Below the pieces are notes generated by a model. The model did not search any database, was not told where the DNA came from, and saw nothing but the letters and a program-made list of their open reading frames with translations. The position numbers and the translations under genes are program-made. Source: Candidatus Dormiibacterota bacterium (GTDB taxonomy: Bacteria > Vulcanimicrobiota > Vulcanimicrobiia > Vulcanimicrobiales > Vulcanimicrobiaceae). From it: a stretch of DNA of 64,000 bases. Positions 1 through 64,000 of this stretch are shown piece by piece. How positions within the stretch are numbered: position 1 is the stretch's first letter; every line of letters begins with the position of its first letter. Location of the stretch: NCBI GenBank assembly GCA_035532835.1, contig DATKQG010000096.1, positions 1-64,000 of the forward strand. The letters run 5' to 3'.

Positions 1-1
1 C

Positions 2-85
2 CTCTACGCCCGCATGGCCCCCGCCTACGACGATCGCGCCCGCGTCGTCAGTCGCTTTGAAATCGTTCACGATCTGTTAGTCTAG
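2..85 (+). CDS. 3' end of an unidentified gene (partial)
   Basis: The first 84 bases read as one open frame of 27 codons ending in TAG at 83-85 (…ARMAPAYDDRARVVSRFE…). The gene starts outside the window. The fragment is too short to identify. It ends only 5 nt before the next start, so the two may be co-transcribed. Confidence 0.45.
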   Translation, partial: LYARMAPAYDDRARVVSRFEIVHDLLV

Positions 86-90
86 CAGAT

Positions 91-417
91 ATGCAGACCC
101 GTACGCTTACCACCCTGGCAGTATTCGCGCTGGCCGTCCTCGTGGGGCACATCACCGATGCGACCACCGGCCAGCCGATGCCCGGCATCACCGTCACCCT
201 TTCGGGCGCGAAAGCGCGCGCTACCAAGAGCGGCGCCGCGGGCGCCTACCGCTTCGCGAACGTCACGCCCGGCAACTACGTGCTGACCATCGTTTCGAGC
301 GACGTTCCCACGCACCATCAGCGCGTGGTCGTCCGCGGTAAGACCACCGTCGTCAATATCTCGGCCTGCAGCACGACCCTCGACTATTCGTGCGCGGGAT
401 CCGGCCCCGGGATGTAG
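91..417 (+). CDS. Secreted carboxypeptidase-regulatory-like (CarboxypepD_reg) domain protein
   Basis: 108 residues. An N-terminal hydrophobic stretch (residues 5-19) looks like a signal peptide or anchor. The rest matches the carboxypeptidase regulatory-like beta-sandwich pattern: GHITDATTGQPMPGITVTLS, then GAYRFANVTPGNYVLTI near residues 50-66. In this fold family the domain is an extracytoplasmic beta-sandwich often found alone or on TonB-type receptors and adhesins; it is not catalytic. The signal cleavage site is unclear and the specific role is unknown. Confidence 0.7.
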   Translation: MQTRTLTTLAVFALAVLVGHITDATTGQPMPGITVTLSGAKARATKSGAAGAYRFANVTPGNYVLTIVSSDVPTHHQRVVVRGKTTVVNISACSTTLDYSCAGSGPGM

Positions 418-425
418 CGGTTGGG

Positions 426-971
426 CTACGGGGTATGGCCGGCGTGGCCGCGTAGGCGGAACGCCAGCCCGATCATCAGCACGCCGAATACCATCGCGTA
501 GGCGCCGATGATGTAGACGATCGTCAGCGCGCCGACTTGCGGAAACGCGACCAGCAACGCCGCAAAGAGGATCGAAAGCACGCCGCTCACGATGAGCAGC
601 AGCTCTCCGGCAATCGCTTTGCGCAACTGTACCGCGGCGACGATTTCGAAGATGCCGGTGAGAAACGCCCAAACGGCGATCGTGATGTAGAGCGCAAACG
701 CGGTGATATGCGGCTGGAAGAACGTGATCGCCGCGATCGCCAAGCCGATGACGCCCTCGATCACAAACGGCCACCACCGCTCGTGCGCTTCGGCCGCTCG
801 AACTGCCGAAGCGATCGCAAAGACGCCGTCGACGAACGCATATGCGCCGAACAGGATCACCAGCGCGTAGATCGTCGTCCCGGGAACTAAGAATGCCAGG
901 CCGCCGAATAAGACGGCGGCAAAGCCGCGCAATAGAAGCGCCCACCAGTTACGCGCGAGTGAGTGGAGCAT
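426..971 (-). CDS. HdeD-family (DUF308) membrane protein
   Basis: 181 residues starting at the ATG at 969-971, which has an upstream GAGG about 6 nt away. The open frame continues further upstream inside mnmE, but only from this ATG does the protein look right. It is almost entirely hydrophobic, with about six transmembrane helices arranged as repeated pairs (e.g. WALLLRGFAAVLFGGLAFLV). This is the HdeD/DUF308 layout, known from acid-resistance membrane proteins, though function outside enterics is unproven. It follows mnmE on the same strand after a 64-nt gap. Confidence 0.75.
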   Translation of the reverse strand: MLHSLARNWWALLLRGFAAVLFGGLAFLVPGTTIYALVILFGAYAFVDGVFAIASAVRAAEAHERWWPFVIEGVIGLAIAAITFFQPHITAFALYITIAVWAFLTGIFEIVAAVQLRKAIAGELLLIVSGVLSILFAALLVAFPQVGALTIVYIIGAYAMVFGVLMIGLAFRLRGHAGHTP

Positions 972-1035
972 GTGATACCTCGTTAAAACTGTGGTCGCAG
1001 CGACCTTCGGTTGCGCTCGGCCCTCTCCTTTCGTG

Positions 1036-2382
1036 CTATTTGCCGATGCAGAAGCGCGCGAAGACCCCCGTGACGATCTCCTCGTTCGCCGCGCCCCCGC
1101 TGATGTGGCCCAGCACCGCAAAGGCCGCTTGCAGATCGCCGGCGATAAAATCGGCGGCATCGCCGCGCGCCAGCGTTGCGCGAGCATTTTCCAGCGCTTC
1201 CAGCGCTTCGTAGACCGCGGCAAATTCGCGCGCGGACGCGATGTGCGGGCGCTCCAGATCCGGGCGTTCGCTCGCCCACCCGGCGCGCGCGATCGCGGCG
1301 CGCAATGCGTCCAGCGTCTTTCGCTCGCGCACGCTTCCCACCACGTCGGCCGCGTTGCCGAGCATCGCCACCGCCGCCTCGCCGAGATCGGCTTTATTTG
1401 CAAACACCACCCGCGCGCGATCGCGCGTTCGCTCCAGGAGCGCCCGCGCGCCGGCCGTCAACGGTTGCGATGCGTCGACGACGATCAGCGCGACGCGCGC
1501 GGCTTCAAGCGCGTGGTGCGTGCGTTCGATACCGGCCGCTTCCAAGCGGTCCGCATGTTCGCGAATGCCCGCGGTATCGACGATGCGCACGCGCACGCTG
1601 TCGATAACGATGGCTTCCTCGATCGTATCGCGCGTAGTTCCCGCGATATCCGAAACCAGCGCGCGTTCCTCGCCTAGGAGCGCGTTGAGCAGCGAGGATT
1701 TGCCCGCGTTCGGCGGCCCCACGATGGCCACCGCAATGCCTTCGCGTACGAGCCGCCCCACCTCGCCGGCGCGCAGCATGCCGCGTAACGCGAGGTCGAG
1801 CGCCTCCAGCGAGGTTTGCAGACGCTCGCGCGAAGGCTCGGGAACTTCGTCGGGGAAATCGATCGCTCCGGCGAGCTCTTCCAACATCGTGCCGAGTTGC
1901 GCGCGCAGCGCCCGCACTTCGGATGCCAGGCCTCCGGCGAGATTCGCAAAGGCCGCGCGCGCCGCGGAGCGCGTCTCCGCATCGATCAAATCCGCCACGG
2001 CGGCGGCCGCGTGCAGATCCAACTTGCCGTTCATGAACGCGCGCTGCGTAAACTCACCGGGCTGCGCCAGTTGCGCGCCGGCCGCGAGCAACGCGCGCAA
2101 CACTTCGCTCGCAACGACCGGCGAACCGTGAACGTGGAGCTCCAGCGTATCTTCACCGGTGTAACTCTGGGGTGCTTGCGCGAAAAGTGCGATCCCGCGA
2201 TCGATCGCGCGGCCATCGGCATCGAGTACCGCGACGTATTGCGCGACGTGCGGGCGCAGACGCGCTTCGGGGACGACGCGCCGCGCGAGCGCTCGCACGC
2301 CCGGGCCGCTGGCGCGCACGATCGAGATCGCACCGCGCCCCGGCGGCGTCGCAATAGCCGCGATCGTTCGCTCGGCGCTCAC
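1036..2382 (-). CDS. mnmE: tRNA modification GTPase MnmE
   Basis: 448 residues, the usual length. The N-terminal tetrahydrofolate-binding domain begins TIAAIATPPGRGAISIVR. The inserted G domain has the P loop GPPNAGKSS (about 222-230), the switch region AGTTRDTIEE, DTAG near 270 and NKAD. The C-terminus is the family hallmark FCIGK, whose Cys is needed for wobble-uridine modification. With MnmG it makes the cmnm5U34-type modification. MnmG is not in the window. The start is GTG at 2380-2382, 15 nt after the upstream jag stop, so it belongs to the rpmH operon. Confidence 0.97.
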   Translation of the reverse strand: MSAERTIAAIATPPGRGAISIVRASGPGVRALARRVVPEARLRPHVAQYVAVLDADGRAIDRGIALFAQAPQSYTGEDTLELHVHGSPVVASEVLRALLAAGAQLAQPGEFTQRAFMNGKLDLHAAAAVADLIDAETRSAARAAFANLAGGLASEVRALRAQLGTMLEELAGAIDFPDEVPEPSRERLQTSLEALDLALRGMLRAGEVGRLVREGIAVAIVGPPNAGKSSLLNALLGEERALVSDIAGTTRDTIEEAIVIDSVRVRIVDTAGIREHADRLEAAGIERTHHALEAARVALIVVDASQPLTAGARALLERTRDRARVVFANKADLGEAAVAMLGNAADVVGSVRERKTLDALRAAIARAGWASERPDLERPHIASAREFAAVYEALEALENARATLARGDAADFIAGDLQAAFAVLGHISGGAANEEIVTGVFARFCIGK

Positions 2383-2397
2383 CGGGTTAAGCGGCGG

Positions 2398-3084
2398 CTA
2401 CGTCGGGAAGATGACGACGCAGCGCTCGGGCTCTTCGCCTTCGGATTCGGTGCGCACCAGCTCGTTGTCTTGGATCGAAAGATGCACGATCTTGCGCTCC
2501 GACGGCAGCATCGGTTCCATCTTCTGCGGCTTCTTTTCGAGCAGCACGCGCTCGACGGTTTCAAACGCGAGATTCTTGAGCTGCTCGGCCCGGCGGGCGC
2601 GGTAGCCTTCGGCATCGATCGTGTAGTAACGGCGATTGTTGCGCACGCCCACGTTGATCATGTTGTTAAAAATGAGGTTGATCGCTTCGAGCGTGTTCCC
2701 GTGGCGGCCGATCAGCATCGCAAGATCCGGGCCCGTGACTTCGAGATACTCGCCTTCGGGACGCGGAATGTAGGCGATGTCGGCGTGCTGTACGCCCATC
2801 AGGTTGAGCAACGCATCGAGGAGAGCGTGCGCCGGCTTGGCGTTATCGGGCAAGGCCTGCCCGGGTGCGCTCGGGCCGCGGTGAAAGTTTCCGCCACCAC
2901 CGCCGTAACTGCGTCCGCCGCCGTAGCCGCCCGGCCCCCGCCGGCCGCCGCCGCCGCCGCCGCCGTATCCGCCGGGGCGCCGGTTACCGCCGCCTTCGCG
3001 CGGGCCGCCGCCCTTGCCCGGAATATTGCGGTCGCGAATATTCGCAGGCTGTTCTTCGAACTCGAAATCGTCTTCGTAAAGCAT
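2398..3084 (-). CDS. khpB: KhpB/Jag-type RNA-binding protein (KH + R3H) with a Gly-rich N-terminus
   Basis: 228 residues. Residues about 24-70 are a low-complexity Gly/Arg stretch (runs of GGGGG, RRGPGGYGGG), followed by a KH domain (about 84-150, with LIGRHGNTLEAIN as the GXXG-type loop) and a C-terminal R3H domain (about 160-220, with LPSERKIVHLSI). Canonical Jag proteins carry a Jag_N domain at the front, which I cannot see; an RGG-like tail replaces it. KhpB binds many RNAs and affects cell division and envelope growth in Gram-positives. It sits directly downstream of yidC, as in most bacteria. Confidence 0.9.
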   Translation of the reverse strand: MLYEDDFEFEEQPANIRDRNIPGKGGGPREGGGNRRPGGYGGGGGGGRRGPGGYGGGRSYGGGGGNFHRGPSAPGQALPDNAKPAHALLDALLNLMGVQHADIAYIPRPEGEYLEVTGPDLAMLIGRHGNTLEAINLIFNNMINVGVRNNRRYYTIDAEGYRARRAEQLKNLAFETVERVLLEKKPQKMEPMLPSERKIVHLSIQDNELVRTESEGEEPERCVVIFPT

Positions 3085-3090
3085 CGGTCG

Positions 3091-3948
3091 TTAGGCGCCT
3101 TTCGTGGATTTTTTCTTCGACTTCTTCGCCGGGCTACCGCTCGAAAGAGCGGCCGTCGCAGCGGATCCGTTGGCGGGGAGATCCTCGGTGATCACGTGCT
3201 CGCTATCGATGAACGAGAGCGGCTCGTGATACTTACGCAACATGTAGAATTGCTGCGCCATCGTGAACACGTTGTACGAAAGCCAGTACAGCACCATCGC
3301 CGACGGCCAGTTCGCGCGATAACCGAAGAAACCGATCATCAGCGGCGAGAGAATTTGCATCACTTTGAGCTGTTGCGCCTGCGCGGGATCCGTCGCCGGC
3401 ATCGTCGTGAAGCGCATGCTGACGTACTGCGTCACCATGTACACGACCACCAGCAGAATATCGGCGCCGGCCAAATTCTGCGCGAGAATCTTCGGGAACT
3501 GCGCCGCGAGCGGGCTGCCGATCCAGAGGAACGATGCGTGCGCGTACAGATCGCGATGCGACGTGACCGCGTAGAAAACGCTAAACAGAATCGGCAGCTG
3601 CACCAGCGTCGGCCAGCAGCCGGCCAGCGGGTTGACGCCCTGCTCTTTGTAGAGCGCCATCTGCTCTTGCTGCAGCTTCTGCGGCTCGCTCTTGTAGCGT
3701 TCCTGAAGCTTCTTGAGCTTCGGGGCGACCTTCTGCATGGCGATCATCGCTTTGAACTGCGCGACGTTGAGCTTCCAGAAAACGATACGAATTAATGCGG
3801 CGAGGACGATCAGGCTCAAGCCCAGGCTGACGCCCAAGTTGAGGCCGATCGCTTGGAACTCGGTGGCGAGGTGAGCGAGAACCCACGAGATGCCCGCGAC
3901 GATCGGGTCGAAGATCGGGCTCAGGAACCCGGCGAGTAAGAGGTGCAA
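3091..3948 (-). CDS. yidC: Membrane protein insertase YidC (short, Oxa1-like form)
   Basis: 285 residues with a TTG start at 3946-3948. It inserts membrane proteins alone or with SecYEG. The core has five hydrophobic segments, the hydrophilic-groove Arg in ALIRIVFWKL (R54), the coiled-coil hairpin KLKKLQERYKSEPQKLQQEQ and the typical NPLAGCWPTLVQLPI motif. It lacks the large periplasmic domain of proteobacterial YidC, so it resembles Gram-positive/Oxa1 forms despite the diderm context. The C-terminus is Lys-rich (KKSKKKSTKGA), a likely ribosome-binding tail. Tightly packed between yidD (3 nt) and khpB (6 nt). Confidence 0.96.
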   Translation of the reverse strand: MHLLLAGFLSPIFDPIVAGISWVLAHLATEFQAIGLNLGVSLGLSLIVLAALIRIVFWKLNVAQFKAMIAMQKVAPKLKKLQERYKSEPQKLQQEQMALYKEQGVNPLAGCWPTLVQLPILFSVFYAVTSHRDLYAHASFLWIGSPLAAQFPKILAQNLAGADILLVVVYMVTQYVSMRFTTMPATDPAQAQQLKVMQILSPLMIGFFGYRANWPSAMVLYWLSYNVFTMAQQFYMLRKYHEPLSFIDSEHVITEDLPANGSAATAALSSGSPAKKSKKKSTKGA

Positions 3949-3951
3949 CGG

Positions 3952-4185
3952 TTACCTTTCGATAGGGCGCGAGCGTTCGGGAACGAGATCGACGCCCCCA
4001 GGGTGCAGCGGATGGCAGCGCGCGAGCCGCCCGAGGGCGAGCAGGGAACCGCGTACGGACCCGTGCTTCTGGATCGCCTCGAGCGCATACTGCGAGCAAC
4101 TCGGGTAAAAACGGCAGGCGGGCGGGAGCAGCGGCGAGACCAGCTGCTTGTAGACCCGAAGAATGAAGACGAGAACGGATCGCAT
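3952..4185 (-). CDS. yidD: YidD membrane-insertion efficiency factor
   Basis: 77 residues with the family signature CRFYPSCSQYALEAIQKHG and CHPLHPGGVDLVP, preceded by an amphipathic hydrophobic N-terminus (VLVFILRVYKQLVSPLLPP). YidD aids YidC-dependent insertion and is usually encoded between rnpA and yidC, as here. Its ATG overlaps the rnpA stop by one base, indicating translational coupling. Confidence 0.95.
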   Translation of the reverse strand: MRSVLVFILRVYKQLVSPLLPPACRFYPSCSQYALEAIQKHGSVRGSLLALGRLARCHPLHPGGVDLVPERSRPIER

Positions 4186-4502
4186 CAGGCGAGCGCCCGT
4201 GCGAGGTCGGCCCGGAGGCTCGCGAAGTCGGCGGCAGCCGCGCCCGGCCGGGCAACAAGAAGCAGCCGCAGGCGACGGCCCGCGAGCTGCTCGTGAAGTA
4301 TCGCCTTCAGGCGGCGACGCAACGTATTTCGAACCACGGCTTTTCCGATCGAGACCCCGATCGCGATGCCGACCAGCGAGGCTGGATCGGCGGGGAAGGC
4401 ATCGGCACGATACACCGTGAGGTGCCTCGTCCCGACACGCCGGCCGCGCTGCCGTAAACGGCTAAAATCCGCCCTACGGCGCAGGCTAGCAAACGGACGC
4501 AT
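4185..4502 (-). CDS. rnpA: Ribonuclease P protein component
   Basis: 105 residues. It holds the RNase P protein motif VRNTLRRRLKAIL (the RNR box) and the leading aromatic-basic stretch FASLRRRADFSRLRQRGRR. It binds RNase P RNA and the tRNA 5' leader. It lies 4 nt downstream of rpmH in the conserved rpmH-rnpA pair. The RNase P RNA gene itself is not in the window. Confidence 0.95.
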   Translation of the reverse strand: MRPFASLRRRADFSRLRQRGRRVGTRHLTVYRADAFPADPASLVGIAIGVSIGKAVVRNTLRRRLKAILHEQLAGRRLRLLLVARPGAAAADFASLRADLARALA

Positions 4503-4506
4503 CGGC

Positions 4507-4641
4507 CTAAACGGTCAGGCGATGACGCCCCTTCTTACGGCGGCGGGAAAGAACCCGGCGCCCATTCTTGGTGCTCATCCGCTCGAGGAAGCCGTGCACG
4601 CGCTTGCGACGGCGGTTGTGCGGCTGGTACGTCCGCTTCAT
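4507..4641 (-). CDS. rpmH: Large ribosomal subunit protein bL34
   Basis: 44 residues, starting [20 protein letters not shown] and ending in a basic stretch ([12 protein letters not shown]), the near-invariant bL34 pattern. The true ATG is at 4639-4641 with an AGGAG ribosome binding site at 4654-4658; a longer in-frame extension upstream runs through the leader hairpin and is not real. First gene of the minus-strand operon. Confidence 0.98.
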
Positions 4642-4660
4642 GGTCGTTCGAACTCCTAGG

Positions 4661-4687
4661 TAAAAATAGCCGCCAAAGACCGGCGGC
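4661..4687 (-). terminator. Terminator-like hairpin in the rpmH leader (possible attenuator)
   Basis: Read on the minus strand: GCCGCC, 7-nt loop GGTCTTT, GGCGGC, then TATTTTTA. A perfect 6-bp GC stem followed by a U-rich run lies between the promoter (4700-4729) and the bL34 ribosome binding site (4654-4658). It has the shape of an intrinsic terminator inside a 5' leader. Confidence 0.6.
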
Positions 4688-4699
4688 ATACAGCCCCTT

Positions 4700-4729
4700 A
4701 GTATAGACAGGCCCCCACGGCCCCGTCAA
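4700..4729 (-). promoter_or_regulatory. Sigma-70-type promoter of the rpmH operon
   Basis: On the minus strand TTGACG (4724-4729) and TATACT (4700-4705) are separated by 18 nt, close to the housekeeping consensus. It points toward rpmH with a leader of roughly 50 nt. Confidence 0.7.
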
Positions 4730-4795
4730 GACCAAAAGCCGCTGGGGTAGCGGGTCAATTTAAGTGGACCAAGCAGCTTCGTCTATTTTGGGTCC

Positions 4796-4957
4796 ATGGG
4801 AGGCTTGAGGACGCTACCGCAAAGGCACGCGGGATCGACGGGCCAGAGAAGAACCCCGCAGCGCAGGCAGCTAGGCCATCTGGGCGGCCTCAAGGGCGGC
4901 AAAGCGCGGCAATGCTTAACCGCTCAAGCACAGGCGGCGCGGTCGAAACGGCTCTAA
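4796..4957 (+). CDS. Small Lys/Gly-rich ORF with an LGGLKGGKAR motif (possible remnant)
   Basis: 53 codons. Residues about 23-39 read RRQLGHLGGLKGGKARQ, resembling the short repeated motif (LGRLGGLKGGKAR…LTPEQR…) found in many small bacterial proteins of unknown role. After the motif the usual helix-forming segment is not recognisable. It overlaps the 3' end of the Doc-like gene on the other strand by 68 nt, has no clear ribosome binding site and a 6-bp inverted repeat (TGGACC 4765-4770 / GGTCCA 4791-4796) sits just upstream. Gene, fragment, or chance are all possible. Confidence 0.3.
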   Translation: MGGLRTLPQRHAGSTGQRRTPQRRQLGHLGGLKGGKARQCLTAQAQAARSKRL

Positions 4958-5282
4958 ATCGCAGATGCTCGATCGCGAAGCCACCGAGCGATGTGATCGG
5001 GATCTGCGTTTCGTGATCTTCCGTGGCTTCAATTGTCCACCCATTAAGTTCAGCGAATGTCACGACGGAAAGCCAGGCGGTTCTCTTGTTGCCGTCTACA
5101 AGGGGCTGATTCTCGGCAAGAGACCGCATAAGCGCGGCTGCCTGCTGAAAGAAATCCTTGTGCAAGTATTCACCACCGAAAGATGCCTGCGGCGCGAAAA
5201 CCGCTGACTCGAAAAGGTCCATTGAACGAATCATCACTGGGCCTTTTGTGGCAATTTCCGCAATTTTGCGGACCTGCTCCAC
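4890..5282 (-). CDS. Doc/Fic-family toxin-like protein with altered catalytic motif
   Basis: 130 residues from a GTG start at 5280-5282. It matches the Doc death-on-curing toxin family: FESAVFAPQASFGGEYLHKD, QQAAALMRSLAEN, and the Fic loop QPLVDGNKRTAW. Doc normally begins this loop with a catalytic His (H-P-F/L-x-D-G-N-K-R-T). Here residue 59 is Gln, read directly from codon CAG. In Doc the His drives phosphorylation of EF-Tu, so this copy may be inactive. The C-terminal tail after about residue 108 is atypical. It is encoded 16 nt downstream of an RHH-like antitoxin. Base composition is visibly lower in GC than its neighbours, suggesting transfer. Confidence 0.8.
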   Translation of the reverse strand: MEQVRKIAEIATKGPVMIRSMDLFESAVFAPQASFGGEYLHKDFFQQAAALMRSLAENQPLVDGNKRTAWLSVVTFAELNGWTIEATEDHETQIPITSLGGFAIEHLRFRAVSTAPPVLERLSIAALCRP

Positions 5283-5298
5283 CGAGAGGAAGCGCGAA

Positions 5299-5526
5299 TC
5301 AGAGATTCTTCAGCGCCTCCAAAATGCGTTCATCTTTTTTGGCTAAGCGGCGAGCGATCTGTTCGACTTCGCTATCCAAAGGCGGAGCCTTCAATAGTCG
5401 ACGAACAGCGACATTTACGACCGCGTTCTCGCTCATTGAGGCATAATCACCCTCACGGCGCTTCAGGAGATCGGCAACCTCCGGCTCAAGGCGAAAGGTA
5501 CTAGCTTTCCGGGGCATCCTCTTCAT
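5299..5526 (-). CDS. Ribbon-helix-helix-like antitoxin of the Doc module
   Basis: 75 residues from the ATG at 5524-5526 (an internal alternative is at 5515-5517). The N-terminal half, TFRLEPEVADLLKRREGDY then SENAVVNVAVRRLL, has the strand-helix-helix spacing of CopG/RHH DNA-binding domains; the C-terminal half (EVEQIARRLAKKDERILEAL) would be the toxin-binding helix. First gene of the pair with the Doc-like toxin. A symmetric operator lies immediately upstream, consistent with autoregulation. Confidence 0.7.
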   Translation of the reverse strand: MKRMPRKASTFRLEPEVADLLKRREGDYASMSENAVVNVAVRRLLKAPPLDSEVEQIARRLAKKDERILEALKNL

Positions 5527-5555
5527 GGTGTCATCATGATACCACAATGACACCA
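5526..5555 (-). promoter_or_regulatory. Operator-like array of inverted half-sites before the antitoxin gene
   Basis: A perfect 9-bp inverted repeat, TGGTGTCAT (5526-5534) and ATGACACCA (5547-5555), flanks a third near-copy, ATGATACC (5536-5543), that forms a second, overlapping palindrome with the left arm around ATCATGAT (5533-5540). Closely spaced half-sites next to the start codon are typical for RHH antitoxin autorepression. Confidence 0.6.
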
Positions 5556-6107
5556 CACTCAGCCATCCGCACCCCGGTGCTTGCCGACGACATGTGCGGG
5601 GGAATTCAACGAGAACGTTGAGCCGATCCCGGCCATGCTTCAAATATCGTGCGGGCCACCGGGCCGAGGTGCGACGTGAAGCTTCGCAACCACATAGCTA
5701 AGCGCTTGGTGGATCGTTTCCGAGCCCTTAATCTTTGCCTGGCGGAGAGTCGGTTACGAGGGAGTTAGGAGGCGAGCTCCCTCTCGCGCGGGAGCGCTTC
5801 TCCACACGTGTGGACAAGCCTGTGGAAAAGCACCACCCGAAAGACCCCTGCGATGGACCGCAAACGCCTGTTTTAGAAGGTGATTCGTGCTTGTCAAGGG
5901 GCGATTCTCAGCGCCTTCTCAGTCGCGAAAAAACGTTGAAAACACGTTGTTTTTTCGCTGTGGATAAGTGGATAAGATTGAGCCCATTTTCCGCAGGAGA
6001 GGCGCCTGATTAAGCCAACCGATTGCGTCCTCACGTCGACCGCGCGTCACCGGCAACGGTACCGAGCGGCCCGATACTTCGCAGTTTGGTTATGGGGTCG
6101 TATTACG
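5556..6107. other. Origin region upstream of dnaA (oriC part 1)
   Basis: 552 nt without a convincing gene. DnaA-box-like 9-mers: TTCTCCACA (5798-5806) facing TGTGGACAA (5809-5817), TGTGGAAAA (5821-5829), the perfect consensus in reverse TGTGGATAA (5959-5967) and a one-mismatch AGTGGATAA (5967-5975) abutting it. A T-rich stretch (5949-5955) precedes the last pair. 5556-5797 shows nothing I recognise. Position directly before dnaA supports initiation or dnaA autoregulation. The open frame 5735-6013 across these boxes is not gene-like. Confidence 0.7.
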
Positions 6108-7475
6108 ATGGCGCTTGCGGTCGGCACTTCCGAAATCTCGCACGAACTCTGGCTTTCAGCACTCGATGCGCTCGAGCGCCGTTTTTCCAAGCCGATCTTC
6201 GAGATGTGGATCAAACCGATTCGCTTGGTTTCGTTTACCGGAAATCAGATGGAACTCTCGGTGCAGAGCAAGTTTGCTCGCGACTGGGTCGAGAACCGGC
6301 TCAAGCCCCAGATCGCGGTCGCATTGGGTGAAGTGTTCGATACCGAACTCGACCTCACCATCGTGGTCGCCGAGCCCGTCGAAGCGGCTCCGCCCGCGCC
6401 GGGAATCGCCCCTGCCGGCGCGGCTTTGCGCTCGCTAGACGATCTGCGTACGGCGAATCTCAACGGCCGCTATACCTTTCAAGAGTTCGTGGTGGGCAAC
6501 TCCAACCGTTTCGCCCACGCCGCAGCACAGGCGGTTGCTTGCGCACCGGCGCGAGCGTACAACCCGCTCTTCCTTTATGGTGGGGTCGGGCTCGGGAAGA
6601 CGCATTTGATGCACGCGATCGGGCACCGCGTGATGCTCGACAATCCGCAAGCCAACGTCGTCTACGTCACGTGCGAGAAGTTCACGAACGAGTTCATCAT
6701 CGCGCTGCAAAACAACCGGACGCCGGAGTTTCGCAATCGCTACCGTCAGGTCGACGTGCTCTTGATCGACGACATTCAGTTCCTGGCCGGCAAAGAGACC
6801 ACCCAAGAAGAGTTCTTCCATACCTTCAACGCGTTGCACGAGTCCGGGCGACAGCTCATCATCTCCTCGGACCGCCCTCCGAAAGAGATCCAGACGCTGG
6901 AATCGCGGCTGCGCTCCCGCTTCGAGTGGGGGCTGCTCACCGATATCCAGGCCCCCGACATCGAGACCCGTGAAGCGATCCTGCGCAAGAAAGCCGAGAG
7001 CGAGAAGATCCCCGTCCCCGACGAGGTCACCTCGTTCATCGCTAAAGTGATTCCGTCGAACATCCGCGAGCTCGAGGGCGCGCTGATCCGCGTGGTCGCC
7101 TACGCCTCGCTCACGAAGTCGCCCATCACGCTCGACCTGGCGGCCGAAGTCCTCAAGAGCGCGGTCGGGCAGCAACCCCTGCACCGCATTACCATCGCCA
7201 AGATCAAGGATACCGTGGCCAACGCCCACGGGCTCACCGTCAAAGAGATGGACAACGGCCGGCGCGACCAGCGCCTGGCCGGCCCGCGCCAGATCGCCAT
7301 GTACATCGCGACCGAGCTCACCGACTACTCCCTGCCGCAGATCGCCCGCGACTTCGGCAAAAAAGACCACACCACGGTCATGTACGCTCGCGACAAGATC
7401 AAGGACCAGATGCAGCGCGACGAAGCCTTCCGCAACAAGGTACGACAGCTCATCGCGATGTGTCAGAACCCGTAG
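6108..7475 (+). CDS. dnaA: Chromosomal replication initiator DnaA
   Basis: 455 residues. Domain I (1-85) contains FEMWIKPIRLVSF; a short Pro/Ala linker follows (about 90-105); the AAA+ domain has Walker A GGVGLGKTH (158-166) and Walker B VDVLLIDDIQFLAGK; the C-terminal DNA-binding domain carries the signature ARDFGKKDHTTVMYARDKI (about 420-437). It binds the DnaA boxes on both sides of the gene and melts the origin. Start ATG at 6108; an upstream ATG in another frame is a shadow. Confidence 0.98.
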   Translation: MALAVGTSEISHELWLSALDALERRFSKPIFEMWIKPIRLVSFTGNQMELSVQSKFARDWVENRLKPQIAVALGEVFDTELDLTIVVAEPVEAAPPAPGIAPAGAALRSLDDLRTANLNGRYTFQEFVVGNSNRFAHAAAQAVACAPARAYNPLFLYGGVGLGKTHLMHAIGHRVMLDNPQANVVYVTCEKFTNEFIIALQNNRTPEFRNRYRQVDVLLIDDIQFLAGKETTQEEFFHTFNALHESGRQLIISSDRPPKEIQTLESRLRSRFEWGLLTDIQAPDIETREAILRKKAESEKIPVPDEVTSFIAKVIPSNIRELEGALIRVVAYASLTKSPITLDLAAEVLKSAVGQQPLHRITIAKIKDTVANAHGLTVKEMDNGRRDQRLAGPRQIAMYIATELTDYSLPQIARDFGKKDHTTVMYARDKIKDQMQRDEAFRNKVRQLIAMCQNP

Positions 7476-7707
7476 TGCACAGCTTCCAGCACAGGGTCAC
7501 TCCTTCTGCGTGGATAACTGCACCGGAAATCATCGGCGGTGATTATGTGGATTCAGGCGGGCGAACGATACACACGTTATACTTGGCGAAAAGTGCCGTG
7601 AGAACTATCGAAAACAGACTTATCCGCGCAATACACCGCACTACTACTGTTACGGCTCATTCTAAGTATATTTACTACGAAACGAGCCTCGCTACGATCG
7701 GTGGAGT
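7476..7707. other. dnaA-dnaN intergenic region with DnaA boxes and an AT-rich stretch (oriC part 2)
   Basis: Contains CGTGGATAA (7509-7517), TGTGGATTC (7546-7554) and TTATCCGCG (7620-7628), each within one or two changes of the DnaA box. Then comes CTACTACTG (7641-7649), which reads as repeated TAG triplets on the minus strand like a DnaA-trio, and an AT-rich segment (about 7657-7683) that could be the unwinding element. The order boxes-trio-AT-rich suits a bipartite origin of the Bacillus type. An 83-codon frame crossing it resembles no protein family. Confidence 0.6.
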
Positions 7708-8823
7708 ATGAAGTTTACGTGTAACACCAAAGAGATTGCAGCGGCCGTCGGAGCGGCTAGCAAAGTGGTCAACGCTCACACGACCGTACCGATCCTCTCC
7801 AACGTCCTGTTGCAAGCCGAAGACGGTAAAATCGCCGTCCGCGCGACGGATTTAGAACTCACGCTCGAGCACGCATTCGCAGCCGATATCACCGAGCCCG
7901 GATCGGTCACCATTCCGGCCAAATTGTTCTCAAGTTATCTCGGCAATCTCCAGGGCGGCAGGCTCGAACTCAACGGCACGCCGACCCGAGCGAGCGTAAA
8001 GTGCGAACGCAGCAATTACGATTTCCATGCATTGCCGCCCGACGAATACCCGCCGCTTCCGCAAGCCACCAAAGGCTCGCACTTCACGATCGGCGGTAAA
8101 CGTCTGCGCGAAGGGATCGAAGCGACGATCTTTGCCGCCTCCAACGAGGAAGCCCGCGGGGCGGTGCTCATGGGAACGCTCCTGGAACTCGAAGGGAATT
8201 CGCTGACGATGGTCGCGACCGACGGGTATCGTCTGGCGAAATTCCAGACCACGCTCGACGACGGCATCACGGGAGCGGAGAAATACATCGTGCCTTCGCG
8301 CGCGCTCGCGGAAGCGGCACGGAACCTCGGTTCGGGCGAAGTGATCTCGGTAAGCGCGCTTGGAGCCCAGAGCAATCAGTTGCAATTACATTCGGGGGAC
8401 ACCGCGATCACGGTGCGTCTGGTCGACGGACAATACCCGAATTACCAGCAAGTCATTCCGCCGAAGTTCGACCGCTCGCTCACGGTGAACACCGCCGCGT
8501 TTATCAGCAGCCTTCGCCGCGCCGAACTCGTTGCCGGCGACCGCGCCAGCATGGTAAAACTTGCCGTCTCCAATCAAACGCTCATCATCACGGCAAGTTC
8601 GGACATCTCCGGAAACGCGTACGAAGAACTCGAAGTGGAGCAAACCGGCGAAGACCTTACGATCGCGTTCAACGCGCGCTATTTGGTCGAGGTGCTCAAT
8701 CACATTAAGAGCGCCCAAACCGTGATCGAGTTTCTCGGGCCGCTCTCTCCGGCGGCGATTCGTCCGGTCGAACAACCCGAAGGCGGCCAGCAACTCTACG
8801 TGCTCATGCCGCTGCGCCAATGA
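7708..8823 (+). CDS. dnaN: DNA polymerase III beta sliding clamp
   Basis: 371 residues, the normal length. Three clamp repeats are visible: it opens MKFTCNTKEIAAAVGAASKV, the middle domain has the typical ATDGYRLAKFQT, and the end is QQLYVLMPLRQ, close to the YVLMPMR-type clamp terminus. It encircles DNA and tethers the replicase. Lies between oriC part 2 and recF, with a 16-nt gap to recF. Confidence 0.98.
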   Translation: MKFTCNTKEIAAAVGAASKVVNAHTTVPILSNVLLQAEDGKIAVRATDLELTLEHAFAADITEPGSVTIPAKLFSSYLGNLQGGRLELNGTPTRASVKCERSNYDFHALPPDEYPPLPQATKGSHFTIGGKRLREGIEATIFAASNEEARGAVLMGTLLELEGNSLTMVATDGYRLAKFQTTLDDGITGAEKYIVPSRALAEAARNLGSGEVISVSALGAQSNQLQLHSGDTAITVRLVDGQYPNYQQVIPPKFDRSLTVNTAAFISSLRRAELVAGDRASMVKLAVSNQTLIITASSDISGNAYEELEVEQTGEDLTIAFNARYLVEVLNHIKSAQTVIEFLGPLSPAAIRPVEQPEGGQQLYVLMPLRQ

Positions 8824-8839
8824 CGGCCCGCGCGATCTC

Positions 8840-9945
8840 GTGCAATTAACACGTATCGCGCTCTCCAATTTTCGCAACTACGCGCAGCTCGATCTCGAAC
8901 CGTCGCCGGGGCTCAACGTCATCGTCGGCGCGAACGCGCAAGGCAAGAGCAATTTGCTCGAAGCGATCGCGATGCTCGGCACCGGCAAATCATTCCGGAC
9001 CGGGAGAGAGAGCGATCTCATTCGCGAAGGCATCGATCTCGCGGTGATCGGCGGCGACGCGCGCGTTCGCGCGGGCGTCGTGCACCTCGGTTGTACGTTG
9101 ACGAAGAGCGCTCGGGGGATGCGCAAACAATATACGATCAACGGGCAGGGCGTTCGCTACGCAAAGTTCCTCGGCAGCATTAAAGTCGTCACGTTCGTTC
9201 CCGCCGATCTGCAGTTGGTCGTCGGTGCGCCGAGCTTGCGCCGCGGTTTCCTCAACATGGCCCTCGCGCAAGAAGAGCGCGCGTATTACCACGCGTTCGT
9301 GCGCTATCAGAAAGCGCTGCAACAGAAATCCGCGCTGCTGCGCGGCAGCATCGCACCCGATGAAGAGCTGCTGGCCATTTACGACCATACGCTCGTGGAG
9401 TCGGGCACTCAGGTAATGCTGATGCGCAACCACCTCGTCGCCGCGATCGCCCGGCACGCGCACGAAACGCACGCGCGCTGGACCGGCGGCCGCGAAACGC
9501 TCGCCGTGCGATACGCCCCGAACGTGCCGTTCGAGGCTCCGACCGCGGATAGCATCGGCGGCGCGCTCGCGCAGCGACTCCGCGAGGTCGCGCCCATGGA
9601 ACGCGTCCGCAAAACGACGCTTGCGGGCCCGCACCGCGACGACGTGGCGCTGCTGCTCGACGGCGGGTCGCTGGCGGCCTACGGTTCGCAGGGGCAGCAG
9701 CGTACGGCGGTTCTTGCCCTCAAGGTCGCCGAATATAGCGTTATGAACGATCGCTCGGGCGAAGCCCCGCTCCTCTTGCTCGACGACGTGCTCTCCGAGC
9801 TGGACGAAGCACGCGCGGCGGCCTTCCTGGCGGCGGTCGGCGGCTACGAGCAGGCCTTCGTGACGGCTACCCATCTGCCGGCCGGCTTGCCCGGCGACGC
9901 CCACATCTATACCGTCGTCCAAGCCGGCGTTCGGCCGGAGGTCGC

Positions 9946-9952
<7 letters not shown>
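8840..9952 (+). CDS. recF: DNA replication and repair protein RecF
   Basis: 370 residues from a GTG start. SMC/ABC-type ATPase with Walker A GANAQGKSN (about 31-39), the RecF signature region GPHRDD…YGSQGQQRTAVLALK, and Walker B LLLLDDVLSELDEAR. It loads RecA at ssDNA gaps with RecO/RecR; recR is at 43163-43771. It overlaps the next gene by 7 nt. Confidence 0.97.
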
Positions 9953-12700
<2,748 letters not shown>

Positions 12701-12887
12701 CGCGAGCCTAACGACCGGCGCGGGAGCTTGCGAGACGTGGGGGACCGTTCGTCAGCGCGCCTCCTGCGCGCTTCCTACTCCTATGTTTTTGTGCAACGGC
12801 CAAAGGAGGTCGACATCCATGTCGATTGCACAAAAATCACAGGTCCCCCACGTCCCGCAAACTCCCGCGCCGGCCGTTAGGCTCGCG
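12701..12887. repeat. Structured inverted-repeat element, copy 1
   Basis: 187 nt. Outer arms 12701-12746 and 12842-12887 pair in perfect register over 46 positions with only three mismatches (12714/12874, 12727/12861, 12733/12855) and no bulge. Inside: helix B AGCGCGC/GCGCGCT (12754-12760/12766-12772, loop CTCCT); helix A TTTTTGTGCAA/TTGCACAAAAA (12786-12796/12826-12836); helix C TCGACA/TGTCGA (12810-12815/12820-12825) within helix A. Possible pseudoknot CTCCT (12778-12782) with AGGAG (12804-12808). The core is closely repeated at 37494-37590. It starts right after the gyrB stop. Function unknown. Confidence 0.9.
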
Positions 12888-12901
12888 GCGAGGTAGCGAA
12901 A

Positions 12902-12931
12902 AAAAGGGCCACGCATCGGCGGGGTCCTTTT
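12902..12931. terminator. Bidirectional intrinsic-terminator-like hairpin
   Basis: AAAAGGGCCACGC, loop ATCG, GCGGGGTCCTTTT. One mismatch and one G-T pair interrupt the stem; an A run precedes and a T run follows, so it could stop transcription both ways. It separates gyrB and repeat copy 1 from the envelope operon. Confidence 0.6.
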
Positions 12932-12965
12932 GCGCGTTCAGGGTATAACGACTCTCGGAGGGAGC

Positions 12966-15900
12966 TTGGGCAAGCGGATCGCTGCTGCCGTAGTGGCAGC
13001 TTTAATCCTCGTCGGCATCCTCGTGGCCCGGCGCCACGAGGTGATTCGTTTTGTCATTGCCGAGTCGCTCGGGCTCGCCACGGGCTACCAGGTGCAGATC
13101 GGCGATCAGCGCTTGGGCTTCGACCATGGAGCGTTGCTGCACGTACGCGTGACCCGTAAGGGCGGCCCGGTGCTCGAAGCGGCGCGCATCGACATCTGGT
13201 ACTCGTTGCGCGACCTGTTGCCCGGCAGCACGCACCGCTACGGGCTCACGGCCATCGCCGTGGATCGCCCGAACTTCACGATCGAACGATATAAAGACGG
13301 AAGCTACAACATTCGGATCCCGGAAGCCAAAGCGGCCGTTCCGGGGCCGCCGCTTCCACCCAACGGCGTCCCTTTTCGCATGACGGTACGCATTCGCGGG
13401 CTCGGAGGAGCGCTGCGCGATCCATCCGCGCTCGATCCCACCGCCCGCACGATCCGCATCGCCAACGTGAACCTCGATGCGTCGATCGATACGGCGACGC
13501 GCACCCACTATACGCTGCATGGGGATTTCGAAGAAGCCAAGCTCGAACCGTTTACCGCGACCGGGACGGTCGACGAAACGCGCGGATACGCGATGCATCG
13601 TTTGCAGGCGGCGAGATTTCCGATGCAAGCGATTGGGAATTTCGTCGTGAACTCCGCTGCGGCCAGAATCTTGGGCGGCGATGCTACAAATCTCGACGTG
13701 CGCGCGTATGCGCTCAACATCGTGCCGTTCCAACCCATTGCCTACCATCTCGGCGGTGCGATGGACGTGACCGATGCCAGGATGGCGATCGTCGGCTTGC
13801 GCGAGCCGCTCGATCACATCGCGGCTCGGCTCGAATTGGTCGACGGCACGCTGTTTGCACGGAGCCTCACCGCGACGCTTGCGAATATTCCCGTTCATGG
13901 CGCCGGCGCGCTCTTCGATTTTGGGAATCTCCAATATCGCTTCGGCGTCTCGGGTTACGGCGATCTGGCGCAATTGCGTAACGCGCTTGCATTTTCGCAA
14001 GGGCAGCCGATTGCCGGACAAGCGCATCTGGGCCTTTTGGTCGAAGGCGCGACCAACGGGCCGCTCTTGATGATGAGCGCGCAAGCACCGCGCGTGACGT
14101 ACGACGGCATCGCCTTCACGAATATGGATGCGCACGTGGCGTTGAACAACGGCATCGTCGCGATCGCGCCGTTGCGCGCGAGCGCGGACGGCGCGCAGTT
14201 TACCGTCGGAGGCACGCTCGCGCTCGGCGACCACATCGTTTCGAAGCTGGTCGTGCACGCCGTAGCGCCGGCCGATCGTTTGCCGTATGCGGGAATGTTG
14301 TTGGGCAGCGAGCCGATCGTTGTGGATGCGTTGGGCCTGGGCGTCGACACGAAGTTTCAAGCGCGCGCGGCGATCGCTTCAACGCGCGGCGTCGCGCGGG
14401 CCGCCGCGCTCGTGGCGCTGGAGCCCGACGGGCAAGTCGACGTCGCGCCATTCTGGGTGCATACCGAACGCGGCGAGCTCGATGCGAGCTATCATCTCAA
14501 TCGCAAGACCGACCGCAGCTCGTTTTGGGCACTCGCGCGCCATCTGCAGTTGAGCGTTCCCGCTCACGCTCCGTTTACCGGCAACGTCCTGGCGACGTTG
14601 CCGGCGGTCGGAGGAACGATCGATCGGCTTGCGTTTGCGGGCGGTGGCCGAAGCGGCACGAGCGCGACCGTGGCGGGGAGCCTTTCGGCGCACGGCCTGC
14701 ACGTTGCAGGAGTGCCGATCGATACGCTCTCCGGATCGTTCGCCGGATCGCTGGCCGGAGCGAACGTCGACGGTTTAGCGGCAACCGGGCCGTGGGGTTC
14801 GTTGCACGGCAGCGGCGAGGTGTCGACGAACGCATTGGTGGCGCGGGGGGCATACAGCGGGACGCTCGCGGGGCTGCGGCCGTTCCTTGGAAACATTGAG
14901 GCCGGCGGTGACGCCCGGGGTACCGTGGCGCTCTCGATCGCGCCCAATCGCATCATCGTGCAAGCACAGAACGTGCGCTTGCGCAACGCAAACGTTCGCG
15001 GCGTGCCGGTTACCGCGGCATCGGGAATGGTCGCGATCGAGGGCGGCGTCGTGCACGTTTACGGCGCGCGCGCCGACGTTGCCGGCGGACACGTCGTCGC
15101 GACCGGGGCCTATTCGGCGGCCGCGCCCGTCGGCCAACAGCTTGCCCTGATCGGTACGCAGCTCGACGGAGCGCGCTTGCGCGGGATCGGGCTTCCGCTC
15201 GATGCGGGGACGGTTGCGGTCGACGGACGCATCACGCCGGGAGCCAAGATTCCGCAATTCGTCGGCGGCGTCGCCGTAGCGAAGGGGCGCGTGCAGAACA
15301 TCGGCGTTGACGGGTCGGGCTTGGTCGCGCTTCGTGGCGACGGCGCTCGGCTCTCGCACGTCGTCGGCGATTTCAACGGCGCATATGCGATCGTGCAAGG
15401 AAACGTCGGCGCGCTGTCATCCGGAGCGCCGACGTACACCTTGCATGCGGACGTTCCGGCCGCGAATTTAGCGCAGACGTTGAGCACCTTGCATATCGGC
15501 GGATTGCCGACTGAAGGAACGTACAACGCCAGCGTTGCGATCGGCGGCCGCGGCCTCAACCCGTCGGTGAGCGGGCGCATCGGCGTACCGGCGGGATTCC
15601 TCAACGGCTTACCGTTCGACGATGCGTACGCGAACGTCGCGGCCGATCGCCTCGGCATCATCGCACGCCACGGTGCGGTGGTCGTCGGCAGAACGTCCGC
15701 GCGTTTCGCCGCCGCGATGCGGCCGGATTTGAGCGCCGCATTTGTAAACGCGCCGCAAGCCGATCTCTCGGATTTCAATAATTTCTTCAACACGGGCGAT
15801 ACGCTCGACGGTAAGGGAGCGCTGCGCATCGGCGCCATCTCCGCGCTCCACCGCATTCGCACCAACGGCAACGTCGACATCGCGAGCTTACGGTATCGGA

Positions 15901-18167
15901 ATCTGCCCATCGGCGATACCCGCGCAAACTGGACGAGCGTGCGCGATACGCTGCGCGGCTCGCTCGACGTCGGCGGTTCGCAGGGTACGCTGCACGGAAC
16001 CGGATCGATGGGCTTGGTCCCCTCGCCGAACTTTACGAACGTGCTGCGTGATTCGAGCTACGATCTGAGCGGCTCGCTCGACAATCTGAATCTCTCGTTG
16101 TGGGTTGCGGCACTAGGCTTTCCGGGCATCCCCGTTACCGGGCGCGCCTTCGGCACCGCGCAGATACGCGGCCGCTACCCGAATCTCGCGGTCTCCGGCG
16201 ACATGCGTTTGCAGAACGGAACGATTGGCCCGCTCCCGATCGAAAGCGCGCAGCTGAGCGTACGATCGCAGAACTCGCGCATCGCGTTAGAGAGCGCATC
16301 GCTCACCGCGCCCGGCATCGCCGCGAGCGCGAGCGGTAGCGTAGGCCTGCGACCGAACGATCCGCTCGATCTCAACGTGCACGCTACTTCGAAAAATCTC
16401 CCGCTGCTGATCACGTCGTTCACGCGTCAACCGGTGAACGTGAGCGGCGATTTCGAAGCGACCGTGCATGTCGGCGGTTCGTATCGGGCGCCGACGTTCG
16501 CGGGCGGCTTCGATGCGCAGAACGTCAACCTCTACGGCGTTTCGGTCGCTTCGCTGTTCGGTTCGGTGCGGTTGCACGGCAGGTCGCTCGAACTGAGCAA
16601 CGCGGGGTTTACGTTCGCACGCGGCGAGGCCACCATCGCAGGCTCGCTGCCGCTGGAGATCGCCCCGTTTGCGATCGGGCCCGCCGGCGCTCCGGTCAGC
16701 CTGGCGCTCAACGTCAGCGATCTCGACCCGGCGGTTTTCGATACGCTTCTGGGCCACGGCAGCAAACTGGGGGGCACCGTCGATGGGGTGCTGGGGGTTG
16801 GCGGCTCGGTTTCCGCGCCGCGGATCTCGGGGCGTTTCGGCGTCGTGGGCGGCTCGTATGCCAGCGACTACGAGCGGGTCCCGGTAACCAACGCCGTCGC
16901 GACCCTGACGTTCGATCGGACCCAAGCGAGCATCGACAATTTTCGAGCGCAGCTCGGGTCCGGTGCGCTCCACGGCAACGGGCGGATCTCGTTCGCCAAC
17001 GGGTTTGCCGGAGCGGCCTACAACGTCGACGCCGTGGCGAACTCGGCGCAGCTGGATCTTCCGAGCTACGGGAGCGGGACGCTGGACGCGAAGGTTTCCC
17101 TCCAGCGTCCCGCGGGCGGCCAAGCGTTGCTGGGGGGTACCGCCAGCCTCTCGAACGCGACCATCCCGTTCTCGGCCTTTCTTTCAGCCATGGGTAATAG
17201 CAACACCGGGCGCCTCCCGATCAACCTCGCCTTCCACCTCCACATGGCCGCCGGCAAAAACGTGCGGGTTCGCGGCGGCGGCTACGGGGCCGGCCTGGAC
17301 ATCGGCGCGACCGGGGCCGTGGATCTGGCGGGGACGCTCGCGCAGCCGACCCTGGCCGGCGCCTTCAGCTCTACCGGCGGGACGCTCACCTATTTCGACC
17401 GGGCGTTCCAGGTGCGCCAGGGAGACGTTCGCTTTACGCCCGACAACGGCATCATCCCGACGCTCCACGCCGTCGGCGAAGCCCACGTGGTCAATCCCGA
17501 CCCGGATGTCGCCCGCAACCCCTACGGGTCGGCGGACATCACGATCGACGTCAGCGGCCAGCTCGATAACCTCAAGGTCGCCTTCGATTCCAACCCGCCC
17601 GGCTATACGCGCGACCAGATCATCGCCCTGATCGCCCCCTTCGGCGGCTTCATCAACGGCATCCAGTTCAGCCAGGTCGGCGCTCCGCCGACCGCCGGCA
17701 CGGGCCCGCTCGGGGTGGCGCCGTTGCCGGGGACCGGCGTCTTTCAAGGCGCGAGCGGCACGCTGACGGTCGGCCAGGAGGCCTTCAACATCCTCAACGC
17801 CCAGTTCGCCGCCGGCATCCTCTCGCCGATCGAGAACGCGCTCTCCGCGGGCCTGGGTTTCTCGGATGTGAACCTGACGGTCGACTATTATGGAAATGTG
17901 GGCTTCAGCGCCCGGCGGCTGCTCGGCCGGACGGTGAGCTTCGTCTATGCCACCACCTTCGGGATCCCCACTCGCCAGTCGTTCGGCCTAGCGATCGCTC
18001 CGAATCCCAATACCAGCGTGCAGCTCAGCTTCTTCTTCCAGAATGGCCAGACCAAGCTGTTCCAGACGCCGAATTCGAGCCTGAGTTCGAATACCAGGGT
18101 AACGATCGGCGAGCCCCTGCAGGGGCAGAGCGGCTTTAGTTTTACGTTCCAGCGTCTGTATTGGTAA
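12966..18167 (+). CDS. tamB: TamB-like translocation/assembly (DUF490, AsmA-like) protein
   Basis: About 1,733 residues from a likely TTG start at 12966 with GGAGG just upstream; an earlier in-frame TTG at 12930 lies inside the terminator. One N-terminal transmembrane helix (IAAAVVAALILVGILVA) is followed by long repetitive beta-rich sequence full of G/S/N/D-turns, as in TamB and other bridge-like lipid-transfer proteins. The C-terminal ~400 residues carry the DUF490-like stretch (GGTLTYFDRAFQVRQGDVRF, NPYGSADITIDVSGQLDNL). TamB spans the periplasm and pairs with an Omp85 protein; here a BamA-type gene follows directly. It may move phospholipid to the outer membrane or assist barrel assembly. 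Confidence 0.88.
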   Translation: MGKRIAAAVVAALILVGILVARRHEVIRFVIAESLGLATGYQVQIGDQRLGFDHGALLHVRVTRKGGPVLEAARIDIWYSLRDLLPGSTHRYGLTAIAVDRPNFTIERYKDGSYNIRIPEAKAAVPGPPLPPNGVPFRMTVRIRGLGGALRDPSALDPTARTIRIANVNLDASIDTATRTHYTLHGDFEEAKLEPFTATGTVDETRGYAMHRLQAARFPMQAIGNFVVNSAAARILGGDATNLDVRAYALNIVPFQPIAYHLGGAMDVTDARMAIVGLREPLDHIAARLELVDGTLFARSLTATLANIPVHGAGALFDFGNLQYRFGVSGYGDLAQLRNALAFSQGQPIAGQAHLGLLVEGATNGPLLMMSAQAPRVTYDGIAFTNMDAHVALNNGIVAIAPLRASADGAQFTVGGTLALGDHIVSKLVVHAVAPADRLPYAGMLLGSEPIVVDALGLGVDTKFQARAAIASTRGVARAAALVALEPDGQVDVAPFWVHTERGELDASYHLNRKTDRSSFWALARHLQLSVPAHAPFTGNVLATLPAVGGTIDRLAFAGGGRSGTSATVAGSLSAHGLHVAGVPIDTLSGSFAGSLAGANVDGLAATGPWGSLHGSGEVSTNALVARGAYSGTLAGLRPFLGNIEAGGDARGTVALSIAPNRIIVQAQNVRLRNANVRGVPVTAASGMVAIEGGVVHVYGARADVAGGHVVATGAYSAAAPVGQQLALIGTQLDGARLRGIGLPLDAGTVAVDGRITPGAKIPQFVGGVAVAKGRVQNIGVDGSGLVALRGDGARLSHVVGDFNGAYAIVQGNVGALSSGAPTYTLHADVPAANLAQTLSTLHIGGLPTEGTYNASVAIGGRGLNPSVSGRIGVPAGFLNGLPFDDAYANVAADRLGIIARHGAVVVGRTSARFAAAMRPDLSAAFVNAPQADLSDFNNFFNTGDTLDGKGALRIGAISALHRIRTNGNVDIASLRYRNLPIGDTRANWTSVRDTLRGSLDVGGSQGTLHGTGSMGLVPSPNFTNVLRDSSYDLSGSLDNLNLSLWVAALGFPGIPVTGRAFGTAQIRGRYPNLAVSGDMRLQNGTIGPLPIESAQLSVRSQNSRIALESASLTAPGIAASASGSVGLRPNDPLDLNVHATSKNLPLLITSFTRQPVNVSGDFEATVHVGGSYRAPTFAGGFDAQNVNLYGVSVASLFGSVRLHGRSLELSNAGFTFARGEATIAGSLPLEIAPFAIGPAGAPVSLALNVSDLDPAVFDTLLGHGSKLGGTVDGVLGVGGSVSAPRISGRFGVVGGSYASDYERVPVTNAVATLTFDRTQASIDNFRAQLGSGALHGNGRISFANGFAGAAYNVDAVANSAQLDLPSYGSGTLDAKVSLQRPAGGQALLGGTASLSNATIPFSAFLSAMGNSNTGRLPINLAFHLHMAAGKNVRVRGGGYGAGLDIGATGAVDLAGTLAQPTLAGAFSSTGGTLTYFDRAFQVRQGDVRFTPDNGIIPTLHAVGEAHVVNPDPDVARNPYGSADITIDVSGQLDNLKVAFDSNPPGYTRDQIIALIAPFGGFINGIQFSQVGAPPTAGTGPLGVAPLPGTGVFQGASGTLTVGQEAFNILNAQFAAGILSPIENALSAGLGFSDVNLTVDYYGNVGFSARRLLGRTVSFVYATTFGIPTRQSFGLAIAPNPNTSVQLSFFFQNGQTKLFQTPNSSLSSNTRVTIGEPLQGQSGFSFTFQRLYW

Positions 18168-18313
18168 GGGGAGCCTGAGAATTGACCGGCAAGGAGCGGA
18201 GTACCCCAGGGCGAACACGGGGTCCCGGAATCGAAACAGGACGCGTGCATGGCGCGTTACCTTTGCTGACCGCGTCAGCATCCTTCAAAATCATTAAGGG
18301 ACAACTTTTACGC

Positions 18314-20590
18314 ATGACCTTTGACCTTCGGCGTGCGCCTAGCGCATTGGTCCGGTGCGCAGTCGCTCTGCTTGCCCTCATCGTCCTCGTGACCTTCGTC
18401 GCGCCATCGGCCGCCATTTCGGCGACCGGGCCAAAGATCGTCTCGGTGGACGTAACCGGCAACTTGCACGTGCCGACGTCAACGATCATGGCGGTCGTCC
18501 AAGCACAACCCGGCACCACCTACGATCCTAAAGTCGTGCAAGGCGACCTCGCGCGCATCAACGCGCTAGGCTACTTCGCCGACATCGCCCCGCCGCTCGT
18601 GCGGGAGCGCCCGGGTGGGGTTGCGATCACCTATCGCGTGATCGAGAACCCCGTGCTTACCGCAATCAACTTTACGGGCAACAGCACGGTCAAGAGCGAT
18701 ACGCTGTTGGCATTGATGGATCTCTCGGTCGGCCAAGTCTTCAATACGAACACCTTCCGCCAGGACGTCCTCAAGATCAACAATTACTACGAGCGGATCG
18801 GCTTCGGCGGCCAGGTACCCACGCACGTCAAAGACATCAATCTCGATTCGAAGACCGGCGCGCTGACGTTGACCATTCAAGAAGGCCTGACGATTCGCAA
18901 GGTGATCATCGGCGGCGACCCGTTGCTGCCGCCGCAGGTGTTGCTGCCCATGCTCGCAGCAAAACCGGGCGTCGTCTTCTCCGATACGCTCCGCAGCGAA
19001 GATACGAAAACGTTGCAGAAGTTCTACGACGACAAACTGCACGTCGAGCTCGGAAATTTCGAGGGCGGTATCGATCCGTCGTCGATCGATCTCAAGAACG
19101 GCACCGCGGACGTCAAGTACGACGTCTACGTCGCCCGCGTCGTGGCGGTACAGATTACCGGCAACACGCGCACGAAAGATCAAGTGATCCGCCGCGAGCT
19201 GCTCGTGCGCCCCGGCATGGTCGTGAACACCGATGCGATCAAGCGGGATTACGAACGCCTCAACGCGCTCGGGTTCTTCTCGAAGGTCGAGCCGGCTTTC
19301 AAGCCCGGCGAGCCCGACCCCAAGAAGCCGCAAGACGGCACGTTGATCTGGCACGTCACCGAGCAGCGCACCGCATCGGCTTCGATCGGGTTCGGATACT
19401 CCGGCGGCATCACCGGCCAAGGGCTGTACGGAACGCTCGGATACCAGGATTCCAATCTGCACGGCACCGGCGATTCGGCCTCGCTGCAGTTCCAGCGCGG
19501 CTCGCGCACCAACCAAAGCCAGCTCTCGGTCGGCATTCCGTACTTGGGCAACAACCCCAAGACGCAGAAGTACTCGCTTTCGGCGAGCGTCTTCCAGAAC
19601 GGCTCGACGTACTACTATCCGGTTTATTCGATCGGCACCACGTCGGGTATCGCGGCCGTACCGGTGGTCGGCGGGACGCCCGCCCCGATTCCGGTAACGC
19701 TCTACCCGAGTACGAACGCATCGCAAATTAGCGGCATCGTCGCGACGAGTTCGTCGTCGTCGCTCGGGGCGCAGGTCCAGGTCGGTCGCCGCTTGAGCAT
19801 TCCAACCACGGCGTTCGTCGGATTCTCGGGGCAGCAGGTCAAGTACAACACGACCGTGCCGACGCCGTATTTCTTCCAAGGCTCGCAGCCCAACGTGCTG
19901 ATCGGCCCGACTCCCGGGCCGCTCAACTCGAACACGTCGAATATCAACGGCTCGTTCGGCATCGCGGCGAGTTCGATTGCGAACGTCAACACCGGGCAGC
20001 CGTATCAGCTCAACCAGGCGTCGTTCGGCTTCCGCGTCGGCACGCTCGACGACCCGTACAATCCGCGCACCGGCGTGAGCGCCACGCTCAACGAAGCGAT
20101 CTCGACACCGGGGATCGGTTCGAGCTTCAACTTCACGCAGACGACGCTCGACGTTTCGAAGTTCTTCCCCGTGCTTAAGAATGCGACGTTCGGCATTCAC
20201 GGCGTCGCGCAGCTATCGACCGGCGTCATCCCTCCCAGCCAGTTGTTCACGTTCTCCGACCAACAGATGCGCGGGTATCAACAGGTGTTCTACGGTACCG
20301 ACGCCTACCTCGGGCAGGCCGAGTTACGGCAACCGTTGACCGCCGATCGTAAGCTCACGCTGGCGTTTTTCGTGGACGAACTCGACTATCGGATCCGTGG
20401 CGCGCAGCCGCTCCTGGACCCGTACACCAATCGCATCGTAGGATATCCGGGGAATTGGTCGCTTCGCGGCGACTACGGGTTCGGTTTCCGTTTCGACGTA
20501 CCGCAACTCGGCCTACGCACCGTTCGCGTCGATTTCGCAAAGGGTGCGAACGGCACGCATACCAGTTTCGGCATCGGCCAGAGTTTCTAA
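18314..20590 (+). CDS. bamA: BamA-type Omp85 outer-membrane assembly protein
   Basis: 758 residues from ATG 18314, chosen because it leads straight into a signal peptide (VALLALIVLVTFVAPSAAISA). Four POTRA repeats are recognisable (starting near IVSVDVTGN, LTAINFTGN, IRKVIIGGD, VAVQITGNT), one fewer than in E. coli. The beta-barrel follows, with the Omp85 barrel-entry pattern GFGYSGGITGQGLYG and a terminal Phe (SFGIGQSF), the barrel sorting signal. It folds and inserts outer-membrane proteins. Directly after tamB and followed after 12 nt by an OmpH/Skp-like chaperone gene. Confidence 0.93.
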   Translation: MTFDLRRAPSALVRCAVALLALIVLVTFVAPSAAISATGPKIVSVDVTGNLHVPTSTIMAVVQAQPGTTYDPKVVQGDLARINALGYFADIAPPLVRERPGGVAITYRVIENPVLTAINFTGNSTVKSDTLLALMDLSVGQVFNTNTFRQDVLKINNYYERIGFGGQVPTHVKDINLDSKTGALTLTIQEGLTIRKVIIGGDPLLPPQVLLPMLAAKPGVVFSDTLRSEDTKTLQKFYDDKLHVELGNFEGGIDPSSIDLKNGTADVKYDVYVARVVAVQITGNTRTKDQVIRRELLVRPGMVVNTDAIKRDYERLNALGFFSKVEPAFKPGEPDPKKPQDGTLIWHVTEQRTASASIGFGYSGGITGQGLYGTLGYQDSNLHGTGDSASLQFQRGSRTNQSQLSVGIPYLGNNPKTQKYSLSASVFQNGSTYYYPVYSIGTTSGIAAVPVVGGTPAPIPVTLYPSTNASQISGIVATSSSSSLGAQVQVGRRLSIPTTAFVGFSGQQVKYNTTVPTPYFFQGSQPNVLIGPTPGPLNSNTSNINGSFGIAASSIANVNTGQPYQLNQASFGFRVGTLDDPYNPRTGVSATLNEAISTPGIGSSFNFTQTTLDVSKFFPVLKNATFGIHGVAQLSTGVIPPSQLFTFSDQQMRGYQQVFYGTDAYLGQAELRQPLTADRKLTLAFFVDELDYRIRGAQPLLDPYTNRIVGYPGNWSLRGDYGFGFRFDVPQLGLRTVRVDFAKGANGTHTSFGIGQSF

Positions 20591-20602
20591 TATAAGGAAG
20601 TC

Positions 20603-21406
20603 ATGAAGAATCGGTCTTTAACAGCTCTCATCGCGATCGTCGCACTTGCGTTTGCCATCGTACCGAGCGCGATCGCATCGGATCTCACCGACATCGGATA
20701 CCTCGATCAGGCGCAAATCGGCAGCATGCCGCAGTTCGTCGCGGCGAATCAGCGCCTAGCCGCATATCGCGCCCAGCTGGATGGGCAGTTCACGGCCGCG
20801 ATGAAATCGGCGAAGTCCGATGCCGACCGCCAGAACATCGAGATGCAGTTTCAGCAACGCTTCTCCGACAAGCAAAAAGAGCTGGTCGGGCCGTTCTTCA
20901 CGCGGGCGCAGTTGGCGATCGCCCAGGTGATGGCGAAGAAAAATCTCTCGGTCGTCGTCGACAAGCGCATCGTCGTCTACGGTGGCGTCGATATCACCGG
21001 CGACGTGCAGGGCCTCATCAAGAGCGGTCAGGCGATCGCGCCGCCGACGGCCACCCCGCCGCCGTCGGAGATCGGGTTCGTCGACAACACCGCGCTCGAC
21101 GCGTCGCCCAAGATCAAACAGGCCAACGACGCGCTCGCGGCTTTCGCACAGGATCAACGCAAGATCTTCGCCGCGAAAATGACGCAAGCCAAGACGGATG
21201 CGCAGAAGCAGCAAGTCGCCGCGGATTTCAATAAGACGCTCGGCGACAAGCGGGATCAATTACTCAAACCGCTGGCCGACCAAGTGAAATCGGTAACGGC
21301 TAGCGTCGCGCAGCAGAAGAAGCTCCTCCTGGTGGTCGATCGTGCCGACATCGTCTTCGGGGGAACGGACATCACAAAAGATGTCCAAAATGCGCTCGGT
21401 AAATAG
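20603..21406 (+). CDS. Periplasmic OmpH/Skp-like chaperone with two OmpH repeats
   Basis: 267 residues with a signal peptide (LTALIAIVALAFAIVPSAIA). Two OmpH-like units are arranged in tandem: IGYLDQAQIGSMPQF…VVVDKRIVVYGGVDITGDV (about 30-135) and IGFVDNTALDASPKI…LLVVDRADIVFGGTDITKDV (about 154-262), joined by a Pro/Thr linker. Each has the beta-strand/long helical hairpin/beta-strand pattern of Skp. Skp carries unfolded barrel proteins to BamA. A duplicated-domain Skp is unusual; normal Skp is ~160 residues and forms trimers. Confidence 0.88.
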   Translation: MKNRSLTALIAIVALAFAIVPSAIASDLTDIGYLDQAQIGSMPQFVAANQRLAAYRAQLDGQFTAAMKSAKSDADRQNIEMQFQQRFSDKQKELVGPFFTRAQLAIAQVMAKKNLSVVVDKRIVVYGGVDITGDVQGLIKSGQAIAPPTATPPPSEIGFVDNTALDASPKIKQANDALAAFAQDQRKIFAAKMTQAKTDAQKQQVAADFNKTLGDKRDQLLKPLADQVKSVTASVAQQKKLLLVVDRADIVFGGTDITKDVQNALGK

Positions 21407-22676
21407 CGCTGGGCTTTTGACATGTCTCGCGGCCGCAGTGCTTTTGCACGGATGCGGCCGCGTCGATGTCAATTCCCCGCAGATTCGTGGCATCGCGTAC
21501 GTACGCATCAACGACGTCGTCAAGCATCACCCCCTCTACGGCCAGCTCTCGCAGATCAACGATGCGATCGCTGCGATCGATCTCGAGGCGGCGGGCCCGC
21601 ACGTTCCGCGCAGCGCGGCCGAAATCGCCTCGCAGACCAAGGTCCTCAACGCCGAACTCGTAGCTGCGCAGGAGCGAGCGAACAAGACCATCGCGGCGGC
21701 GCAGGCGCAGTACGGCGCGCGCGAGCAGCAAGCCGTGGCAGCCGCATTGGCCGCGGCGGGCATCAGCGGCGGCCCTCAAGTGGGGGCGCAGGTAAACGCG
21801 CAATCCGCAGCTCAGTCTCGGGCGGCGATGCAAGCTGCAAGCAGCGATTTTCTCGCATACGAACGCAGCGTCGTCGCGCAGAGTAACGCCGCAAGCAACG
21901 CGATCGTCCAGCAATTGCAGCGCCAGGCCGAACAAAAAATACGCGGGCGGGCGATGCAGTATCAGCAGGACGAAACCGATCTCTCGCTACGCCTGACGCA
22001 GCAAGATTCGGCGGCGAGGCTTTCGATCAAAACCCGTTTGAACAACCTGGCTTTGGACGTCGCCACCACCAAGCGCCTACGCGACCAACTCGCGGCGATG
22101 GACAAGTCCGAAGCCGATCAAATCAACGCGCTCCGCCAACGCGACGCGCAAGCTCTGGCGGCCTACCAGCAGCAGGTGCGCGCGCAGACCGACGCACAGA
22201 TCCACGCGCAGATCGGCAAAATCCAGGCTCAAACGCAGGCCCAAATCGCGGCGCGTCGCGACCAGGTCGGAGCGCAGCTCCGAAGCGTGGGCCCCCCGAG
22301 CCTCCCGGCCAACGTCCCGCCTGCCGTGCGGGCGCAGATCGCTGCGATCCATCAACAGTACGGGCAGCAATTTGCCGCGGACGCGCAGAAAACCATCGAT
22401 GCGTTCAACGCTACCAAGGCCGATCTCACGAACCAATTTCAAGCACTCCACGGCGCCGACGTCGGGGCCACCGGAGCTGCGGCCGCGGAGCTCGCCACGC
22501 TGCAAAAACGTCACGATCAGCTGACCGGCCAGATGGCCGACCAAATCAAGACCGAGGCGGCGCGCCTCGCCAAGCAACGAGGGTTCTCCGTCGCCCTCGT
22601 CGGCGTCAAAGCAGCCCCAGGCGGTTACGACCTAACGAACGATCTTATCAAGGATATCGAGAGTCTACACGAGTGA
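21381..22676 (+). CDS. Large OmpH/Skp-like helical lipoprotein
   Basis: About 431 residues from ATG 21381 (ATG 21390 is equally possible). Overlaps the previous gene by 26 nt. A lipobox (LAAAVLLHGCG) indicates lipid anchoring. An N-terminal strand (IRGIAYVRINDVVKHHPLY) and a C-terminal strand (GFSVALVGVKAAPGGYDLTNDLIKDI) enclose a very long Ala/Gln-rich helical region (about 50-390), the Skp architecture stretched greatly. Likely a periplasmic chaperone or spacer attached to a membrane, acting with BamA. The assignment rests on architecture and position rather than strong sequence motifs. Confidence 0.72.
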   Translation: MSKMRSVNSAGLLTCLAAAVLLHGCGRVDVNSPQIRGIAYVRINDVVKHHPLYGQLSQINDAIAAIDLEAAGPHVPRSAAEIASQTKVLNAELVAAQERANKTIAAAQAQYGAREQQAVAAALAAAGISGGPQVGAQVNAQSAAQSRAAMQAASSDFLAYERSVVAQSNAASNAIVQQLQRQAEQKIRGRAMQYQQDETDLSLRLTQQDSAARLSIKTRLNNLALDVATTKRLRDQLAAMDKSEADQINALRQRDAQALAAYQQQVRAQTDAQIHAQIGKIQAQTQAQIAARRDQVGAQLRSVGPPSLPANVPPAVRAQIAAIHQQYGQQFAADAQKTIDAFNATKADLTNQFQALHGADVGATGAAAAELATLQKRHDQLTGQMADQIKTEAARLAKQRGFSVALVGVKAAPGGYDLTNDLIKDIESLHE

Positions 22677-23080
22677 AAAAACACACTATCGTCATCACCA
22701 CGCTCGCCGCCGCGCTTCTGGCCGGCTGCGGCTCCTCAAGCCCGGTCGGATTGGTCGATGTGCAACGGATCGTCGCCAATTGGCCCACCTATCAGAATTA
22801 TCAGAATCAGCTCGTGCTCGACGAGCAGGCGATCACGCAGAAAAAGGAGAGCTTGCAGCAAAAGCGTCGCGACGCGATTGCTCTGCAGGCCCGCTACGCG
22901 AAGATCACCGAGCAATTGACGCAGCAGGTTCGTGACGCGGCGAGTAAGATCGCGCAGCAGAAGAACCTCAAACTCGTCGTAACCCGCGAAGGCGTGGGCT
23001 ACGGCGGCGTCGATATCACGCCGGAGATCGAAAAGGCACTTAATATCACCGAGAAGGCGACCCCGTCGCCGTCTCCATAG
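22673..23080 (+). CDS. OmpH/Skp-like lipoprotein
   Basis: 135 residues from GTG 22673, overlapping the preceding stop (GTGA). Lipobox ALLAGCG. OmpH pattern: VGLVDVQRIVANWPTYQNYQ, a Gln/Lys-rich helical hairpin, then LKLVVTREGVGYGGVDITPEIE. Ends in a short Pro/Ser tail. Third OmpH-like gene in a row between bamA and lpxD, where other diderms have a single skp. Confidence 0.85.
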   Translation: MKKHTIVITTLAAALLAGCGSSSPVGLVDVQRIVANWPTYQNYQNQLVLDEQAITQKKESLQQKRRDAIALQARYAKITEQLTQQVRDAASKIAQQKNLKLVVTREGVGYGGVDITPEIEKALNITEKATPSPSP

Positions 23081-23090
23081 GTCACTTGCT

Positions 23091-24119
23091 GTGCTCGGGA
23101 CGTTGCAAGAGCTTGCGGAACGCGTCGGCGGACGCGTGGTCGGTGACGGCGCGATCGCGATCTATCGGATCGCCGCCGTCGAAGAATCGACCGACGACGC
23201 GCTGACCTTTGCGACCGACGAGCGTTACCTCGCGAGCGCCATGGCGAGCCGTGCCGCAGCGGTCCTCGTCGATGCCGCCGTGCCGATCGGTGATGGCCCC
23301 GCCAAGCCGATGATCGTGGTCGAGAACGCGCGTTTAGCCCTCGCGCGTTTGCTGCGTGGATTGCGCCCGCCGAAACCCGCCGGGCCGTTTCGTCATCCCA
23401 GCGCCATCGTCGATGCGACGGCCGATGTGGCCGACGACGTCTTCCTCGACGCGATGGCGTACGTCGGCCCCGGTGCCCGGATCGGCCGCGGCAGCGTGGT
23501 CGGCGTGGGCGCGCACGTCGGCGCGCGCACGACGATCGGCGAAGATACGTGGCTGCATCCGCGAGCGACCGTTTTAGACGAGTGCGTTATCGGCAACCGC
23601 GTGGTGTTGCATGCCGGGTCGGTCATCGGCAGCGAGGGCTTCGGTTGGGCTTTCGTCGATGGGCGGCTCGAGCGGATCCCGCAAGTCGGAAACGTCGTCT
23701 TGGACGACGAGGTGGAGATCGGCGCCAACGCGTGCATCGACCGCGCGCAGACGGGCAGCACCCGCGTCGGCCTTGGAACCAAGATCGATAACCTCGTGCA
23801 GGTTGGGCACAACTGTCAGATCGGCCGGCACTGCGCGGTCGCTTCGCAGAGCGGCTTTGCCGGTTCGACGACGCTCGGCGATTTCGTCAAGGTTGCAGGG
23901 CAGTCCGGAACGCGCGGACACATGCGCATCGGATCGGGCGCCACGGTTGCGGGCAAAACGGGCGTTTGGGGCGACGTGGCGGATGGCGCTACCGTCTCCG
24001 GAAATCCGGCTCGCGACCATCGCGACCAACTCAAAAGAGAGGTCATGATTCGCAGCCTGCCAAAGCTCGTAGCTCGTGTCGATGCTTTGGAGCGCGAGCG
24101 CAAGCGCGAAGCGCCATGA
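23091..24119 (+). CDS. lpxD: UDP-3-O-acylglucosamine N-acyltransferase LpxD
   Basis: 342 residues, GTG start. N-terminal uridine-binding domain (about 1-95) followed by left-handed beta-helix hexapeptide repeats. The catalytic His is in VQVGHNCQIG; the conserved GSEGFGWAF (FGF/FGW-type) and GQSGTRGH segments fit LpxD. It adds the N-linked acyl chain in lipid A synthesis (third step). Followed after 13 nt by lpxC. Confidence 0.96.
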   Translation: MLGTLQELAERVGGRVVGDGAIAIYRIAAVEESTDDALTFATDERYLASAMASRAAAVLVDAAVPIGDGPAKPMIVVENARLALARLLRGLRPPKPAGPFRHPSAIVDATADVADDVFLDAMAYVGPGARIGRGSVVGVGAHVGARTTIGEDTWLHPRATVLDECVIGNRVVLHAGSVIGSEGFGWAFVDGRLERIPQVGNVVLDDEVEIGANACIDRAQTGSTRVGLGTKIDNLVQVGHNCQIGRHCAVASQSGFAGSTTLGDFVKVAGQSGTRGHMRIGSGATVAGKTGVWGDVADGATVSGNPARDHRDQLKREVMIRSLPKLVARVDALERERKREAP

Positions 24120-24132
24120 CGATGCGCCCGTG

Positions 24133-24957
24133 ATGCAAACCACGTTACGCGACGACCTTGCTTTTGAAGGCGTCGGCCTGCATTCGGGCGCGCCGGCATC
24201 GATGCACATACGGCCGACCGCGGCCGATAGCGGGCTCACCTTCGTGCTCGCCGGCGGCGCAGGCCGGCCGGTGCGAGTCCCGGCAACGGCGGAGTACGTC
24301 ATCGATACTTCGCGCGCGACCGTGATCGGTCGCGACGGCGCCAGCGTCTCGACGATCGAGCACGTACTCTCGGCGCTCTTCGGTATGGGCGTGAGCAACG
24401 CGGATATCGAGGTCCGCGGGCCGGAAATCCCGGTACTCGACGGGAGCTCGAAAATCTACGCGCAAGCCATCGAGAGCGTCGGCACGATCGATCAAGGCGT
24501 CGTCCGCAAAGAATTCGTCGTCGACGCGCCGTTCGATATGCGTCGCGATGACCGCGCGGTCATCATTCTGCCCGCTCCCGAATTCCGGGTCCGTTTCGTC
24601 GCCGAATTTGCGGCGCCGGTCGGCGTGCAGTATTTCGACGGCGTGATCGATCCCGCGACCTACGCGAGCGAGATCGCATCCGCTCGAACGTTCGGCTACC
24701 TGCACGAAGTTGAGGCGCTTCGCGCGCGCGGCTTGGCATTGGGCGGGAGCTTGGAGAACGCGCTGGTATTCGACGCGCAGGGGCCGATGCAACCGTTGCG
24801 CTGGCCCAACGAAGTCGTGCGTCATAAAGTCCTAGATCTCATCGGCGATTTTTCGCTGTTGGGCGCTTGGCCCCGTTTCGAAATCGTTGCGATTAAGAGC
24901 GGGCACGAACTTCACGCGCAGGTGACGCAAGCGTTACGAGAGAGGCACAGTGGCTGA
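24133..24957 (+). CDS. lpxC: UDP-3-O-acyl-N-acetylglucosamine deacetylase LpxC
   Basis: 274 residues from ATG 24133 (MQTTLRDDLAFEGVGLHSG). Zinc ligands are in STIEHVLSALFG (H77) and RHKVLDLIGD (His and Asp, near 235-240). GVGLHSG and NALVFD segments are typical. It catalyses the committed step of lipid A synthesis. It overlaps fabZ by 8 nt; in Bacteroidetes these two are fused, here they are separate but coupled. Confidence 0.96.
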   Translation: MQTTLRDDLAFEGVGLHSGAPASMHIRPTAADSGLTFVLAGGAGRPVRVPATAEYVIDTSRATVIGRDGASVSTIEHVLSALFGMGVSNADIEVRGPEIPVLDGSSKIYAQAIESVGTIDQGVVRKEFVVDAPFDMRRDDRAVIILPAPEFRVRFVAEFAAPVGVQYFDGVIDPATYASEIASARTFGYLHEVEALRARGLALGGSLENALVFDAQGPMQPLRWPNEVVRHKVLDLIGDFSLLGAWPRFEIVAIKSGHELHAQVTQALRERHSG

Positions 24958-25423
24958 TATCGACATTCGGCAGATTATGGAAATCTTGCCGCACCGTTAC
25001 CCGATACTCCTGATCGACCGCATCGTGGAGATGGAACCCGGCGTGCGCGCGTTGGGTTACAAGAACATCACGTTCAATGAGCCGGTGTTCACCGGGCACT
25101 TCCCCGGGAACCCGCTCTTTCCGGGCGTGTATATGATTGAAGCGATGGCGCAACTCGGCGGCACGGTCGTCTTGGAACCCGGCGAATTTTCGCGCAAGAC
25201 GCCGTATCTCGCGGGGATCGACAAGGCGAAGTTCCGGCGCCCGGTCGTTCCCGGAGACAAGTTGATGATGGAAGTCATTCTGGTTCGGCACAAGCGAAAT
25301 ATCGGATGGGTGCACGCGGAGGCCAAAGTTGAGGGCCAGTTGGCGTGTTCGTGCGAGCTGATGTTCTCGATCGCATCGGACCCGCGCATGTTCGGTGCCG
25401 ATTCTACGGTGCTGCACATTTAA
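24950..25423 (+). CDS. fabZ: (3R)-hydroxyacyl-ACP dehydratase FabZ
   Basis: 157 residues from GTG 24950. Hot-dog fold with the active-site motif GHFPGNPLFPGVYMIEAM (H50, E64) after ILPHRYPILLIDRI. It dehydrates hydroxyacyl-ACP for fatty acid elongation and competes with LpxA/LpxD for the hydroxyacyl-ACP pool, hence the shared operon. Its TAA shares one base with the lpxA ATG (TAATG). Confidence 0.96.
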   Translation: MADIDIRQIMEILPHRYPILLIDRIVEMEPGVRALGYKNITFNEPVFTGHFPGNPLFPGVYMIEAMAQLGGTVVLEPGEFSRKTPYLAGIDKAKFRRPVVPGDKLMMEVILVRHKRNIGWVHAEAKVEGQLACSCELMFSIASDPRMFGADSTVLHI

Positions 25424-26190
25424 TGATTCACCCTACAGCCATCGTTCACCCGAATGCGAACATCGCCCGCGGCGCGGAAATAGGCCCGTACTCGATCGTC
25501 GGAGAGAACGTCACCATCGGCGCCGGCACGGTATTGCAGGCGCACGTCGTGGTTAACGGATGGACGGAGATCGGCGAGGAATGCCAGATCTTTCCGTTCG
25601 CAACCATCGGCGCCGCTTCGCAAGATCGCAAGTACTACGGCGAGCGGGCGTACACCAAAATCGGTAACCGAACGACGATTCGCGAGTACGTCAGCATTCA
25701 GCGGGCGACCGGCGAGGATGAGGTCACGTCCGTGGGCGACGACTGCTTGTTCCTGGCCTACGTGCACATCGCGCATAACTGTATCGTCGGGAACGGCGTC
25801 ACGATGAGCAACCTCGCGCAAATTGCCGGGCACTGCGAGATCGGCGATTCGGCGACCATCGGCGGAATGGCCGGGATGCACCAGTTTACGCGGGTCGGGC
25901 GCTACGCGATGATCGGCGGCGCGAGCAAACTCACCAAGGACATCCCGCCCTTCTTCCTGATCGAAGGCAACCCCGCGGCCCCCTACGGGCTCAATAGCGT
26001 AGGCTTGCGCCGGGCCGGATTCAGCGTGGAAGAGCGCAACGAAATCAAGCGCTTCTACAAGCACATCTACGATCCGAAACTCAACGTATCGCAAGCGATC
26101 GAAACGATGAAGACCGAAGTCACGACCGAACCCGGCCGGGAGATCATCGCGTTTTTAGAAGCTCCCTCGCAACGCGGCATTCTCAAGTGA
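25423..26190 (+). CDS. lpxA: UDP-N-acetylglucosamine acyltransferase LpxA
   Basis: 255 residues starting MIHPTAIVHPNANIARGAEI at the ATG overlapping the fabZ stop. Hexapeptide beta-helix, catalytic His in YVHIAHNCIVG, the substrate segment TIREYVSIQRAT, GGMAGMHQFTRVG, and a helical C-terminal domain. First lipid A step. Confidence 0.97.
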   Translation: MIHPTAIVHPNANIARGAEIGPYSIVGENVTIGAGTVLQAHVVVNGWTEIGEECQIFPFATIGAASQDRKYYGERAYTKIGNRTTIREYVSIQRATGEDEVTSVGDDCLFLAYVHIAHNCIVGNGVTMSNLAQIAGHCEIGDSATIGGMAGMHQFTRVGRYAMIGGASKLTKDIPPFFLIEGNPAAPYGLNSVGLRRAGFSVEERNEIKRFYKHIYDPKLNVSQAIETMKTEVTTEPGREIIAFLEAPSQRGILK

Positions 26191-26191
26191 C

Positions 26192-27310
26192 GTGAGGTAC
26201 TTCGTATCGACCGGCGAGGCATCGGGGGAACTCTCCGGCGTGCTTTTGGCGCAAGCCATTCGCGCGCACGACCCGCAGGCGCAGTTCGAAGGCATCGGGC
26301 ACCAGCGCATGCACAACGCCGGATTTACGATCTGGCGCGACCATCGCGGGTGGGCCAGCATGGGGCCGCTAGCGGCGATCCCGCGCATACCCGGACTCCT
26401 AAACGCGATGTGGCAGACCGCACGGCACATCGCGCGCACGAAACCCGACGTGGTCGTCCTGATCGATTTCGGCGCGTTCAACGTACGCTTGGCCAAAGAG
26501 CTGCGGACGCGCTTGCACTATGCCGGCCCGATCATCGATCTCTTTCCGCCCGCCACGTGGCTGGATAACCAGAAACGCGCGAAGGAGATCAGTTCGTACG
26601 CGGTGCCGATGACCGCGTTCGAGCATCAGTACGAGTTCTATAAGCGCCACGATCTCCCGATCGTGTACTTCGGCCACCCTCTGGCGGCGCAGTATCCGGC
26701 GCGAGCGCCGTTGCCGGCACCGCCCGCGCGGGGCGGCCACGTGGCATTGCTCCCGGGGAGCCGCGGCGGCGAATTGCGCTACCACGTGCCGGCGTTGGTC
26801 CGAGCATATCGACTGCTCAAGGCGCGTCGCCCGCAACTGCACGGCACGTTCGGTGCGGCCGACGCACGCGCGGAGAAGACGCTGCATGCGATCGTCGAGC
26901 GCGAGGGATTGAAAGACGTCACCGTCGAGCGCGGCGTGCAAGCGGCGATAGCCGGCGCGGACGCCGCGTGGGTGTCGTCCGGCACCGCCGTACTCGAAAC
27001 GACGCTGACGGGCGTTCCGGTGGTCGCGCTCTACAAGATCGCGCCGATCTTGGTGAAGCACGCGCGCCGCGTGTACTCCGGCCGATTCATCACGCTACCC
27101 AACTTGGTGGTGGGCGAAGAAATCGTACCCGAGCTCCTGCAAGACGACGCGACGCCCGAACGCCTTGCCGAAACGATGGACCGTCTGCTGGACGACCCCT
27201 CCGCACAGGTGCGGCATTTCGATCGGCTGCGCCGGGCGCTTGGGCCGCCGGACGCGCTCGACCGCTGCGCGCAATTCGCCGTCTCGCTGGCACGGACGGG
27301 CGCCGCGTAA
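26192..27310 (+). CDS. lpxB: Lipid-A-disaccharide synthase LpxB
   Basis: 372 residues from GTG 26192, one base after lpxA. GT19 family: FVSTGEASGELSG at the N-terminus, YFGHPLAAQYPA, LLPGSRGGELRYHVP (the donor-binding GSR motif) and SSGTAVLETTLTGVPVVALYK. It condenses UDP-diacyl-GlcN with lipid X. A paralogue lies at 28036-29199. Confidence 0.95.
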   Translation: MRYFVSTGEASGELSGVLLAQAIRAHDPQAQFEGIGHQRMHNAGFTIWRDHRGWASMGPLAAIPRIPGLLNAMWQTARHIARTKPDVVVLIDFGAFNVRLAKELRTRLHYAGPIIDLFPPATWLDNQKRAKEISSYAVPMTAFEHQYEFYKRHDLPIVYFGHPLAAQYPARAPLPAPPARGGHVALLPGSRGGELRYHVPALVRAYRLLKARRPQLHGTFGAADARAEKTLHAIVEREGLKDVTVERGVQAAIAGADAAWVSSGTAVLETTLTGVPVVALYKIAPILVKHARRVYSGRFITLPNLVVGEEIVPELLQDDATPERLAETMDRLLDDPSAQVRHFDRLRRALGPPDALDRCAQFAVSLARTGAA

Positions 27311-27313
27311 ACG

Positions 27314-28039
27314 GTGCGCATTTATCACACCTCCGATCTGCACGACCATCGTGGTTTCGGGCCGCGGCTCGCCGAATTGCGCGCCGCGCAACCCGGCCTG
27401 CTCTTCGATTGCGGCGATTCGCTGCGCGGTAGCCAAACGGTGTACTATGCGAACGAGCCGATTATCGGCGAGATCGACGCCGCCGGGTATATGGCGCAAG
27501 CGATCGGCAACCGCGAGTTCCACTACCTCTTTCCGCTGCTGCGCGCGCGCGCGCGGAAGATGCAGCATCCCCTCATCTGCAGTAATTTGCTCGACACCAA
27601 AGGTCGCGATCTCCCGTTTTTGCGCGCTCTAACCTTCGATGAAGCGGGAACGCGCGTTCATCTGCTTGGAACGCTGATCATGCAGTATCCGGTGGGCAGC
27701 CCGTTCGAACGGATCTTCGGCTGGCGGTTCCTAGACCCGTGGGACGCCATCGAGCCGTATGCGAGCGCGCTGCCGGAAGGCGATCTGTTGATCGTGCTCT
27801 CGCACATCGGGCTTGCGCTCGACCGCAAACTCGCCGAGCGCGTGCCGCGCATCGACCTCATCTTAGGCGGCCACAGTCACGATACGCTCGCGCAGCCGGA
27901 ATACGTCGGCGACGTCCCGATCGTGCATGCCGGGCCGTACGGGCGCTACGTCTCGCGCACGCAACTGCAGTACGATCCCGTCCGGGCGCGGCATACGATC
28001 GACGCATTCGAACTCGTGCCGTTGCTGCCGGCTTCGTGA
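27314..28039 (+). CDS. Metallophosphatase (calcineurin-like, 5'-nucleotidase/UshA-type core)
   Basis: 241 residues, GTG start 3 nt after lpxB. Metal ligand motifs are in order: HTSDLHDH, FDCGDSLRGS, GNREFHY, VLSHIGLALD, LGGHSHDTL, HAGPYGRY. No signal peptide is visible, so it is likely cytoplasmic, unlike secreted UshA. Its place inside the lipid A operon between lpxB and an LpxB paralogue, with no lpxH or lpxI seen nearby, makes it a candidate for the UDP-diacylglucosamine pyrophosphatase step; this is inference from context. Confidence 0.8.
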   Translation: MRIYHTSDLHDHRGFGPRLAELRAAQPGLLFDCGDSLRGSQTVYYANEPIIGEIDAAGYMAQAIGNREFHYLFPLLRARARKMQHPLICSNLLDTKGRDLPFLRALTFDEAGTRVHLLGTLIMQYPVGSPFERIFGWRFLDPWDAIEPYASALPEGDLLIVLSHIGLALDRKLAERVPRIDLILGGHSHDTLAQPEYVGDVPIVHAGPYGRYVSRTQLQYDPVRARHTIDAFELVPLLPAS

Positions 28040-29199
28040 CGCGCGTTCTTTTCGTAAGTAACGGGCACGGCGAGGCGGCGATTGCCGACCGCCTCGCGTT
28101 CGAGCTGCAACGATTGCGCCCGCAGACGACGTGCGATCATTTGGCGCTCGTGGGCGAAGGGCGATCGCGCTCGATGCGCGAGGTGGGCCCGCAACGCAGC
28201 CTCCCAAGCGGCGGCATCGTCGCGATGGGCAACGTGAGAAATATCGTGCGCGACGTTCGCGGCGGGCTCGTCGGCCTCACGCTCGCCCAGCATCGTTTTC
28301 TGCGGCAGGCGCGATCGGAGTACGACGCGTGCGTCGCCATCGGCGACGTTTTCGCGTTGCTGATGACGCTTGCGACGCATCTGCCGACGGCCTATGTCGG
28401 CACCGCCAAAAGCGTGTTGGTCGCGCCGTACGGGAGAATGGAAGAACGCGTGCTGCGCCGCGCGCGTGTGATCTTCGTGCGCGATGCGGCTACCGCGGAG
28501 CGCTTGCGCGCGCACGGCGTCGCCGCGCGAGCGCCCGGCAACGTGATCGTCGATCTTTACGGCGATGCCGACCCGCAGGCCGGGCTACGCGCGTTGGCCG
28601 GGTTCGATCCCGCGCTCGCATTGGTGCCGGGAAGCCGCACGAGCGCGTACGACGACGCGGCTTTTCTGTTACGCGTGGTCGACGCGTGCGCTGCCGAATA
28701 TCCCTCCTTGGGCGGCGCGTTATCGATCGCTTCGACGCTGACGGCGCAGGGTTTCATCGAGCGTTTGCGAGCCGATGGTTGGCAGATCGATCTTTGCGAC
28801 GACGACGCGGTGCCGTTCTCGGTTATGCGCGAGGGCCGGGTGGTCGCGCGCGCGTTTCGCGGCCCGCTCGGCGCGCTGTTCGGCAACGTGACGGCGGTGA
28901 TCGGGCAAGCGGGGACCGCCAACGAAGCCGCCGCTGCGGCCGGGATACCGGTTGTGGCCTTCGAACTCGGGGACGATCGCAAGACCGCCTGGTACCGGAT
29001 GCGTCAGCACGGCCTGCTGGGCGAAGCGTTGCAGATTCTTCCGGGCGATGTGCCGCGGGCGGCCGCGGGCCTTCGCGCCCTTCTCGACGACCCGGCGATG
29101 CGCGAGCGCATGGGCGCGATCGGCCGGGAGCGGATGGGCGGCCCCGGCGGCGCGCGCGCGATTGCGGAGTGCATCGCGGAGTTGCTCGATGTTGGCTAA
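28036..29199 (+). CDS. LpxB-related glycosyltransferase-like protein
   Basis: 387 residues from GTG 28036 (GTGA overlap with the previous stop). It opens VLFVSNGHGEAAIADRLAFE and has the LpxB/MurG-like C-terminal donor site ALVPGSRTSAYDD and AVIGQAGTANEAAAAAGIPV. This fits the family annotated as lipid-A-disaccharide synthase-related, found beside lpxB in cyanobacteria and other diderms; its substrate is unknown. It could add a second sugar or lipid-linked modification. Confidence 0.78.
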   Translation: MTRVLFVSNGHGEAAIADRLAFELQRLRPQTTCDHLALVGEGRSRSMREVGPQRSLPSGGIVAMGNVRNIVRDVRGGLVGLTLAQHRFLRQARSEYDACVAIGDVFALLMTLATHLPTAYVGTAKSVLVAPYGRMEERVLRRARVIFVRDAATAERLRAHGVAARAPGNVIVDLYGDADPQAGLRALAGFDPALALVPGSRTSAYDDAAFLLRVVDACAAEYPSLGGALSIASTLTAQGFIERLRADGWQIDLCDDDAVPFSVMREGRVVARAFRGPLGALFGNVTAVIGQAGTANEAAAAAGIPVVAFELGDDRKTAWYRMRQHGLLGEALQILPGDVPRAAAGLRALLDDPAMRERMGAIGRERMGGPGGARAIAECIAELLDVG

Positions 29200-30415
29200 A
29201 TGGGCGCGCGGCATGCCGGCCGGTCTTGCGTTCGCACAGGCATGCGTGCCGTTTTTCCCCGCGTTCATCACGCTGACGACGGTGACGTTCCCGGGCATTT
29301 CGATCGTTCCGCCGCGGGTGGCGTGGGGGTTGCTGGCCGCGATGGGCATCCTCGCACTCTATGCCACGGTGATGGTGCTCGCCCCACCTCGGCGAGGCTC
29401 GCCGATCGGCATCCCGATGTGGTCGTGGGTGGCGGCCTCGATGCTCGCAGCGCTGTTGGGCTTCAACCCGCACGACGGGGTGCTGTTCATCGGAATTTTT
29501 GCCCTGGGCGCGGTATGGCACAGCGCGATCGTGCGCTATTACACCTATCCGGGAGCCGCGCGCGCGATTGCTTGGGCCTTCATGCTATCGGGCGCCCTCG
29601 CATCGGCAGCCGCGATTGGGATGGTCCTCACGCGGCTCCCTTCGGCCCAATACACGATTGGAAACGGGCGAGCGATCGGCACCTTCGTGTTGCCGGGCGA
29701 ACTCGCGGGATACCTCATCGTCCTTCTGCCGATCGCCTATGCGATCGCCCGCATTACGCGCGAGCGCGCCTTACGCATTGCTGCGTTAGCGGCTCTCGCT
29801 CTGGGCCTGGTGGCGATGGTGCTGAGCTTCTCGCGGACCGGCTGGGTGGGCCTCGCCGCCGCGGCCGCCTTCCTGATCGTGGTTAGGGCGCGGCACGCGC
29901 GCCAAGGGGCGCTATGGGCGGTTGCGGTCGTCGGTGCCGTGCTGGCGGCGGTGCTGCTGGCGTTCAACATGCACCACAACCCGAGCGAAAATTATACGCG
30001 CCTCTCGATCTGGCAGGCGGCGATCCAGATCATCGATCGCTTTCCGCTGACGGGCGTCGGGCCGTTCGGCTTCTCCAAACTCTATGCGGTCGTGAGGCTG
30101 CCCGACGGCGATGCGACCGCTTTTCACGCCCACAGCGTGTATTTGACGTTTTTGGCCGAGCTGGGAATCGTCGGCTTCGGCGCGTTCGTCTGGACGTGGT
30201 GGAGCTTTGCGATCGCGTTGCGGGATGCCGTTCGTGAGGCATCCGCGGATGCGGCGTTCCTCGCGCTTGCGATTGCAGCGGGACTAATGGGAACGCTCGT
30301 GCAAGGGCTGATCGACGTTGTGAGTGTTGTGATCTTTGGCTTGTGGCTCCCCACCTTGGCGTATGCGCTGGTCGCTGCTCGCCACGGATTGATGGAGCGC
30401 GCCGATGGGCCGTGA
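29189..30415 (+). CDS. O-antigen ligase/polymerase-like membrane protein (Wzy_C)
   Basis: 408 residues from ATG 29189, overlapping the previous gene by 11 nt. About ten transmembrane helices with a periplasmic loop (about 255-310) containing YTRLSIWQAAIQIIDRFPLTGVGPFGF and FHAHSVYLTFLAELG, the Wzy_C/WaaL signature region. Likely transfers or polymerises glycans in the periplasm. Encoded between lipid A and Lpt genes, in keeping with LPS assembly. Confidence 0.83.
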   Translation: MLAKWARGMPAGLAFAQACVPFFPAFITLTTVTFPGISIVPPRVAWGLLAAMGILALYATVMVLAPPRRGSPIGIPMWSWVAASMLAALLGFNPHDGVLFIGIFALGAVWHSAIVRYYTYPGAARAIAWAFMLSGALASAAAIGMVLTRLPSAQYTIGNGRAIGTFVLPGELAGYLIVLLPIAYAIARITRERALRIAALAALALGLVAMVLSFSRTGWVGLAAAAAFLIVVRARHARQGALWAVAVVGAVLAAVLLAFNMHHNPSENYTRLSIWQAAIQIIDRFPLTGVGPFGFSKLYAVVRLPDGDATAFHAHSVYLTFLAELGIVGFGAFVWTWWSFAIALRDAVREASADAAFLALAIAAGLMGTLVQGLIDVVSVVIFGLWLPTLAYALVAARHGLMERADGP

Positions 30416-30956
30416 GCGCTCGCGCGCGTTGGCCGCCGCGCTTCTAGCCGGCCTGCTGGCCGCATGTACGCCTCTGGCCCCGAAGAACCAGCCGGTCGCA
30501 AACCCCACCCCCACGCCCAGCCCGTCGCTGCCTCCGCTCAAATTTACCGGTCGCGGGACCGCCACGCAACCCGTACGGATGATCCAGCAAAAAAGCAACC
30601 GCAAGCAGTACGAATTGACGGCCCGCTCCTACGAGAGCACCGGCACCCAAGGGAGTGCTCGCGCCACGCTGCACCAAGTACACGTAACCTTTTACGATGC
30701 CGACGGTTCGACGTTGGTGGCTTCGGCACCGAACGCGCTCGTCGATCAGGCAGCCAAGACGGTGACGTTAATCGGCGGCGTGCGCGCGACCAGCAGTGCG
30801 GGCATGACCCTCGCATGCGATACCCTCACCTACTCCGCGCGCGACGAGATGATCCACGGGGTCGGTCACGTTGTAGCTCACGGCCCCAACGGCTTAGATG
30901 CAAGCGGCAATCGCATCGATTCCAACATCTCGCTCACCCGTACACGGATGCAATGA
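30405..30956 (+). CDS. lptC: LptC-like LPS export protein, predicted lipoprotein
   Basis: 183 residues. N-terminal LAAALLAGLLAACTPLAP is a lipobox with Cys at 21, followed by a Pro/Thr linker and a beta-jellyroll OstA/LptC-like region (YELTARSYEST, ATLHQVHVTFYDADGSTLV, VTLIGGVRATSSAGMTLACD). LptC normally has an inner-membrane helix rather than a lipid anchor. It overlaps lptB by 4 nt (ATGA). LptA could be the alternative identity, since the fold is shared. Confidence 0.78.
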   Translation: MGRERSRALAAALLAGLLAACTPLAPKNQPVANPTPTPSPSLPPLKFTGRGTATQPVRMIQQKSNRKQYELTARSYESTGTQGSARATLHQVHVTFYDADGSTLVASAPNALVDQAAKTVTLIGGVRATSSAGMTLACDTLTYSARDEMIHGVGHVVAHGPNGLDASGNRIDSNISLTRTRMQ

Positions 30957-31696
30957 ACGAAAACAGCACGATTAAAATACGCGGTCTGGTCAAAAAATAC
31001 GGCGAGCGCAGCGTCGTCGAAGGCGTCAGTGCCGAAGTGCATACCGGCGAAGTGGTCGGCTTGCTCGGCCCCAACGGCGCGGGCAAAACGACGACGTTCT
31101 ATATGGTCGTAGGGCTGATAAAGCCGGACGGCGGCAACGTGGTGTTGGAGCGAGGGGGCAAAGAGGTCGATCTTTCGGGGCGCCCGATGTACGAGCGCGC
31201 TCGCAACGGGATCGGGTACCTTGCCCAGGAGAATTCGATCTTTCGCAAGCTCTCGGTAGGCGATAATATCCGCCTTATTTGGGAGCAAAACGGCGTCCCG
31301 CGGGACGAACAAGAGCGCCGCCTGCCGGCATTGCTGGAAGAGTTTGGGCTGCGGGCGTTCGTCGATGCGCGCGGCGATTCGCTCTCCGGCGGCGAACGCC
31401 GCCGCGTCGAAATTGCGCGCGCGATCGCGACCGAGCCCGAGTTCTTACTCCTGGACGAGCCGTTCACGGGTATCGATCCGATCGCCGTCGCGGATATTCA
31501 AGCGATGATCCGTCAACTGCGCGACCGCGGTATCGGCGTGCTCATTACCGATCACCAAGTGCGCGAGACCCTCGCCATCGTCGACCGTGCGTATATCATG
31601 AATAACGGACGCATCGAAGTCTCCGGCACGGCGCAGAACGTTCTCGATTCGCCGATTGCGCGCAAGTTTTACTTGGGCGAAGGATTCCGCCTGTAG
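30953..31696 (+). CDS. lptB: LPS export ABC transporter ATP-binding protein LptB
   Basis: 247 residues from ATG 30953. Walker A LLGPNGAGKTTTFYM, signature LSGGERRRVEIARA, Walker B EFLLLDEPFTGIDPIAV, switch His in LITDHQVRETL. It also keeps LptB-type residues such as IGYLAQENSIFRKLSV. Powers LPS extraction with LptF/G-type permeases; it is directly coupled to the permease (TAGTG). Confidence 0.97.
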   Translation: MNENSTIKIRGLVKKYGERSVVEGVSAEVHTGEVVGLLGPNGAGKTTTFYMVVGLIKPDGGNVVLERGGKEVDLSGRPMYERARNGIGYLAQENSIFRKLSVGDNIRLIWEQNGVPRDEQERRLPALLEEFGLRAFVDARGDSLSGGERRRVEIARAIATEPEFLLLDEPFTGIDPIAVADIQAMIRQLRDRGIGVLITDHQVRETLAIVDRAYIMNNGRIEVSGTAQNVLDSPIARKFYLGEGFRL

Positions 31697-32826
31697 TGCT
31701 TTGGAAGCGAATTCGGCGAACGCTGCGCCCCTCGATCCTGGATCGTTATCTCCTCGAAGAACTGGCGGGGCCGTTCGGCTTCGGCCTTTCCGCGTTCACG
31801 CTGATCTTTGCGGCGACGCAGATTCTGGCGATCGGCCGGATCGTCTCGTCCGACCACGCGCCGCTATGGGCGGCCATCGAACTCTTTTTATGGAATCTCC
31901 CGGGCGAAGTCGTGCTGGTCATTCCCATGGCCCTGCTGCTCGGCACGTTGCTCGCGATTCAACGCCTCTCGGGCGAGAGCGAGATCACGGCGATGAAGGC
32001 CGGCGGCATCACCTTCATGCGTATCGTCGTGCCGCTGCTCTTCGCGGGCTTCGCGTTGTCGTTCGTGACGTACGTCTTGCAAGAGGTCGTGGTGCCGTTC
32101 GCTCAAGACCGCGTTACCGAGATCGAAGATACGGTGATCAGCCACACCAGCGCTTTTAGCCGCGATCTCACCGTATCGGCGCCGCTGCCCGGCGGTGGCC
32201 GGCAAATCACCATCGCGACGGCGTACGAGCCGCATTCGCAGGCGTTGCTTCACGTTACCCTGATCCAATACGATCGCAACAACCATCCCACGCAGATCGT
32301 GTTCGCCGATCGCGCCGATTTCACGAGCGATCGCTGGACGCTCGATAACGCCAGCGTCTACCGCTTCAATCCCGATGGCACGACGCTCTCCGAGCCCAAC
32401 GTTCCTCAGCAGCAGGTCGAACTGGGTGAGAAGCCAACCGACATCGTCAAGCGCTTGAGCCAGAACAATCCGGAGGCTATGAGCCGAACGCAGATTGCCG
32501 ATATCGTGCGCAGCGGTCAATTAACGCAGACCGAGCAACGCAAGTACGTGGCCACGTATTGGGAGAAATTGGCGCGTCCGTTCGCGTGCTTCGTTTTCGT
32601 TTTGATCGCGGTGCCGTTCGGCGTACGCTCGATGCGCGGCGGCGGGAGCACGAGCCTGGGGTTTGGTTTAGCCGTCGGCATAGCATTCATCTACTACGTC
32701 GTGATGACGATCTTTTCGTACATCGGTGAATCGTACGCGGGACTGACCTTTATCTCGGCCTGGATGCCGAACCTGATCTTCACCGGCATCGGTCTCGCGC
32801 GATTGCGCCGAGCGGCGACGAGGTAG
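31696..32826 (+). CDS. LptF/LptG-family (YjgP/YjgQ) LPS export permease
   Basis: 376 residues from GTG 31696. Three N-terminal transmembrane segments (starting after SILDRYLLEELAGPFGFGLS), a periplasmic beta-jellyroll (about 125-270) and three C-terminal segments (ARPFACFVFVLIAVPFGVRS, LAVGIAFIYYVVMTIFSYIG). Only one such permease is encoded here, whereas E. coli uses an LptF/LptG heterodimer. It may form a homodimer or pair with a gene elsewhere. Confidence 0.9.
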   Translation: MLWKRIRRTLRPSILDRYLLEELAGPFGFGLSAFTLIFAATQILAIGRIVSSDHAPLWAAIELFLWNLPGEVVLVIPMALLLGTLLAIQRLSGESEITAMKAGGITFMRIVVPLLFAGFALSFVTYVLQEVVVPFAQDRVTEIEDTVISHTSAFSRDLTVSAPLPGGGRQITIATAYEPHSQALLHVTLIQYDRNNHPTQIVFADRADFTSDRWTLDNASVYRFNPDGTTLSEPNVPQQQVELGEKPTDIVKRLSQNNPEAMSRTQIADIVRSGQLTQTEQRKYVATYWEKLARPFACFVFVLIAVPFGVRSMRGGGSTSLGFGLAVGIAFIYYVVMTIFSYIGESYAGLTFISAWMPNLIFTGIGLARLRRAATR

Positions 32827-32828
32827 AC

Positions 32829-33794
32829 GTGGCGATGACGTTCGTCGATTTCGTCCGCGGCATGGGCACGCTACTCTTCATCATGGTGGTGGCGGGCGGC
32901 GTAGCATACGTGGGCGATCGCGTAGGCCATCAAGTCGGCCGCCGCCGCCTGACGCTCTTCGGCATTCGCCCGCGCTATACGTCCACGATCGTCGCGATCG
33001 GCACCGGAATGCTCATCTCGCTCGTCGTGACGGTCGGCGCGATTCTCGCTTCGCAACAAGTGAAAACCGCGTTTTTCCACTTGAGCGCGCTCAACACGGA
33101 GATTGCGACGCTGCAGGCGCGCCAAAGCGAACTCGAGCAGAAGGTGAATACCGGGCGATTGGTTTACCCAACCGAGGCGCTCATGGTTCCCTCGTATCTC
33201 ATCATCCATCAGGGTGACAGCCAAGCGACGCGCTTTAAGGAACTCAAGGCGTATTACCTCAAAGCGGTCGAGTTCATGAACGCGACGTACCCGCCGCTCG
33301 GGCTCAAGCGTTACACAATCCCCGCCGACATCGATCAAAAATTAAAAAAAGACGTCCTCGATTCGCCGGTGATGATCGCCGGGCTCAATCAAAACAACAT
33401 GTTGCTCACCGTGGGATCGGCGCAGAATCTTTTCGTCAACGATCCGATCCACTTCGTGATCAACGCGACGCCGGACGCGCGCCGCTTCATCAAAGGCCAG
33501 CCGATCGCGTCGATCAAGATTCCCGGCAGCAGCGGCGCTAGCGCCAACATCGCACTCCAAGAAGTGCAGACGCTCGTGGCGAACGCGGCTCGCGCGGTGC
33601 AGATGCCGCCGTATCTCGCGAGGCACGTGCAAGCTCTGCAGATCCTCCCCGATATCGCCCAGATGCAGCAGATGCTGGCAAAACGGGGGACGTATTTTAT
33701 GACGGCCTACGCGGCCGAGGACATTTATCCTCACACCGGCGGTGTGCCCGTGGTCATCGCGCTTTCGCAGATACCGACCCCCGCACCGAAATGA
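32829..33794 (+). CDS. DUF3084 membrane-anchored protein
   Basis: 321 residues, GTG start. Two N-terminal hydrophobic segments (LLFIMVVAGGVAYVGDRVG and a second near 55-75) separated by RRRLTLFGIRPRYTSTI, then a coiled coil (about 80-105) and a soluble domain. The front matches DUF3084, seen in cyanobacteria and Deinococcota next to a RuvC-like gene, exactly as here. Function unknown. Confidence 0.8.
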   Translation: MAMTFVDFVRGMGTLLFIMVVAGGVAYVGDRVGHQVGRRRLTLFGIRPRYTSTIVAIGTGMLISLVVTVGAILASQQVKTAFFHLSALNTEIATLQARQSELEQKVNTGRLVYPTEALMVPSYLIIHQGDSQATRFKELKAYYLKAVEFMNATYPPLGLKRYTIPADIDQKLKKDVLDSPVMIAGLNQNNMLLTVGSAQNLFVNDPIHFVINATPDARRFIKGQPIASIKIPGSSGASANIALQEVQTLVANAARAVQMPPYLARHVQALQILPDIAQMQQMLAKRGTYFMTAYAAEDIYPHTGGVPVVIALSQIPTPAPK

Positions 33795-34204
33795 ACGCGG
33801 TCATCCTAGGGATCGATCCCGGCACGCGCAAGGTTGGTTACGCGTTGATCGATCTCTCGGGCGCGGTGCTAGGACGCGGGATCGAGGAGCCGGAGCGCTT
33901 GCGCGAGCGGCTGCTCGTCGTCACGGGCGGGCATCGAGTGACGGCTATCGCCCTTGGCAAGGGCACCAACGCGCGCGTGGTTCGGGCTGAATTGGCGGCG
34001 ATCGAGGTCCCGATCCACCTGATCGACGAGCGCGCGACCACGCTCGACGCTCGAACCCTGTACTTCGACGATCACCCGCCCCGCGGTTGGCGCCGGTTGA
34101 TCCCGCGCGGGATGCAGTTGCCGCCCTGCCCGATCGACGACTACGCCGCTGTTTTGATCGCTCGCCGGTTATTGGCCGAAGGCCCTCCCGAACGTCTGTC
34201 GTAA
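33791..34204 (+). CDS. RuvC/YqgF-like RNase H-fold protein
   Basis: 137 residues overlapping DUF3084 by 4 nt. N-terminal VILGIDPGTRKVGYALIDLS carries the first catalytic Asp; IHLIDERATTLDA resembles the YqgF Glu motif; CPIDDYAAVLIARRLL supplies the last acidic pair. A nuclease or resolvase fold is clear. Its substrate is unknown, and it is shorter than true RuvC. Last gene of the envelope run. Confidence 0.8.
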   Translation: MNAVILGIDPGTRKVGYALIDLSGAVLGRGIEEPERLRERLLVVTGGHRVTAIALGKGTNARVVRAELAAIEVPIHLIDERATTLDARTLYFDDHPPRGWRRLIPRGMQLPPCPIDDYAAVLIARRLLAEGPPERLS

Positions 34205-34285
34205 TCTGAAACTTCGAGGTTTTTCGACCGATAGATATAGTCCGAGGCGTTCGTAACCTACGAGCGCGCCGGATGAAAGGGGAGC

Positions 34286-35482
34286 ATGCGACGCACGCCG
34301 GGCGTGATAGCGGTTGCAGTGCTGGTAGCAGCACTCTGTTCGCGCGCAACCCAGGCGGCAGGCGTCCCCTCGCTCGCATACTCATCGGATCTTGGCGCCG
34401 GGCTCCTACAGCGAGTTTTCGGCGAAAGCGCGGATGCGCGCTTCGCGCTGGAGGCGCGGTACGGCGACCCGAACGGTGAATCGCTGCTGCGGTCTTATGC
34501 TTTTCACGTGTCCTTGGTGCCGCACCCGGCACTCGCCGCCGCGCTACCGAGCGATCTTCTCTCCGACGCCGCCGAGTTGGCGGCTCGATACGGCCGGCAG
34601 ATTTCGCAATCATTCTCAACCGGAGTTTCGCCCGCATACGAGCCGATCGCGCTCGGCGCGGAGCAGCGCTTCGGCATCTCCCTAGAGACGCCGGCTCCGC
34701 TCGTCGCCGCCTACCAACCGGTTGCGCCGCCGCCGGCTGCCTCGGCCGGTCCGGGAACGTTCGATCTCTCTTTTGGAAGCCGCGACGCGCAAACGGTATC
34801 ACCGATCGTATCGTTCACCCCGATTTTCAGCCCGATCCACGGCTTCGACGCCGGGTTCTCGGGAACGCCGAAAGCGTTGGAGTACGGCAGCGCGCAGTCC
34901 GACGCCGTGAGCGTGCCCGTACCCGTGCGGTTGGGCAACCTTCACGTTCAGACGCGCTTCGAAGGCGCGCAGGTGCAGTCGCCGCAGCTCTCGCTCGACG
35001 AACGCGCTTCCGGCATTGGTGCGAATTTCGACGTACGGGCCGGGAATCGCAACGTAAACGTCGATCTATCGAGCCGCTTCGAACATATGACGCGCAACGC
35101 CGATGCAACGTTTGCGTCGTCGAACTTCGACGGAACCTCGACGCTGCAGCTTCCGGCCGATCGCCCGCCCGTCCTCATTCCGGCCTATGCCGACGTCAGC
35201 AAACGAACGCTATCGACGGGAATCGCGGTGCCCGTGACGCGAAGCCTCACCCTCGGCATGCAGTATGACACGGAGCATCTCCAAGGCGGTTACGGTGTGC
35301 CGGGCCTCTCCAACCTCGATGCGAACAACAACACGTACGGAGCGAAACTCACCTTTGCGCTTCCGCATTCCGCCAGCGCGATCAGCCTCTCAGCGAAGCA
35401 GTATCGCTACCAAGACAATCTCATTCCCACGAACGCGTTCACGCAGACGCGCGCCGACCTCAACTTCACGGTGAAGTTCTAG
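34286..35482 (+). CDS. Predicted outer-membrane beta-barrel protein of unknown function
   Basis: 398 residues with a signal peptide (VIAVAVLVAALCSRATQAAG) and GGGGAG-like ribosome binding site (AAAGGGGAGC) before ATG 34286. The C-terminal half shows alternating polar/hydrophobic strands (VNVDLSSRFEHM, RSLTLGMQYDTEHL, YGAKLTFALP) and ends RADLNFTVKF with a terminal Phe, the barrel assembly signal. No family recognised. Confidence 0.65.
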   Translation: MRRTPGVIAVAVLVAALCSRATQAAGVPSLAYSSDLGAGLLQRVFGESADARFALEARYGDPNGESLLRSYAFHVSLVPHPALAAALPSDLLSDAAELAARYGRQISQSFSTGVSPAYEPIALGAEQRFGISLETPAPLVAAYQPVAPPPAASAGPGTFDLSFGSRDAQTVSPIVSFTPIFSPIHGFDAGFSGTPKALEYGSAQSDAVSVPVPVRLGNLHVQTRFEGAQVQSPQLSLDERASGIGANFDVRAGNRNVNVDLSSRFEHMTRNADATFASSNFDGTSTLQLPADRPPVLIPAYADVSKRTLSTGIAVPVTRSLTLGMQYDTEHLQGGYGVPGLSNLDANNNTYGAKLTFALPHSASAISLSAKQYRYQDNLIPTNAFTQTRADLNFTVKF

Positions 35483-35535
35483 CTTCGTGGCGCGGCTCTC
35501 CGGCTCGTCGAGCCGAGCCCTACGTTAGCGAATCG

Positions 35536-36411
35536 ATGGATCCAGGCTTGACTCGCCGTTATCGGTTACCGAACGGTATTCTTGTCGCGACGCTCGCGGC
35601 CGTGGTGCTCGTGTTTGGAACGATCCAGATCGCTTCGGATGCGCTCTACGCTCGCTCCGCGCAGCCCGGTGCCGTGCCGCGGCACATTCCGTTGGCGCTC
35701 GGAGTCCGCATCTATAAGCTGCTCGACCACGTCGCGCCCGCGAGCTACGTGGAATCGACGCTGGCACGGTACGAGTTGAATGCGGGCAACGTGGCCGGTG
35801 CGGAGCGTTACGCCATTCGTCTTCCGGCATCGCCGGTACGCAACGATCTGCTCGCACGCGTCGCGCTCGCGCGCGGCCATCATCAATTGGCGTTCGAATA
35901 CTTCTTTGCCGCGCCGGATATCGCCGCCGTCCAGCGCGAGATCGCCGAGATCGCGACGCGCGATCCGCAATTGGCCTACCTGTACGAAGCGCGTTTCAAA
36001 GATCGCCTCGTTTCGCTCACCACGCATCCCGATGCCGTGGCCGATGCATACTGGCGCATGGGCGAGCTTGCAACGCAGCAGGCATACCGGCTCCCGGCCG
36101 GCGAGCAACGCCCCTTCCTCGAACGCGGGTTGCGCGATTATCGAACGGCCCTCACGCTCGCGCCGCTCAACATGAACTACGTGTTGTCGAGCGCGAACCA
36201 AGCGCTCTCGTTGGGAGCATATCGCACGGCCGCGCGCATCTTCGAGCACGGCGTCGCCATCGACCCCGCGAGTGCGGATTCGCTCGCCGGCCTCGGCATC
36301 GTCGCTTTGCGCGAGGGCCGCCGCGCTTCGGCGCTCGCATACGCGGCGCGCGCGCGCGCCATCAATCCTAAAGCCTCCGAATTGCTTGGCTTGGAACGAA
36401 TGCTGCGATGA
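35536..36411 (+). CDS. Membrane-anchored TPR-like protein
   Basis: 291 residues. One N-terminal transmembrane helix (ILVATLAAVVLVFGTIQIA) followed by helical repeats; TPR-like units are clearest at 190-285 (RDYRTALTLAPLNMNYVLSS, AARIFEHGVAIDPASADSLA, ALAYAARARAINPKASELLG). Probably exposes a protein-binding solenoid outside the membrane. It overlaps the glycosyltransferase gene by 4 nt, hinting at a shared role in envelope glycan work. Confidence 0.7.
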   Translation: MDPGLTRRYRLPNGILVATLAAVVLVFGTIQIASDALYARSAQPGAVPRHIPLALGVRIYKLLDHVAPASYVESTLARYELNAGNVAGAERYAIRLPASPVRNDLLARVALARGHHQLAFEYFFAAPDIAAVQREIAEIATRDPQLAYLYEARFKDRLVSLTTHPDAVADAYWRMGELATQQAYRLPAGEQRPFLERGLRDYRTALTLAPLNMNYVLSSANQALSLGAYRTAARIFEHGVAIDPASADSLAGLGIVALREGRRASALAYAARARAINPKASELLGLERMLR

Positions 36412-37442
36412 AAATCGCGATCGACGCCCAACTCGCCGTCGGAACCGCGACCGGCATCGGCGAATACGTGAACGGCCTCGTCGATGCGTTGCGAGCCGAA
36501 GGCCTCGACATCGTTCCGCTGTTCGAGCCGAAGCTCGACCCCTGGCGTTTCGACCGGCGCGTGTATTGGGACCAAGTGCTGTTGCCGCAACGCGCGCGAG
36601 CGTGCGGAGCCGATCTCTTGCACTGCGCTTCGGGTACCGTGCCGGTCACCGCCACGATGCCGGTCGTCGCGACGGTTCACGACGTCGCATGGCTGCGCGT
36701 TCAAGAGCACGCGCGCCCCTACGCGCGCTACTATTTCGGCCGCTTCGCAACCGACCGCTATCGGCGACTTGCCGCAATCGCCGTCGACTCCGCATTTTCG
36801 CGCAGCGAACTCTTGGAAATGGTCGACGGCCTGCGCGCCGAGCGCGTCCGCGTCGTCTATCCAGGTGTAGCCCACGATTTTAGCGCGCTCGAGCGCCGCG
36901 GCGGGGACGGACGCACGATCCTGGTCGTCGGCACCGTCGAGCGCCGGAAAAATCTCGAACTGATCGTGCGTTGCCTGCCCTTCCTGGAGAACGCTCGGCT
37001 GATTTCGGTGGGCCCGCACACGCCGTACCGCGATGAGTGCGAAGCCATGGCTCGGGCGCTCGGCGTCGGAGATCGCGTCGAGTTTTGCGGATACGTCGAT
37101 CGAGAGCGCTTGTTGGAACTCTATGCGACCTGCGCCGTCGTTGCGATGCCCTCGCGCTACGAAGGCTTCGGTTACGGCGTCGCGCAAGCGCTGTGCGCCG
37201 GCGTTCCGTGCGTCTCCTCCGATTGCAGCTCGCTGCCGGAGATCGCGCAGAACGACGCGCCGGCGTTACCGATCGATCACGTGCAGCCGTGGGTCGAGGC
37301 GTTGGACGCCGCGTTACGCGGAGAGGCCGACCCGCGGGCCCGCGCGGCCCGGCCCGGCGCCATCGAACGATTTAGTTGGAAGCGCAGCGCGCAGGCGATG
37401 ATCGAAACATACGAACTCGCGCTTGCTGCAAGCCAGCGCTAA
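36408..37442 (+). CDS. GT4-family glycosyltransferase
   Basis: 344 residues, GT-B fold. N-terminal MKIAIDAQLAVGTATGIGEYV with the Gly-rich acceptor loop, VVATVHDVAW, inter-domain ILVVGTVERRKNLELIV (typical of GT4 donors), and the EX7E-type motif MPSRYEGFGYGVAQALCAG. The donor is a nucleotide-sugar; the product is unknown. Ends 7 nt before repeat copy 2. Confidence 0.9.
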   Translation: MKIAIDAQLAVGTATGIGEYVNGLVDALRAEGLDIVPLFEPKLDPWRFDRRVYWDQVLLPQRARACGADLLHCASGTVPVTATMPVVATVHDVAWLRVQEHARPYARYYFGRFATDRYRRLAAIAVDSAFSRSELLEMVDGLRAERVRVVYPGVAHDFSALERRGGDGRTILVVGTVERRKNLELIVRCLPFLENARLISVGPHTPYRDECEAMARALGVGDRVEFCGYVDRERLLELYATCAVVAMPSRYEGFGYGVAQALCAGVPCVSSDCSSLPEIAQNDAPALPIDHVQPWVEALDAALRGEADPRARAARPGAIERFSWKRSAQAMIETYELALAASQR

Positions 37443-37449
37443 TCTCGAG

Positions 37450-37634
37450 CTACTAACCAACAGGCGCGATCCAACCTACCGCATTTGGGGAACCGTTCGT
37501 CAGCCCGCATCCTGCGGGCTTCCTACTTCTACGTTTTTGTGCAACGTTCAAAGGAAGTTCGACATCCTGTCGATTGCACAAAAATCGCAGATTCCCCAAA
37601 TGCGGTAGGTTGGATCGCGCCTGTCGGTTAGTAG
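37450..37634. repeat. Structured inverted-repeat element, copy 2
   Basis: 185 nt. Outer arms 37450-37494 and 37590-37634 pair in perfect register over 45 positions with two mismatches (37459/37625 and 37493/37591). Core as in copy 1: GTTCGTCAG, helix B AGCCCGC/GCGGGCT with loop ATCCT (one compensatory change against copy 1), helix A TTTTTGTGCAA/TTGCACAAAAA identical, helix C TCGACA/TGTCGA with a 3-nt loop. Much of the arm sequence differs from copy 1. The right arm covers the last codons and stop of the convergent gene at 37628. Confidence 0.9.
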
Positions 37635-39268
37635 ATGGGCGAACCCGGCGCGCCCGGAGCCACGCTGCCGTCGTCGGGTGCGAAGATGAGATCGAGCGGA
37701 TAACTCGATCCGCCTTCGGGCATCGTGACGATCGTGATGCGTACGAACCCCTTCGACGGAACGACGTATTGGCGCACTTTGTAGCGCGAGAACGGCGGGA
37801 CTTGATGCGACTGCACGAGTACGCCGTCGATGATGTACGTTCCGGTGGCATGCCCGCCGCGCGGGTTCTCGTAGATGGCGATGCTCTGCGGGGTGGGTAG
37901 TGGATTCTGCACGTTGACGACAAAGGCTTCGAGCACGCCGTAATCGCCGGCGAGCGCTTCACCCTTGAGCGTGTTCGGAAGCGGTATCTGGCCGATCGGC
38001 AGCGTGAGGTACGGCCCGGTCAGATCCCACTGCGTCGCATAGTGGAATTCCGGGATGTCGTAGATGCCGCGCGCGTGTCGGACCGTGCTGGTGAGCAGAT
38101 CGGTTTGCGCGAGCGGAGCGTTCGGATCGTCGCTCGCATTTTGCGCGAAAAGCGCGAGGTGGATGTTGCCGCCCGAAAGCACGCGCAGTTGCAGCAACTC
38201 GGAGAGAATTTGCCCGGCGGGTAAATTCTGGGCGAGAATGTTGAACGATTGGTGCGCTCCCACCGTAATGAGGCGCCCCTCGTTTTGGACGACGTGGACG
38301 AGAAAGCGTTTGGTCGCATCGTGCCCGGCTTCCATTTCGTTGGGGCTCGGGCCGCCGAGACCCGCGATGAATTGAACGATCGCCGGCTCGGCTGAGTGAT
38401 TGCTCGCGCGCAAGACGATGCGGCGATCGGGCTGTCCCGGCGGATTGTAGTGAAAGTAGAGAAAACGCGACGGGGCGTCGTGCTGGAGCACCGAGGTAAA
38501 GAGAACGCCGTTCTCGGTTAGACGCTCGGGATAATCGCTGACCATAAGCGATCTGGGCGAGATGCGCGGCGCGGCGATGTTCGCGACGTGAACGTGAGTG
38601 GTGCCGTTAGCGTCAAAGTACGCATCGCCTTGAATGAGCACGGGAACGTCGAGATCGACGGTATCGTCTTGCGACAGATCGCCGGGAATCGCGACGTCGC
38701 TGCGAGAGAGAACGACCTGCGCGTTCGGCCGCAGTTGCGCGGCTTGGATAACGGCCGCCATCACGCGTTTGCGCACGTAATCCGCCGAGGCCGGGTCGCC
38801 GGTGAGTTGGATCGAGACGTACGGCGCGATCGTTCCGGCAATATATGCGACGCGCACGCCCAGCGCGTAGCTCACGCCGCGCGAATCCGCGATGTCCACG
38901 AACGTCGCGCCGGGGGCTTCTCCGGCCAGCGTTAGCGTGCGCGACTCCTGATCGATCGTAACGCCGACAGTCGCGGCGTTGCGCGCCACGGCGGTGATGT
39001 CTCCGATCGCTCCGCCGACGGTTACTTGTTGCGTTGCGCCAACCGCGACTTGTGCCGACAGCGGCTGGACCTGGAGCGGCGGAGGCGTCGGCGATGCCGT
39101 CGGGACGGCGGAAGCGGAAGCCGTGGGCACGGGGCTGGGTATCGGCGACAGCCCGGGCTGCGTGGTTGTGGGAGTCGCGGTGGCCGTAGGAGAGGGCTGC
39201 GGCGCTACCGTCGGCGGCGGGGTTGCGGTGAGTTCTTGTCCGCTGCTTCGCGGGGCGGACGCAAGCAC
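37628..39268 (-). CDS. Secreted/anchored protein of unknown function with Pro/Thr-rich linker
   Basis: 546 residues if started at GTG 39266-39268, but that start cuts off a signal peptide: upstream codons in frame encode …RTLATLAFLACVLASAPRS, back to a stop at 39368-39370, and contain no ATG, GTG or TTG. The only near-cognate is CTG at 39323-39325. After the signal comes a Pro/Thr/Ser linker (about 10-65), then a beta-rich region (VQPLSAQVAVGATQQVTVGG, bacterial Ig-like or pilus-assembly-like), and a long C-terminal part with YPLDLIFAPDDG near the end. No family recognised. Confidence 0.7.
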   Translation of the reverse strand: MLASAPRSSGQELTATPPPTVAPQPSPTATATPTTTQPGLSPIPSPVPTASASAVPTASPTPPPLQVQPLSAQVAVGATQQVTVGGAIGDITAVARNAATVGVTIDQESRTLTLAGEAPGATFVDIADSRGVSYALGVRVAYIAGTIAPYVSIQLTGDPASADYVRKRVMAAVIQAAQLRPNAQVVLSRSDVAIPGDLSQDDTVDLDVPVLIQGDAYFDANGTTHVHVANIAAPRISPRSLMVSDYPERLTENGVLFTSVLQHDAPSRFLYFHYNPPGQPDRRIVLRASNHSAEPAIVQFIAGLGGPSPNEMEAGHDATKRFLVHVVQNEGRLITVGAHQSFNILAQNLPAGQILSELLQLRVLSGGNIHLALFAQNASDDPNAPLAQTDLLTSTVRHARGIYDIPEFHYATQWDLTGPYLTLPIGQIPLPNTLKGEALAGDYGVLEAFVVNVQNPLPTPQSIAIYENPRGGHATGTYIIDGVLVQSHQVPPFSRYKVRQYVVPSKGFVRITIVTMPEGGSSYPLDLIFAPDDGSVAPGAPGSPIY

Positions 39269-39341
39269 GCACGCGAGGAACGCGAGCGTTGCGAGGGTGC
39301 GCGCCGGCCAGGCGGGTGCGTGCAGCGTGTGTCTCCGATGG

Positions 39342-41015
39342 TTATGCGAGTTGCGCTTGCGCGGGGCTTACGGCCGTCGCAAGAAGCGTTTTATATCCGA
39401 CGCTGGGGAACAGGACGGTGACCAAGTCTTTCTCGGCTCGTTCCACGGTTCCGGTCCCAAACTTCGGATGGTTGACGATATCGGAGATTTTGAAGCCAAC
39501 GCTCGATGGACCTTGGTGTGCGAGCATTTTCGCACCCGGTAGCGCCGCTCGGGCGCAGTTATCGCATCGTCCGCAGTTCGGCCGCTCGAAGTCCTCACCG
39601 AAATAGTTGAGGATGAAGCGGCGCCGGCACGAGGGGCTCTCGGCATACTGCAACATCATGGCAAGCTTGCTTTGATCGTACGATTTCTTGGTTTCGTAGT
39701 TGGCTAGGCTCAGCACGAGATGGCGGTTCTTACGCGCCGCATCGGTCAGGCTGTAAGCCGATTTTCCCGAGGCTTCGATGAAGCCGGACTTTTTGAGCAG
39801 GGCGAGGATCACTTTGAGTTTCGTCAACGGGAGCTGGAGGATCTTGCGCAGGTCGGTCATCGAGACGCCGCCGGCCTGGCTCGCGAACACTTCGATCGTA
39901 CCGAACGTGCGCTGGACTTCTTCGATCCCGGGATACTTGCCGGTGAGAAAATAATTCTGCACGCGCGTATCGCTCGTGCGATAGATCAGAATGCATCGCG
40001 AGGGAAGCCCGTCGCGTCCGGCGCGGCCTGCTTCTTGGGTGTACGCTTCGACCGATCCGGGCAAATCGTAATGCACCACGAACCGAATGTTCGGCTTATC
40101 GATGCCCAAACCGAACGCGTTGGTCGCAACCACGGCGCGAATCGTTTCGTCCATGAAGAGATTGTGCACGGTGGTGCGGTCTTCTTTATGGAGTTTCGAA
40201 TGATAGACGGCGGCCGGAATGTTGAGCGTGTCGCTGAGATACTTCTGCACTTCCAGCGCGTTCTTGATGGTTGCCGTGTAGATGATTCCGGTTCCGGCTA
40301 GGGTGCTTTCGCCGGTGAAGAGCTTGCCGAGCGCCTTGAGCTTGTCGGCCTCTTTATCGGCCTTGCGCGCTTCGTACACCAGGTTCGGACGATCGAATCC
40401 CTTGACGATCGGTTTGACGTGCTCGATGCCGAGCTGCTTGAGAATGTCTTCGCGGACGGCGGGCGTGGCCGTCGCCGTGAGCGCTAAGACGGTGGGGTGC
40501 CGGAGCTTTTCGATGACGTGCCCGAGCGCCAAATAGGCCGGGCGAAAATCGTGTCCCCACTGACTGATGCAGTGCGCCTCGTCGACGACGAACAGCGGCA
40601 CGTGAATCTGCTGCAGAATCGAAAGAAACGCTTCGTCTTCGAGTTTCTCCGGCGTCGTGTACACGATCTTGACGCCCCCGGCTCGCACCCGTTCGCGGGT
40701 TGCGATCTCTTGATCTTCGGAGAGCGTGGAATTGAGCGCGACCACATCGGTGATGCCGCGCTCGCGCAGCATGTCGAGCTGGTCTTTCATCAGGGCGATG
40801 AGCGGACTCACGACCAGCGTCGTCCCCTCAAGCATGAGTGCGGGAAGTTGGTAGGTGAGGCTCTTCCCGGCGCCCGTCGCCAGGATCGCAAGCGTATCGT
40901 GCCCTAGGAGGACGCGGGACACAACTTCTTCCTGGCCCGGATAGAACTCGTCAAATCCAAACTGTTCGCGTAACGCGGCGTATAACTCCACACCGGGGTT
41001 TATCTCTGCAATCAT
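39342..41015 (-). CDS. recQ: RecQ-family DNA helicase with a C-terminal Tudor-like domain
   Basis: 557 residues. SF2 helicase motifs: Q-motif FGFDEFYPGQEEVV, Walker A LATGAGKSLTYQLP, VVDEAHCISQWGHDFR, TATATPAVREDI, GRAGRDGLPS. The RecQ zinc site (C…CGRCDNC) and winged-helix part follow. There is no HRDC domain; instead residues about 500-540 (ISDIVNHPKFGTGTVERAEK, DLVTVLFPSVGYKTLL) resemble the Tudor-like tail of PcrA/UvrD. Acts in recombination and fork repair. Divergent from dnaX across a 148-nt gap. Confidence 0.93.
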   Translation of the reverse strand: MIAEINPGVELYAALREQFGFDEFYPGQEEVVSRVLLGHDTLAILATGAGKSLTYQLPALMLEGTTLVVSPLIALMKDQLDMLRERGITDVVALNSTLSEDQEIATRERVRAGGVKIVYTTPEKLEDEAFLSILQQIHVPLFVVDEAHCISQWGHDFRPAYLALGHVIEKLRHPTVLALTATATPAVREDILKQLGIEHVKPIVKGFDRPNLVYEARKADKEADKLKALGKLFTGESTLAGTGIIYTATIKNALEVQKYLSDTLNIPAAVYHSKLHKEDRTTVHNLFMDETIRAVVATNAFGLGIDKPNIRFVVHYDLPGSVEAYTQEAGRAGRDGLPSRCILIYRTSDTRVQNYFLTGKYPGIEEVQRTFGTIEVFASQAGGVSMTDLRKILQLPLTKLKVILALLKKSGFIEASGKSAYSLTDAARKNRHLVLSLANYETKKSYDQSKLAMMLQYAESPSCRRRFILNYFGEDFERPNCGRCDNCARAALPGAKMLAHQGPSSVGFKISDIVNHPKFGTGTVERAEKDLVTVLFPSVGYKTLLATAVSPAQAQLA

Positions 41016-41163
41016 CCTACATGCCTTGGACGGGCCCTAATGAAATATCGCCCACATCGACAGTGTAGACTGGCGATGCTTAACGGTTCCTTATGAATCG
41101 GCTTCCCACTAAGCTGATACCCCGGGGCAGGCGCCCCCAAACGCTGCTGCCAAATCCCCGTTC
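41016..41163. other. Divergent recQ/dnaX promoter region
   Basis: 148 nt between two divergent starts, so it must hold both promoters. No strong consensus pair is visible. SRP RNA genes often lie by dnaX, but the conserved GGAA tetraloop region is absent on both strands. Confidence 0.4.
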
Positions 41164-42852
41164 GTGTCCCTCTATCGTACCTGGCGCCCTAAGACGTTTA
41201 CCGACCTGGTCGGGCAAGATGCCGTCGTCCGCACCCTCTCGAGTGCCCTAGAGAGCGGAAAGCTGGCCCACGCCTACCTCTTTTCGGGGCCGCGCGGTTC
41301 GGGCAAGACCTCCGCTGCTAAGATTCTCGCTCGTTGCATCGATTGCGTCAACGGCCCCACCCCCACCCCGGACAACACCTGCGATAATTGTCTGGCCATG
41401 CTCTCGGGTACCGCCCTGGACGTGCTGGAGATCGACGCCGCCAGCAACCGCGGCATCGATGAAATCCGGGCGTTGCGCGATGCCGTAAAGTTCGCGCCGT
41501 CGTCCATGCGGATGAAAGTCTACATCATCGACGAAGCGCACATGCTCACGAAAGAGGGCGCGAACGCGTTCTTGAAAACGCTCGAGGAGCCGCCCGAGCA
41601 CGCGATCTTCATCTTGGCTACTACCGAGCCGGAGAAATTGCCGGTGACGATTCTTTCGCGCTGCCAACGGTACGCGTTTCGCCGCATCGCGATTCCGGTG
41701 ATGATCGAGCGCATGCGCGAGATCGCCGACGCCGAGCGCATCGCCATCGACGATGCGGCGCTGGCAGCTATAGCCTATCGCGCGGACGGCGGCCTGCGGG
41801 ACGCGCTCACGATGCTCGAGCAGGCGGCGGCCTTTGCGGACGGGCCGATCAGCCCGGCGACGTTGGATTTAGCCTTCGGGAACACGGGCCGTAATTTCGC
41901 CGCGCAATTGGTTGAAGCGACGCTTGCGCGCGATGCGGCGCGGACGCTCTCGATCATCGAAGACGCATCGGATTCCGGTACCGATATGCTCGTATTAATG
42001 CGGTCGCTGATCGCGAGTTTTCGCAATCTGTTGGTGGCGCGAGTCGATCCCGCATTACTGGCGCGCGATCTGGCTCCCGAGGATGCCGAGCAGGCTACCG
42101 CGCGCGCGCAGGGCGTTGCTCAAGCGACGCTCGTTCGAGCGCTGCGCATTCTCAGCGATGCGGCGACCCTGGCCCGCACCGGCGGCACGCCGAGGCTCGA
42201 GCTGGAAACGGCCTTGCTCCGCTTCGTCTTGGCCGGCGAGGACCCGAGCCTCGATGCCCTCTCCGCCCGTCTGGCCGCCCTGGAAGAAGGGACGCCTAGG
42301 CCGGCCGCGGAGACGGCGGCGCCCCCATCCGCGGCCGCGCGAGCGACGACCCGGCCTGCGATACCCGAACCGGTGCGCGAGCCGGTTGCAGCCGAGCTGC
42401 CCAGGGTGGAGCCCGTTGCGCCTGAACCCGTCGCATCCGAACCGCCGCCTCCCGCGGCGAAGTCGCCGGCGCAGCCGAAAGGCAGCCAGCCGACCCTCCA
42501 GCAAGTGCGCGCGGCTTGGCAGAACATTCGGGGCAAAGTCGAGAGCGAGAGGCAGTCGCTCGGGGCACCTCTTTCTCGCGCTGCGGTCGATGCGATCGAA
42601 GGCAAGGCGGTCGTTTTACGGCTTCCGGATTCGCTCAACGTCGACATCTTGCGCGATCACCTGCGTTTGCTTGAGGCGGCGATCGAAGACGTTCTCGGGG
42701 CGAGCCTCAAGGTGACGCTGCGCGTCGGAGAGCCCGGCGGTACCGCGCGTGCGAAGGTCGAAGAGAGCGTTCGTGCGCCGGACGCGGATGCCGGCGACGA
42801 AGACGCGCAGGCCCTATTTAAATACGCTAACGAACGGATCAAAGAACGATGA
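41164..42852 (+). CDS. dnaX: DNA polymerase III subunit tau/gamma
   Basis: 562 residues from GTG 41164. Begins SLYRTWRPKTFTDLVGQDAV; Walker A FSGPRGSGKTSAAK; zinc cysteines CIDC…TCDNC; Walker B VYIIDEAHML; sensor LATTEPEKLP. After about 360 a Pro/Ala-rich linker leads to a DnaX C-terminal domain (LQQVRAAWQNIRGKVESERQ). Clamp-loader ATPase. No slippery A-run for gamma frameshifting is obvious. Overlaps ybaB by 4 nt in the classic dnaX-ybaB-recR operon. Confidence 0.96.
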   Translation: MSLYRTWRPKTFTDLVGQDAVVRTLSSALESGKLAHAYLFSGPRGSGKTSAAKILARCIDCVNGPTPTPDNTCDNCLAMLSGTALDVLEIDAASNRGIDEIRALRDAVKFAPSSMRMKVYIIDEAHMLTKEGANAFLKTLEEPPEHAIFILATTEPEKLPVTILSRCQRYAFRRIAIPVMIERMREIADAERIAIDDAALAAIAYRADGGLRDALTMLEQAAAFADGPISPATLDLAFGNTGRNFAAQLVEATLARDAARTLSIIEDASDSGTDMLVLMRSLIASFRNLLVARVDPALLARDLAPEDAEQATARAQGVAQATLVRALRILSDAATLARTGGTPRLELETALLRFVLAGEDPSLDALSARLAALEEGTPRPAAETAAPPSAAARATTRPAIPEPVREPVAAELPRVEPVAPEPVASEPPPPAAKSPAQPKGSQPTLQQVRAAWQNIRGKVESERQSLGAPLSRAAVDAIEGKAVVLRLPDSLNVDILRDHLRLLEAAIEDVLGASLKVTLRVGEPGGTARAKVEESVRAPDADAGDEDAQALFKYANERIKER

Positions 42853-43157
42853 ACCAGGCGCAATTGATGGCACAGGTCAAGAAGATGCAGTCCGAGATGG
42901 CGAAGGCGCAAGAAGAACTTGCGGCCATGATCGTTACGGGCAGCGCGGCCGGCGGCGCGGTCAGCGTCGAAATGACGTGCGACCAACGCGTGAAGAGCGT
43001 GAAGATCGGCAAGGATGCGATCGATCCCGAGGATCCCGAGACGCTCGAAGATTTGGTCCTGGTCGCCGTTAACGATGCGATCGCCAAGGCCAATGAGGCA
43101 TCGCAGAAGCGTATGGGCTCCGTGACCGGCGGCATGCGCATTCCCGGCCTCATGTAA
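42849..43157 (+). CDS. YbaB/EbfC nucleoid-associated protein
   Basis: 102 residues. N-terminal helix MNQAQLMAQVKKMQSEMAKA and GGAVSVEMTCDQRVKSVKIG, followed by LVLVAVNDAIAKANEASQKR, the YbaB pattern. DNA-binding dimer of modest sequence preference. Between dnaX and recR as usual. Confidence 0.95.
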   Translation: MNQAQLMAQVKKMQSEMAKAQEELAAMIVTGSAAGGAVSVEMTCDQRVKSVKIGKDAIDPEDPETLEDLVLVAVNDAIAKANEASQKRMGSVTGGMRIPGLM

Positions 43158-43162
43158 TCCGC

Positions 43163-43771
43163 ATGCCCGCTAGCGGATCGATTGCGGGGCCCGTTCAAGC
43201 GCTCATCAACGAATTTTCGAAGCTTCCAACCGTCGGCCCGAAAACGGCTGCGCGGTTGGTTTTCTATTTGCTCAATCGCCCGCGCCACGAAGCGCAATCG
43301 CTCTCCGAAGCGATCCTTGCGGTGAAGGACAAAGTCCGCTTCTGTTCGGTCTGTTTTTCGCTCACCGAAGAAGACCCGTGCACGCTGTGCACGGACGAAC
43401 GGCGCGACCGCACCACGCTCTGCGTCGTTGCCGAGGCGAAAGACATCTATGCAATCGAACGAACGGCTGCCTTCAAGGGGCAATATCACGTGCTTGGCGG
43501 CCTGATTTCGCCGATGGACGGCATCGGCCCGGCGCAACTGCACGTCAAGGAGTTGATCGAGCGGATCGGAGCGGACGCGCCGGCCGAGATCATCATCGCG
43601 ACCAATCCGAACGCCGAAGGCGAGGCAACCGCTCTCTACCTTTCGCGCCTCATCCAGCCTCTGGGCGTCAGCGTGACGCGCCTAGCCTACGGCCTGCCGA
43701 TCGGCGGCGATCTCGATTACGCCGACGAGATCACCGTGGCAAAAGCGATCGAAGGTAGGCGCTCGCTCTAG
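43163..43771 (+). CDS. recR: Recombination mediator RecR
   Basis: 202 residues. HhH region (LINEFSKLPTVGPKTAARLV), zinc site CSVCFSLTEEDPCTLC, Toprim domain (CVVAEAKDIYAIERT, ATNPNAEGEATALYL) and the C-terminal Walker-B-like VTRLAYGLPIGGDLDYAD. Works with RecF/RecO to load RecA. Confidence 0.97.
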   Translation: MPASGSIAGPVQALINEFSKLPTVGPKTAARLVFYLLNRPRHEAQSLSEAILAVKDKVRFCSVCFSLTEEDPCTLCTDERRDRTTLCVVAEAKDIYAIERTAAFKGQYHVLGGLISPMDGIGPAQLHVKELIERIGADAPAEIIIATNPNAEGEATALYLSRLIQPLGVSVTRLAYGLPIGGDLDYADEITVAKAIEGRRSL

Positions 43772-43840
43772 CCTGTTGCAAAAGCCGATCTCCAGCATCT
43801 GTCAGGCAAGAGTGGGTAAGGTAGGGATGGAGGACATCAC

Positions 43841-45424
43841 ATGTCGGCTCAATCGTTCCCACTCCCCGCCGGCTTCGGCGGGCTCGGGCGAATGCTCGCG
43901 GGACGCAATAAATGGATCGTCGGCGGCGCGGCATTAGCGCTCGTTGTCGCGTTGATTATCGCAACGATCGCCATTCGTTCGCAGAGCGCGACGTCGTACG
44001 TCACGCAGCCGGTCGTGCAGCAAACGCTCCTCAATACGGTAACCGCGTCGGGGACGGTTAATCCGCAAAATACGATTAACGTCGGCACTCAAGTCTCGGG
44101 AACGATCTCGCAGATCTACGTTGATTTCAACAGCAGGGTGAAGAAGGGCCAAGTGCTCGCGCGCATCGATCCCCGCACCATACAGGCGCAGGTCGATCAA
44201 GCTCGTGCAAACCTCATCCAAGCGCAGGCGCAAGCCAACGCCGCAAGCGCGAACGCTACCGGTGCCGCCTCCGGCATTTCGGTAGCAGCGGCCAATAGCG
44301 CTTCAGCCTCGGCCGCAATCGGCGCGGCAGCTGCGAACGTCGGCAAGGCGCGCAGCGCGCTGCAGCTCGCGCAAATCACCGAAGGGCGCGATGCCGCCTT
44401 GCTCGCGCAGGGTTACGTCGCTCAAAATCAAGTCGATAGCGACAGAGCGACCGTAGCGCAGGATCGAAGCGATCTCGCGGCCGCTCAAGCCGCGTACGCG
44501 CAGTCGAAATCGCAGGCCGTCGCACAAACGGCCCAGGTTTCGCAGACCAGTTCGCAAGCCGCCGGATCGATGTCCAGCTCGGCCGCCGCCGCCGCCGCCG
44601 TGCAGGCGGCGCAAGCAACGCTGCAACAGAGTCAATATAATCTCGATCATACGGTGATCACCTCGCCGGTCGACGGCACCGTGATCGCGCGCGCCGTCTC
44701 GGTGGGCCAGACCGTCGCCGCTTCCTTGCAGACGCCGACGCTGTTTTCGATCGCGCAAGATTTAGGCAAGATGCAAGTCGATATCAACGTCGGAGAGCCG
44801 GACATCGGCAACGTGAAGGCGGGCGAACCGGTCCAGTTTTCCGTTCTCGCATATCCAGGCGAAACGTTCGTAGGAAAAGTATCGCAAGTGCGGATCAATC
44901 CGCAGACGCTGAATAACGTCGTGACCTACGACGTCGTCATCGACGTCCCCAATCGAGGCAATAAACTGCTCCCGGGCATGACGGCAAACGCCACGATCGA
45001 GGTTGCCAGCGCCCCGAATGCTCTCGTGGTGCCGCTCGCGGCACTCCAGTGGAAGCCGGCCGTCGCGCCCAAGTCCGCCCGTGCTACGAACGCGCCGGCC
45101 AGGCCCTCCACCGCCGCGTCCGGCGCAACGGCCGCGAGCGCGCAGTCGCCGTGGGGTACCGTCACCGGCACGAGCGCCGGCGCATCGATCGGCGCAGGAT
45201 CCACCGGCGTGCTGTTCGTGCAGCGCGAGTCGTCGCTCCACCCCGTACCCGTTCGGGTTGGCTTAACCACCACATCGCAAGCCGCGGTCACGCCGCTGAA
45301 GGCCGGTGCGCTTGCCGCGGGCGATGCCGTCGTCATCGGTTCCAGCAGCGGGACGACGAGCACCAAGGCCGTCGTACGCTCGCCGCTCACGGGTGGGGGC
45401 CGCGCTCCCGGCCACGGCATGTAG
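43841..45424 (+). CDS. MacA-type periplasmic adaptor (HlyD/RND membrane-fusion family)
   Basis: 527 residues with GGAGG before ATG 43841. One N-terminal transmembrane helix (IVGGAALALVVALIIATIAI), a biotinyl-lipoyl half-motif (VNVGTQVSGTISQIYVDFNS), a long Ala/Ser/Gln-rich coiled-coil hairpin (about 120-265), the second lipoyl half (ITSPVDGTVIARAVSVGQTV), and beta-barrel/membrane-proximal domains. A low-complexity Ala/Ser/Thr insert lies at about 410-450. Partner of the MacB-like ATPase and permease that follow. Confidence 0.9.
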   Translation: MSAQSFPLPAGFGGLGRMLAGRNKWIVGGAALALVVALIIATIAIRSQSATSYVTQPVVQQTLLNTVTASGTVNPQNTINVGTQVSGTISQIYVDFNSRVKKGQVLARIDPRTIQAQVDQARANLIQAQAQANAASANATGAASGISVAAANSASASAAIGAAAANVGKARSALQLAQITEGRDAALLAQGYVAQNQVDSDRATVAQDRSDLAAAQAAYAQSKSQAVAQTAQVSQTSSQAAGSMSSSAAAAAAVQAAQATLQQSQYNLDHTVITSPVDGTVIARAVSVGQTVAASLQTPTLFSIAQDLGKMQVDINVGEPDIGNVKAGEPVQFSVLAYPGETFVGKVSQVRINPQTLNNVVTYDVVIDVPNRGNKLLPGMTANATIEVASAPNALVVPLAALQWKPAVAPKSARATNAPARPSTAASGATAASAQSPWGTVTGTSAGASIGAGSTGVLFVQRESSLHPVPVRVGLTTTSQAAVTPLKAGALAAGDAVVIGSSSGTTSTKAVVRSPLTGGGRAPGHGM

Positions 45425-45440
45425 GTTGAGGGCGCTGAGC

Positions 45441-46160
45441 ATGTCGGAATCTGCGGTTCCGGTCGTTCGGGTCGAACGGCTACGTAAAGTGTACACGGTG
45501 GGCGACGACCAAGTGATCGCGCTCGGCGGCGTGGATCTGACGATCGAGTCGGGAGACTTTCTCTCGGTCATGGGTCCGTCGGGATCGGGCAAATCCACAT
45601 TCATGCAAATCATCGGCTTGCTCGACCAACCGACCGATGGAACCTATTACTTCGAAGGTAAGGATGTCTCCAATTTGACATCCGACGAGCGCGCCGATAT
45701 CCGCAGCCGTCGCCTGGGCTTCGTTTTCCAATCGTATAATTTGTTGTCCCGCACCAGCGCCGTCGAAAACGTCGAACTCCCCATGGTCTATGCGGGTATA
45801 CCGGAAGACGAACGCCGCCGCATCGCGCTCGAAAAAATGGAGATCGTCGGCATCGCGCAGTTGGCTAAGCACGCTCCGAATCAAATGTCGGGCGGTCAGC
45901 AGCAGCGCGTGGCGATCGCGCGCTCGTTAGTCAACAACCCCGGCCTCATTCTCGCAGACGAACCCACCGGCGCGCTCGATACCAAAACGTCCAGTGACGT
46001 GATGCGCCTCTTCAAGCAGCTCAACAAAGACCTCGGTATGACGATTATGGTCGTTACCCACGAATTCGACGTCGCCATGAATGCCCGTCGCATCGTCTCG
46101 TTCCGTGACGGGCTCATTATTTCCGACAAACCGAACGAAACACTCGCGGGCGTAGCATGA
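45441..46160 (+). CDS. MacB/LolD-type ABC transporter ATP-binding protein
   Basis: 239 residues from ATG 45441. Walker A MGPSGSGKSTFMQI, Q-loop FVFQSYNLL, signature QMSGGQQQRVAIARSLV, Walker B ILADEPTGALD, His in MVVTHEFDVA. Type VII (mechanotransmission) ABC ATPases are like this. Coupled to the permease by a 4-nt overlap. Confidence 0.95.
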   Translation: MSESAVPVVRVERLRKVYTVGDDQVIALGGVDLTIESGDFLSVMGPSGSGKSTFMQIIGLLDQPTDGTYYFEGKDVSNLTSDERADIRSRRLGFVFQSYNLLSRTSAVENVELPMVYAGIPEDERRRIALEKMEIVGIAQLAKHAPNQMSGGQQQRVAIARSLVNNPGLILADEPTGALDTKTSSDVMRLFKQLNKDLGMTIMVVTHEFDVAMNARRIVSFRDGLIISDKPNETLAGVA

Positions 46161-47374
46161 CGCTGATGGCGACGCTACGCCTGGCATGGCAGGCGCTCGT
46201 GCGCAACAAGGCACGTTCGCTGCTCACGATGCTCGGCATCGTCATCGGCGTAGCCGCGGTCATCATTACGGTAGCCATCGGTGCCGGAGCGCGGTCCTCC
46301 GTGCAAAGCAGCATCGCGGGCCTCGGTGCGAATTTGATCGTGGTTCAGCCCGGGAGCGTTACGCAAGGCGGAGCGCGCACGGGTTTCGGCGGTGCCTCAT
46401 CGCTGACGCCGGCTGACGGCATGGCGATCGCACAGCTCCCCGACGTTGCGGCGGTTTCGCCGCTCGTGACCCTACGCACGCAGGTCGTCGCAGGCGGTAA
46501 TAACTGGCAAACGATCGTGAACGGCGTCGCGCCGACATACACGTTCATCAGAGATTGGCCGATAGCCCAAGGATCGTTCTTTACCCAAAGCGACGTCACG
46601 GCTTCGGCGAAGGTCGCCGTGCTCGGGCAGACCGTCGTTTCGCAACTCTTTCCTGACGGCAACCCGCCGATCGGGCAGACGGCGATCGTCAAGGGCGTAC
46701 CGTTTACCGTCATCGGCGTGCTCGCCGCAAAAGGGCAGAGCGGCACGGGGCAAGACCAGGATGATACGATCCTGATCCCCTATAGTTCCGCGATGCAGCG
46801 TCTGACCGGGCTGACGACGGTCAATCAACTGATGGTGTCGGCGGCGAGCGCCGATGCGATCGATGCGGTACAGGCCGAAGTCACGACATTGCTTCAAACC
46901 CGACATCGGATCGTTCCACCGGAGAGTAATGATTTTCAAGTCCGCAATTTGCAATCGATCGCTGCAGCGGCTTCGTCGACCGGCGCCGTGATGGAGTTTC
47001 TTCTCGCGGGCGTAGCCGCCGTTTCGCTGATCGTCGGCGGCATCGGGATCATGAACATCATGATGGTTTCGGTGACCGAGCGCACGCGCGAAATCGGATT
47101 GCGCATGGCGGTCGGCGCGCGCAGCGGGACGATTCTGCAGCAGTTTTTGGCTGAAGCGATCGTGCTCTCCACCATCGGCGGGTTGATCGGCGTGGTACTG
47201 GGCGTACTCGGGACCAGCGGCGTGGCGTTGCTCGCAAAATGGCCGACGACGATTCCGCCGATCTGGATCGCCCTCTCGGTGGGCTTCTCGGCGCTGGTAG
47301 GGATCTTCTTCGGTTACTACCCCGCGCGAAAGGCGGCCAATTTGAATCCGATCGAAGCCTTGAGGTTCGAATGA
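46157..47374 (+). CDS. MacB-type FtsX-like ABC permease
   Basis: 405 residues. One N-terminal helix (SLLTMLGIVIGVAAVIITVAI), a large periplasmic MacB-core domain (about 45-275), and three C-terminal helices carrying the FtsX pattern IGIMNIMMVSVTERTREIGL. The ATPase is a separate gene, unlike E. coli MacB where they are fused. With the adaptor it likely exports a peptide, glycolipid or drug to an outer-membrane channel not seen here. Confidence 0.93.
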   Translation: MTLMATLRLAWQALVRNKARSLLTMLGIVIGVAAVIITVAIGAGARSSVQSSIAGLGANLIVVQPGSVTQGGARTGFGGASSLTPADGMAIAQLPDVAAVSPLVTLRTQVVAGGNNWQTIVNGVAPTYTFIRDWPIAQGSFFTQSDVTASAKVAVLGQTVVSQLFPDGNPPIGQTAIVKGVPFTVIGVLAAKGQSGTGQDQDDTILIPYSSAMQRLTGLTTVNQLMVSAASADAIDAVQAEVTTLLQTRHRIVPPESNDFQVRNLQSIAAAASSTGAVMEFLLAGVAAVSLIVGGIGIMNIMMVSVTERTREIGLRMAVGARSGTILQQFLAEAIVLSTIGGLIGVVLGVLGTSGVALLAKWPTTIPPIWIALSVGFSALVGIFFGYYPARKAANLNPIEALRFE

Positions 47375-48045
47375 GCGCCATACGCATCGCGGTGGTCGAC
47401 GACGAGCCGCGCATTCGCGAACTGCTGGAACTGACGCTCTCGCACCACGGCTTCGTCGTGCGTTCGGCAGCCGACGGACAAGCCGGCCTCGCGCTCGTGA
47501 AAGAGTTCGAGCCGGACCTCATCGTGCTCGACGTGATGATGCCCAAGATCGACGGCATCGCGCTGTTGCCGATGCTGCGCCGGGTAACGGATGCGCCGGT
47601 CATCATGCTCAGCGCCAAGGGCGAACTCGAAGATCGCGTCGAGGGGCTCGTCCACGGAGCCGACGATTATTTGAGCAAGCCGTTCGAAATATCCGAGCTG
47701 CTCGCGCACATCGAGGCCAAGTTGCGACGCCCGCACCTGGAGCAGCGTAGTGCGCTTAGCCTCGACGATTTGAACGTCGACCTGGACCAACACGTCGTAA
47801 CGCGCAACGGCAAGCAGCTCGATCTCTCGCCGCGCGAATACGATCTGCTGGTCACGTTATTGCGCCGGCCGCGGCGCGTGTTTACGCGGGAGGAACTGTT
47901 GGACTTAGTCTGGGGGAATTCGAGCGAAGTCGGGCCCAACGCCGTGGAACGCTACATATCGTATCTGCGCGTCAAGGTGGACGAAGGCGCGCCGCGGCAG
48001 CTGATACATACGGTTCGCGGGGCCGGCTACACGCTGCATGCGTAG
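47371..48045 (+). CDS. OmpR-family response regulator
   Basis: 224 residues from ATG 47371, overlapping the permease stop. Receiver domain with acidic pair DDE (10-12), phospho-acceptor in LIVLDVMMPKIDG (D54) and Lys in YLSKPF (K103). C-terminal winged helix (about 130-222) with LSPREYDLLVTLLRRPRRVFTREELL. Probably controls the upstream exporter operon. Confidence 0.95.
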   Translation: MSAIRIAVVDDEPRIRELLELTLSHHGFVVRSAADGQAGLALVKEFEPDLIVLDVMMPKIDGIALLPMLRRVTDAPVIMLSAKGELEDRVEGLVHGADDYLSKPFEISELLAHIEAKLRRPHLEQRSALSLDDLNVDLDQHVVTRNGKQLDLSPREYDLLVTLLRRPRRVFTREELLDLVWGNSSEVGPNAVERYISYLRVKVDEGAPRQLIHTVRGAGYTLHA

Positions 48046-49396
48046 CAACACGCTCTTTGCCGGATTCGCGCAGCGCCTGACACGCGGTTACGTCCTACTC
48101 GCATTTCTCTTGATCGTCGGCGTCGCCGGAACCACCACCACGATCGCCTTCCTGCAGTACGCCGCCTCCCTCAACGATGCGGTGTCGACCACCGGGCATC
48201 GCGTCGATCAGTTGGCGGCGTCGGCCCAAGCGCAGCATCAGTCGCTCTCGCAATATGCGGCGGCGATCGTGAAGGACGCCCAGCGCCCCCGCATTCACGT
48301 CTTCGTTCGCGACGAACAACATGCGATCGTCGCGGGGCACGATGAAGCCGTGAGCCGGACGGCCGAAGTGATCGGTGCGGTACTCGGTATCCACGGTCAC
48401 GTCACCCGCGTGCCGGGCGGCATCATCATCGTCGCGCCCGATCTCGACGGCTTCACGCACTTTCTCGCGTTCTACTGGAGCATCACGCTGCCGGTCGGCA
48501 TTCTGGCAATTCTCGCGGCGTGGTTCGTCGGCCGAAGAATCACGCGCAATGCGATCGAACCGCTGGTCGACGTCACGCACGCGCTACGCAAGATCGCGGA
48601 TGGCGATTTCACACCGGAGCCGCTCTTGCACAGCAACACGGAGCTACGCGACCTTACCGGTGCGTACGACGATGTCGCCTACCGCTTGAGCGCGGCGACG
48701 GCTGAGCGCCTGCGCAACGAAGCCGAGATGCGGCAATTTATCGCCGACGCCGGGCACGAACTGCGCACGCCGCTCACGGTGGTGATGGGATACCTCGACG
48801 CATTGCAGCAGGGCGTCGTACGCGATCCGGATGGAATTTCGCGCGTGCACGAAACGATGCTGGCGGAGAGCCGTCGCATGCGTACGGTCATCGAGAAGCT
48901 GATCTTTCTCGCACGGCTCGAGCGTAAGGGTGGATTGCGGAGCGAACCGATCGATCTCGCCGGCTTGGGGCAAAGGGCGGTCGACGCGCTGCAACCGATT
49001 GCCGCGGGTCGTATTCGCTACACCCACGCCGGCTCGCCGGCCATCGCCGGCGACGATACCGAACTCTACGAAGCGCTCAAAAACGTGCTGGAAAACGCGC
49101 TCAAATACGCGCTGGACTCGCCCGTCCGATTTACCGTCGATACCGACGGCGCCTACGCGCGAGCCACGGTCGCCGACGAGGGCCCCGGGATGGATGCGGT
49201 GGATATCGAGCACGCATTCGACCGCTTCTATCGCGGGAGTGCGCGCACGCAAGCAGAGGGCTCGGGCCTGGGCTTAGCGATTGCGAAACGCGCGCTCGAC
49301 CGCATCGGCGGAACGATTGCGATCGAGAGCGCCCTCGGTCAGGGCACTACGGTGACGATGCGCTTCCCACGGGCGACCGAGCTCCGAAACGGATGA
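48038..49396 (+). CDS. Sensor histidine kinase
   Basis: 452 residues, 8-nt overlap with the regulator. Two transmembrane helices (about 17-40 and 145-166) flank a ~100-residue periplasmic sensor; HAMP (about 166-218); H box FIADAGHELRTPLT (H240); N, G1 and G2 boxes ENALKYALD, DEGPGMDAVDIEHAFDRFYR, GSGLGLAIAKRAL. Forms a two-component pair with the preceding gene. Confidence 0.95.
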   Translation: MRSNTLFAGFAQRLTRGYVLLAFLLIVGVAGTTTTIAFLQYAASLNDAVSTTGHRVDQLAASAQAQHQSLSQYAAAIVKDAQRPRIHVFVRDEQHAIVAGHDEAVSRTAEVIGAVLGIHGHVTRVPGGIIIVAPDLDGFTHFLAFYWSITLPVGILAILAAWFVGRRITRNAIEPLVDVTHALRKIADGDFTPEPLLHSNTELRDLTGAYDDVAYRLSAATAERLRNEAEMRQFIADAGHELRTPLTVVMGYLDALQQGVVRDPDGISRVHETMLAESRRMRTVIEKLIFLARLERKGGLRSEPIDLAGLGQRAVDALQPIAAGRIRYTHAGSPAIAGDDTELYEALKNVLENALKYALDSPVRFTVDTDGAYARATVADEGPGMDAVDIEHAFDRFYRGSARTQAEGSGLGLAIAKRALDRIGGTIAIESALGQGTTVTMRFPRATELRNG

Positions 49397-49399
49397 CGA

Positions 49400-49714
49400 T
49401 TAGTTCTTCGCGGACTCCGCAATGCGGGCGGCGGTCTGCGCGAACTGCTGCTGCGTCTGGGTCGCCAGCTCGGCGAGTTTGACGGCGTAGGCCTTGCGCG
49501 TTTCGAGCAACTGATTCGTGAACGCGAACGTTTGCTCGACCATATCGGTCGGCGTCGGCAGCTCGGTCGTGGCCGGATCGACCTTGGCGGTCGGGACCTG
49601 CGCGAGCAGTTCGTTGAAGGCGGCAAACGACTTGACGTTCAGCTCCTGGGCAGCCTTGAGGCTGTTGAGGAACTCGTTCTGGACCTTCTGGGCAAATTCG
49701 GTGTAGGTACTCAT
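49400..49714 (-). CDS. Phasin-like polyhydroxyalkanoate granule protein
   Basis: 104 residues from ATG 49712-49714 with an AGGAGA site upstream. Amphipathic, nearly all-helical: FAQKVQNEFLNSLKAAQELN, FAAFNELLAQ, VEQTFAFTNQLLETRKAYAV, ELATQTQQQFAQTA. This fits phasins that coat storage granules. Nearby phaC supports it, although it is separated from phaC by two genes. Convergent with the kinase gene (3-nt gap). Confidence 0.75.
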   Translation of the reverse strand: MSTYTEFAQKVQNEFLNSLKAAQELNVKSFAAFNELLAQVPTAKVDPATTELPTPTDMVEQTFAFTNQLLETRKAYAVKLAELATQTQQQFAQTAARIAESAKN

Positions 49715-49839
49715 GGTGCTGTCTCCTGACTCGATCACTCTAGGTGCTAAGTGTACCAAGCATTTGCTAGAGATGTCAACGTGCCGCCAAAGTCACGATG
49801 GGATAGGAGCGCTTTGCGCTTTCAGGCAACTCCAATCGG

Positions 49840-50868
49840 ATGAAAACCTACGCTCGCCTTGCCCTCCTGATCGGCCTTGCAGGCACCCTATCGGCTTGCG
49901 GAGGAGGAACCGTCTCAGCCCCGCCCATCGGCCCGACCTTCGCGCCTCCCGGACAAGCCACGACGCTGTACGTGGGCAGCGGAACCGGCGCCGGCAAGAT
50001 CGCGACCATGGCCGCGAGCGCAAACGGAACCGTCGCGCCCACGACATTGATCGAAGGCGCGACCACGGGCCTAGGCTTCAACTACTTCACGGCGGTCGAC
50101 GCTCAGGGCCGGGCCTGGACGACCAATTGTCTGAGCATCAACGTACCGGGGCCGGTCAGCGCTTTCGCGGCCGGAGCGACCGGAGACGTCGCGCCGACGA
50201 TCTCCCTTGAGGGAAGCAACACCACGTTTTCGGGCTGCCAAACCGGCATCGCCATAGATGCGAGCGGAAACGCGATCGTCGGCGATCTCTCGAACCTCCC
50301 CGGATATCCCGGCGGGCACATAGCGATTTTTGCCGCCGGCGCCACCGGCAACGTTGCGCCGGCCCGCATTATCGCCGGGGCGAGCGCCGATTTTCATTCG
50401 CCGACCGGCATCGCCGTCGACGGCCCGGGAAATATCTACGTCGCGGATTCGGGCTTGGGATATTCGTATTCCGGCGACGTGGCCGTGTTCGCAGCCGGCG
50501 CGTCCGGCGATGTCGCTCCGTCCACGGTTATCGTCGGCGGCGCAACCGGATTGAGTACGCCGGAAGGCGTCGCGCTCGATGCGCGCGGGAACATCTACGT
50601 CGCGAACTTAGGCAATAATACCGTTACCGTCTATGCGGCAAACGCGAGCGGGGATGCCACGCCTATCCGTACGATCGGCGGAGCGCTGACCGGGCTCGAC
50701 CAGCCGATCGGAATCGCGGTCGACGCTGCCGGGTACGTCTATGTCGGATCGCAGGCCTCGGGGCCGCTACAGGTGTTTGCGCCGGGCGCCACGGGAGACG
50801 TTGCACCCGTGCAGTCGATCGCGGTCAACGCGACGCAGTTCCTATCGACCGGCGTCGCGGTTCGGTAA
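49840..50868 (+). CDS. NHL/SMP-30-like beta-propeller lipoprotein
   Basis: 342 residues. Lipobox AGTLSACGGG. Repeating units follow: GIAIDASGNAIVGDLS, GIAVDGPGNIYVADSG, GVALDARGNIYVANLG, GIAVDAAGYVYVGSQA, each ~45-50 residues and interspersed with AAGATGDVAP-type linkers. Typical of NHL-repeat propellers exposed on the cell surface. Ligand unknown. Flanked by PHA genes but on the opposite strand, so probably unrelated to them. Confidence 0.8.
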   Translation: MKTYARLALLIGLAGTLSACGGGTVSAPPIGPTFAPPGQATTLYVGSGTGAGKIATMAASANGTVAPTTLIEGATTGLGFNYFTAVDAQGRAWTTNCLSINVPGPVSAFAAGATGDVAPTISLEGSNTTFSGCQTGIAIDASGNAIVGDLSNLPGYPGGHIAIFAAGATGNVAPARIIAGASADFHSPTGIAVDGPGNIYVADSGLGYSYSGDVAVFAAGASGDVAPSTVIVGGATGLSTPEGVALDARGNIYVANLGNNTVTVYAANASGDATPIRTIGGALTGLDQPIGIAVDAAGYVYVGSQASGPLQVFAPGATGDVAPVQSIAVNATQFLSTGVAVR

Positions 50869-50870
50869 CG

Positions 50871-51227
50871 CTAACGGTCGCCGACGAAGCCGCGATAGAC
50901 GCGAATCAGCGTGTCTTTTTGATCGGGCGTAAGCCGCAGGTCGAGTTTGATCGCCGATTCTACCTGGTCGCTGGCTTCTTTGTAGATGTCGTCGTCGAGC
51001 AATCCGGCTTGCATGAAGAACGTCTCGGCGGAGAGGTGCAACGCGTTTGCAAGCTGTTTGAGGACCTCCGCCGAGGGCTTGTACAGGCCGCGTTCGACTT
51101 GGCTCAAGTATGGGTTTGAGACCTTCGCTAAATCGGCGAGCTGGCGCAGCGAAAGATTGGCGAGTTCGCGTTGCGTGCGAATGAACTCGCCCAGGCCTTT
51201 CATCGAGGTGTAATCGCGGGTACTCAT
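50871..51227 (-). CDS. XRE-family transcriptional regulator in the PHA operon
   Basis: 118 residues from ATG 51225-51227, with GGAGG upstream. HTH_3 domain (about 12-66): LGEFIRTQRELANLSLRQLA, KVSNPYLSQVERGLYKPS. A short helical tail follows (KEASDQVESAIKLDLRLTPD). It overlaps the phaC stop by 4 nt, so it is translated with phaC and may sense PHA status. Confidence 0.88.
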   Translation of the reverse strand: MSTRDYTSMKGLGEFIRTQRELANLSLRQLADLAKVSNPYLSQVERGLYKPSAEVLKQLANALHLSAETFFMQAGLLDDDIYKEASDQVESAIKLDLRLTPDQKDTLIRVYRGFVGDR

Positions 51228-52996
51228 GAGCGTCCTCCACGTTTGCGGTGAACCGGTTTGGTCGTCGCCCGTTTTTTTGGCGCGGTAATATCGAGCGGCG
51301 CAGCGGTCTCGTTGCGCACGTATCGTCCCGGTGCGGGCTCTCCGGAAGCGGGGAGCGCGTACGGCTCGCGCATCGGGCCGCCGTGCTCGCCGGCCCACAC
51401 GGCCCAATCCTCCCACCAGCTCCCATTGCGTTTCTCCGCGCTTTCGAGCCACGCGTCGGGCGTCTCGCCGGGCTCGGCCTGCGGTTTGGTCCAGTAGCAC
51501 GCTTTCGGATTACCGGGAGGGTTGCAGATTCCGGCGACGTGGCCGGCGTTGGTGCGCGTGTACTTGGCCTCGCCGCCGACGTATTGCGTGGTCATGTACG
51601 TGGTGCGCCAGGGCGCGATGTGGTCGGCTTCCGCGCCCAAGATATAGAGCGGCGTCTGGATGAGCCCAAGATCGATCGGCGTACCTTCGATAACGAACGC
51701 GTCGGGTTTCACGATGAGGTTGTGCAGATAGCACGCGCGGAGATACTGAGAATGCATCGCGGCGGGCATGCGCGTCGCGTCGCCGTTCCACGCGAGGATG
51801 TCGAAAGCCGGCGGCTTCTTGCCCATGTACCAGTTGGAGACGACGTAGCTCCAAATCAAATCGTTGGCGCGCATCCAGTTGAACGTGCCTTCCATCTCTT
51901 TGCTCTCGAGGAAGCCGCGCTCGTGCATCGTTTTTTCGAGCTTGGCGATCGACGCTTCGTCGGTGAAGACGCCTAGATCGCCCGGATCGGCAAAATCGAG
52001 AATCGTATTCGTCATCGTCGCGGCGCCGACGCGGTCGGCCTGACCGTGCTTGGCAAGATACGCGAGCAGAATAGCCGTCATCGTTCCACCCAGGCAGAGC
52101 GAAGCGAAGTTTACTTGCTTCGCGCCGGTGAGGCGCTGCACGGCGTCGAGCGCTGCGAGCGGTCCGAGCCGCAAATAATCGTCCATCTTGAAATCGCGCA
52201 TCGTTTCGTCGGGATTGCGATAGCTGATCATGAACGTTTGGTGCCCGTGCCGCACCGCCCACTCGACGAACGATCGCCCGGGCGCGATATCCATGATGTA
52301 GTACTTGTTGATCCACGGCGGACTGCACAGCAGGGGGCGCTCGTGCACCGCCGGCGTCTGCGGATAGTATGCGAGCACTTCGATCAGTTCGTTGCGGAAC
52401 ACCACTTCGCCGGGCGTCGCGGCCATGTTCTCGCCCAGGACGAACGACGATGCATCGACTTGCTTGGGATAGCCGCCGTTGTTCTTGACGTCGTCGAGAA
52501 ACGTCGCCATGCCCTTCATCAGGCTGCCGCCGCCCGTATCGAGTGCTTCTTTGATCACCGCGGGATTGAGCCACGGCAGATTGGTCGGCGCGAGCGCATC
52601 CATCATCATCGTGAGCGCGAACCGCGCCTTTCGGCGCGTCGCTTCGGGCAGTCGCGATTGATCGATGAGCTGCTGCGCGTACTGGCGCCGCACCAGATAC
52701 TCTTCGAGCATCGACATCAGAAACGGGTTACTCGTCCAAGCCGGGTCGCTGAAGCGCCGGTCGCCGGGCGCCACCGCCGCGACCGGCGGCGGATTCTCCC
52801 CTTGCATGCGCCGCATCGTGTTCATCGCGACCGATTGCTGGGCCAACATCAGCGACGTCATCAGCGTCCCCATGCGCAGCGGATCGCTCATTACGTCCAT
52901 CGTCACGGCGCGCAGCGCGTCGTTCAGCGCCGCGGGATCGGCGCCGCCGATGTCCATGCCGTAGCTAAACTCTTCGAGCGGCAGCGACCCGATCAC
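51224..52996 (-). CDS. phaC: Poly(3-hydroxyalkanoate) synthase
   Basis: 590 residues from GTG 52994-52996, overlapping the phaB stop. Alpha/beta hydrolase with the nucleophile Cys in NFASLCLGGTMTAI (C301), Asp in LGAEADHIAPW (D458) and His in TRTNAGHVAGICNP (H486). Length and the single-subunit context suggest class I. It polymerises hydroxyacyl-CoA into storage polyester. Confidence 0.95.
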   Translation of the reverse strand: MIGSLPLEEFSYGMDIGGADPAALNDALRAVTMDVMSDPLRMGTLMTSLMLAQQSVAMNTMRRMQGENPPPVAAVAPGDRRFSDPAWTSNPFLMSMLEEYLVRRQYAQQLIDQSRLPEATRRKARFALTMMMDALAPTNLPWLNPAVIKEALDTGGGSLMKGMATFLDDVKNNGGYPKQVDASSFVLGENMAATPGEVVFRNELIEVLAYYPQTPAVHERPLLCSPPWINKYYIMDIAPGRSFVEWAVRHGHQTFMISYRNPDETMRDFKMDDYLRLGPLAALDAVQRLTGAKQVNFASLCLGGTMTAILLAYLAKHGQADRVGAATMTNTILDFADPGDLGVFTDEASIAKLEKTMHERGFLESKEMEGTFNWMRANDLIWSYVVSNWYMGKKPPAFDILAWNGDATRMPAAMHSQYLRACYLHNLIVKPDAFVIEGTPIDLGLIQTPLYILGAEADHIAPWRTTYMTTQYVGGEAKYTRTNAGHVAGICNPPGNPKACYWTKPQAEPGETPDAWLESAEKRNGSWWEDWAVWAGEHGGPMREPYALPASGEPAPGRYVRNETAAPLDITAPKKRATTKPVHRKRGGRS

Positions 52997-53778
52997 ATGA
53001 ACATTCCTCCGTTGACGTCGTAGGTGGCGCCGGTGATGAAACTCGAGCCTTCATCGATTAAAAAGCGCACGACGCGACCGATCTCGTCGGGTTCGCCCAA
53101 GCGATCCTGCGGCGTGCGGCTCTTCGCGATATCGATCGCGGCCTGCGGCATGAGCTTCACCATTTCGGTTGCCGTAAAGCCCGGCGCGACCGCATTGACG
53201 GTGATGCCCGCGCGAGCGGTTTCGAGCGCGACGGTCTTGGTGAGCCCGAGCAATCCGGCTTTTGCAGCCGCGTAGTTCGACTGGCCGAAGTTTCCGGTGT
53301 GTCCGACCACCGAGCTGATGTTCACGATCCGTCCGTACTTGCGCTCGATCATATGTTCCAGGACGGCCTTCATCATAAAAAACGGTCCCGAGAGATTGAC
53401 GTCCAGAACCGCTTTCCACTCGTCGACGGTCATCTTGCGAATCGTATGATCCTTCGTGATTCCCGCGTTATTAACCAGGATGTCGACGCGTCCGTGATCG
53501 GCGATGACGTTCCGCACCGCCGCTTCACATTGCGGGTAATCGGCGACGTCGGCTTCGTAGAAATGCACGAGTTTCGCGCTGCCGTTGAGCGAGGCGCGTA
53601 GCTCGGCCGTCCGCTCGCGATCGGGGGCCACGCCGACCACCGCGACGATCGCGCCGTCGGCAGCTAACGAGCGGCTGATCGCTCCGCCGATCCCGCGCGA
53701 GCCGCCGGTGACGATGGCCACGCGGCCGGCGAGGCTTCGCAGGGTCGCCGAATGTCCAAAAGTAGAGGTAGCGTCCAT
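52993..53778 (-). CDS. phaB: SDR acetoacetyl-CoA reductase, PhaB-type
   Basis: 261 residues. NADPH-binding TGGSRGIGG, NNAGITKDHTIRKM, catalytic Ser (ISSVVGHTGNFGQ) and YAAAKAG motif. Ends GATYDVNGGMFM, a PhaB-like terminus. Supplies (R)-3-hydroxybutyryl-CoA for the co-operonic phaC. A FabG role is the alternative. The N-terminus is ~15 residues longer than its neighbouring paralogue and no ribosome binding site is visible. Confidence 0.85.
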   Translation of the reverse strand: MDATSTFGHSATLRSLAGRVAIVTGGSRGIGGAISRSLAADGAIVAVVGVAPDRERTAELRASLNGSAKLVHFYEADVADYPQCEAAVRNVIADHGRVDILVNNAGITKDHTIRKMTVDEWKAVLDVNLSGPFFMMKAVLEHMIERKYGRIVNISSVVGHTGNFGQSNYAAAKAGLLGLTKTVALETARAGITVNAVAPGFTATEMVKLMPQAAIDIAKSRTPQDRLGEPDEIGRVVRFLIDEGSSFITGATYDVNGGMFM

Positions 53779-53802
53779 GAATTGCTACTTTTGTACGAAC
53801 GC

Positions 53803-53835
53803 TATATATACCTATGAGTGCGCTTCGCCCGTCAA
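53803..53835 (-). promoter_or_regulatory. Putative promoter of phaB-phaC
   Basis: On the minus strand TTGACG (53830-53835) is followed 19 nt later by TATATA (53805-53810) within a TATATATA run. The resulting leader before phaB would be about 20 nt. Spacing is slightly long for sigma-70, so confidence is moderate. Confidence 0.45.
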
Positions 53836-53849
53836 GCGGACTCGCGGAG

Positions 53850-54590
53850 CTACATGTCGAGGCCGCCGTTGACGGTGTACACGGCCCCGGTGATGTAGCT
53901 CGAACCATCTTCGAGGAGAAATTTGACGACGCGGGCGACCTCCGAGGGTTCGCCGAGCCGCCGTTGCGGAATTTTCTCGATCACTTTAGCGAGTGCTGCT
54001 TCCGGAACGGCTTTGACCATTTCGGTGGCGATGAACCCCGGTGCCACGACGTTCGCGGTGATGCCCTTGTTGGCGAGCTCCAGCGCCGCCGACTTGGTGA
54101 ATCCGAACAGCCCGGCCTTCGACGCGGAGTAGTTTGCTTGGCCGATATTCCCCGTCTCACCGATCACGGAGCTGATATTCACGATGCGCCCGGAGCCGCG
54201 CTCGATCATATGCTCGAGCACCGCTTTGGTCATGTGAAAAGCGCCGCTGAGATTAACGTTGAGCACGTTGTGCCAGTCGTCGTTGCTCATCTTGCGCAGC
54301 GTTTTATCGACGGTGATGCCCGCGTTGTTGACCAAGTAGTCCACCCGGCCGAATCGCTCCAAGACCTCATCGACGACGCGTTGGCAATCGTTGAAATCGT
54401 CGACGCGTCCTTGATGGCACGACACCGACGCACCTTCGGCTTTGAGTCGCGCGACGCAGGCTTCGGCGGGTTCTTTGCCCTTGCTGTAGCCGGCCGCGAC
54501 GTGCGCGCCGGATTTCGCCAGCATTTCGGTGATCGCGGCGCCGATGCCGCGCGTTCCCCCGGTAACGATGGCAACGCGTCCTTCGAACAT
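53850..54590 (-). CDS. SDR 3-oxoacyl reductase (FabG/PhaB-like paralogue)
   Basis: 246 residues from ATG 54588-54590 with AGGAG upstream. TGGTRGIGAA, NNAGITVDKTLRKM, ISSVIGETGNIGQANYSASK catalytic block, ends AVYTVNGGLDM. Strongly similar to the downstream phaB along its length (e.g. AVLEHMIER…GRIVNISSV), so the two look like a tandem duplication. One may serve PHA synthesis and the other fatty acid synthesis. Confidence 0.88.
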   Translation of the reverse strand: MFEGRVAIVTGGTRGIGAAITEMLAKSGAHVAAGYSKGKEPAEACVARLKAEGASVSCHQGRVDDFNDCQRVVDEVLERFGRVDYLVNNAGITVDKTLRKMSNDDWHNVLNVNLSGAFHMTKAVLEHMIERGSGRIVNISSVIGETGNIGQANYSASKAGLFGFTKSAALELANKGITANVVAPGFIATEMVKAVPEAALAKVIEKIPQRRLGEPSEVARVVKFLLEDGSSYITGAVYTVNGGLDM

Positions 54591-54665
54591 GCATCGCTCC
54601 TGACTGTAACGTCGGTCTTCCGTCATCAATGCGACGCACGCGGGCGAACTCCCGCGCTCCCGGCG

Positions 54666-55373
54666 TTATGGTCCGAAGGTCGCGAGCGGCAGCGGCGTCG
54701 GAGTTGGTGTACCAAGCGGAGAGGGCGGCGGCGTATACGTTACGACGACGGTAAAATGCGAAGGTGCGGTTGCACTTGCAAGCAGCGTCGCAAGGTCGAT
54801 ACCGGCGGTTACGACGCGGACGCGGGTGATGGCGTTTCCACCGATCGCCCCAAACGCCGTGCCGTAGTCGTACGCGTACGCCCCAACCCGAGCCGATGCA
54901 AACAGCGGGTCGTAAATCGCGCTGGCCGGGTTGCCGATCGCGCTAGCGGGCGACGTTGTCGCGGAGAAGGCATCGATCGGCCGATACGTCACGCCGGAGA
55001 GCGGCGCGATACCGGCCGCGTACGCGTAGCGCGTGACTTCGCGCGCGGCGGCGTCAAAGCGATAGGCCCACGCATATCGGCGGTGCGAAGCGTCTTGCGC
55101 GAAGAAATCCACTTCGTGTCCGTCGCGATTGTCGTCACCTGCGACGTCGAGCACCGGGACCCATACGGCCCAAGCCGTTTGGGAGTCGCTTTCCAAGCGA
55201 TCGAGCAGCGTACGCGCCGCGGAACTTCCCTGGAGACGGAGGTCGAGCGTTCGCGTTGCTTGTGCCATGTGATGGGCGAGGGTTACGAGCACCGCCGTTG
55301 CAATTGCGGCGATCGCGCCGGCCAGCAGAACCTCGATGAGCGAGAAACCGCGCTCGCCTCGCCGCCTTTCCAT
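54666..55373 (-). CDS. Type IV pilin-like (prepilin N-methylation motif) protein
   Basis: 235 residues. Short basic leader then GFSLIEVLLAGAIAAIATAVLV, the type III signal cleaved by a prepilin peptidase, with the conserved Glu. The length and body suggest a minor pseudopilin (PilW/PulJ-like). It is alone here; no pilus motor or peptidase genes are adjacent. Confidence 0.8.
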   Translation of the reverse strand: MERRRGERGFSLIEVLLAGAIAAIATAVLVTLAHHMAQATRTLDLRLQGSSAARTLLDRLESDSQTAWAVWVPVLDVAGDDNRDGHEVDFFAQDASHRRYAWAYRFDAAAREVTRYAYAAGIAPLSGVTYRPIDAFSATTSPASAIGNPASAIYDPLFASARVGAYAYDYGTAFGAIGGNAITRVRVVTAGIDLATLLASATAPSHFTVVVTYTPPPSPLGTPTPTPLPLATFGP

Positions 55374-55450
55374 GCAAGCCCCGGTGCCCTTCGCCGGGCC
55401 CTAGAGGACGTTTGCCGCGACGTCCGCTTTGTGATACAAAGTATGAACGT

Positions 55451-56053
55451 ATGAACGAGTTGGAGCGCGCGCTGATCGATATCGCCGAGGTGCGCGAACG
55501 CTTGGCGATGACGCAACGCTTCCAGGGCTATTCGGGCATCGCCGCGATCGCTTCGGGCGTTTTTGCCATGGCCGCAGGCGTCGTTCAGGCGCTTCTCGTG
55601 CCGTATCCGGCCGGCATCGAGCAGGGGCGTTCGTACTTTGCGTTGTGGCTGGCCTGCTGCGCGCTGGCGGCCGCCGTGAATTACGGGGCGATCGCACATT
55701 GGTTCGTGAACGACGCGAGCGCGCGCGATCGTTGGCAGACGCGCACGGTTGGGCTTTCGATTCTTCCCGCGCTGGTACTCGGCGCGGCGCTCTCGTTTGC
55801 GCTCTTGGCGGGCGGGCAGCTCGCGTATCTGCCCGGGATCTGGTACGCCTGCTACGGTGTGGGGCTCTTCGCATCGCGCACGCTCGTGCCGCGCGCGGTC
55901 GTTCCGATCGCGGCGCTGTTTCTCGTGGCCGGCATCGGCTTGCTGTTCGTGCCGCCGCACGTCGCGCTGGCATGGTGGGTGCTTCCGTCCGGTTTCGGAA
56001 TCGGACAAATCGCGATCGGCGTGTTCGTGCTGCGCGATCGGACGCCGGCATGA
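55451..56053 (+). CDS. Membrane protein of unknown function
   Basis: 200 residues from ATG 55451. Cytoplasmic N-terminal helix (NELERALIDIAEVRERLAMTQRFQGYSG) then five to six transmembrane segments. Coupled (ATGA) to a winged-helix regulator, a pairing seen for small membrane proteins regulated by their neighbour. No family recognised. Confidence 0.7.
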   Translation: MNELERALIDIAEVRERLAMTQRFQGYSGIAAIASGVFAMAAGVVQALLVPYPAGIEQGRSYFALWLACCALAAAVNYGAIAHWFVNDASARDRWQTRTVGLSILPALVLGAALSFALLAGGQLAYLPGIWYACYGVGLFASRTLVPRAVVPIAALFLVAGIGLLFVPPHVALAWWVLPSGFGIGQIAIGVFVLRDRTPA

Positions 56054-56406
56054 GCGCGACGCATCTGGACCGCGTCTTTCACGAACGAGGCCGTTTGGCC
56101 ATCTGCTCGTCGCTCGTCGCGCAACCGCCGGGCGCGACGTTCACGCAGCTCCAAGATGCGTGCGAGCTCACCGACGGCAATTTGAACCGCCATCTCCACG
56201 CGCTTGCAGAAGACGGCATCGTGGTGACGGAGCGGCGTACGGGCCGAGGCCGGCCGCAGACCATCGTACGCATCACCGCCGCGGGGCGCGAACGCTTTCT
56301 CGCCTATATCGACGCGCTTGAAGCGATCGTGCGCGAGGTTCAGCGCTCCTCTAAAACCAATACGTCGCCGATGCGTACCGCGCCGGCTCGCAGCACGTCG
56401 CAGTAA
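56050..56406 (+). CDS. Winged-helix (MarR/ArsR-like) transcriptional regulator
   Basis: 118 residues. THLDRVFHERGRLAICSSLV, FTQLQDACELTDGNLNRHLH as the recognition helix, wing VVTERRTGRGRPQTIVRITA, then FLAYIDALEAIV. This is the DUF-type single-domain regulator (HTH_27-like). Its last 67 nt overlap the 3' end of the convergent MOSC gene; the tail after residue ~95 may be translated from that overlap only. Confidence 0.85.
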   Translation: MSATHLDRVFHERGRLAICSSLVAQPPGATFTQLQDACELTDGNLNRHLHALAEDGIVVTERRTGRGRPQTIVRITAAGRERFLAYIDALEAIVREVQRSSKTNTSPMRTAPARSTSQ

Positions 56407-56993
56407 ATCCCCATCGCGTTGCCGCGTTCGGACGCGATATATCGCAGGATTGCGGGATCGGACGCGCCGGGGCCCTGAGCGTACGTCGTTGTGACGCATC
56501 GTCCGATCGGCGAGCGCACCTTAAGCTGCACCGTCCCGATACGCAATTCGCGCCCGGCTAACGCCGGCTCGTCCAGATCCATTTGCGAGTGCGCGGCGAC
56601 GAAAATATTCGGCCGAAAGCGTTGATACTCGACGCCGTAGCCGACGGCGGCGTTCAAGCCTTCCATCCAACGGTCGACGAGGATCGAGATGGGCGCGGCA
56701 TCGTATTCGTGGCCGCCGTTCGCTGCGACGACGTCGATCGCCACGCCGCGTTCGTCTGCGGCGGAAACGGCCTCATCGCCGGAACGCAAGCGATGGAGCC
56801 GCTCGTCTTCCTTGCCGCGATAGGGTTTGCCGATTCGCGCATGTCCGCGCGCGATGACGAGTGAGGACGCCCGATCGCCGGGGATGCCGCCGGCTTCGAC
56901 GCGCGTGGTTTCGAGCGCTTCGCCGCGCAGGCTCTTTATCGGATAGCGCCACAACGCCGTCGTCGTTCCAACATCCATTCTGGTCTCTACCAT
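56340..56993 (-). CDS. MOSC-domain protein
   Basis: 217 residues. N-terminal MOSC_N-like LWRYPIKSLRGEALETTRVE and GIPGDRASSLVI, then FRPNIFVA, RIGTVQLKVRSPIGRCVTTT with the MOSC Cys, and NAMGIYCDVLRAGAVRIGDV. MOSC proteins handle molybdenum cofactor or reactive N-hydroxylated substrates. An internal ATG 56976-56978 is an alternative start, as no ribosome binding site is evident at 56993. Divergent from the next gene across 36 nt. Confidence 0.88.
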   Translation of the reverse strand: MVETRMDVGTTTALWRYPIKSLRGEALETTRVEAGGIPGDRASSLVIARGHARIGKPYRGKEDERLHRLRSGDEAVSAADERGVAIDVVAANGGHEYDAAPISILVDRWMEGLNAAVGYGVEYQRFRPNIFVAAHSQMDLDEPALAGRELRIGTVQLKVRSPIGRCVTTTYAQGPGASDPAILRYIASERGNAMGIYCDVLRAGAVRIGDVLVLEER

Positions 56994-57029
56994 AGGAGGC
57001 GCTCCGAATCCTCAAGAAGGCGCGCAGCG

Positions 57030-57992
57030 ATGGAATCTGCCGCTCCGCTGCTCCTTCGTCCGCTCTCGATCGGTGAAATACTCGATCGAGCCGTCACGCT
57101 GTACGTGCGCAATTTCGCACTATTTACGCTGATCATCCTGACCGTCTCGCTGCCGATGGCGATCGTGCAGTACGCGTTTGCCGGGAGCCAGGCGCAGTCC
57201 CTACAGGCCGCCATCACGATTCTGGAGCACCCGACACCGCCCCCGGACGCTGGCCGGCCGGCCAAGCCTCCGTCGCCGTTCGGCGAGTTCACCGCGGCGC
57301 AAATCGGCGGCCTCCTCATCGTGATCGTCGTTGCGCTCGTCGTCGTGCCGTTGTCCACCAATGCCGTGGCGGTCGGCGTGGCCGCTCTCTACGCAGGCCA
57401 CGTCCCCGCCTTCGGTACCTGCTACGCCGCCGTTTTGCGGCGATGGCCGAGCGTGCTCGGTACGCTGATCGTGTGGGTCGGGATCGGTTTGGCCGCATAC
57501 TTGATATCGGTATTCTCCCTGGCCATCCTTGTCGGCATAGGGATCGGCGTCGTTCGCGCATCGCCGGCGCTCGCGATCATCTTCGCGGCGTTGGCGGTGC
57601 TCTTAACGCTCGCGCTCCTGGCGGTGGCGGTAATGGCAGTCTTGGCTGCGAGCTTTTCGTTCTTTGCCGTCTGCATCGAAGGCCAGCCGGTCGGGGCGGC
57701 GATTCGCTCCGGCTTCGCTCGCATTTTTGCGCGCGATGAAGCTCGCCGAGCTCTCCTCGTCGGCCTTGCCTATTTGGGGATCGACTTCGGAGTGGTGGGG
57801 ATTAGCGCGAGCGTGGGCATCGCCGTCGTCCTGCTGCTGAAAAACGTCTTCCTGCAAGTGGCCCTCTCGACGATCGCCGGTGCGTTGCTCTCGGCTTTCC
57901 TGACCGTCTTTGTGGCCGTGTATTACTACGACGTCCGCATCCGTCGTGAAGGCTTCGATTTGGAGGCCGATATCCAGCGCTTGGGCGCATGA
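57030..57992 (+). CDS. Multi-pass membrane protein of a MoxR cluster
   Basis: 320 residues. Begins LLLRPLSIGEILDRAVTLYVRNFALF, the opening typical of the glycerophosphodiester-phosphodiesterase-like membrane domain family, then six transmembrane helices (about 29-55, 92-118, 140-170, 175-210, 240-262, 265-300). No catalytic domain. Overlaps the next gene by 4 nt; probably an assembly or anchoring partner. Confidence 0.7.
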   Translation: MESAAPLLLRPLSIGEILDRAVTLYVRNFALFTLIILTVSLPMAIVQYAFAGSQAQSLQAAITILEHPTPPPDAGRPAKPPSPFGEFTAAQIGGLLIVIVVALVVVPLSTNAVAVGVAALYAGHVPAFGTCYAAVLRRWPSVLGTLIVWVGIGLAAYLISVFSLAILVGIGIGVVRASPALAIIFAALAVLLTLALLAVAVMAVLAASFSFFAVCIEGQPVGAAIRSGFARIFARDEARRALLVGLAYLGIDFGVVGISASVGIAVVLLLKNVFLQVALSTIAGALLSAFLTVFVAVYYYDVRIRREGFDLEADIQRLGA

Positions 57993-58789
57993 ACGCCGCA
58001 CCTCCTCCGTCACCGTACACAACCTGGCTCCGCACCCAGCGCGCCGCGATCGAGCGCGCGCGCGACGTTCGCACGCGTAAGGAGGCGAATGCGCAATTGG
58101 CCGCGTTGCTGCGCGCAGTCGCCGCGGATACGGCATCCGGTCCGCCCCGCGCCCCGGATGCCGCGACTCTTGCGGCCGCCGCGCGGCGCGAACTCGCCAC
58201 GCCCGGGCGCTACCGCTTGCGCGCGCATGCGGCGGCGCCGCGTACGTCGTGGTGGCAAATCTTGTGGGGCGCGGCGATCGATCGATGGAAGCAACTGATC
58301 GGGTTGCTCGCGCGAAGCGTTCGTTTCGGCGGACCGGTACGAACGACGGTGGGCGACCTCTTGATCGTGGGTTTCCTCGGCATCGTGGGCTATGCGGCCG
58401 CCCAACTCATTCGAAGCGTGCAATTTCGATACGACCGCAGGCTCTCGACGAACGCGCCGATCGAGAACGCGCGTAACGCGCAGGCGCTCTTCGAGCGCGC
58501 GGATGCGGCCGCGCGAGCGGGCGATTTCGCAACGGCGATCCGCATGCTGTTCGTGGCGGCGGTGACGCTGCTCGATCTGCGAGGAGTGTTGCGCGATCGT
58601 GCCAGCGCAACGATTAACGAATTGCGCGCCGCGCTCGGCCCCGAGCATCGTAACGCGGAGGGGCCCTTCGTCGCGATCGCGCGGCAGTTTTCGCGCGTCG
58701 CGTATGCGGAAGTGCCTCCCGGTGCCGAAGATTGGCGGATAGCCCGCGACTCGTATCACGCTCTAGCGGAGCGAATAGCGACGACGTGA
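57989..58789 (+). CDS. DUF4129 domain protein
   Basis: 266 residues. One central transmembrane helix (LLIVGFLGIVGYAAAQLI, about 132-150). C-terminal domain (about 165-262) holds ALFERADAAARAGDFATAIR, LDLRGVLRDRASATINELRA and FSRVAYAEVPPG, the DUF4129 signature often next to MoxR/DUF58 genes. Function unknown. Confidence 0.82.
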   Translation: MNAAPPPSPYTTWLRTQRAAIERARDVRTRKEANAQLAALLRAVAADTASGPPRAPDAATLAAAARRELATPGRYRLRAHAAAPRTSWWQILWGAAIDRWKQLIGLLARSVRFGGPVRTTVGDLLIVGFLGIVGYAAAQLIRSVQFRYDRRLSTNAPIENARNAQALFERADAAARAGDFATAIRMLFVAAVTLLDLRGVLRDRASATINELRAALGPEHRNAEGPFVAIARQFSRVAYAEVPPGAEDWRIARDSYHALAERIATT

Positions 58790-59892
58790 ATCGCATGACG
58801 CTGCAATACGTGACGATCGTGCTGGGGTTGGCGGCGATCGTCGGGCTCGCGGTAGCGCGCGAATGGAGCGCGCGAGCCGAGTACTCGTTCTATTCAACCT
58901 ACGACACCGGCCCGAACGGGTATCGCGCGCTGTATAACGTGCTCTCCGCCGAGCGCGTCGACGTCACGCGCTTGGAACGTCCCTTGGGGTTGCTCGATTC
59001 GCGCGTACGCACGCTGGTGATCTCGTCCAATCGCAGCGACGTCGTCGCGCAGGTTTCGCACGCGCAAATCGACGGCGGCGACGTGCAGAGGCTGCAACGA
59101 TTCGTGCGCGAAGGCGGGCGGTTGGTACTGCTCTATTCGCCCGCCGACGCAGCCTTGTACCGGGCGTTCAAGCTCGTCATCGTTCCCGCAAAGGTGCACG
59201 CGCGGCCATCGCACCTTACACTCGTGCCCATGGCGCGGATCGCCATGACGAGCGGCGTCGCATCGGTGCGGGCGGCCGGCGCCGAGCTTGTACCCTTCGA
59301 TAGCGCGCCGGGTGCGGCGCCGCTCCTGGGCACCGGGGCCGGGGTGGCGGCGTTTTGGCGCCCCTATGGTAAGGGCGAGATCGTCGCAATTGCGGCGCCG
59401 AGCGTGTTTAGCAACGGCGAACTCGGGCGGGCGTCCAACGCGCGCTTCGCCTACAACGTGCTGGCCGGCCACGGGCCGGTGGCATTCGACGAACGCCTGC
59501 ACGGGTACGCGATAGATGCGAGCTTCTGGTCGGCTCTCCCAACGCCGGTGCGTATCGCCGTAGCGCTCGTGGTAGCCATGCTGGCTCTTTGGCTGGTGGA
59601 CGCGAACGTTCGAAGCGCTCCGCCCCTGGCGCTCGACGTACCCGACGAACGACATTCCGCATCGTATCTAGCCGCCATGGCAGCGCTGCTGCGCCGCGCC
59701 CGCGCAGCGCCGCTCGGCATCGCGGCCTTCTACGATGATGCGATGCGGCGCTCGCAGCACCGCCGCGACGCTCCCGATGTAGCAAGCGCTATCGACGAAC
59801 TCGCCCGGCTTCGCGAGATGCCGCACCCTCACGACGACGCGTTGCTGCGTGCCGCGCGTATTGCAGCCCGGCTGCGAAAGGACCTAGCATGA
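58786..59892 (+). CDS. DUF4350 domain protein
   Basis: 368 residues if started at GTG 58786 (GTGA overlap) or 365 from ATG 58795. N-terminal transmembrane helix; DUF4350-like YSTYDTGPNGYRALYNVLSA, LGLLDSRVRTLVISS, FVREGGRLVLLYS (flavodoxin-like fold); a second membrane helix near 270 and a cytoplasmic tail. Continues the MoxR cluster. Confidence 0.82.
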   Translation: MNRMTLQYVTIVLGLAAIVGLAVAREWSARAEYSFYSTYDTGPNGYRALYNVLSAERVDVTRLERPLGLLDSRVRTLVISSNRSDVVAQVSHAQIDGGDVQRLQRFVREGGRLVLLYSPADAALYRAFKLVIVPAKVHARPSHLTLVPMARIAMTSGVASVRAAGAELVPFDSAPGAAPLLGTGAGVAAFWRPYGKGEIVAIAAPSVFSNGELGRASNARFAYNVLAGHGPVAFDERLHGYAIDASFWSALPTPVRIAVALVVAMLALWLVDANVRSAPPLALDVPDERHSASYLAAMAALLRRARAAPLGIAAFYDDAMRRSQHRRDAPDVASAIDELARLREMPHPHDDALLRAARIAARLRKDLA

Positions 59893-60854
59893 TCGACGAT
59901 GTGGTATCGGTTCGGGATCTCGCACAACGCGTCAACGGTGCGCTCGCGCGGGCTTTGGTCGGCGGCGAGCGAACGGCCTTTGCGCTGACGATCGCATTGC
60001 TAACGCGCGGCCACGCTTTGATCGAAGGTGTGCCGGGAACCGGCAAAACGCTGGCCGTGCGCGCTCTCGCATTGGCGCTCGGCCTGGAATTTCGCCGGAT
60101 TCAATTTACGCCGGACCTCATGCCGGCCGACATCGTGGGCACGACGGTCTTCAATCCGCAGACCGCGGAGTTCTCGTTGCGCCCGGGGCCCATCGTGGCG
60201 AACGTGGTGTTGGCGGACGAAATCAATCGGACGCCGCCTAAAACGCAGGCCGCGTTGCTTGAGGCGATGGAAGAGGCGCGCGTCACGATCGACGGAACCC
60301 CGATCGATCTTCCCGTGCCGTTCATCGTCTGCGCGACCCAGAATCCGATCGAATACGAAGGCACCTATCCGCTTCCGGAAGCGCAATTGGATCGGTTTAT
60401 GGTCAAGATTGCCACGGGATATCCGTCCCGGGAATGGGAGTTGGAGTTGCTCCGCCGTGTCGCGGATGGGTTCGATGCGCGTGCGCTCGGTGTCGAACAC
60501 GTCCAGGCGGTGACGGACGCATCGGAAGTTCGTGCAGCGCAACGAGCCGTGCGCGACGTGCACGTTTCCGAAGAAGTTCAGGACTACGTCTATCGGGTTG
60601 TGGCTGCGACGCGGGCGCATCCGCGTCTGGCGCTTGGAGCTTCGGTCCGCGCGGCGGTCGCGCTTCTCCTGGCGTCGCAGGCTGCCGCGGCGATCGACGG
60701 GCGCGCCTTCGCGACGCCGGACGACGTAAAAGACGTCGCCCCGATCGTGCTCGCGCATCGCCTCATCGTGCAACCCGAGGCGGAGATCGAGGGCATATCC
60801 GCAGACGATGCCTTACGCGACGTCCTTGCGAACGTCTCCGTACCGCGTGCCTAG
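59889..60854 (+). CDS. MoxR-family AAA+ ATPase
   Basis: 321 residues. Walker A EGVPGTGKTLAV (about 46-57), FTPDLMPADIVGT, Walker B VVLADEINRTPPKTQAALLEAM, sensor CATQNPIEYEGTYPLPEAQLDRF. MoxR ATPases act as chaperones for metal- or VWA-domain partners. Overlaps the DUF58 gene by 8 nt. Confidence 0.95.
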   Translation: MIDDVVSVRDLAQRVNGALARALVGGERTAFALTIALLTRGHALIEGVPGTGKTLAVRALALALGLEFRRIQFTPDLMPADIVGTTVFNPQTAEFSLRPGPIVANVVLADEINRTPPKTQAALLEAMEEARVTIDGTPIDLPVPFIVCATQNPIEYEGTYPLPEAQLDRFMVKIATGYPSREWELELLRRVADGFDARALGVEHVQAVTDASEVRAAQRAVRDVHVSEEVQDYVYRVVAATRAHPRLALGASVRAAVALLLASQAAAAIDGRAFATPDDVKDVAPIVLAHRLIVQPEAEIEGISADDALRDVLANVSVPRA

Positions 60855-62178
60855 GATTCGTTTGCCGTGGTGGCTCGCGCCGCGCGGCTATGCGGGCTTG
60901 GCGGCGATCGCCGTCATGCTGGCCGTGGCTCCGGGAGCGCGCGCGTTCATCCCCGTGGCCGTGGTGTGTGCGGCCGCATTGCTCGTAGCGGCGATCGTCG
61001 ATGTCGTGTCGGGGCCGCGGGCGAGCGATCTTTCGATCGAGCGTCGCTTGCCGGCGCACCTCGCGCTTCGCACGCCGGTCCAGGTGACGTACGATATCGA
61101 GAATCGTTCGCCGCACGAAGTGCGAGCCGGTATCGTCGAGGCGGCGGTGCGAACGCTACGCGACGACGGTGCGACCGTCGTCGCGTGCATTCCCGCTCGC
61201 TCGCGCGCGAGCGTTGAGCGCACGGTGCTCCCGGTCGCGCGCGGCCGCGACGAGTTAGGCCGGCTCTACGTGTGGTTCGAAGGGCCGATCGGATTGTTGC
61301 GCCGGCGAACCGCGTTTCCGGGCCAGGAGCAGATTCGCGTCTACCCGGATCTCACCGCCGTCGAGCGCTACGGTTCGCTGCGCGTACGCAATCGATCGAT
61401 CGAGGCGGGCTTGCGACGCATGCGCGTGCGCGGAGAAGGCACGGCGTTCGAGAGCTTGCGGGAGTACTCGAGCGGAGATGCCTTTCGCAGCGTCGATTGG
61501 AAGGCTACCGCGCGGCGCGGCAAACTCATGGTCGCCCAACGCGAGGTCGAGCGGAGCCAGAACGTGCTCGTCTTGCTCGATTGCGGGCGGCTTATGACGC
61601 CGCGCATCGACGACCAGCGCAAGCTGGATTACGCGGTGGCCGCCGCGCTCTCGCTCGCATCGATCGCGGCGCTTGCGAGCGATCGCGTTGGGGTGGTGGC
61701 ATTTGCGCGCGAGATCCTGGTCGCTCGCGCTCCGCGTTCGACCGTCGCTTCTACCCGAGAGCTTGTCGACGCGCTCTGCGACGTCGAGCCTAGAGCCGAG
61801 GAGTCCGATTACGCGCACGCCTTCACGTACGTGCGGTCGCACCTCCACCGCCGGAGTCTGATCGTGCTGTTCACCGATGTCGTCGACGCGATCGCACAGA
61901 GCATTATCGCCTCGGAACTTGCCACCTTGGCGAGGCGGCACGTCGTGGTGTGCGTATTGATGAACGACGCGGCCGTGCAACGCGCGCTCGGCACGATACC
62001 CGAGTCGGTTGACGAAGCCTACCGCGCTCAAGCCGCGCTCGACGTACAGCAAGAGCGCCGCGTCGCGGTGGCTCGGCTCGAACGCATCGGCGTCGGCGTC
62101 GTGGACGTGCCGGCGACCGCATTAAGCGTGGCCGCCATCGACGCGTATCTGCGCGTCAAGCAACGCGGGCTATTGTAG
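60847..62178 (+). CDS. DUF58 domain (VWA-like) protein
   Basis: 443 residues from GTG 60847. N-terminal membrane pair (about 11-55), then the conserved DUF58 block SSGDAFRSVDWKATARRGKL, AQREVERSQNVLVLLDCGRL and a VWA-like domain with LIVLFTDVVD. Standard partner of MoxR. The last 9 nt overlap the convergent SpoIIM-like gene. Confidence 0.9.
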   Translation: MPRIRLPWWLAPRGYAGLAAIAVMLAVAPGARAFIPVAVVCAAALLVAAIVDVVSGPRASDLSIERRLPAHLALRTPVQVTYDIENRSPHEVRAGIVEAAVRTLRDDGATVVACIPARSRASVERTVLPVARGRDELGRLYVWFEGPIGLLRRRTAFPGQEQIRVYPDLTAVERYGSLRVRNRSIEAGLRRMRVRGEGTAFESLREYSSGDAFRSVDWKATARRGKLMVAQREVERSQNVLVLLDCGRLMTPRIDDQRKLDYAVAAALSLASIAALASDRVGVVAFAREILVARAPRSTVASTRELVDALCDVEPRAEESDYAHAFTYVRSHLHRRSLIVLFTDVVDAIAQSIIASELATLARRHVVVCVLMNDAAVQRALGTIPESVDEAYRAQAALDVQQERRVAVARLERIGVGVVDVPATALSVAAIDAYLRVKQRGLL

Positions 62179-63147
62179 CTCGGCGGCGTTCGATCGTCCG
62201 GCGAACGTGAAGTACGCCGCCAGCAGAATCGCGGTGACACATCCGAAGACGATGCGCGCGTCCGCCGGCAAACGAAGCGGCGAGAAAAATCCTTCGATGG
62301 TACCGGCGACCACGAGCATCGATGCGACCCCGGCAAACAGGACGCCGGCTCGTGCGGCGTTCGCGCGGATCGCATCGCGCCGCCGCAAGCGGCCCGGCGC
62401 GATGATGCCCGCCGCGATCAAGAGGCCGGCGGCGCCGGCGATTTGAATGGCGGTGAGTTCGATCGCTCCGTGCGGCGCGACGGTCGCCCAAAAATCGTAG
62501 CCGAATCCCGCGTTTGCGAACATGGCGCCCAAACCGCCCACCATCAAGCCGTTCGTCGCGATAATGTAGACGGTTAAGATGCCGAGCGTGACGCTTCCGG
62601 CAAAGGCGAGGACGGCGACTTTGACGTTATTGGTGATGATCTCCGAAGCTGCGAGCGGAGAATTACCGGTGTCGAAGTTGAAATTCGAGTTATGGAGGCT
62701 CTTGCGAATCTCCGGCGGGATCATGCCTTTGGGTAGAAGCGCGTAGGCATCCGCCGGGTGCGAGCCGATTACGGCGTAGGCGACGACCGCGCAGACGACG
62801 GTCAATGCAGCGCAGAGAACGATCGGGACGATCGAGCGCCGGAACTCACGCGGGAACGTATGGGTGTAAAAACGCGCGATGCGCGCGGAGCCGGCCTGCG
62901 TGTTTGCCCCGTAGATCACCGCATGCGCTCGCGCAACCAAACGGTTGAGATACGCCAGCAGCCGCGGGTCGTAACCGCGCCCCTGGGCGTACGCCAAATC
63001 GCCCGCGAGCGACCGGTAGCGCCCGCCGAGCTCGGCAACCTCGCCGGGCGCGAGCCCGCGAATGCCGCGGCGACCCACGCGAGCGAGCATCTCGTCGAGA
63101 TGCCGCCAATCGCTCTCGCGCCGCTCCACGAACAGCTGTTGCGTCAT
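62170..63147 (-). CDS. SpoIIM-like (stage II sporulation protein M family) membrane protein
   Basis: 325 residues. A ~95-residue cytoplasmic N-terminus (RRESDWRHLDEMLARVGRRG, YRSLAGDLAYAQGRGYDPRL, LVARAHAVIYGAN) and about six transmembrane helices with SEIITNNVKVAVLAFAGSVT and TVAPHGAIELTAIQIAGAAG. The family is named from Bacillus sporulation but occurs widely beside MoxR/DUF58 genes in non-spore-formers, as here. Confidence 0.88.
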   Translation of the reverse strand: MTQQLFVERRESDWRHLDEMLARVGRRGIRGLAPGEVAELGGRYRSLAGDLAYAQGRGYDPRLLAYLNRLVARAHAVIYGANTQAGSARIARFYTHTFPREFRRSIVPIVLCAALTVVCAVVAYAVIGSHPADAYALLPKGMIPPEIRKSLHNSNFNFDTGNSPLAASEIITNNVKVAVLAFAGSVTLGILTVYIIATNGLMVGGLGAMFANAGFGYDFWATVAPHGAIELTAIQIAGAAGLLIAAGIIAPGRLRRRDAIRANAARAGVLFAGVASMLVVAGTIEGFFSPLRLPADARIVFGCVTAILLAAYFTFAGRSNAAELQ

Positions 63148-63396
63148 GAGGCCGCATTAGCTGCTACGGACGTGGGGTCTTGCCCACAGGCGCGGATTCG
63201 CGCGAGGCCTCCATTCGGACGGCGGTTCAACGGGGCCGCTTCCGCGGAGCGTCCCATACGCAACGCCCACCCCGACCGCAAGCGCCGGCTGGAGGCGCGT
63301 GGGACGCTAGCGGGACGCTCACACTTCATCATGGTTCTGCAGAGGCACTCTAATGGAGACCTAGTGTTCGACTTTTTTTGCAGAGGAGCAGTGATC
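63148..63396. other. Intergenic region between divergent genes
   Basis: 249 nt between the SpoIIM-like start and the lipoprotein start. It must contain both promoters. No clear consensus promoter pair or hairpin terminator is visible; a T7 run occurs at about 63373-63379. Confidence 0.3.
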
Positions 63397-64000
63397 ATGA
63401 AAAGGAAGTTTTCGATAATGCGGGGCGTCGCGCCCCTGATTGCGCTTGCGTCGCTGGCGCTACTCGCCGCCTGCGGACCTCCACCCGGAGCATCGGTCAC
63501 GCCCGCACCGGTACCGGTAGTGTACACCTTGTACGTCGCCGAGGCGGGCCTCAACCAGGTCGTGGCCCTCAACTTGAAGACCGGGGCGGCCATCGCCACA
63601 ATCCCCGTGGGCAAAAGCCCAGAGAAATTGAGCTACGATGGAGTAAGGTACCTTTGGGCGGCAAACAGCGGCTCAGGAACCGTTTCGAAAATTGACACGA
63701 CGACGAATACGGTTGTTTCAACCGTGACCGTCGGGTCGAGACCGGTTTCCCTGGTTGCGCAGTACGGGCGTAATGTATACGTTGCCAATGAAGGCAGCAA
63801 CAGCATCTCGGTCATCTACCCACAGACGAACGCGGTTATTACGACGGTCGCAACCGGCGGAACGCCGTTTCAAGTTGCCGACTCCAACTCGTACATCGCC
63901 ATCGCCGAAACCAATAAAACCGTAGAATTCCTCGACGCTTCCAACCGTGGGCTCAACGGAAAAATGACTATGGCGACTGCAGTTCAAGGCGTTTTGGCGG
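63397..64000 (+). CDS. YVTN-type beta-propeller lipoprotein (3' truncated by the window)
   Basis: 201 codons visible and open to the window edge. AGAGGAGC site before ATG 63397. Lipobox LALLAACGPP. Repeats of YVTN/cytochrome-d1-like propeller: LYVAEAGLNQVVALNLKTGA, LWAANSGSGTVSKIDTTTNT, VYVANEGSNSISVIYPQTNA. Likely surface-exposed. Base composition is somewhat lower in GC than its neighbours. The 3' end is outside the window. Confidence 0.85.
   Translation, partial: MKRKFSIMRGVAPLIALASLALLAACGPPPGASVTPAPVPVVYTLYVAEAGLNQVVALNLKTGAAIATIPVGKSPEKLSYDGVRYLWAANSGSGTVSKIDTTTNTVVSTVTVGSRPVSLVAQYGRNVYVANEGSNSISVIYPQTNAVITTVATGGTPFQVADSNSYIAIAETNKTVEFLDASNRGLNGKMTMATAVQGVLA

Follow-up and report, generated by a model that had tools for sequence, protein, structure and literature searches.

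The analyzed window is a stretch of 64,000 nucleotides (positions 1 to 64,000 of contig DATKQG010000096.1) in the genome herein referred to as G000. Two copies of a palindromic element were found in this window, both on the plus strand. The first copy (12701-12887, 187 nt) directly follows the stop codon of a gyrase B-type gene located at 10778-12700. The second copy (37450-37634, 185 nt) is located between convergent genes, namely a glycosyltransferase gene with its stop codon at 37442 and a minus-strand gene ending at 37628. Each copy consists of a core enclosed by two self-complementary arms. In the first copy, 43 of the 46 positions of the left arm (12701-12746) pair with the right arm (12842-12887), and in the second copy the left arm (37450-37492) pairs with the right arm (37592-37634) at 42 of 43 positions.

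The core of the first copy contains hairpin A (AGCGCGC-CTCCT-GCGCGCT, 12754-12772), which has CGTTCGTC (12746-12753) on its 5' side and TTCCTACT on its 3' side. It is followed by stem B (12780-12843), formed by pairing of 12780-12796 with 12826-12843 and enclosing both CAAAGGAGG and hairpin C (TCGACATCCATGTCGA, 12810-12825) with TCC in its loop. The second copy has the same parts: hairpin A (AGCCCGC-ATCCT-GCGGGCT, 37502-37520), compensated relative to the first copy, and stem B (37528-37591) with hairpin C inside it (37559-37573). The cores share 88% identity over a 114-nt query. The folding z-scores were -9.9 for the first copy and -15.4 for the second, and none of the 200 shuffled sequences was equally stable. 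The arms of the first copy contain GCCTAAC/GTTAGGC (near 12706-12713 and 12875-12882), which fits the end boxes of integron attC sites (RYYYAAC/GTTRRRY) and is not shared by the second copy or by others. A separate terminator-like hairpin, AAAAAGGGCC...GGGTCCTTTT, was found at 12898-12935, just 3' of the first copy, which makes the element dispensable as a terminator at this locus.

An earlier note on this DNA had given the positions of both copies, the bulge-free pairing of their arms, and the rewriting of arm sequence with complementarity kept. All three observations were confirmed, the middle parts of the arms being unrelated between the two copies. The same note had described the element as present in two copies. 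This count was wrong, because the core occurs approximately 25 times in G000 (a 2.89-Mb draft of 120 contigs; intact and split copies) and has 17 matches in G001, a genome of the same genus. Approximately 20 of the G000 copies are intact, and several are truncated where a contig ends or interrupted by an IS110 element. A lack of further copies, which the earlier note had named as refuting its reading, was not observed; many copies were found. By covariance-model search, 56 of the 117 class genomes carry the element, each having between 1 and 25 matches. Within the phylum searched, Candidatus Eremiobacterota, it was found in only two families (f1 and f2) of one order. Across GTDB species, a DNA pattern for hairpin A matched 26 stretches, of which 23 belong to Candidatus Eremiobacterota. 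The hosts are soil bacteria of this little-known phylum.

Every intact copy in G000 has a core of approximately 95-113 nt with three covarying stems, and each core sits on a self-complementary stem of its own. Most of the genus's intact copies have a total length of 170-195 nt and an arm stem of 36-48 columns or base pairs; this stem is shorter at the loci L073 and L082. Read by eye, the order of parts is arm, CGYTCGTC, hairpin A (TCC in the loop), YTCCTRCTC, stem B, CAAAGGAAG or AAGTTTTGAAG, hairpin C (TCC in the loop), stem B', and arm'. Among 32 copies of the genus, standard pairs occupy 96.6% of 1664 paired cells, compared with 35-47% when the partners are slid, and double changes were found in 32 of the 52 pairs. 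Covariation is thus far above the slid controls, and the earlier note was right to see a real structured element. An alignment of 75 model-search matches, most of them in other genomes, has 90.3% of its cells paired (36-46% when slid), but was itself fitted to the structure. G-U pairs are rare in both alignments.

Neighboring genes were called with a simple purpose-written gene finder. The median distance from the element to neighboring stop codons is 13 nt (144 cases), as compared with 66 nt to start codons (49 cases). Within the genus, 21 of 28 classifiable copies are located between convergent genes, an arrangement found for only 5 of the 58 gene pairs in the window. Such extragenic placement near 3' ends, between convergent or co-directional genes, is that of the REP palindromes, which mostly lie less than 20 bp from 3' ends in the same two arrangements (PMC3733652). 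A T-rich tract (at least 5 T within the first 8 nt beyond the stem) was found in 1 of 101 copies, and on the other strand in 1 of 102. An intrinsic terminator was therefore rejected, since the stem is free of a U tract in nearly all copies. Several copies are interrupted by an IS110 element (DEDD_Tnp_IS110, Transposase_20) within the hairpin A loop, at CATCCT; right halves are found at L015, L022, and L024 and left halves at L028 and L029. The IS110 transposase is encoded at L029:2-886 on the minus strand, and the contigs end inside the IS110 element.

Besides drifting, the arms are replaced. Identical or near-identical cores carrying unrelated but self-complementary arms were found for the pairs L141/L142 (99% core identity), L058/L075 (100%), and L148/L149 (96%), and in these pairs the arms diverge almost from the core boundary. 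In the genome G059, the copies L134-L136 have identical or near-identical cores and share approximately 20 bp of inner arm but differ in the outer arm. Between the orthologous arms of G000 and G001, 41 positions differ on both sides and still pair, as compared with 15 that differ on one side only. The compensated changes almost all lead from one Watson-Crick pair to another, with hardly any G-U or one-sided intermediates. Moreover, the core is inverted between two species at the same convergent-gene locus in two fully assembled cases, L066/L084 and L064/L080. A further pair, L053/L070, also resembles a core inversion, with L053 stopping at a contig end. Template switching between inverted repeats has been reported to homogenize arms and to invert spacers in the available part of one study (PMC8604942). 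In another, sequence histories of RNA genes were consistent with template switching that creates and repairs hairpin stems (PMC8794818).

The flanks of the G000 copies were searched in G001, and five sites were found to be empty there. Three of these sites (L079, L083, and L085) allow a clean comparison of insertion and empty site, while the junctions of L069 and L073 are too diverged to be read. In a family-wide search, contiguous insert-free matches, judged from match lengths, were found across many genera in the cases of L085 and L083 and in one genome, G097, in that of L079. Since these outgroups are also empty, the three copies are insertions in the G000 lineage. At L079, the empty site reads AAACGCCCACGAGTTGAGC|GCTAAAC, and the occupied site consists of AAACGCGCACGAGTTGAGC, the inner arm, the core, the inner arm, and GCTCAACTCGTGCGC; the left flank thus recurs, inverted, at the end of the right arm. 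At L085, the empty site reads TGCGTTGCGCGGAGCC|CAG, and the right arm of the occupied site ends in GGCTCCGCGCAACGCAACG. At both sites, old target sequence makes up the outermost 15-17 nt of the left arm, and an inverted copy of it is present in the right arm. At L083, the inverted target copy spans only 5-7 nt.

Both mobility and polarity were demonstrated for these three insertions. The duplicated sequence comes from the 5' flank in all three, and the right breakpoint is each time the outer end of the arm. An inverted copy as good as that at L079 arose by chance in 5 of 5000 trials of a free search and in none of 4000 when its place was fixed. For L085, it arose in none of 5000 trials. For L083, it arose in 1274 of 5000 trials of a free search, which alone is not significant. 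The support for inverted target copies at the arm ends is good at two sites and weak at the third. For the inner 17-27 nt of the arms of L079, L083, L085, and L142, no match was found in the empty site or in any collected copy. In the occupied/empty comparisons, inverted copies were found instead of direct target-site duplications. Further empty-site pairs in the genera g36, g47, and g44 (74-90% identity) have flanks too diverged for their junctions to be read, and duplication is not clear in them (at most 4 nt at L142). The family of mobile extragenic palindromes is real and, as far as the open-licence literature shows, previously undescribed; searches of this literature returned no account of such elements or of a bacterial repeat that duplicates its target in inverted form.

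The element is probably a non-autonomous mobile palindrome, the arms of each new copy being partly built at the new site by DNA template switching, with a perfect stem unique to each site. In the series of steps that we infer, the core and some of the inner arm would be copied in behind the end of a gene, and the new strand would fold back on itself (snap-back). Its 3' end would then copy approximately 5-19 nt of the adjacent target flank in inverted orientation and return to the original template, which would result in a perfect stem private to that site. Later intrastrand template switching, or hairpin mismatch repair, may keep the arms complementary and sometimes flip the core. The conserved loops and linkers imply sequence-specific recognition, a property that pure template switching does not need; no protein recognizing or mobilizing the element was found. 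The simplest view of its existence is a mainly selfish, REP-like one. More tentatively, and with the balance slightly against it, the element could represent a class of mobile DNA having no fixed ends, which carries only a core and part of a stem and, at every new site, copies the target in inverted orientation to complete its terminal inverted repeats. The arms would then be layered, the inner part coming from the donor and the outer part from the target, and the ends of each copy would for this reason be private.

Several other explanations were considered. A structured RNA, either a 3'-UTR element or a small RNA, could be kept by selection on base pairing while its copies spread by an ordinary process; a CsrA-binding RNA was suggested because the minus strand has GGA in both hairpin loops. 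Such an RNA would agree with the strong covariation in all stems, the location just behind stop codons, and the prevalence of one orientation among co-directional copies in other genera (29 to 5), and csrA is present in G000. Selection on RNA structure was also how the earlier note explained pairing kept without sequence. As the main cause it is not supported, given the near absence of G-U pairs and one-sided changes, the near-identical cores with unrelated arms, and the target-derived arm ends, which it leaves unexplained. Additionally, cores occur in either orientation at orthologous loci, and the orientation bias is reversed in the genus of the window (6 minus, 1 plus). A known Rfam RNA was rejected, since there was no match at the gathering score in the window and none at E-values up to 0.1 in five relatives, and any hits were sub-threshold; the earlier note, which recognized no known family, was right in this respect. 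We consider a structured RNA unlikely, and a CsrA sponge, disfavored by the orientation and G-U data, stays a weak rival. Arm-to-arm conversion at the DNA level, the alternative named in the earlier note, comes closer. A classical REP- or REPIN-type element whose arms belong to the element and then drift in a compensated manner, mobilized by a Y1 (RAYT) transposase or another acting on single strands, appears rather improbable. The element does resemble the CGTC- and GTAG-tagged REPs and BIMEs, all being genome-wide extragenic palindromes found near 3' ends and between convergent genes (PMC3733652); in the genus of the window, hairpin A has CGTC immediately 5' of it and CTAC (GTAG reversed) a short distance 3' of it. 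It is also targeted by an IS110 element, as REPs are (PMC1525189), the IS being a passenger absent from intact copies. However, REPs have 20-40 nt and stems of 5-13 bp (GTAG) or 8-9 bp (CGTC) with a terminal unpaired tag (PMC3733652), so the element is approximately five times larger, with 36-48 bp arms and a core of three stems; its arms are specific to each copy, derive in part from the target, and can be unrelated even on identical cores. It has neither a CCA tail nor a stem that begins with A-T. REPINs moved by RAYTs are likewise small non-autonomous intergenic mobile palindromes in the available parts of their descriptions (PMC3116915, PMC2817692), but the arms of the element, unlike theirs, are not conserved between copies. 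Mobilization by a RAYT was rejected because the Y1 transposase domain (PF01797) is absent from G000 and G001; it was found in 14 of the 117 class genomes, mostly in the family f3, in which the element was not found.

The two remaining explanations concern the empty sites. Insertion of the core into the tips of existing hairpins, such as bidirectional terminators, would make the arms old site-specific palindromes, in agreement with the site-specific arms and with the terminator-like location of the copies behind stop codons and between convergent genes. This is very improbable and was rejected, since the empty sites in G001 hold no palindrome but only the outer part of one arm or less; moreover, no other close long inverted repeat was found among those listed in the window, and the T-rich tract is nearly always missing. 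Alternatively, the empty sites could have arisen by deletion of the palindrome, with one outer arm left behind. Long palindromes are unstable (PMC3733652, on SbcCD), and short microhomology is possible at the junction of L083. Against deletion, the outgroups are empty (many genera for L085 and L083, one for L079), which makes insertion in G000 the parsimonious direction, and the right breakpoint coincides with the outer end of the arm each time. Deletion instead of insertion was rejected on account of the empty outgroups and is very improbable.

Among known processes, template-switch mutations (PMC8794818 and the available part of PMC8604942) share with the element the inverted adjacent copies, multi-base compensated changes, and spacer inversion. 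An inverted adjacent copy relative to the ancestral empty state, which identifies such mutations, is clear at L079 and L085 and short at L083. The known cases are local, whereas here the process is tied to the spread of a conserved core to new sites. The repetitive hairpin-forming and double-hairpin elements of mitochondria also are proliferating intergenic hairpins, some having no flanking duplication and an open mechanism of spread; compared by description, they differ in being mitochondrial, and the available part of their report describes no inverted target duplication (PMC2800124). The element lacks both hallmarks of MITEs: terminal inverted repeats are not shared, the arms being unrelated between copies beyond the core boundary, and there is no direct target-site duplication.

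If spread by template switching is correct, extragenic palindromes can spread without a dedicated transposase, which is an open question for the CGTC class of REPs, known to lack one (PMC3733652), and a mobile element can exist without fixed termini. Covariation is usually taken to prove that RNA structure is under selection; in this family, near-perfect covariation appears to come largely from DNA copying. This calls for caution in covariation-based discovery of RNAs and offers a natural system in which template switching can be measured.

Some individual loci deserve mention. At L130 (G087:C16), two oppositely oriented copies are located approximately 1.2 kb apart. At the site of the G001 element L054 (L173), the G000 contig ends L174 and L175 carry a different core subfamily of similar architecture, both contigs ending inside it. 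A 253-bp stem at L057 (G001:C118) was rejected, since the start of this contig is an inverted copy of approximately 250 bp around the element, probably an assembly chimera at the contig end caused by the palindrome. A second abundant palindromic repeat, of the TGTCATCCTGAGC...GTCGAAGGATGAC type, was found beside L136 and L137 (G059) and L143 (G092) and is widespread in these genomes.
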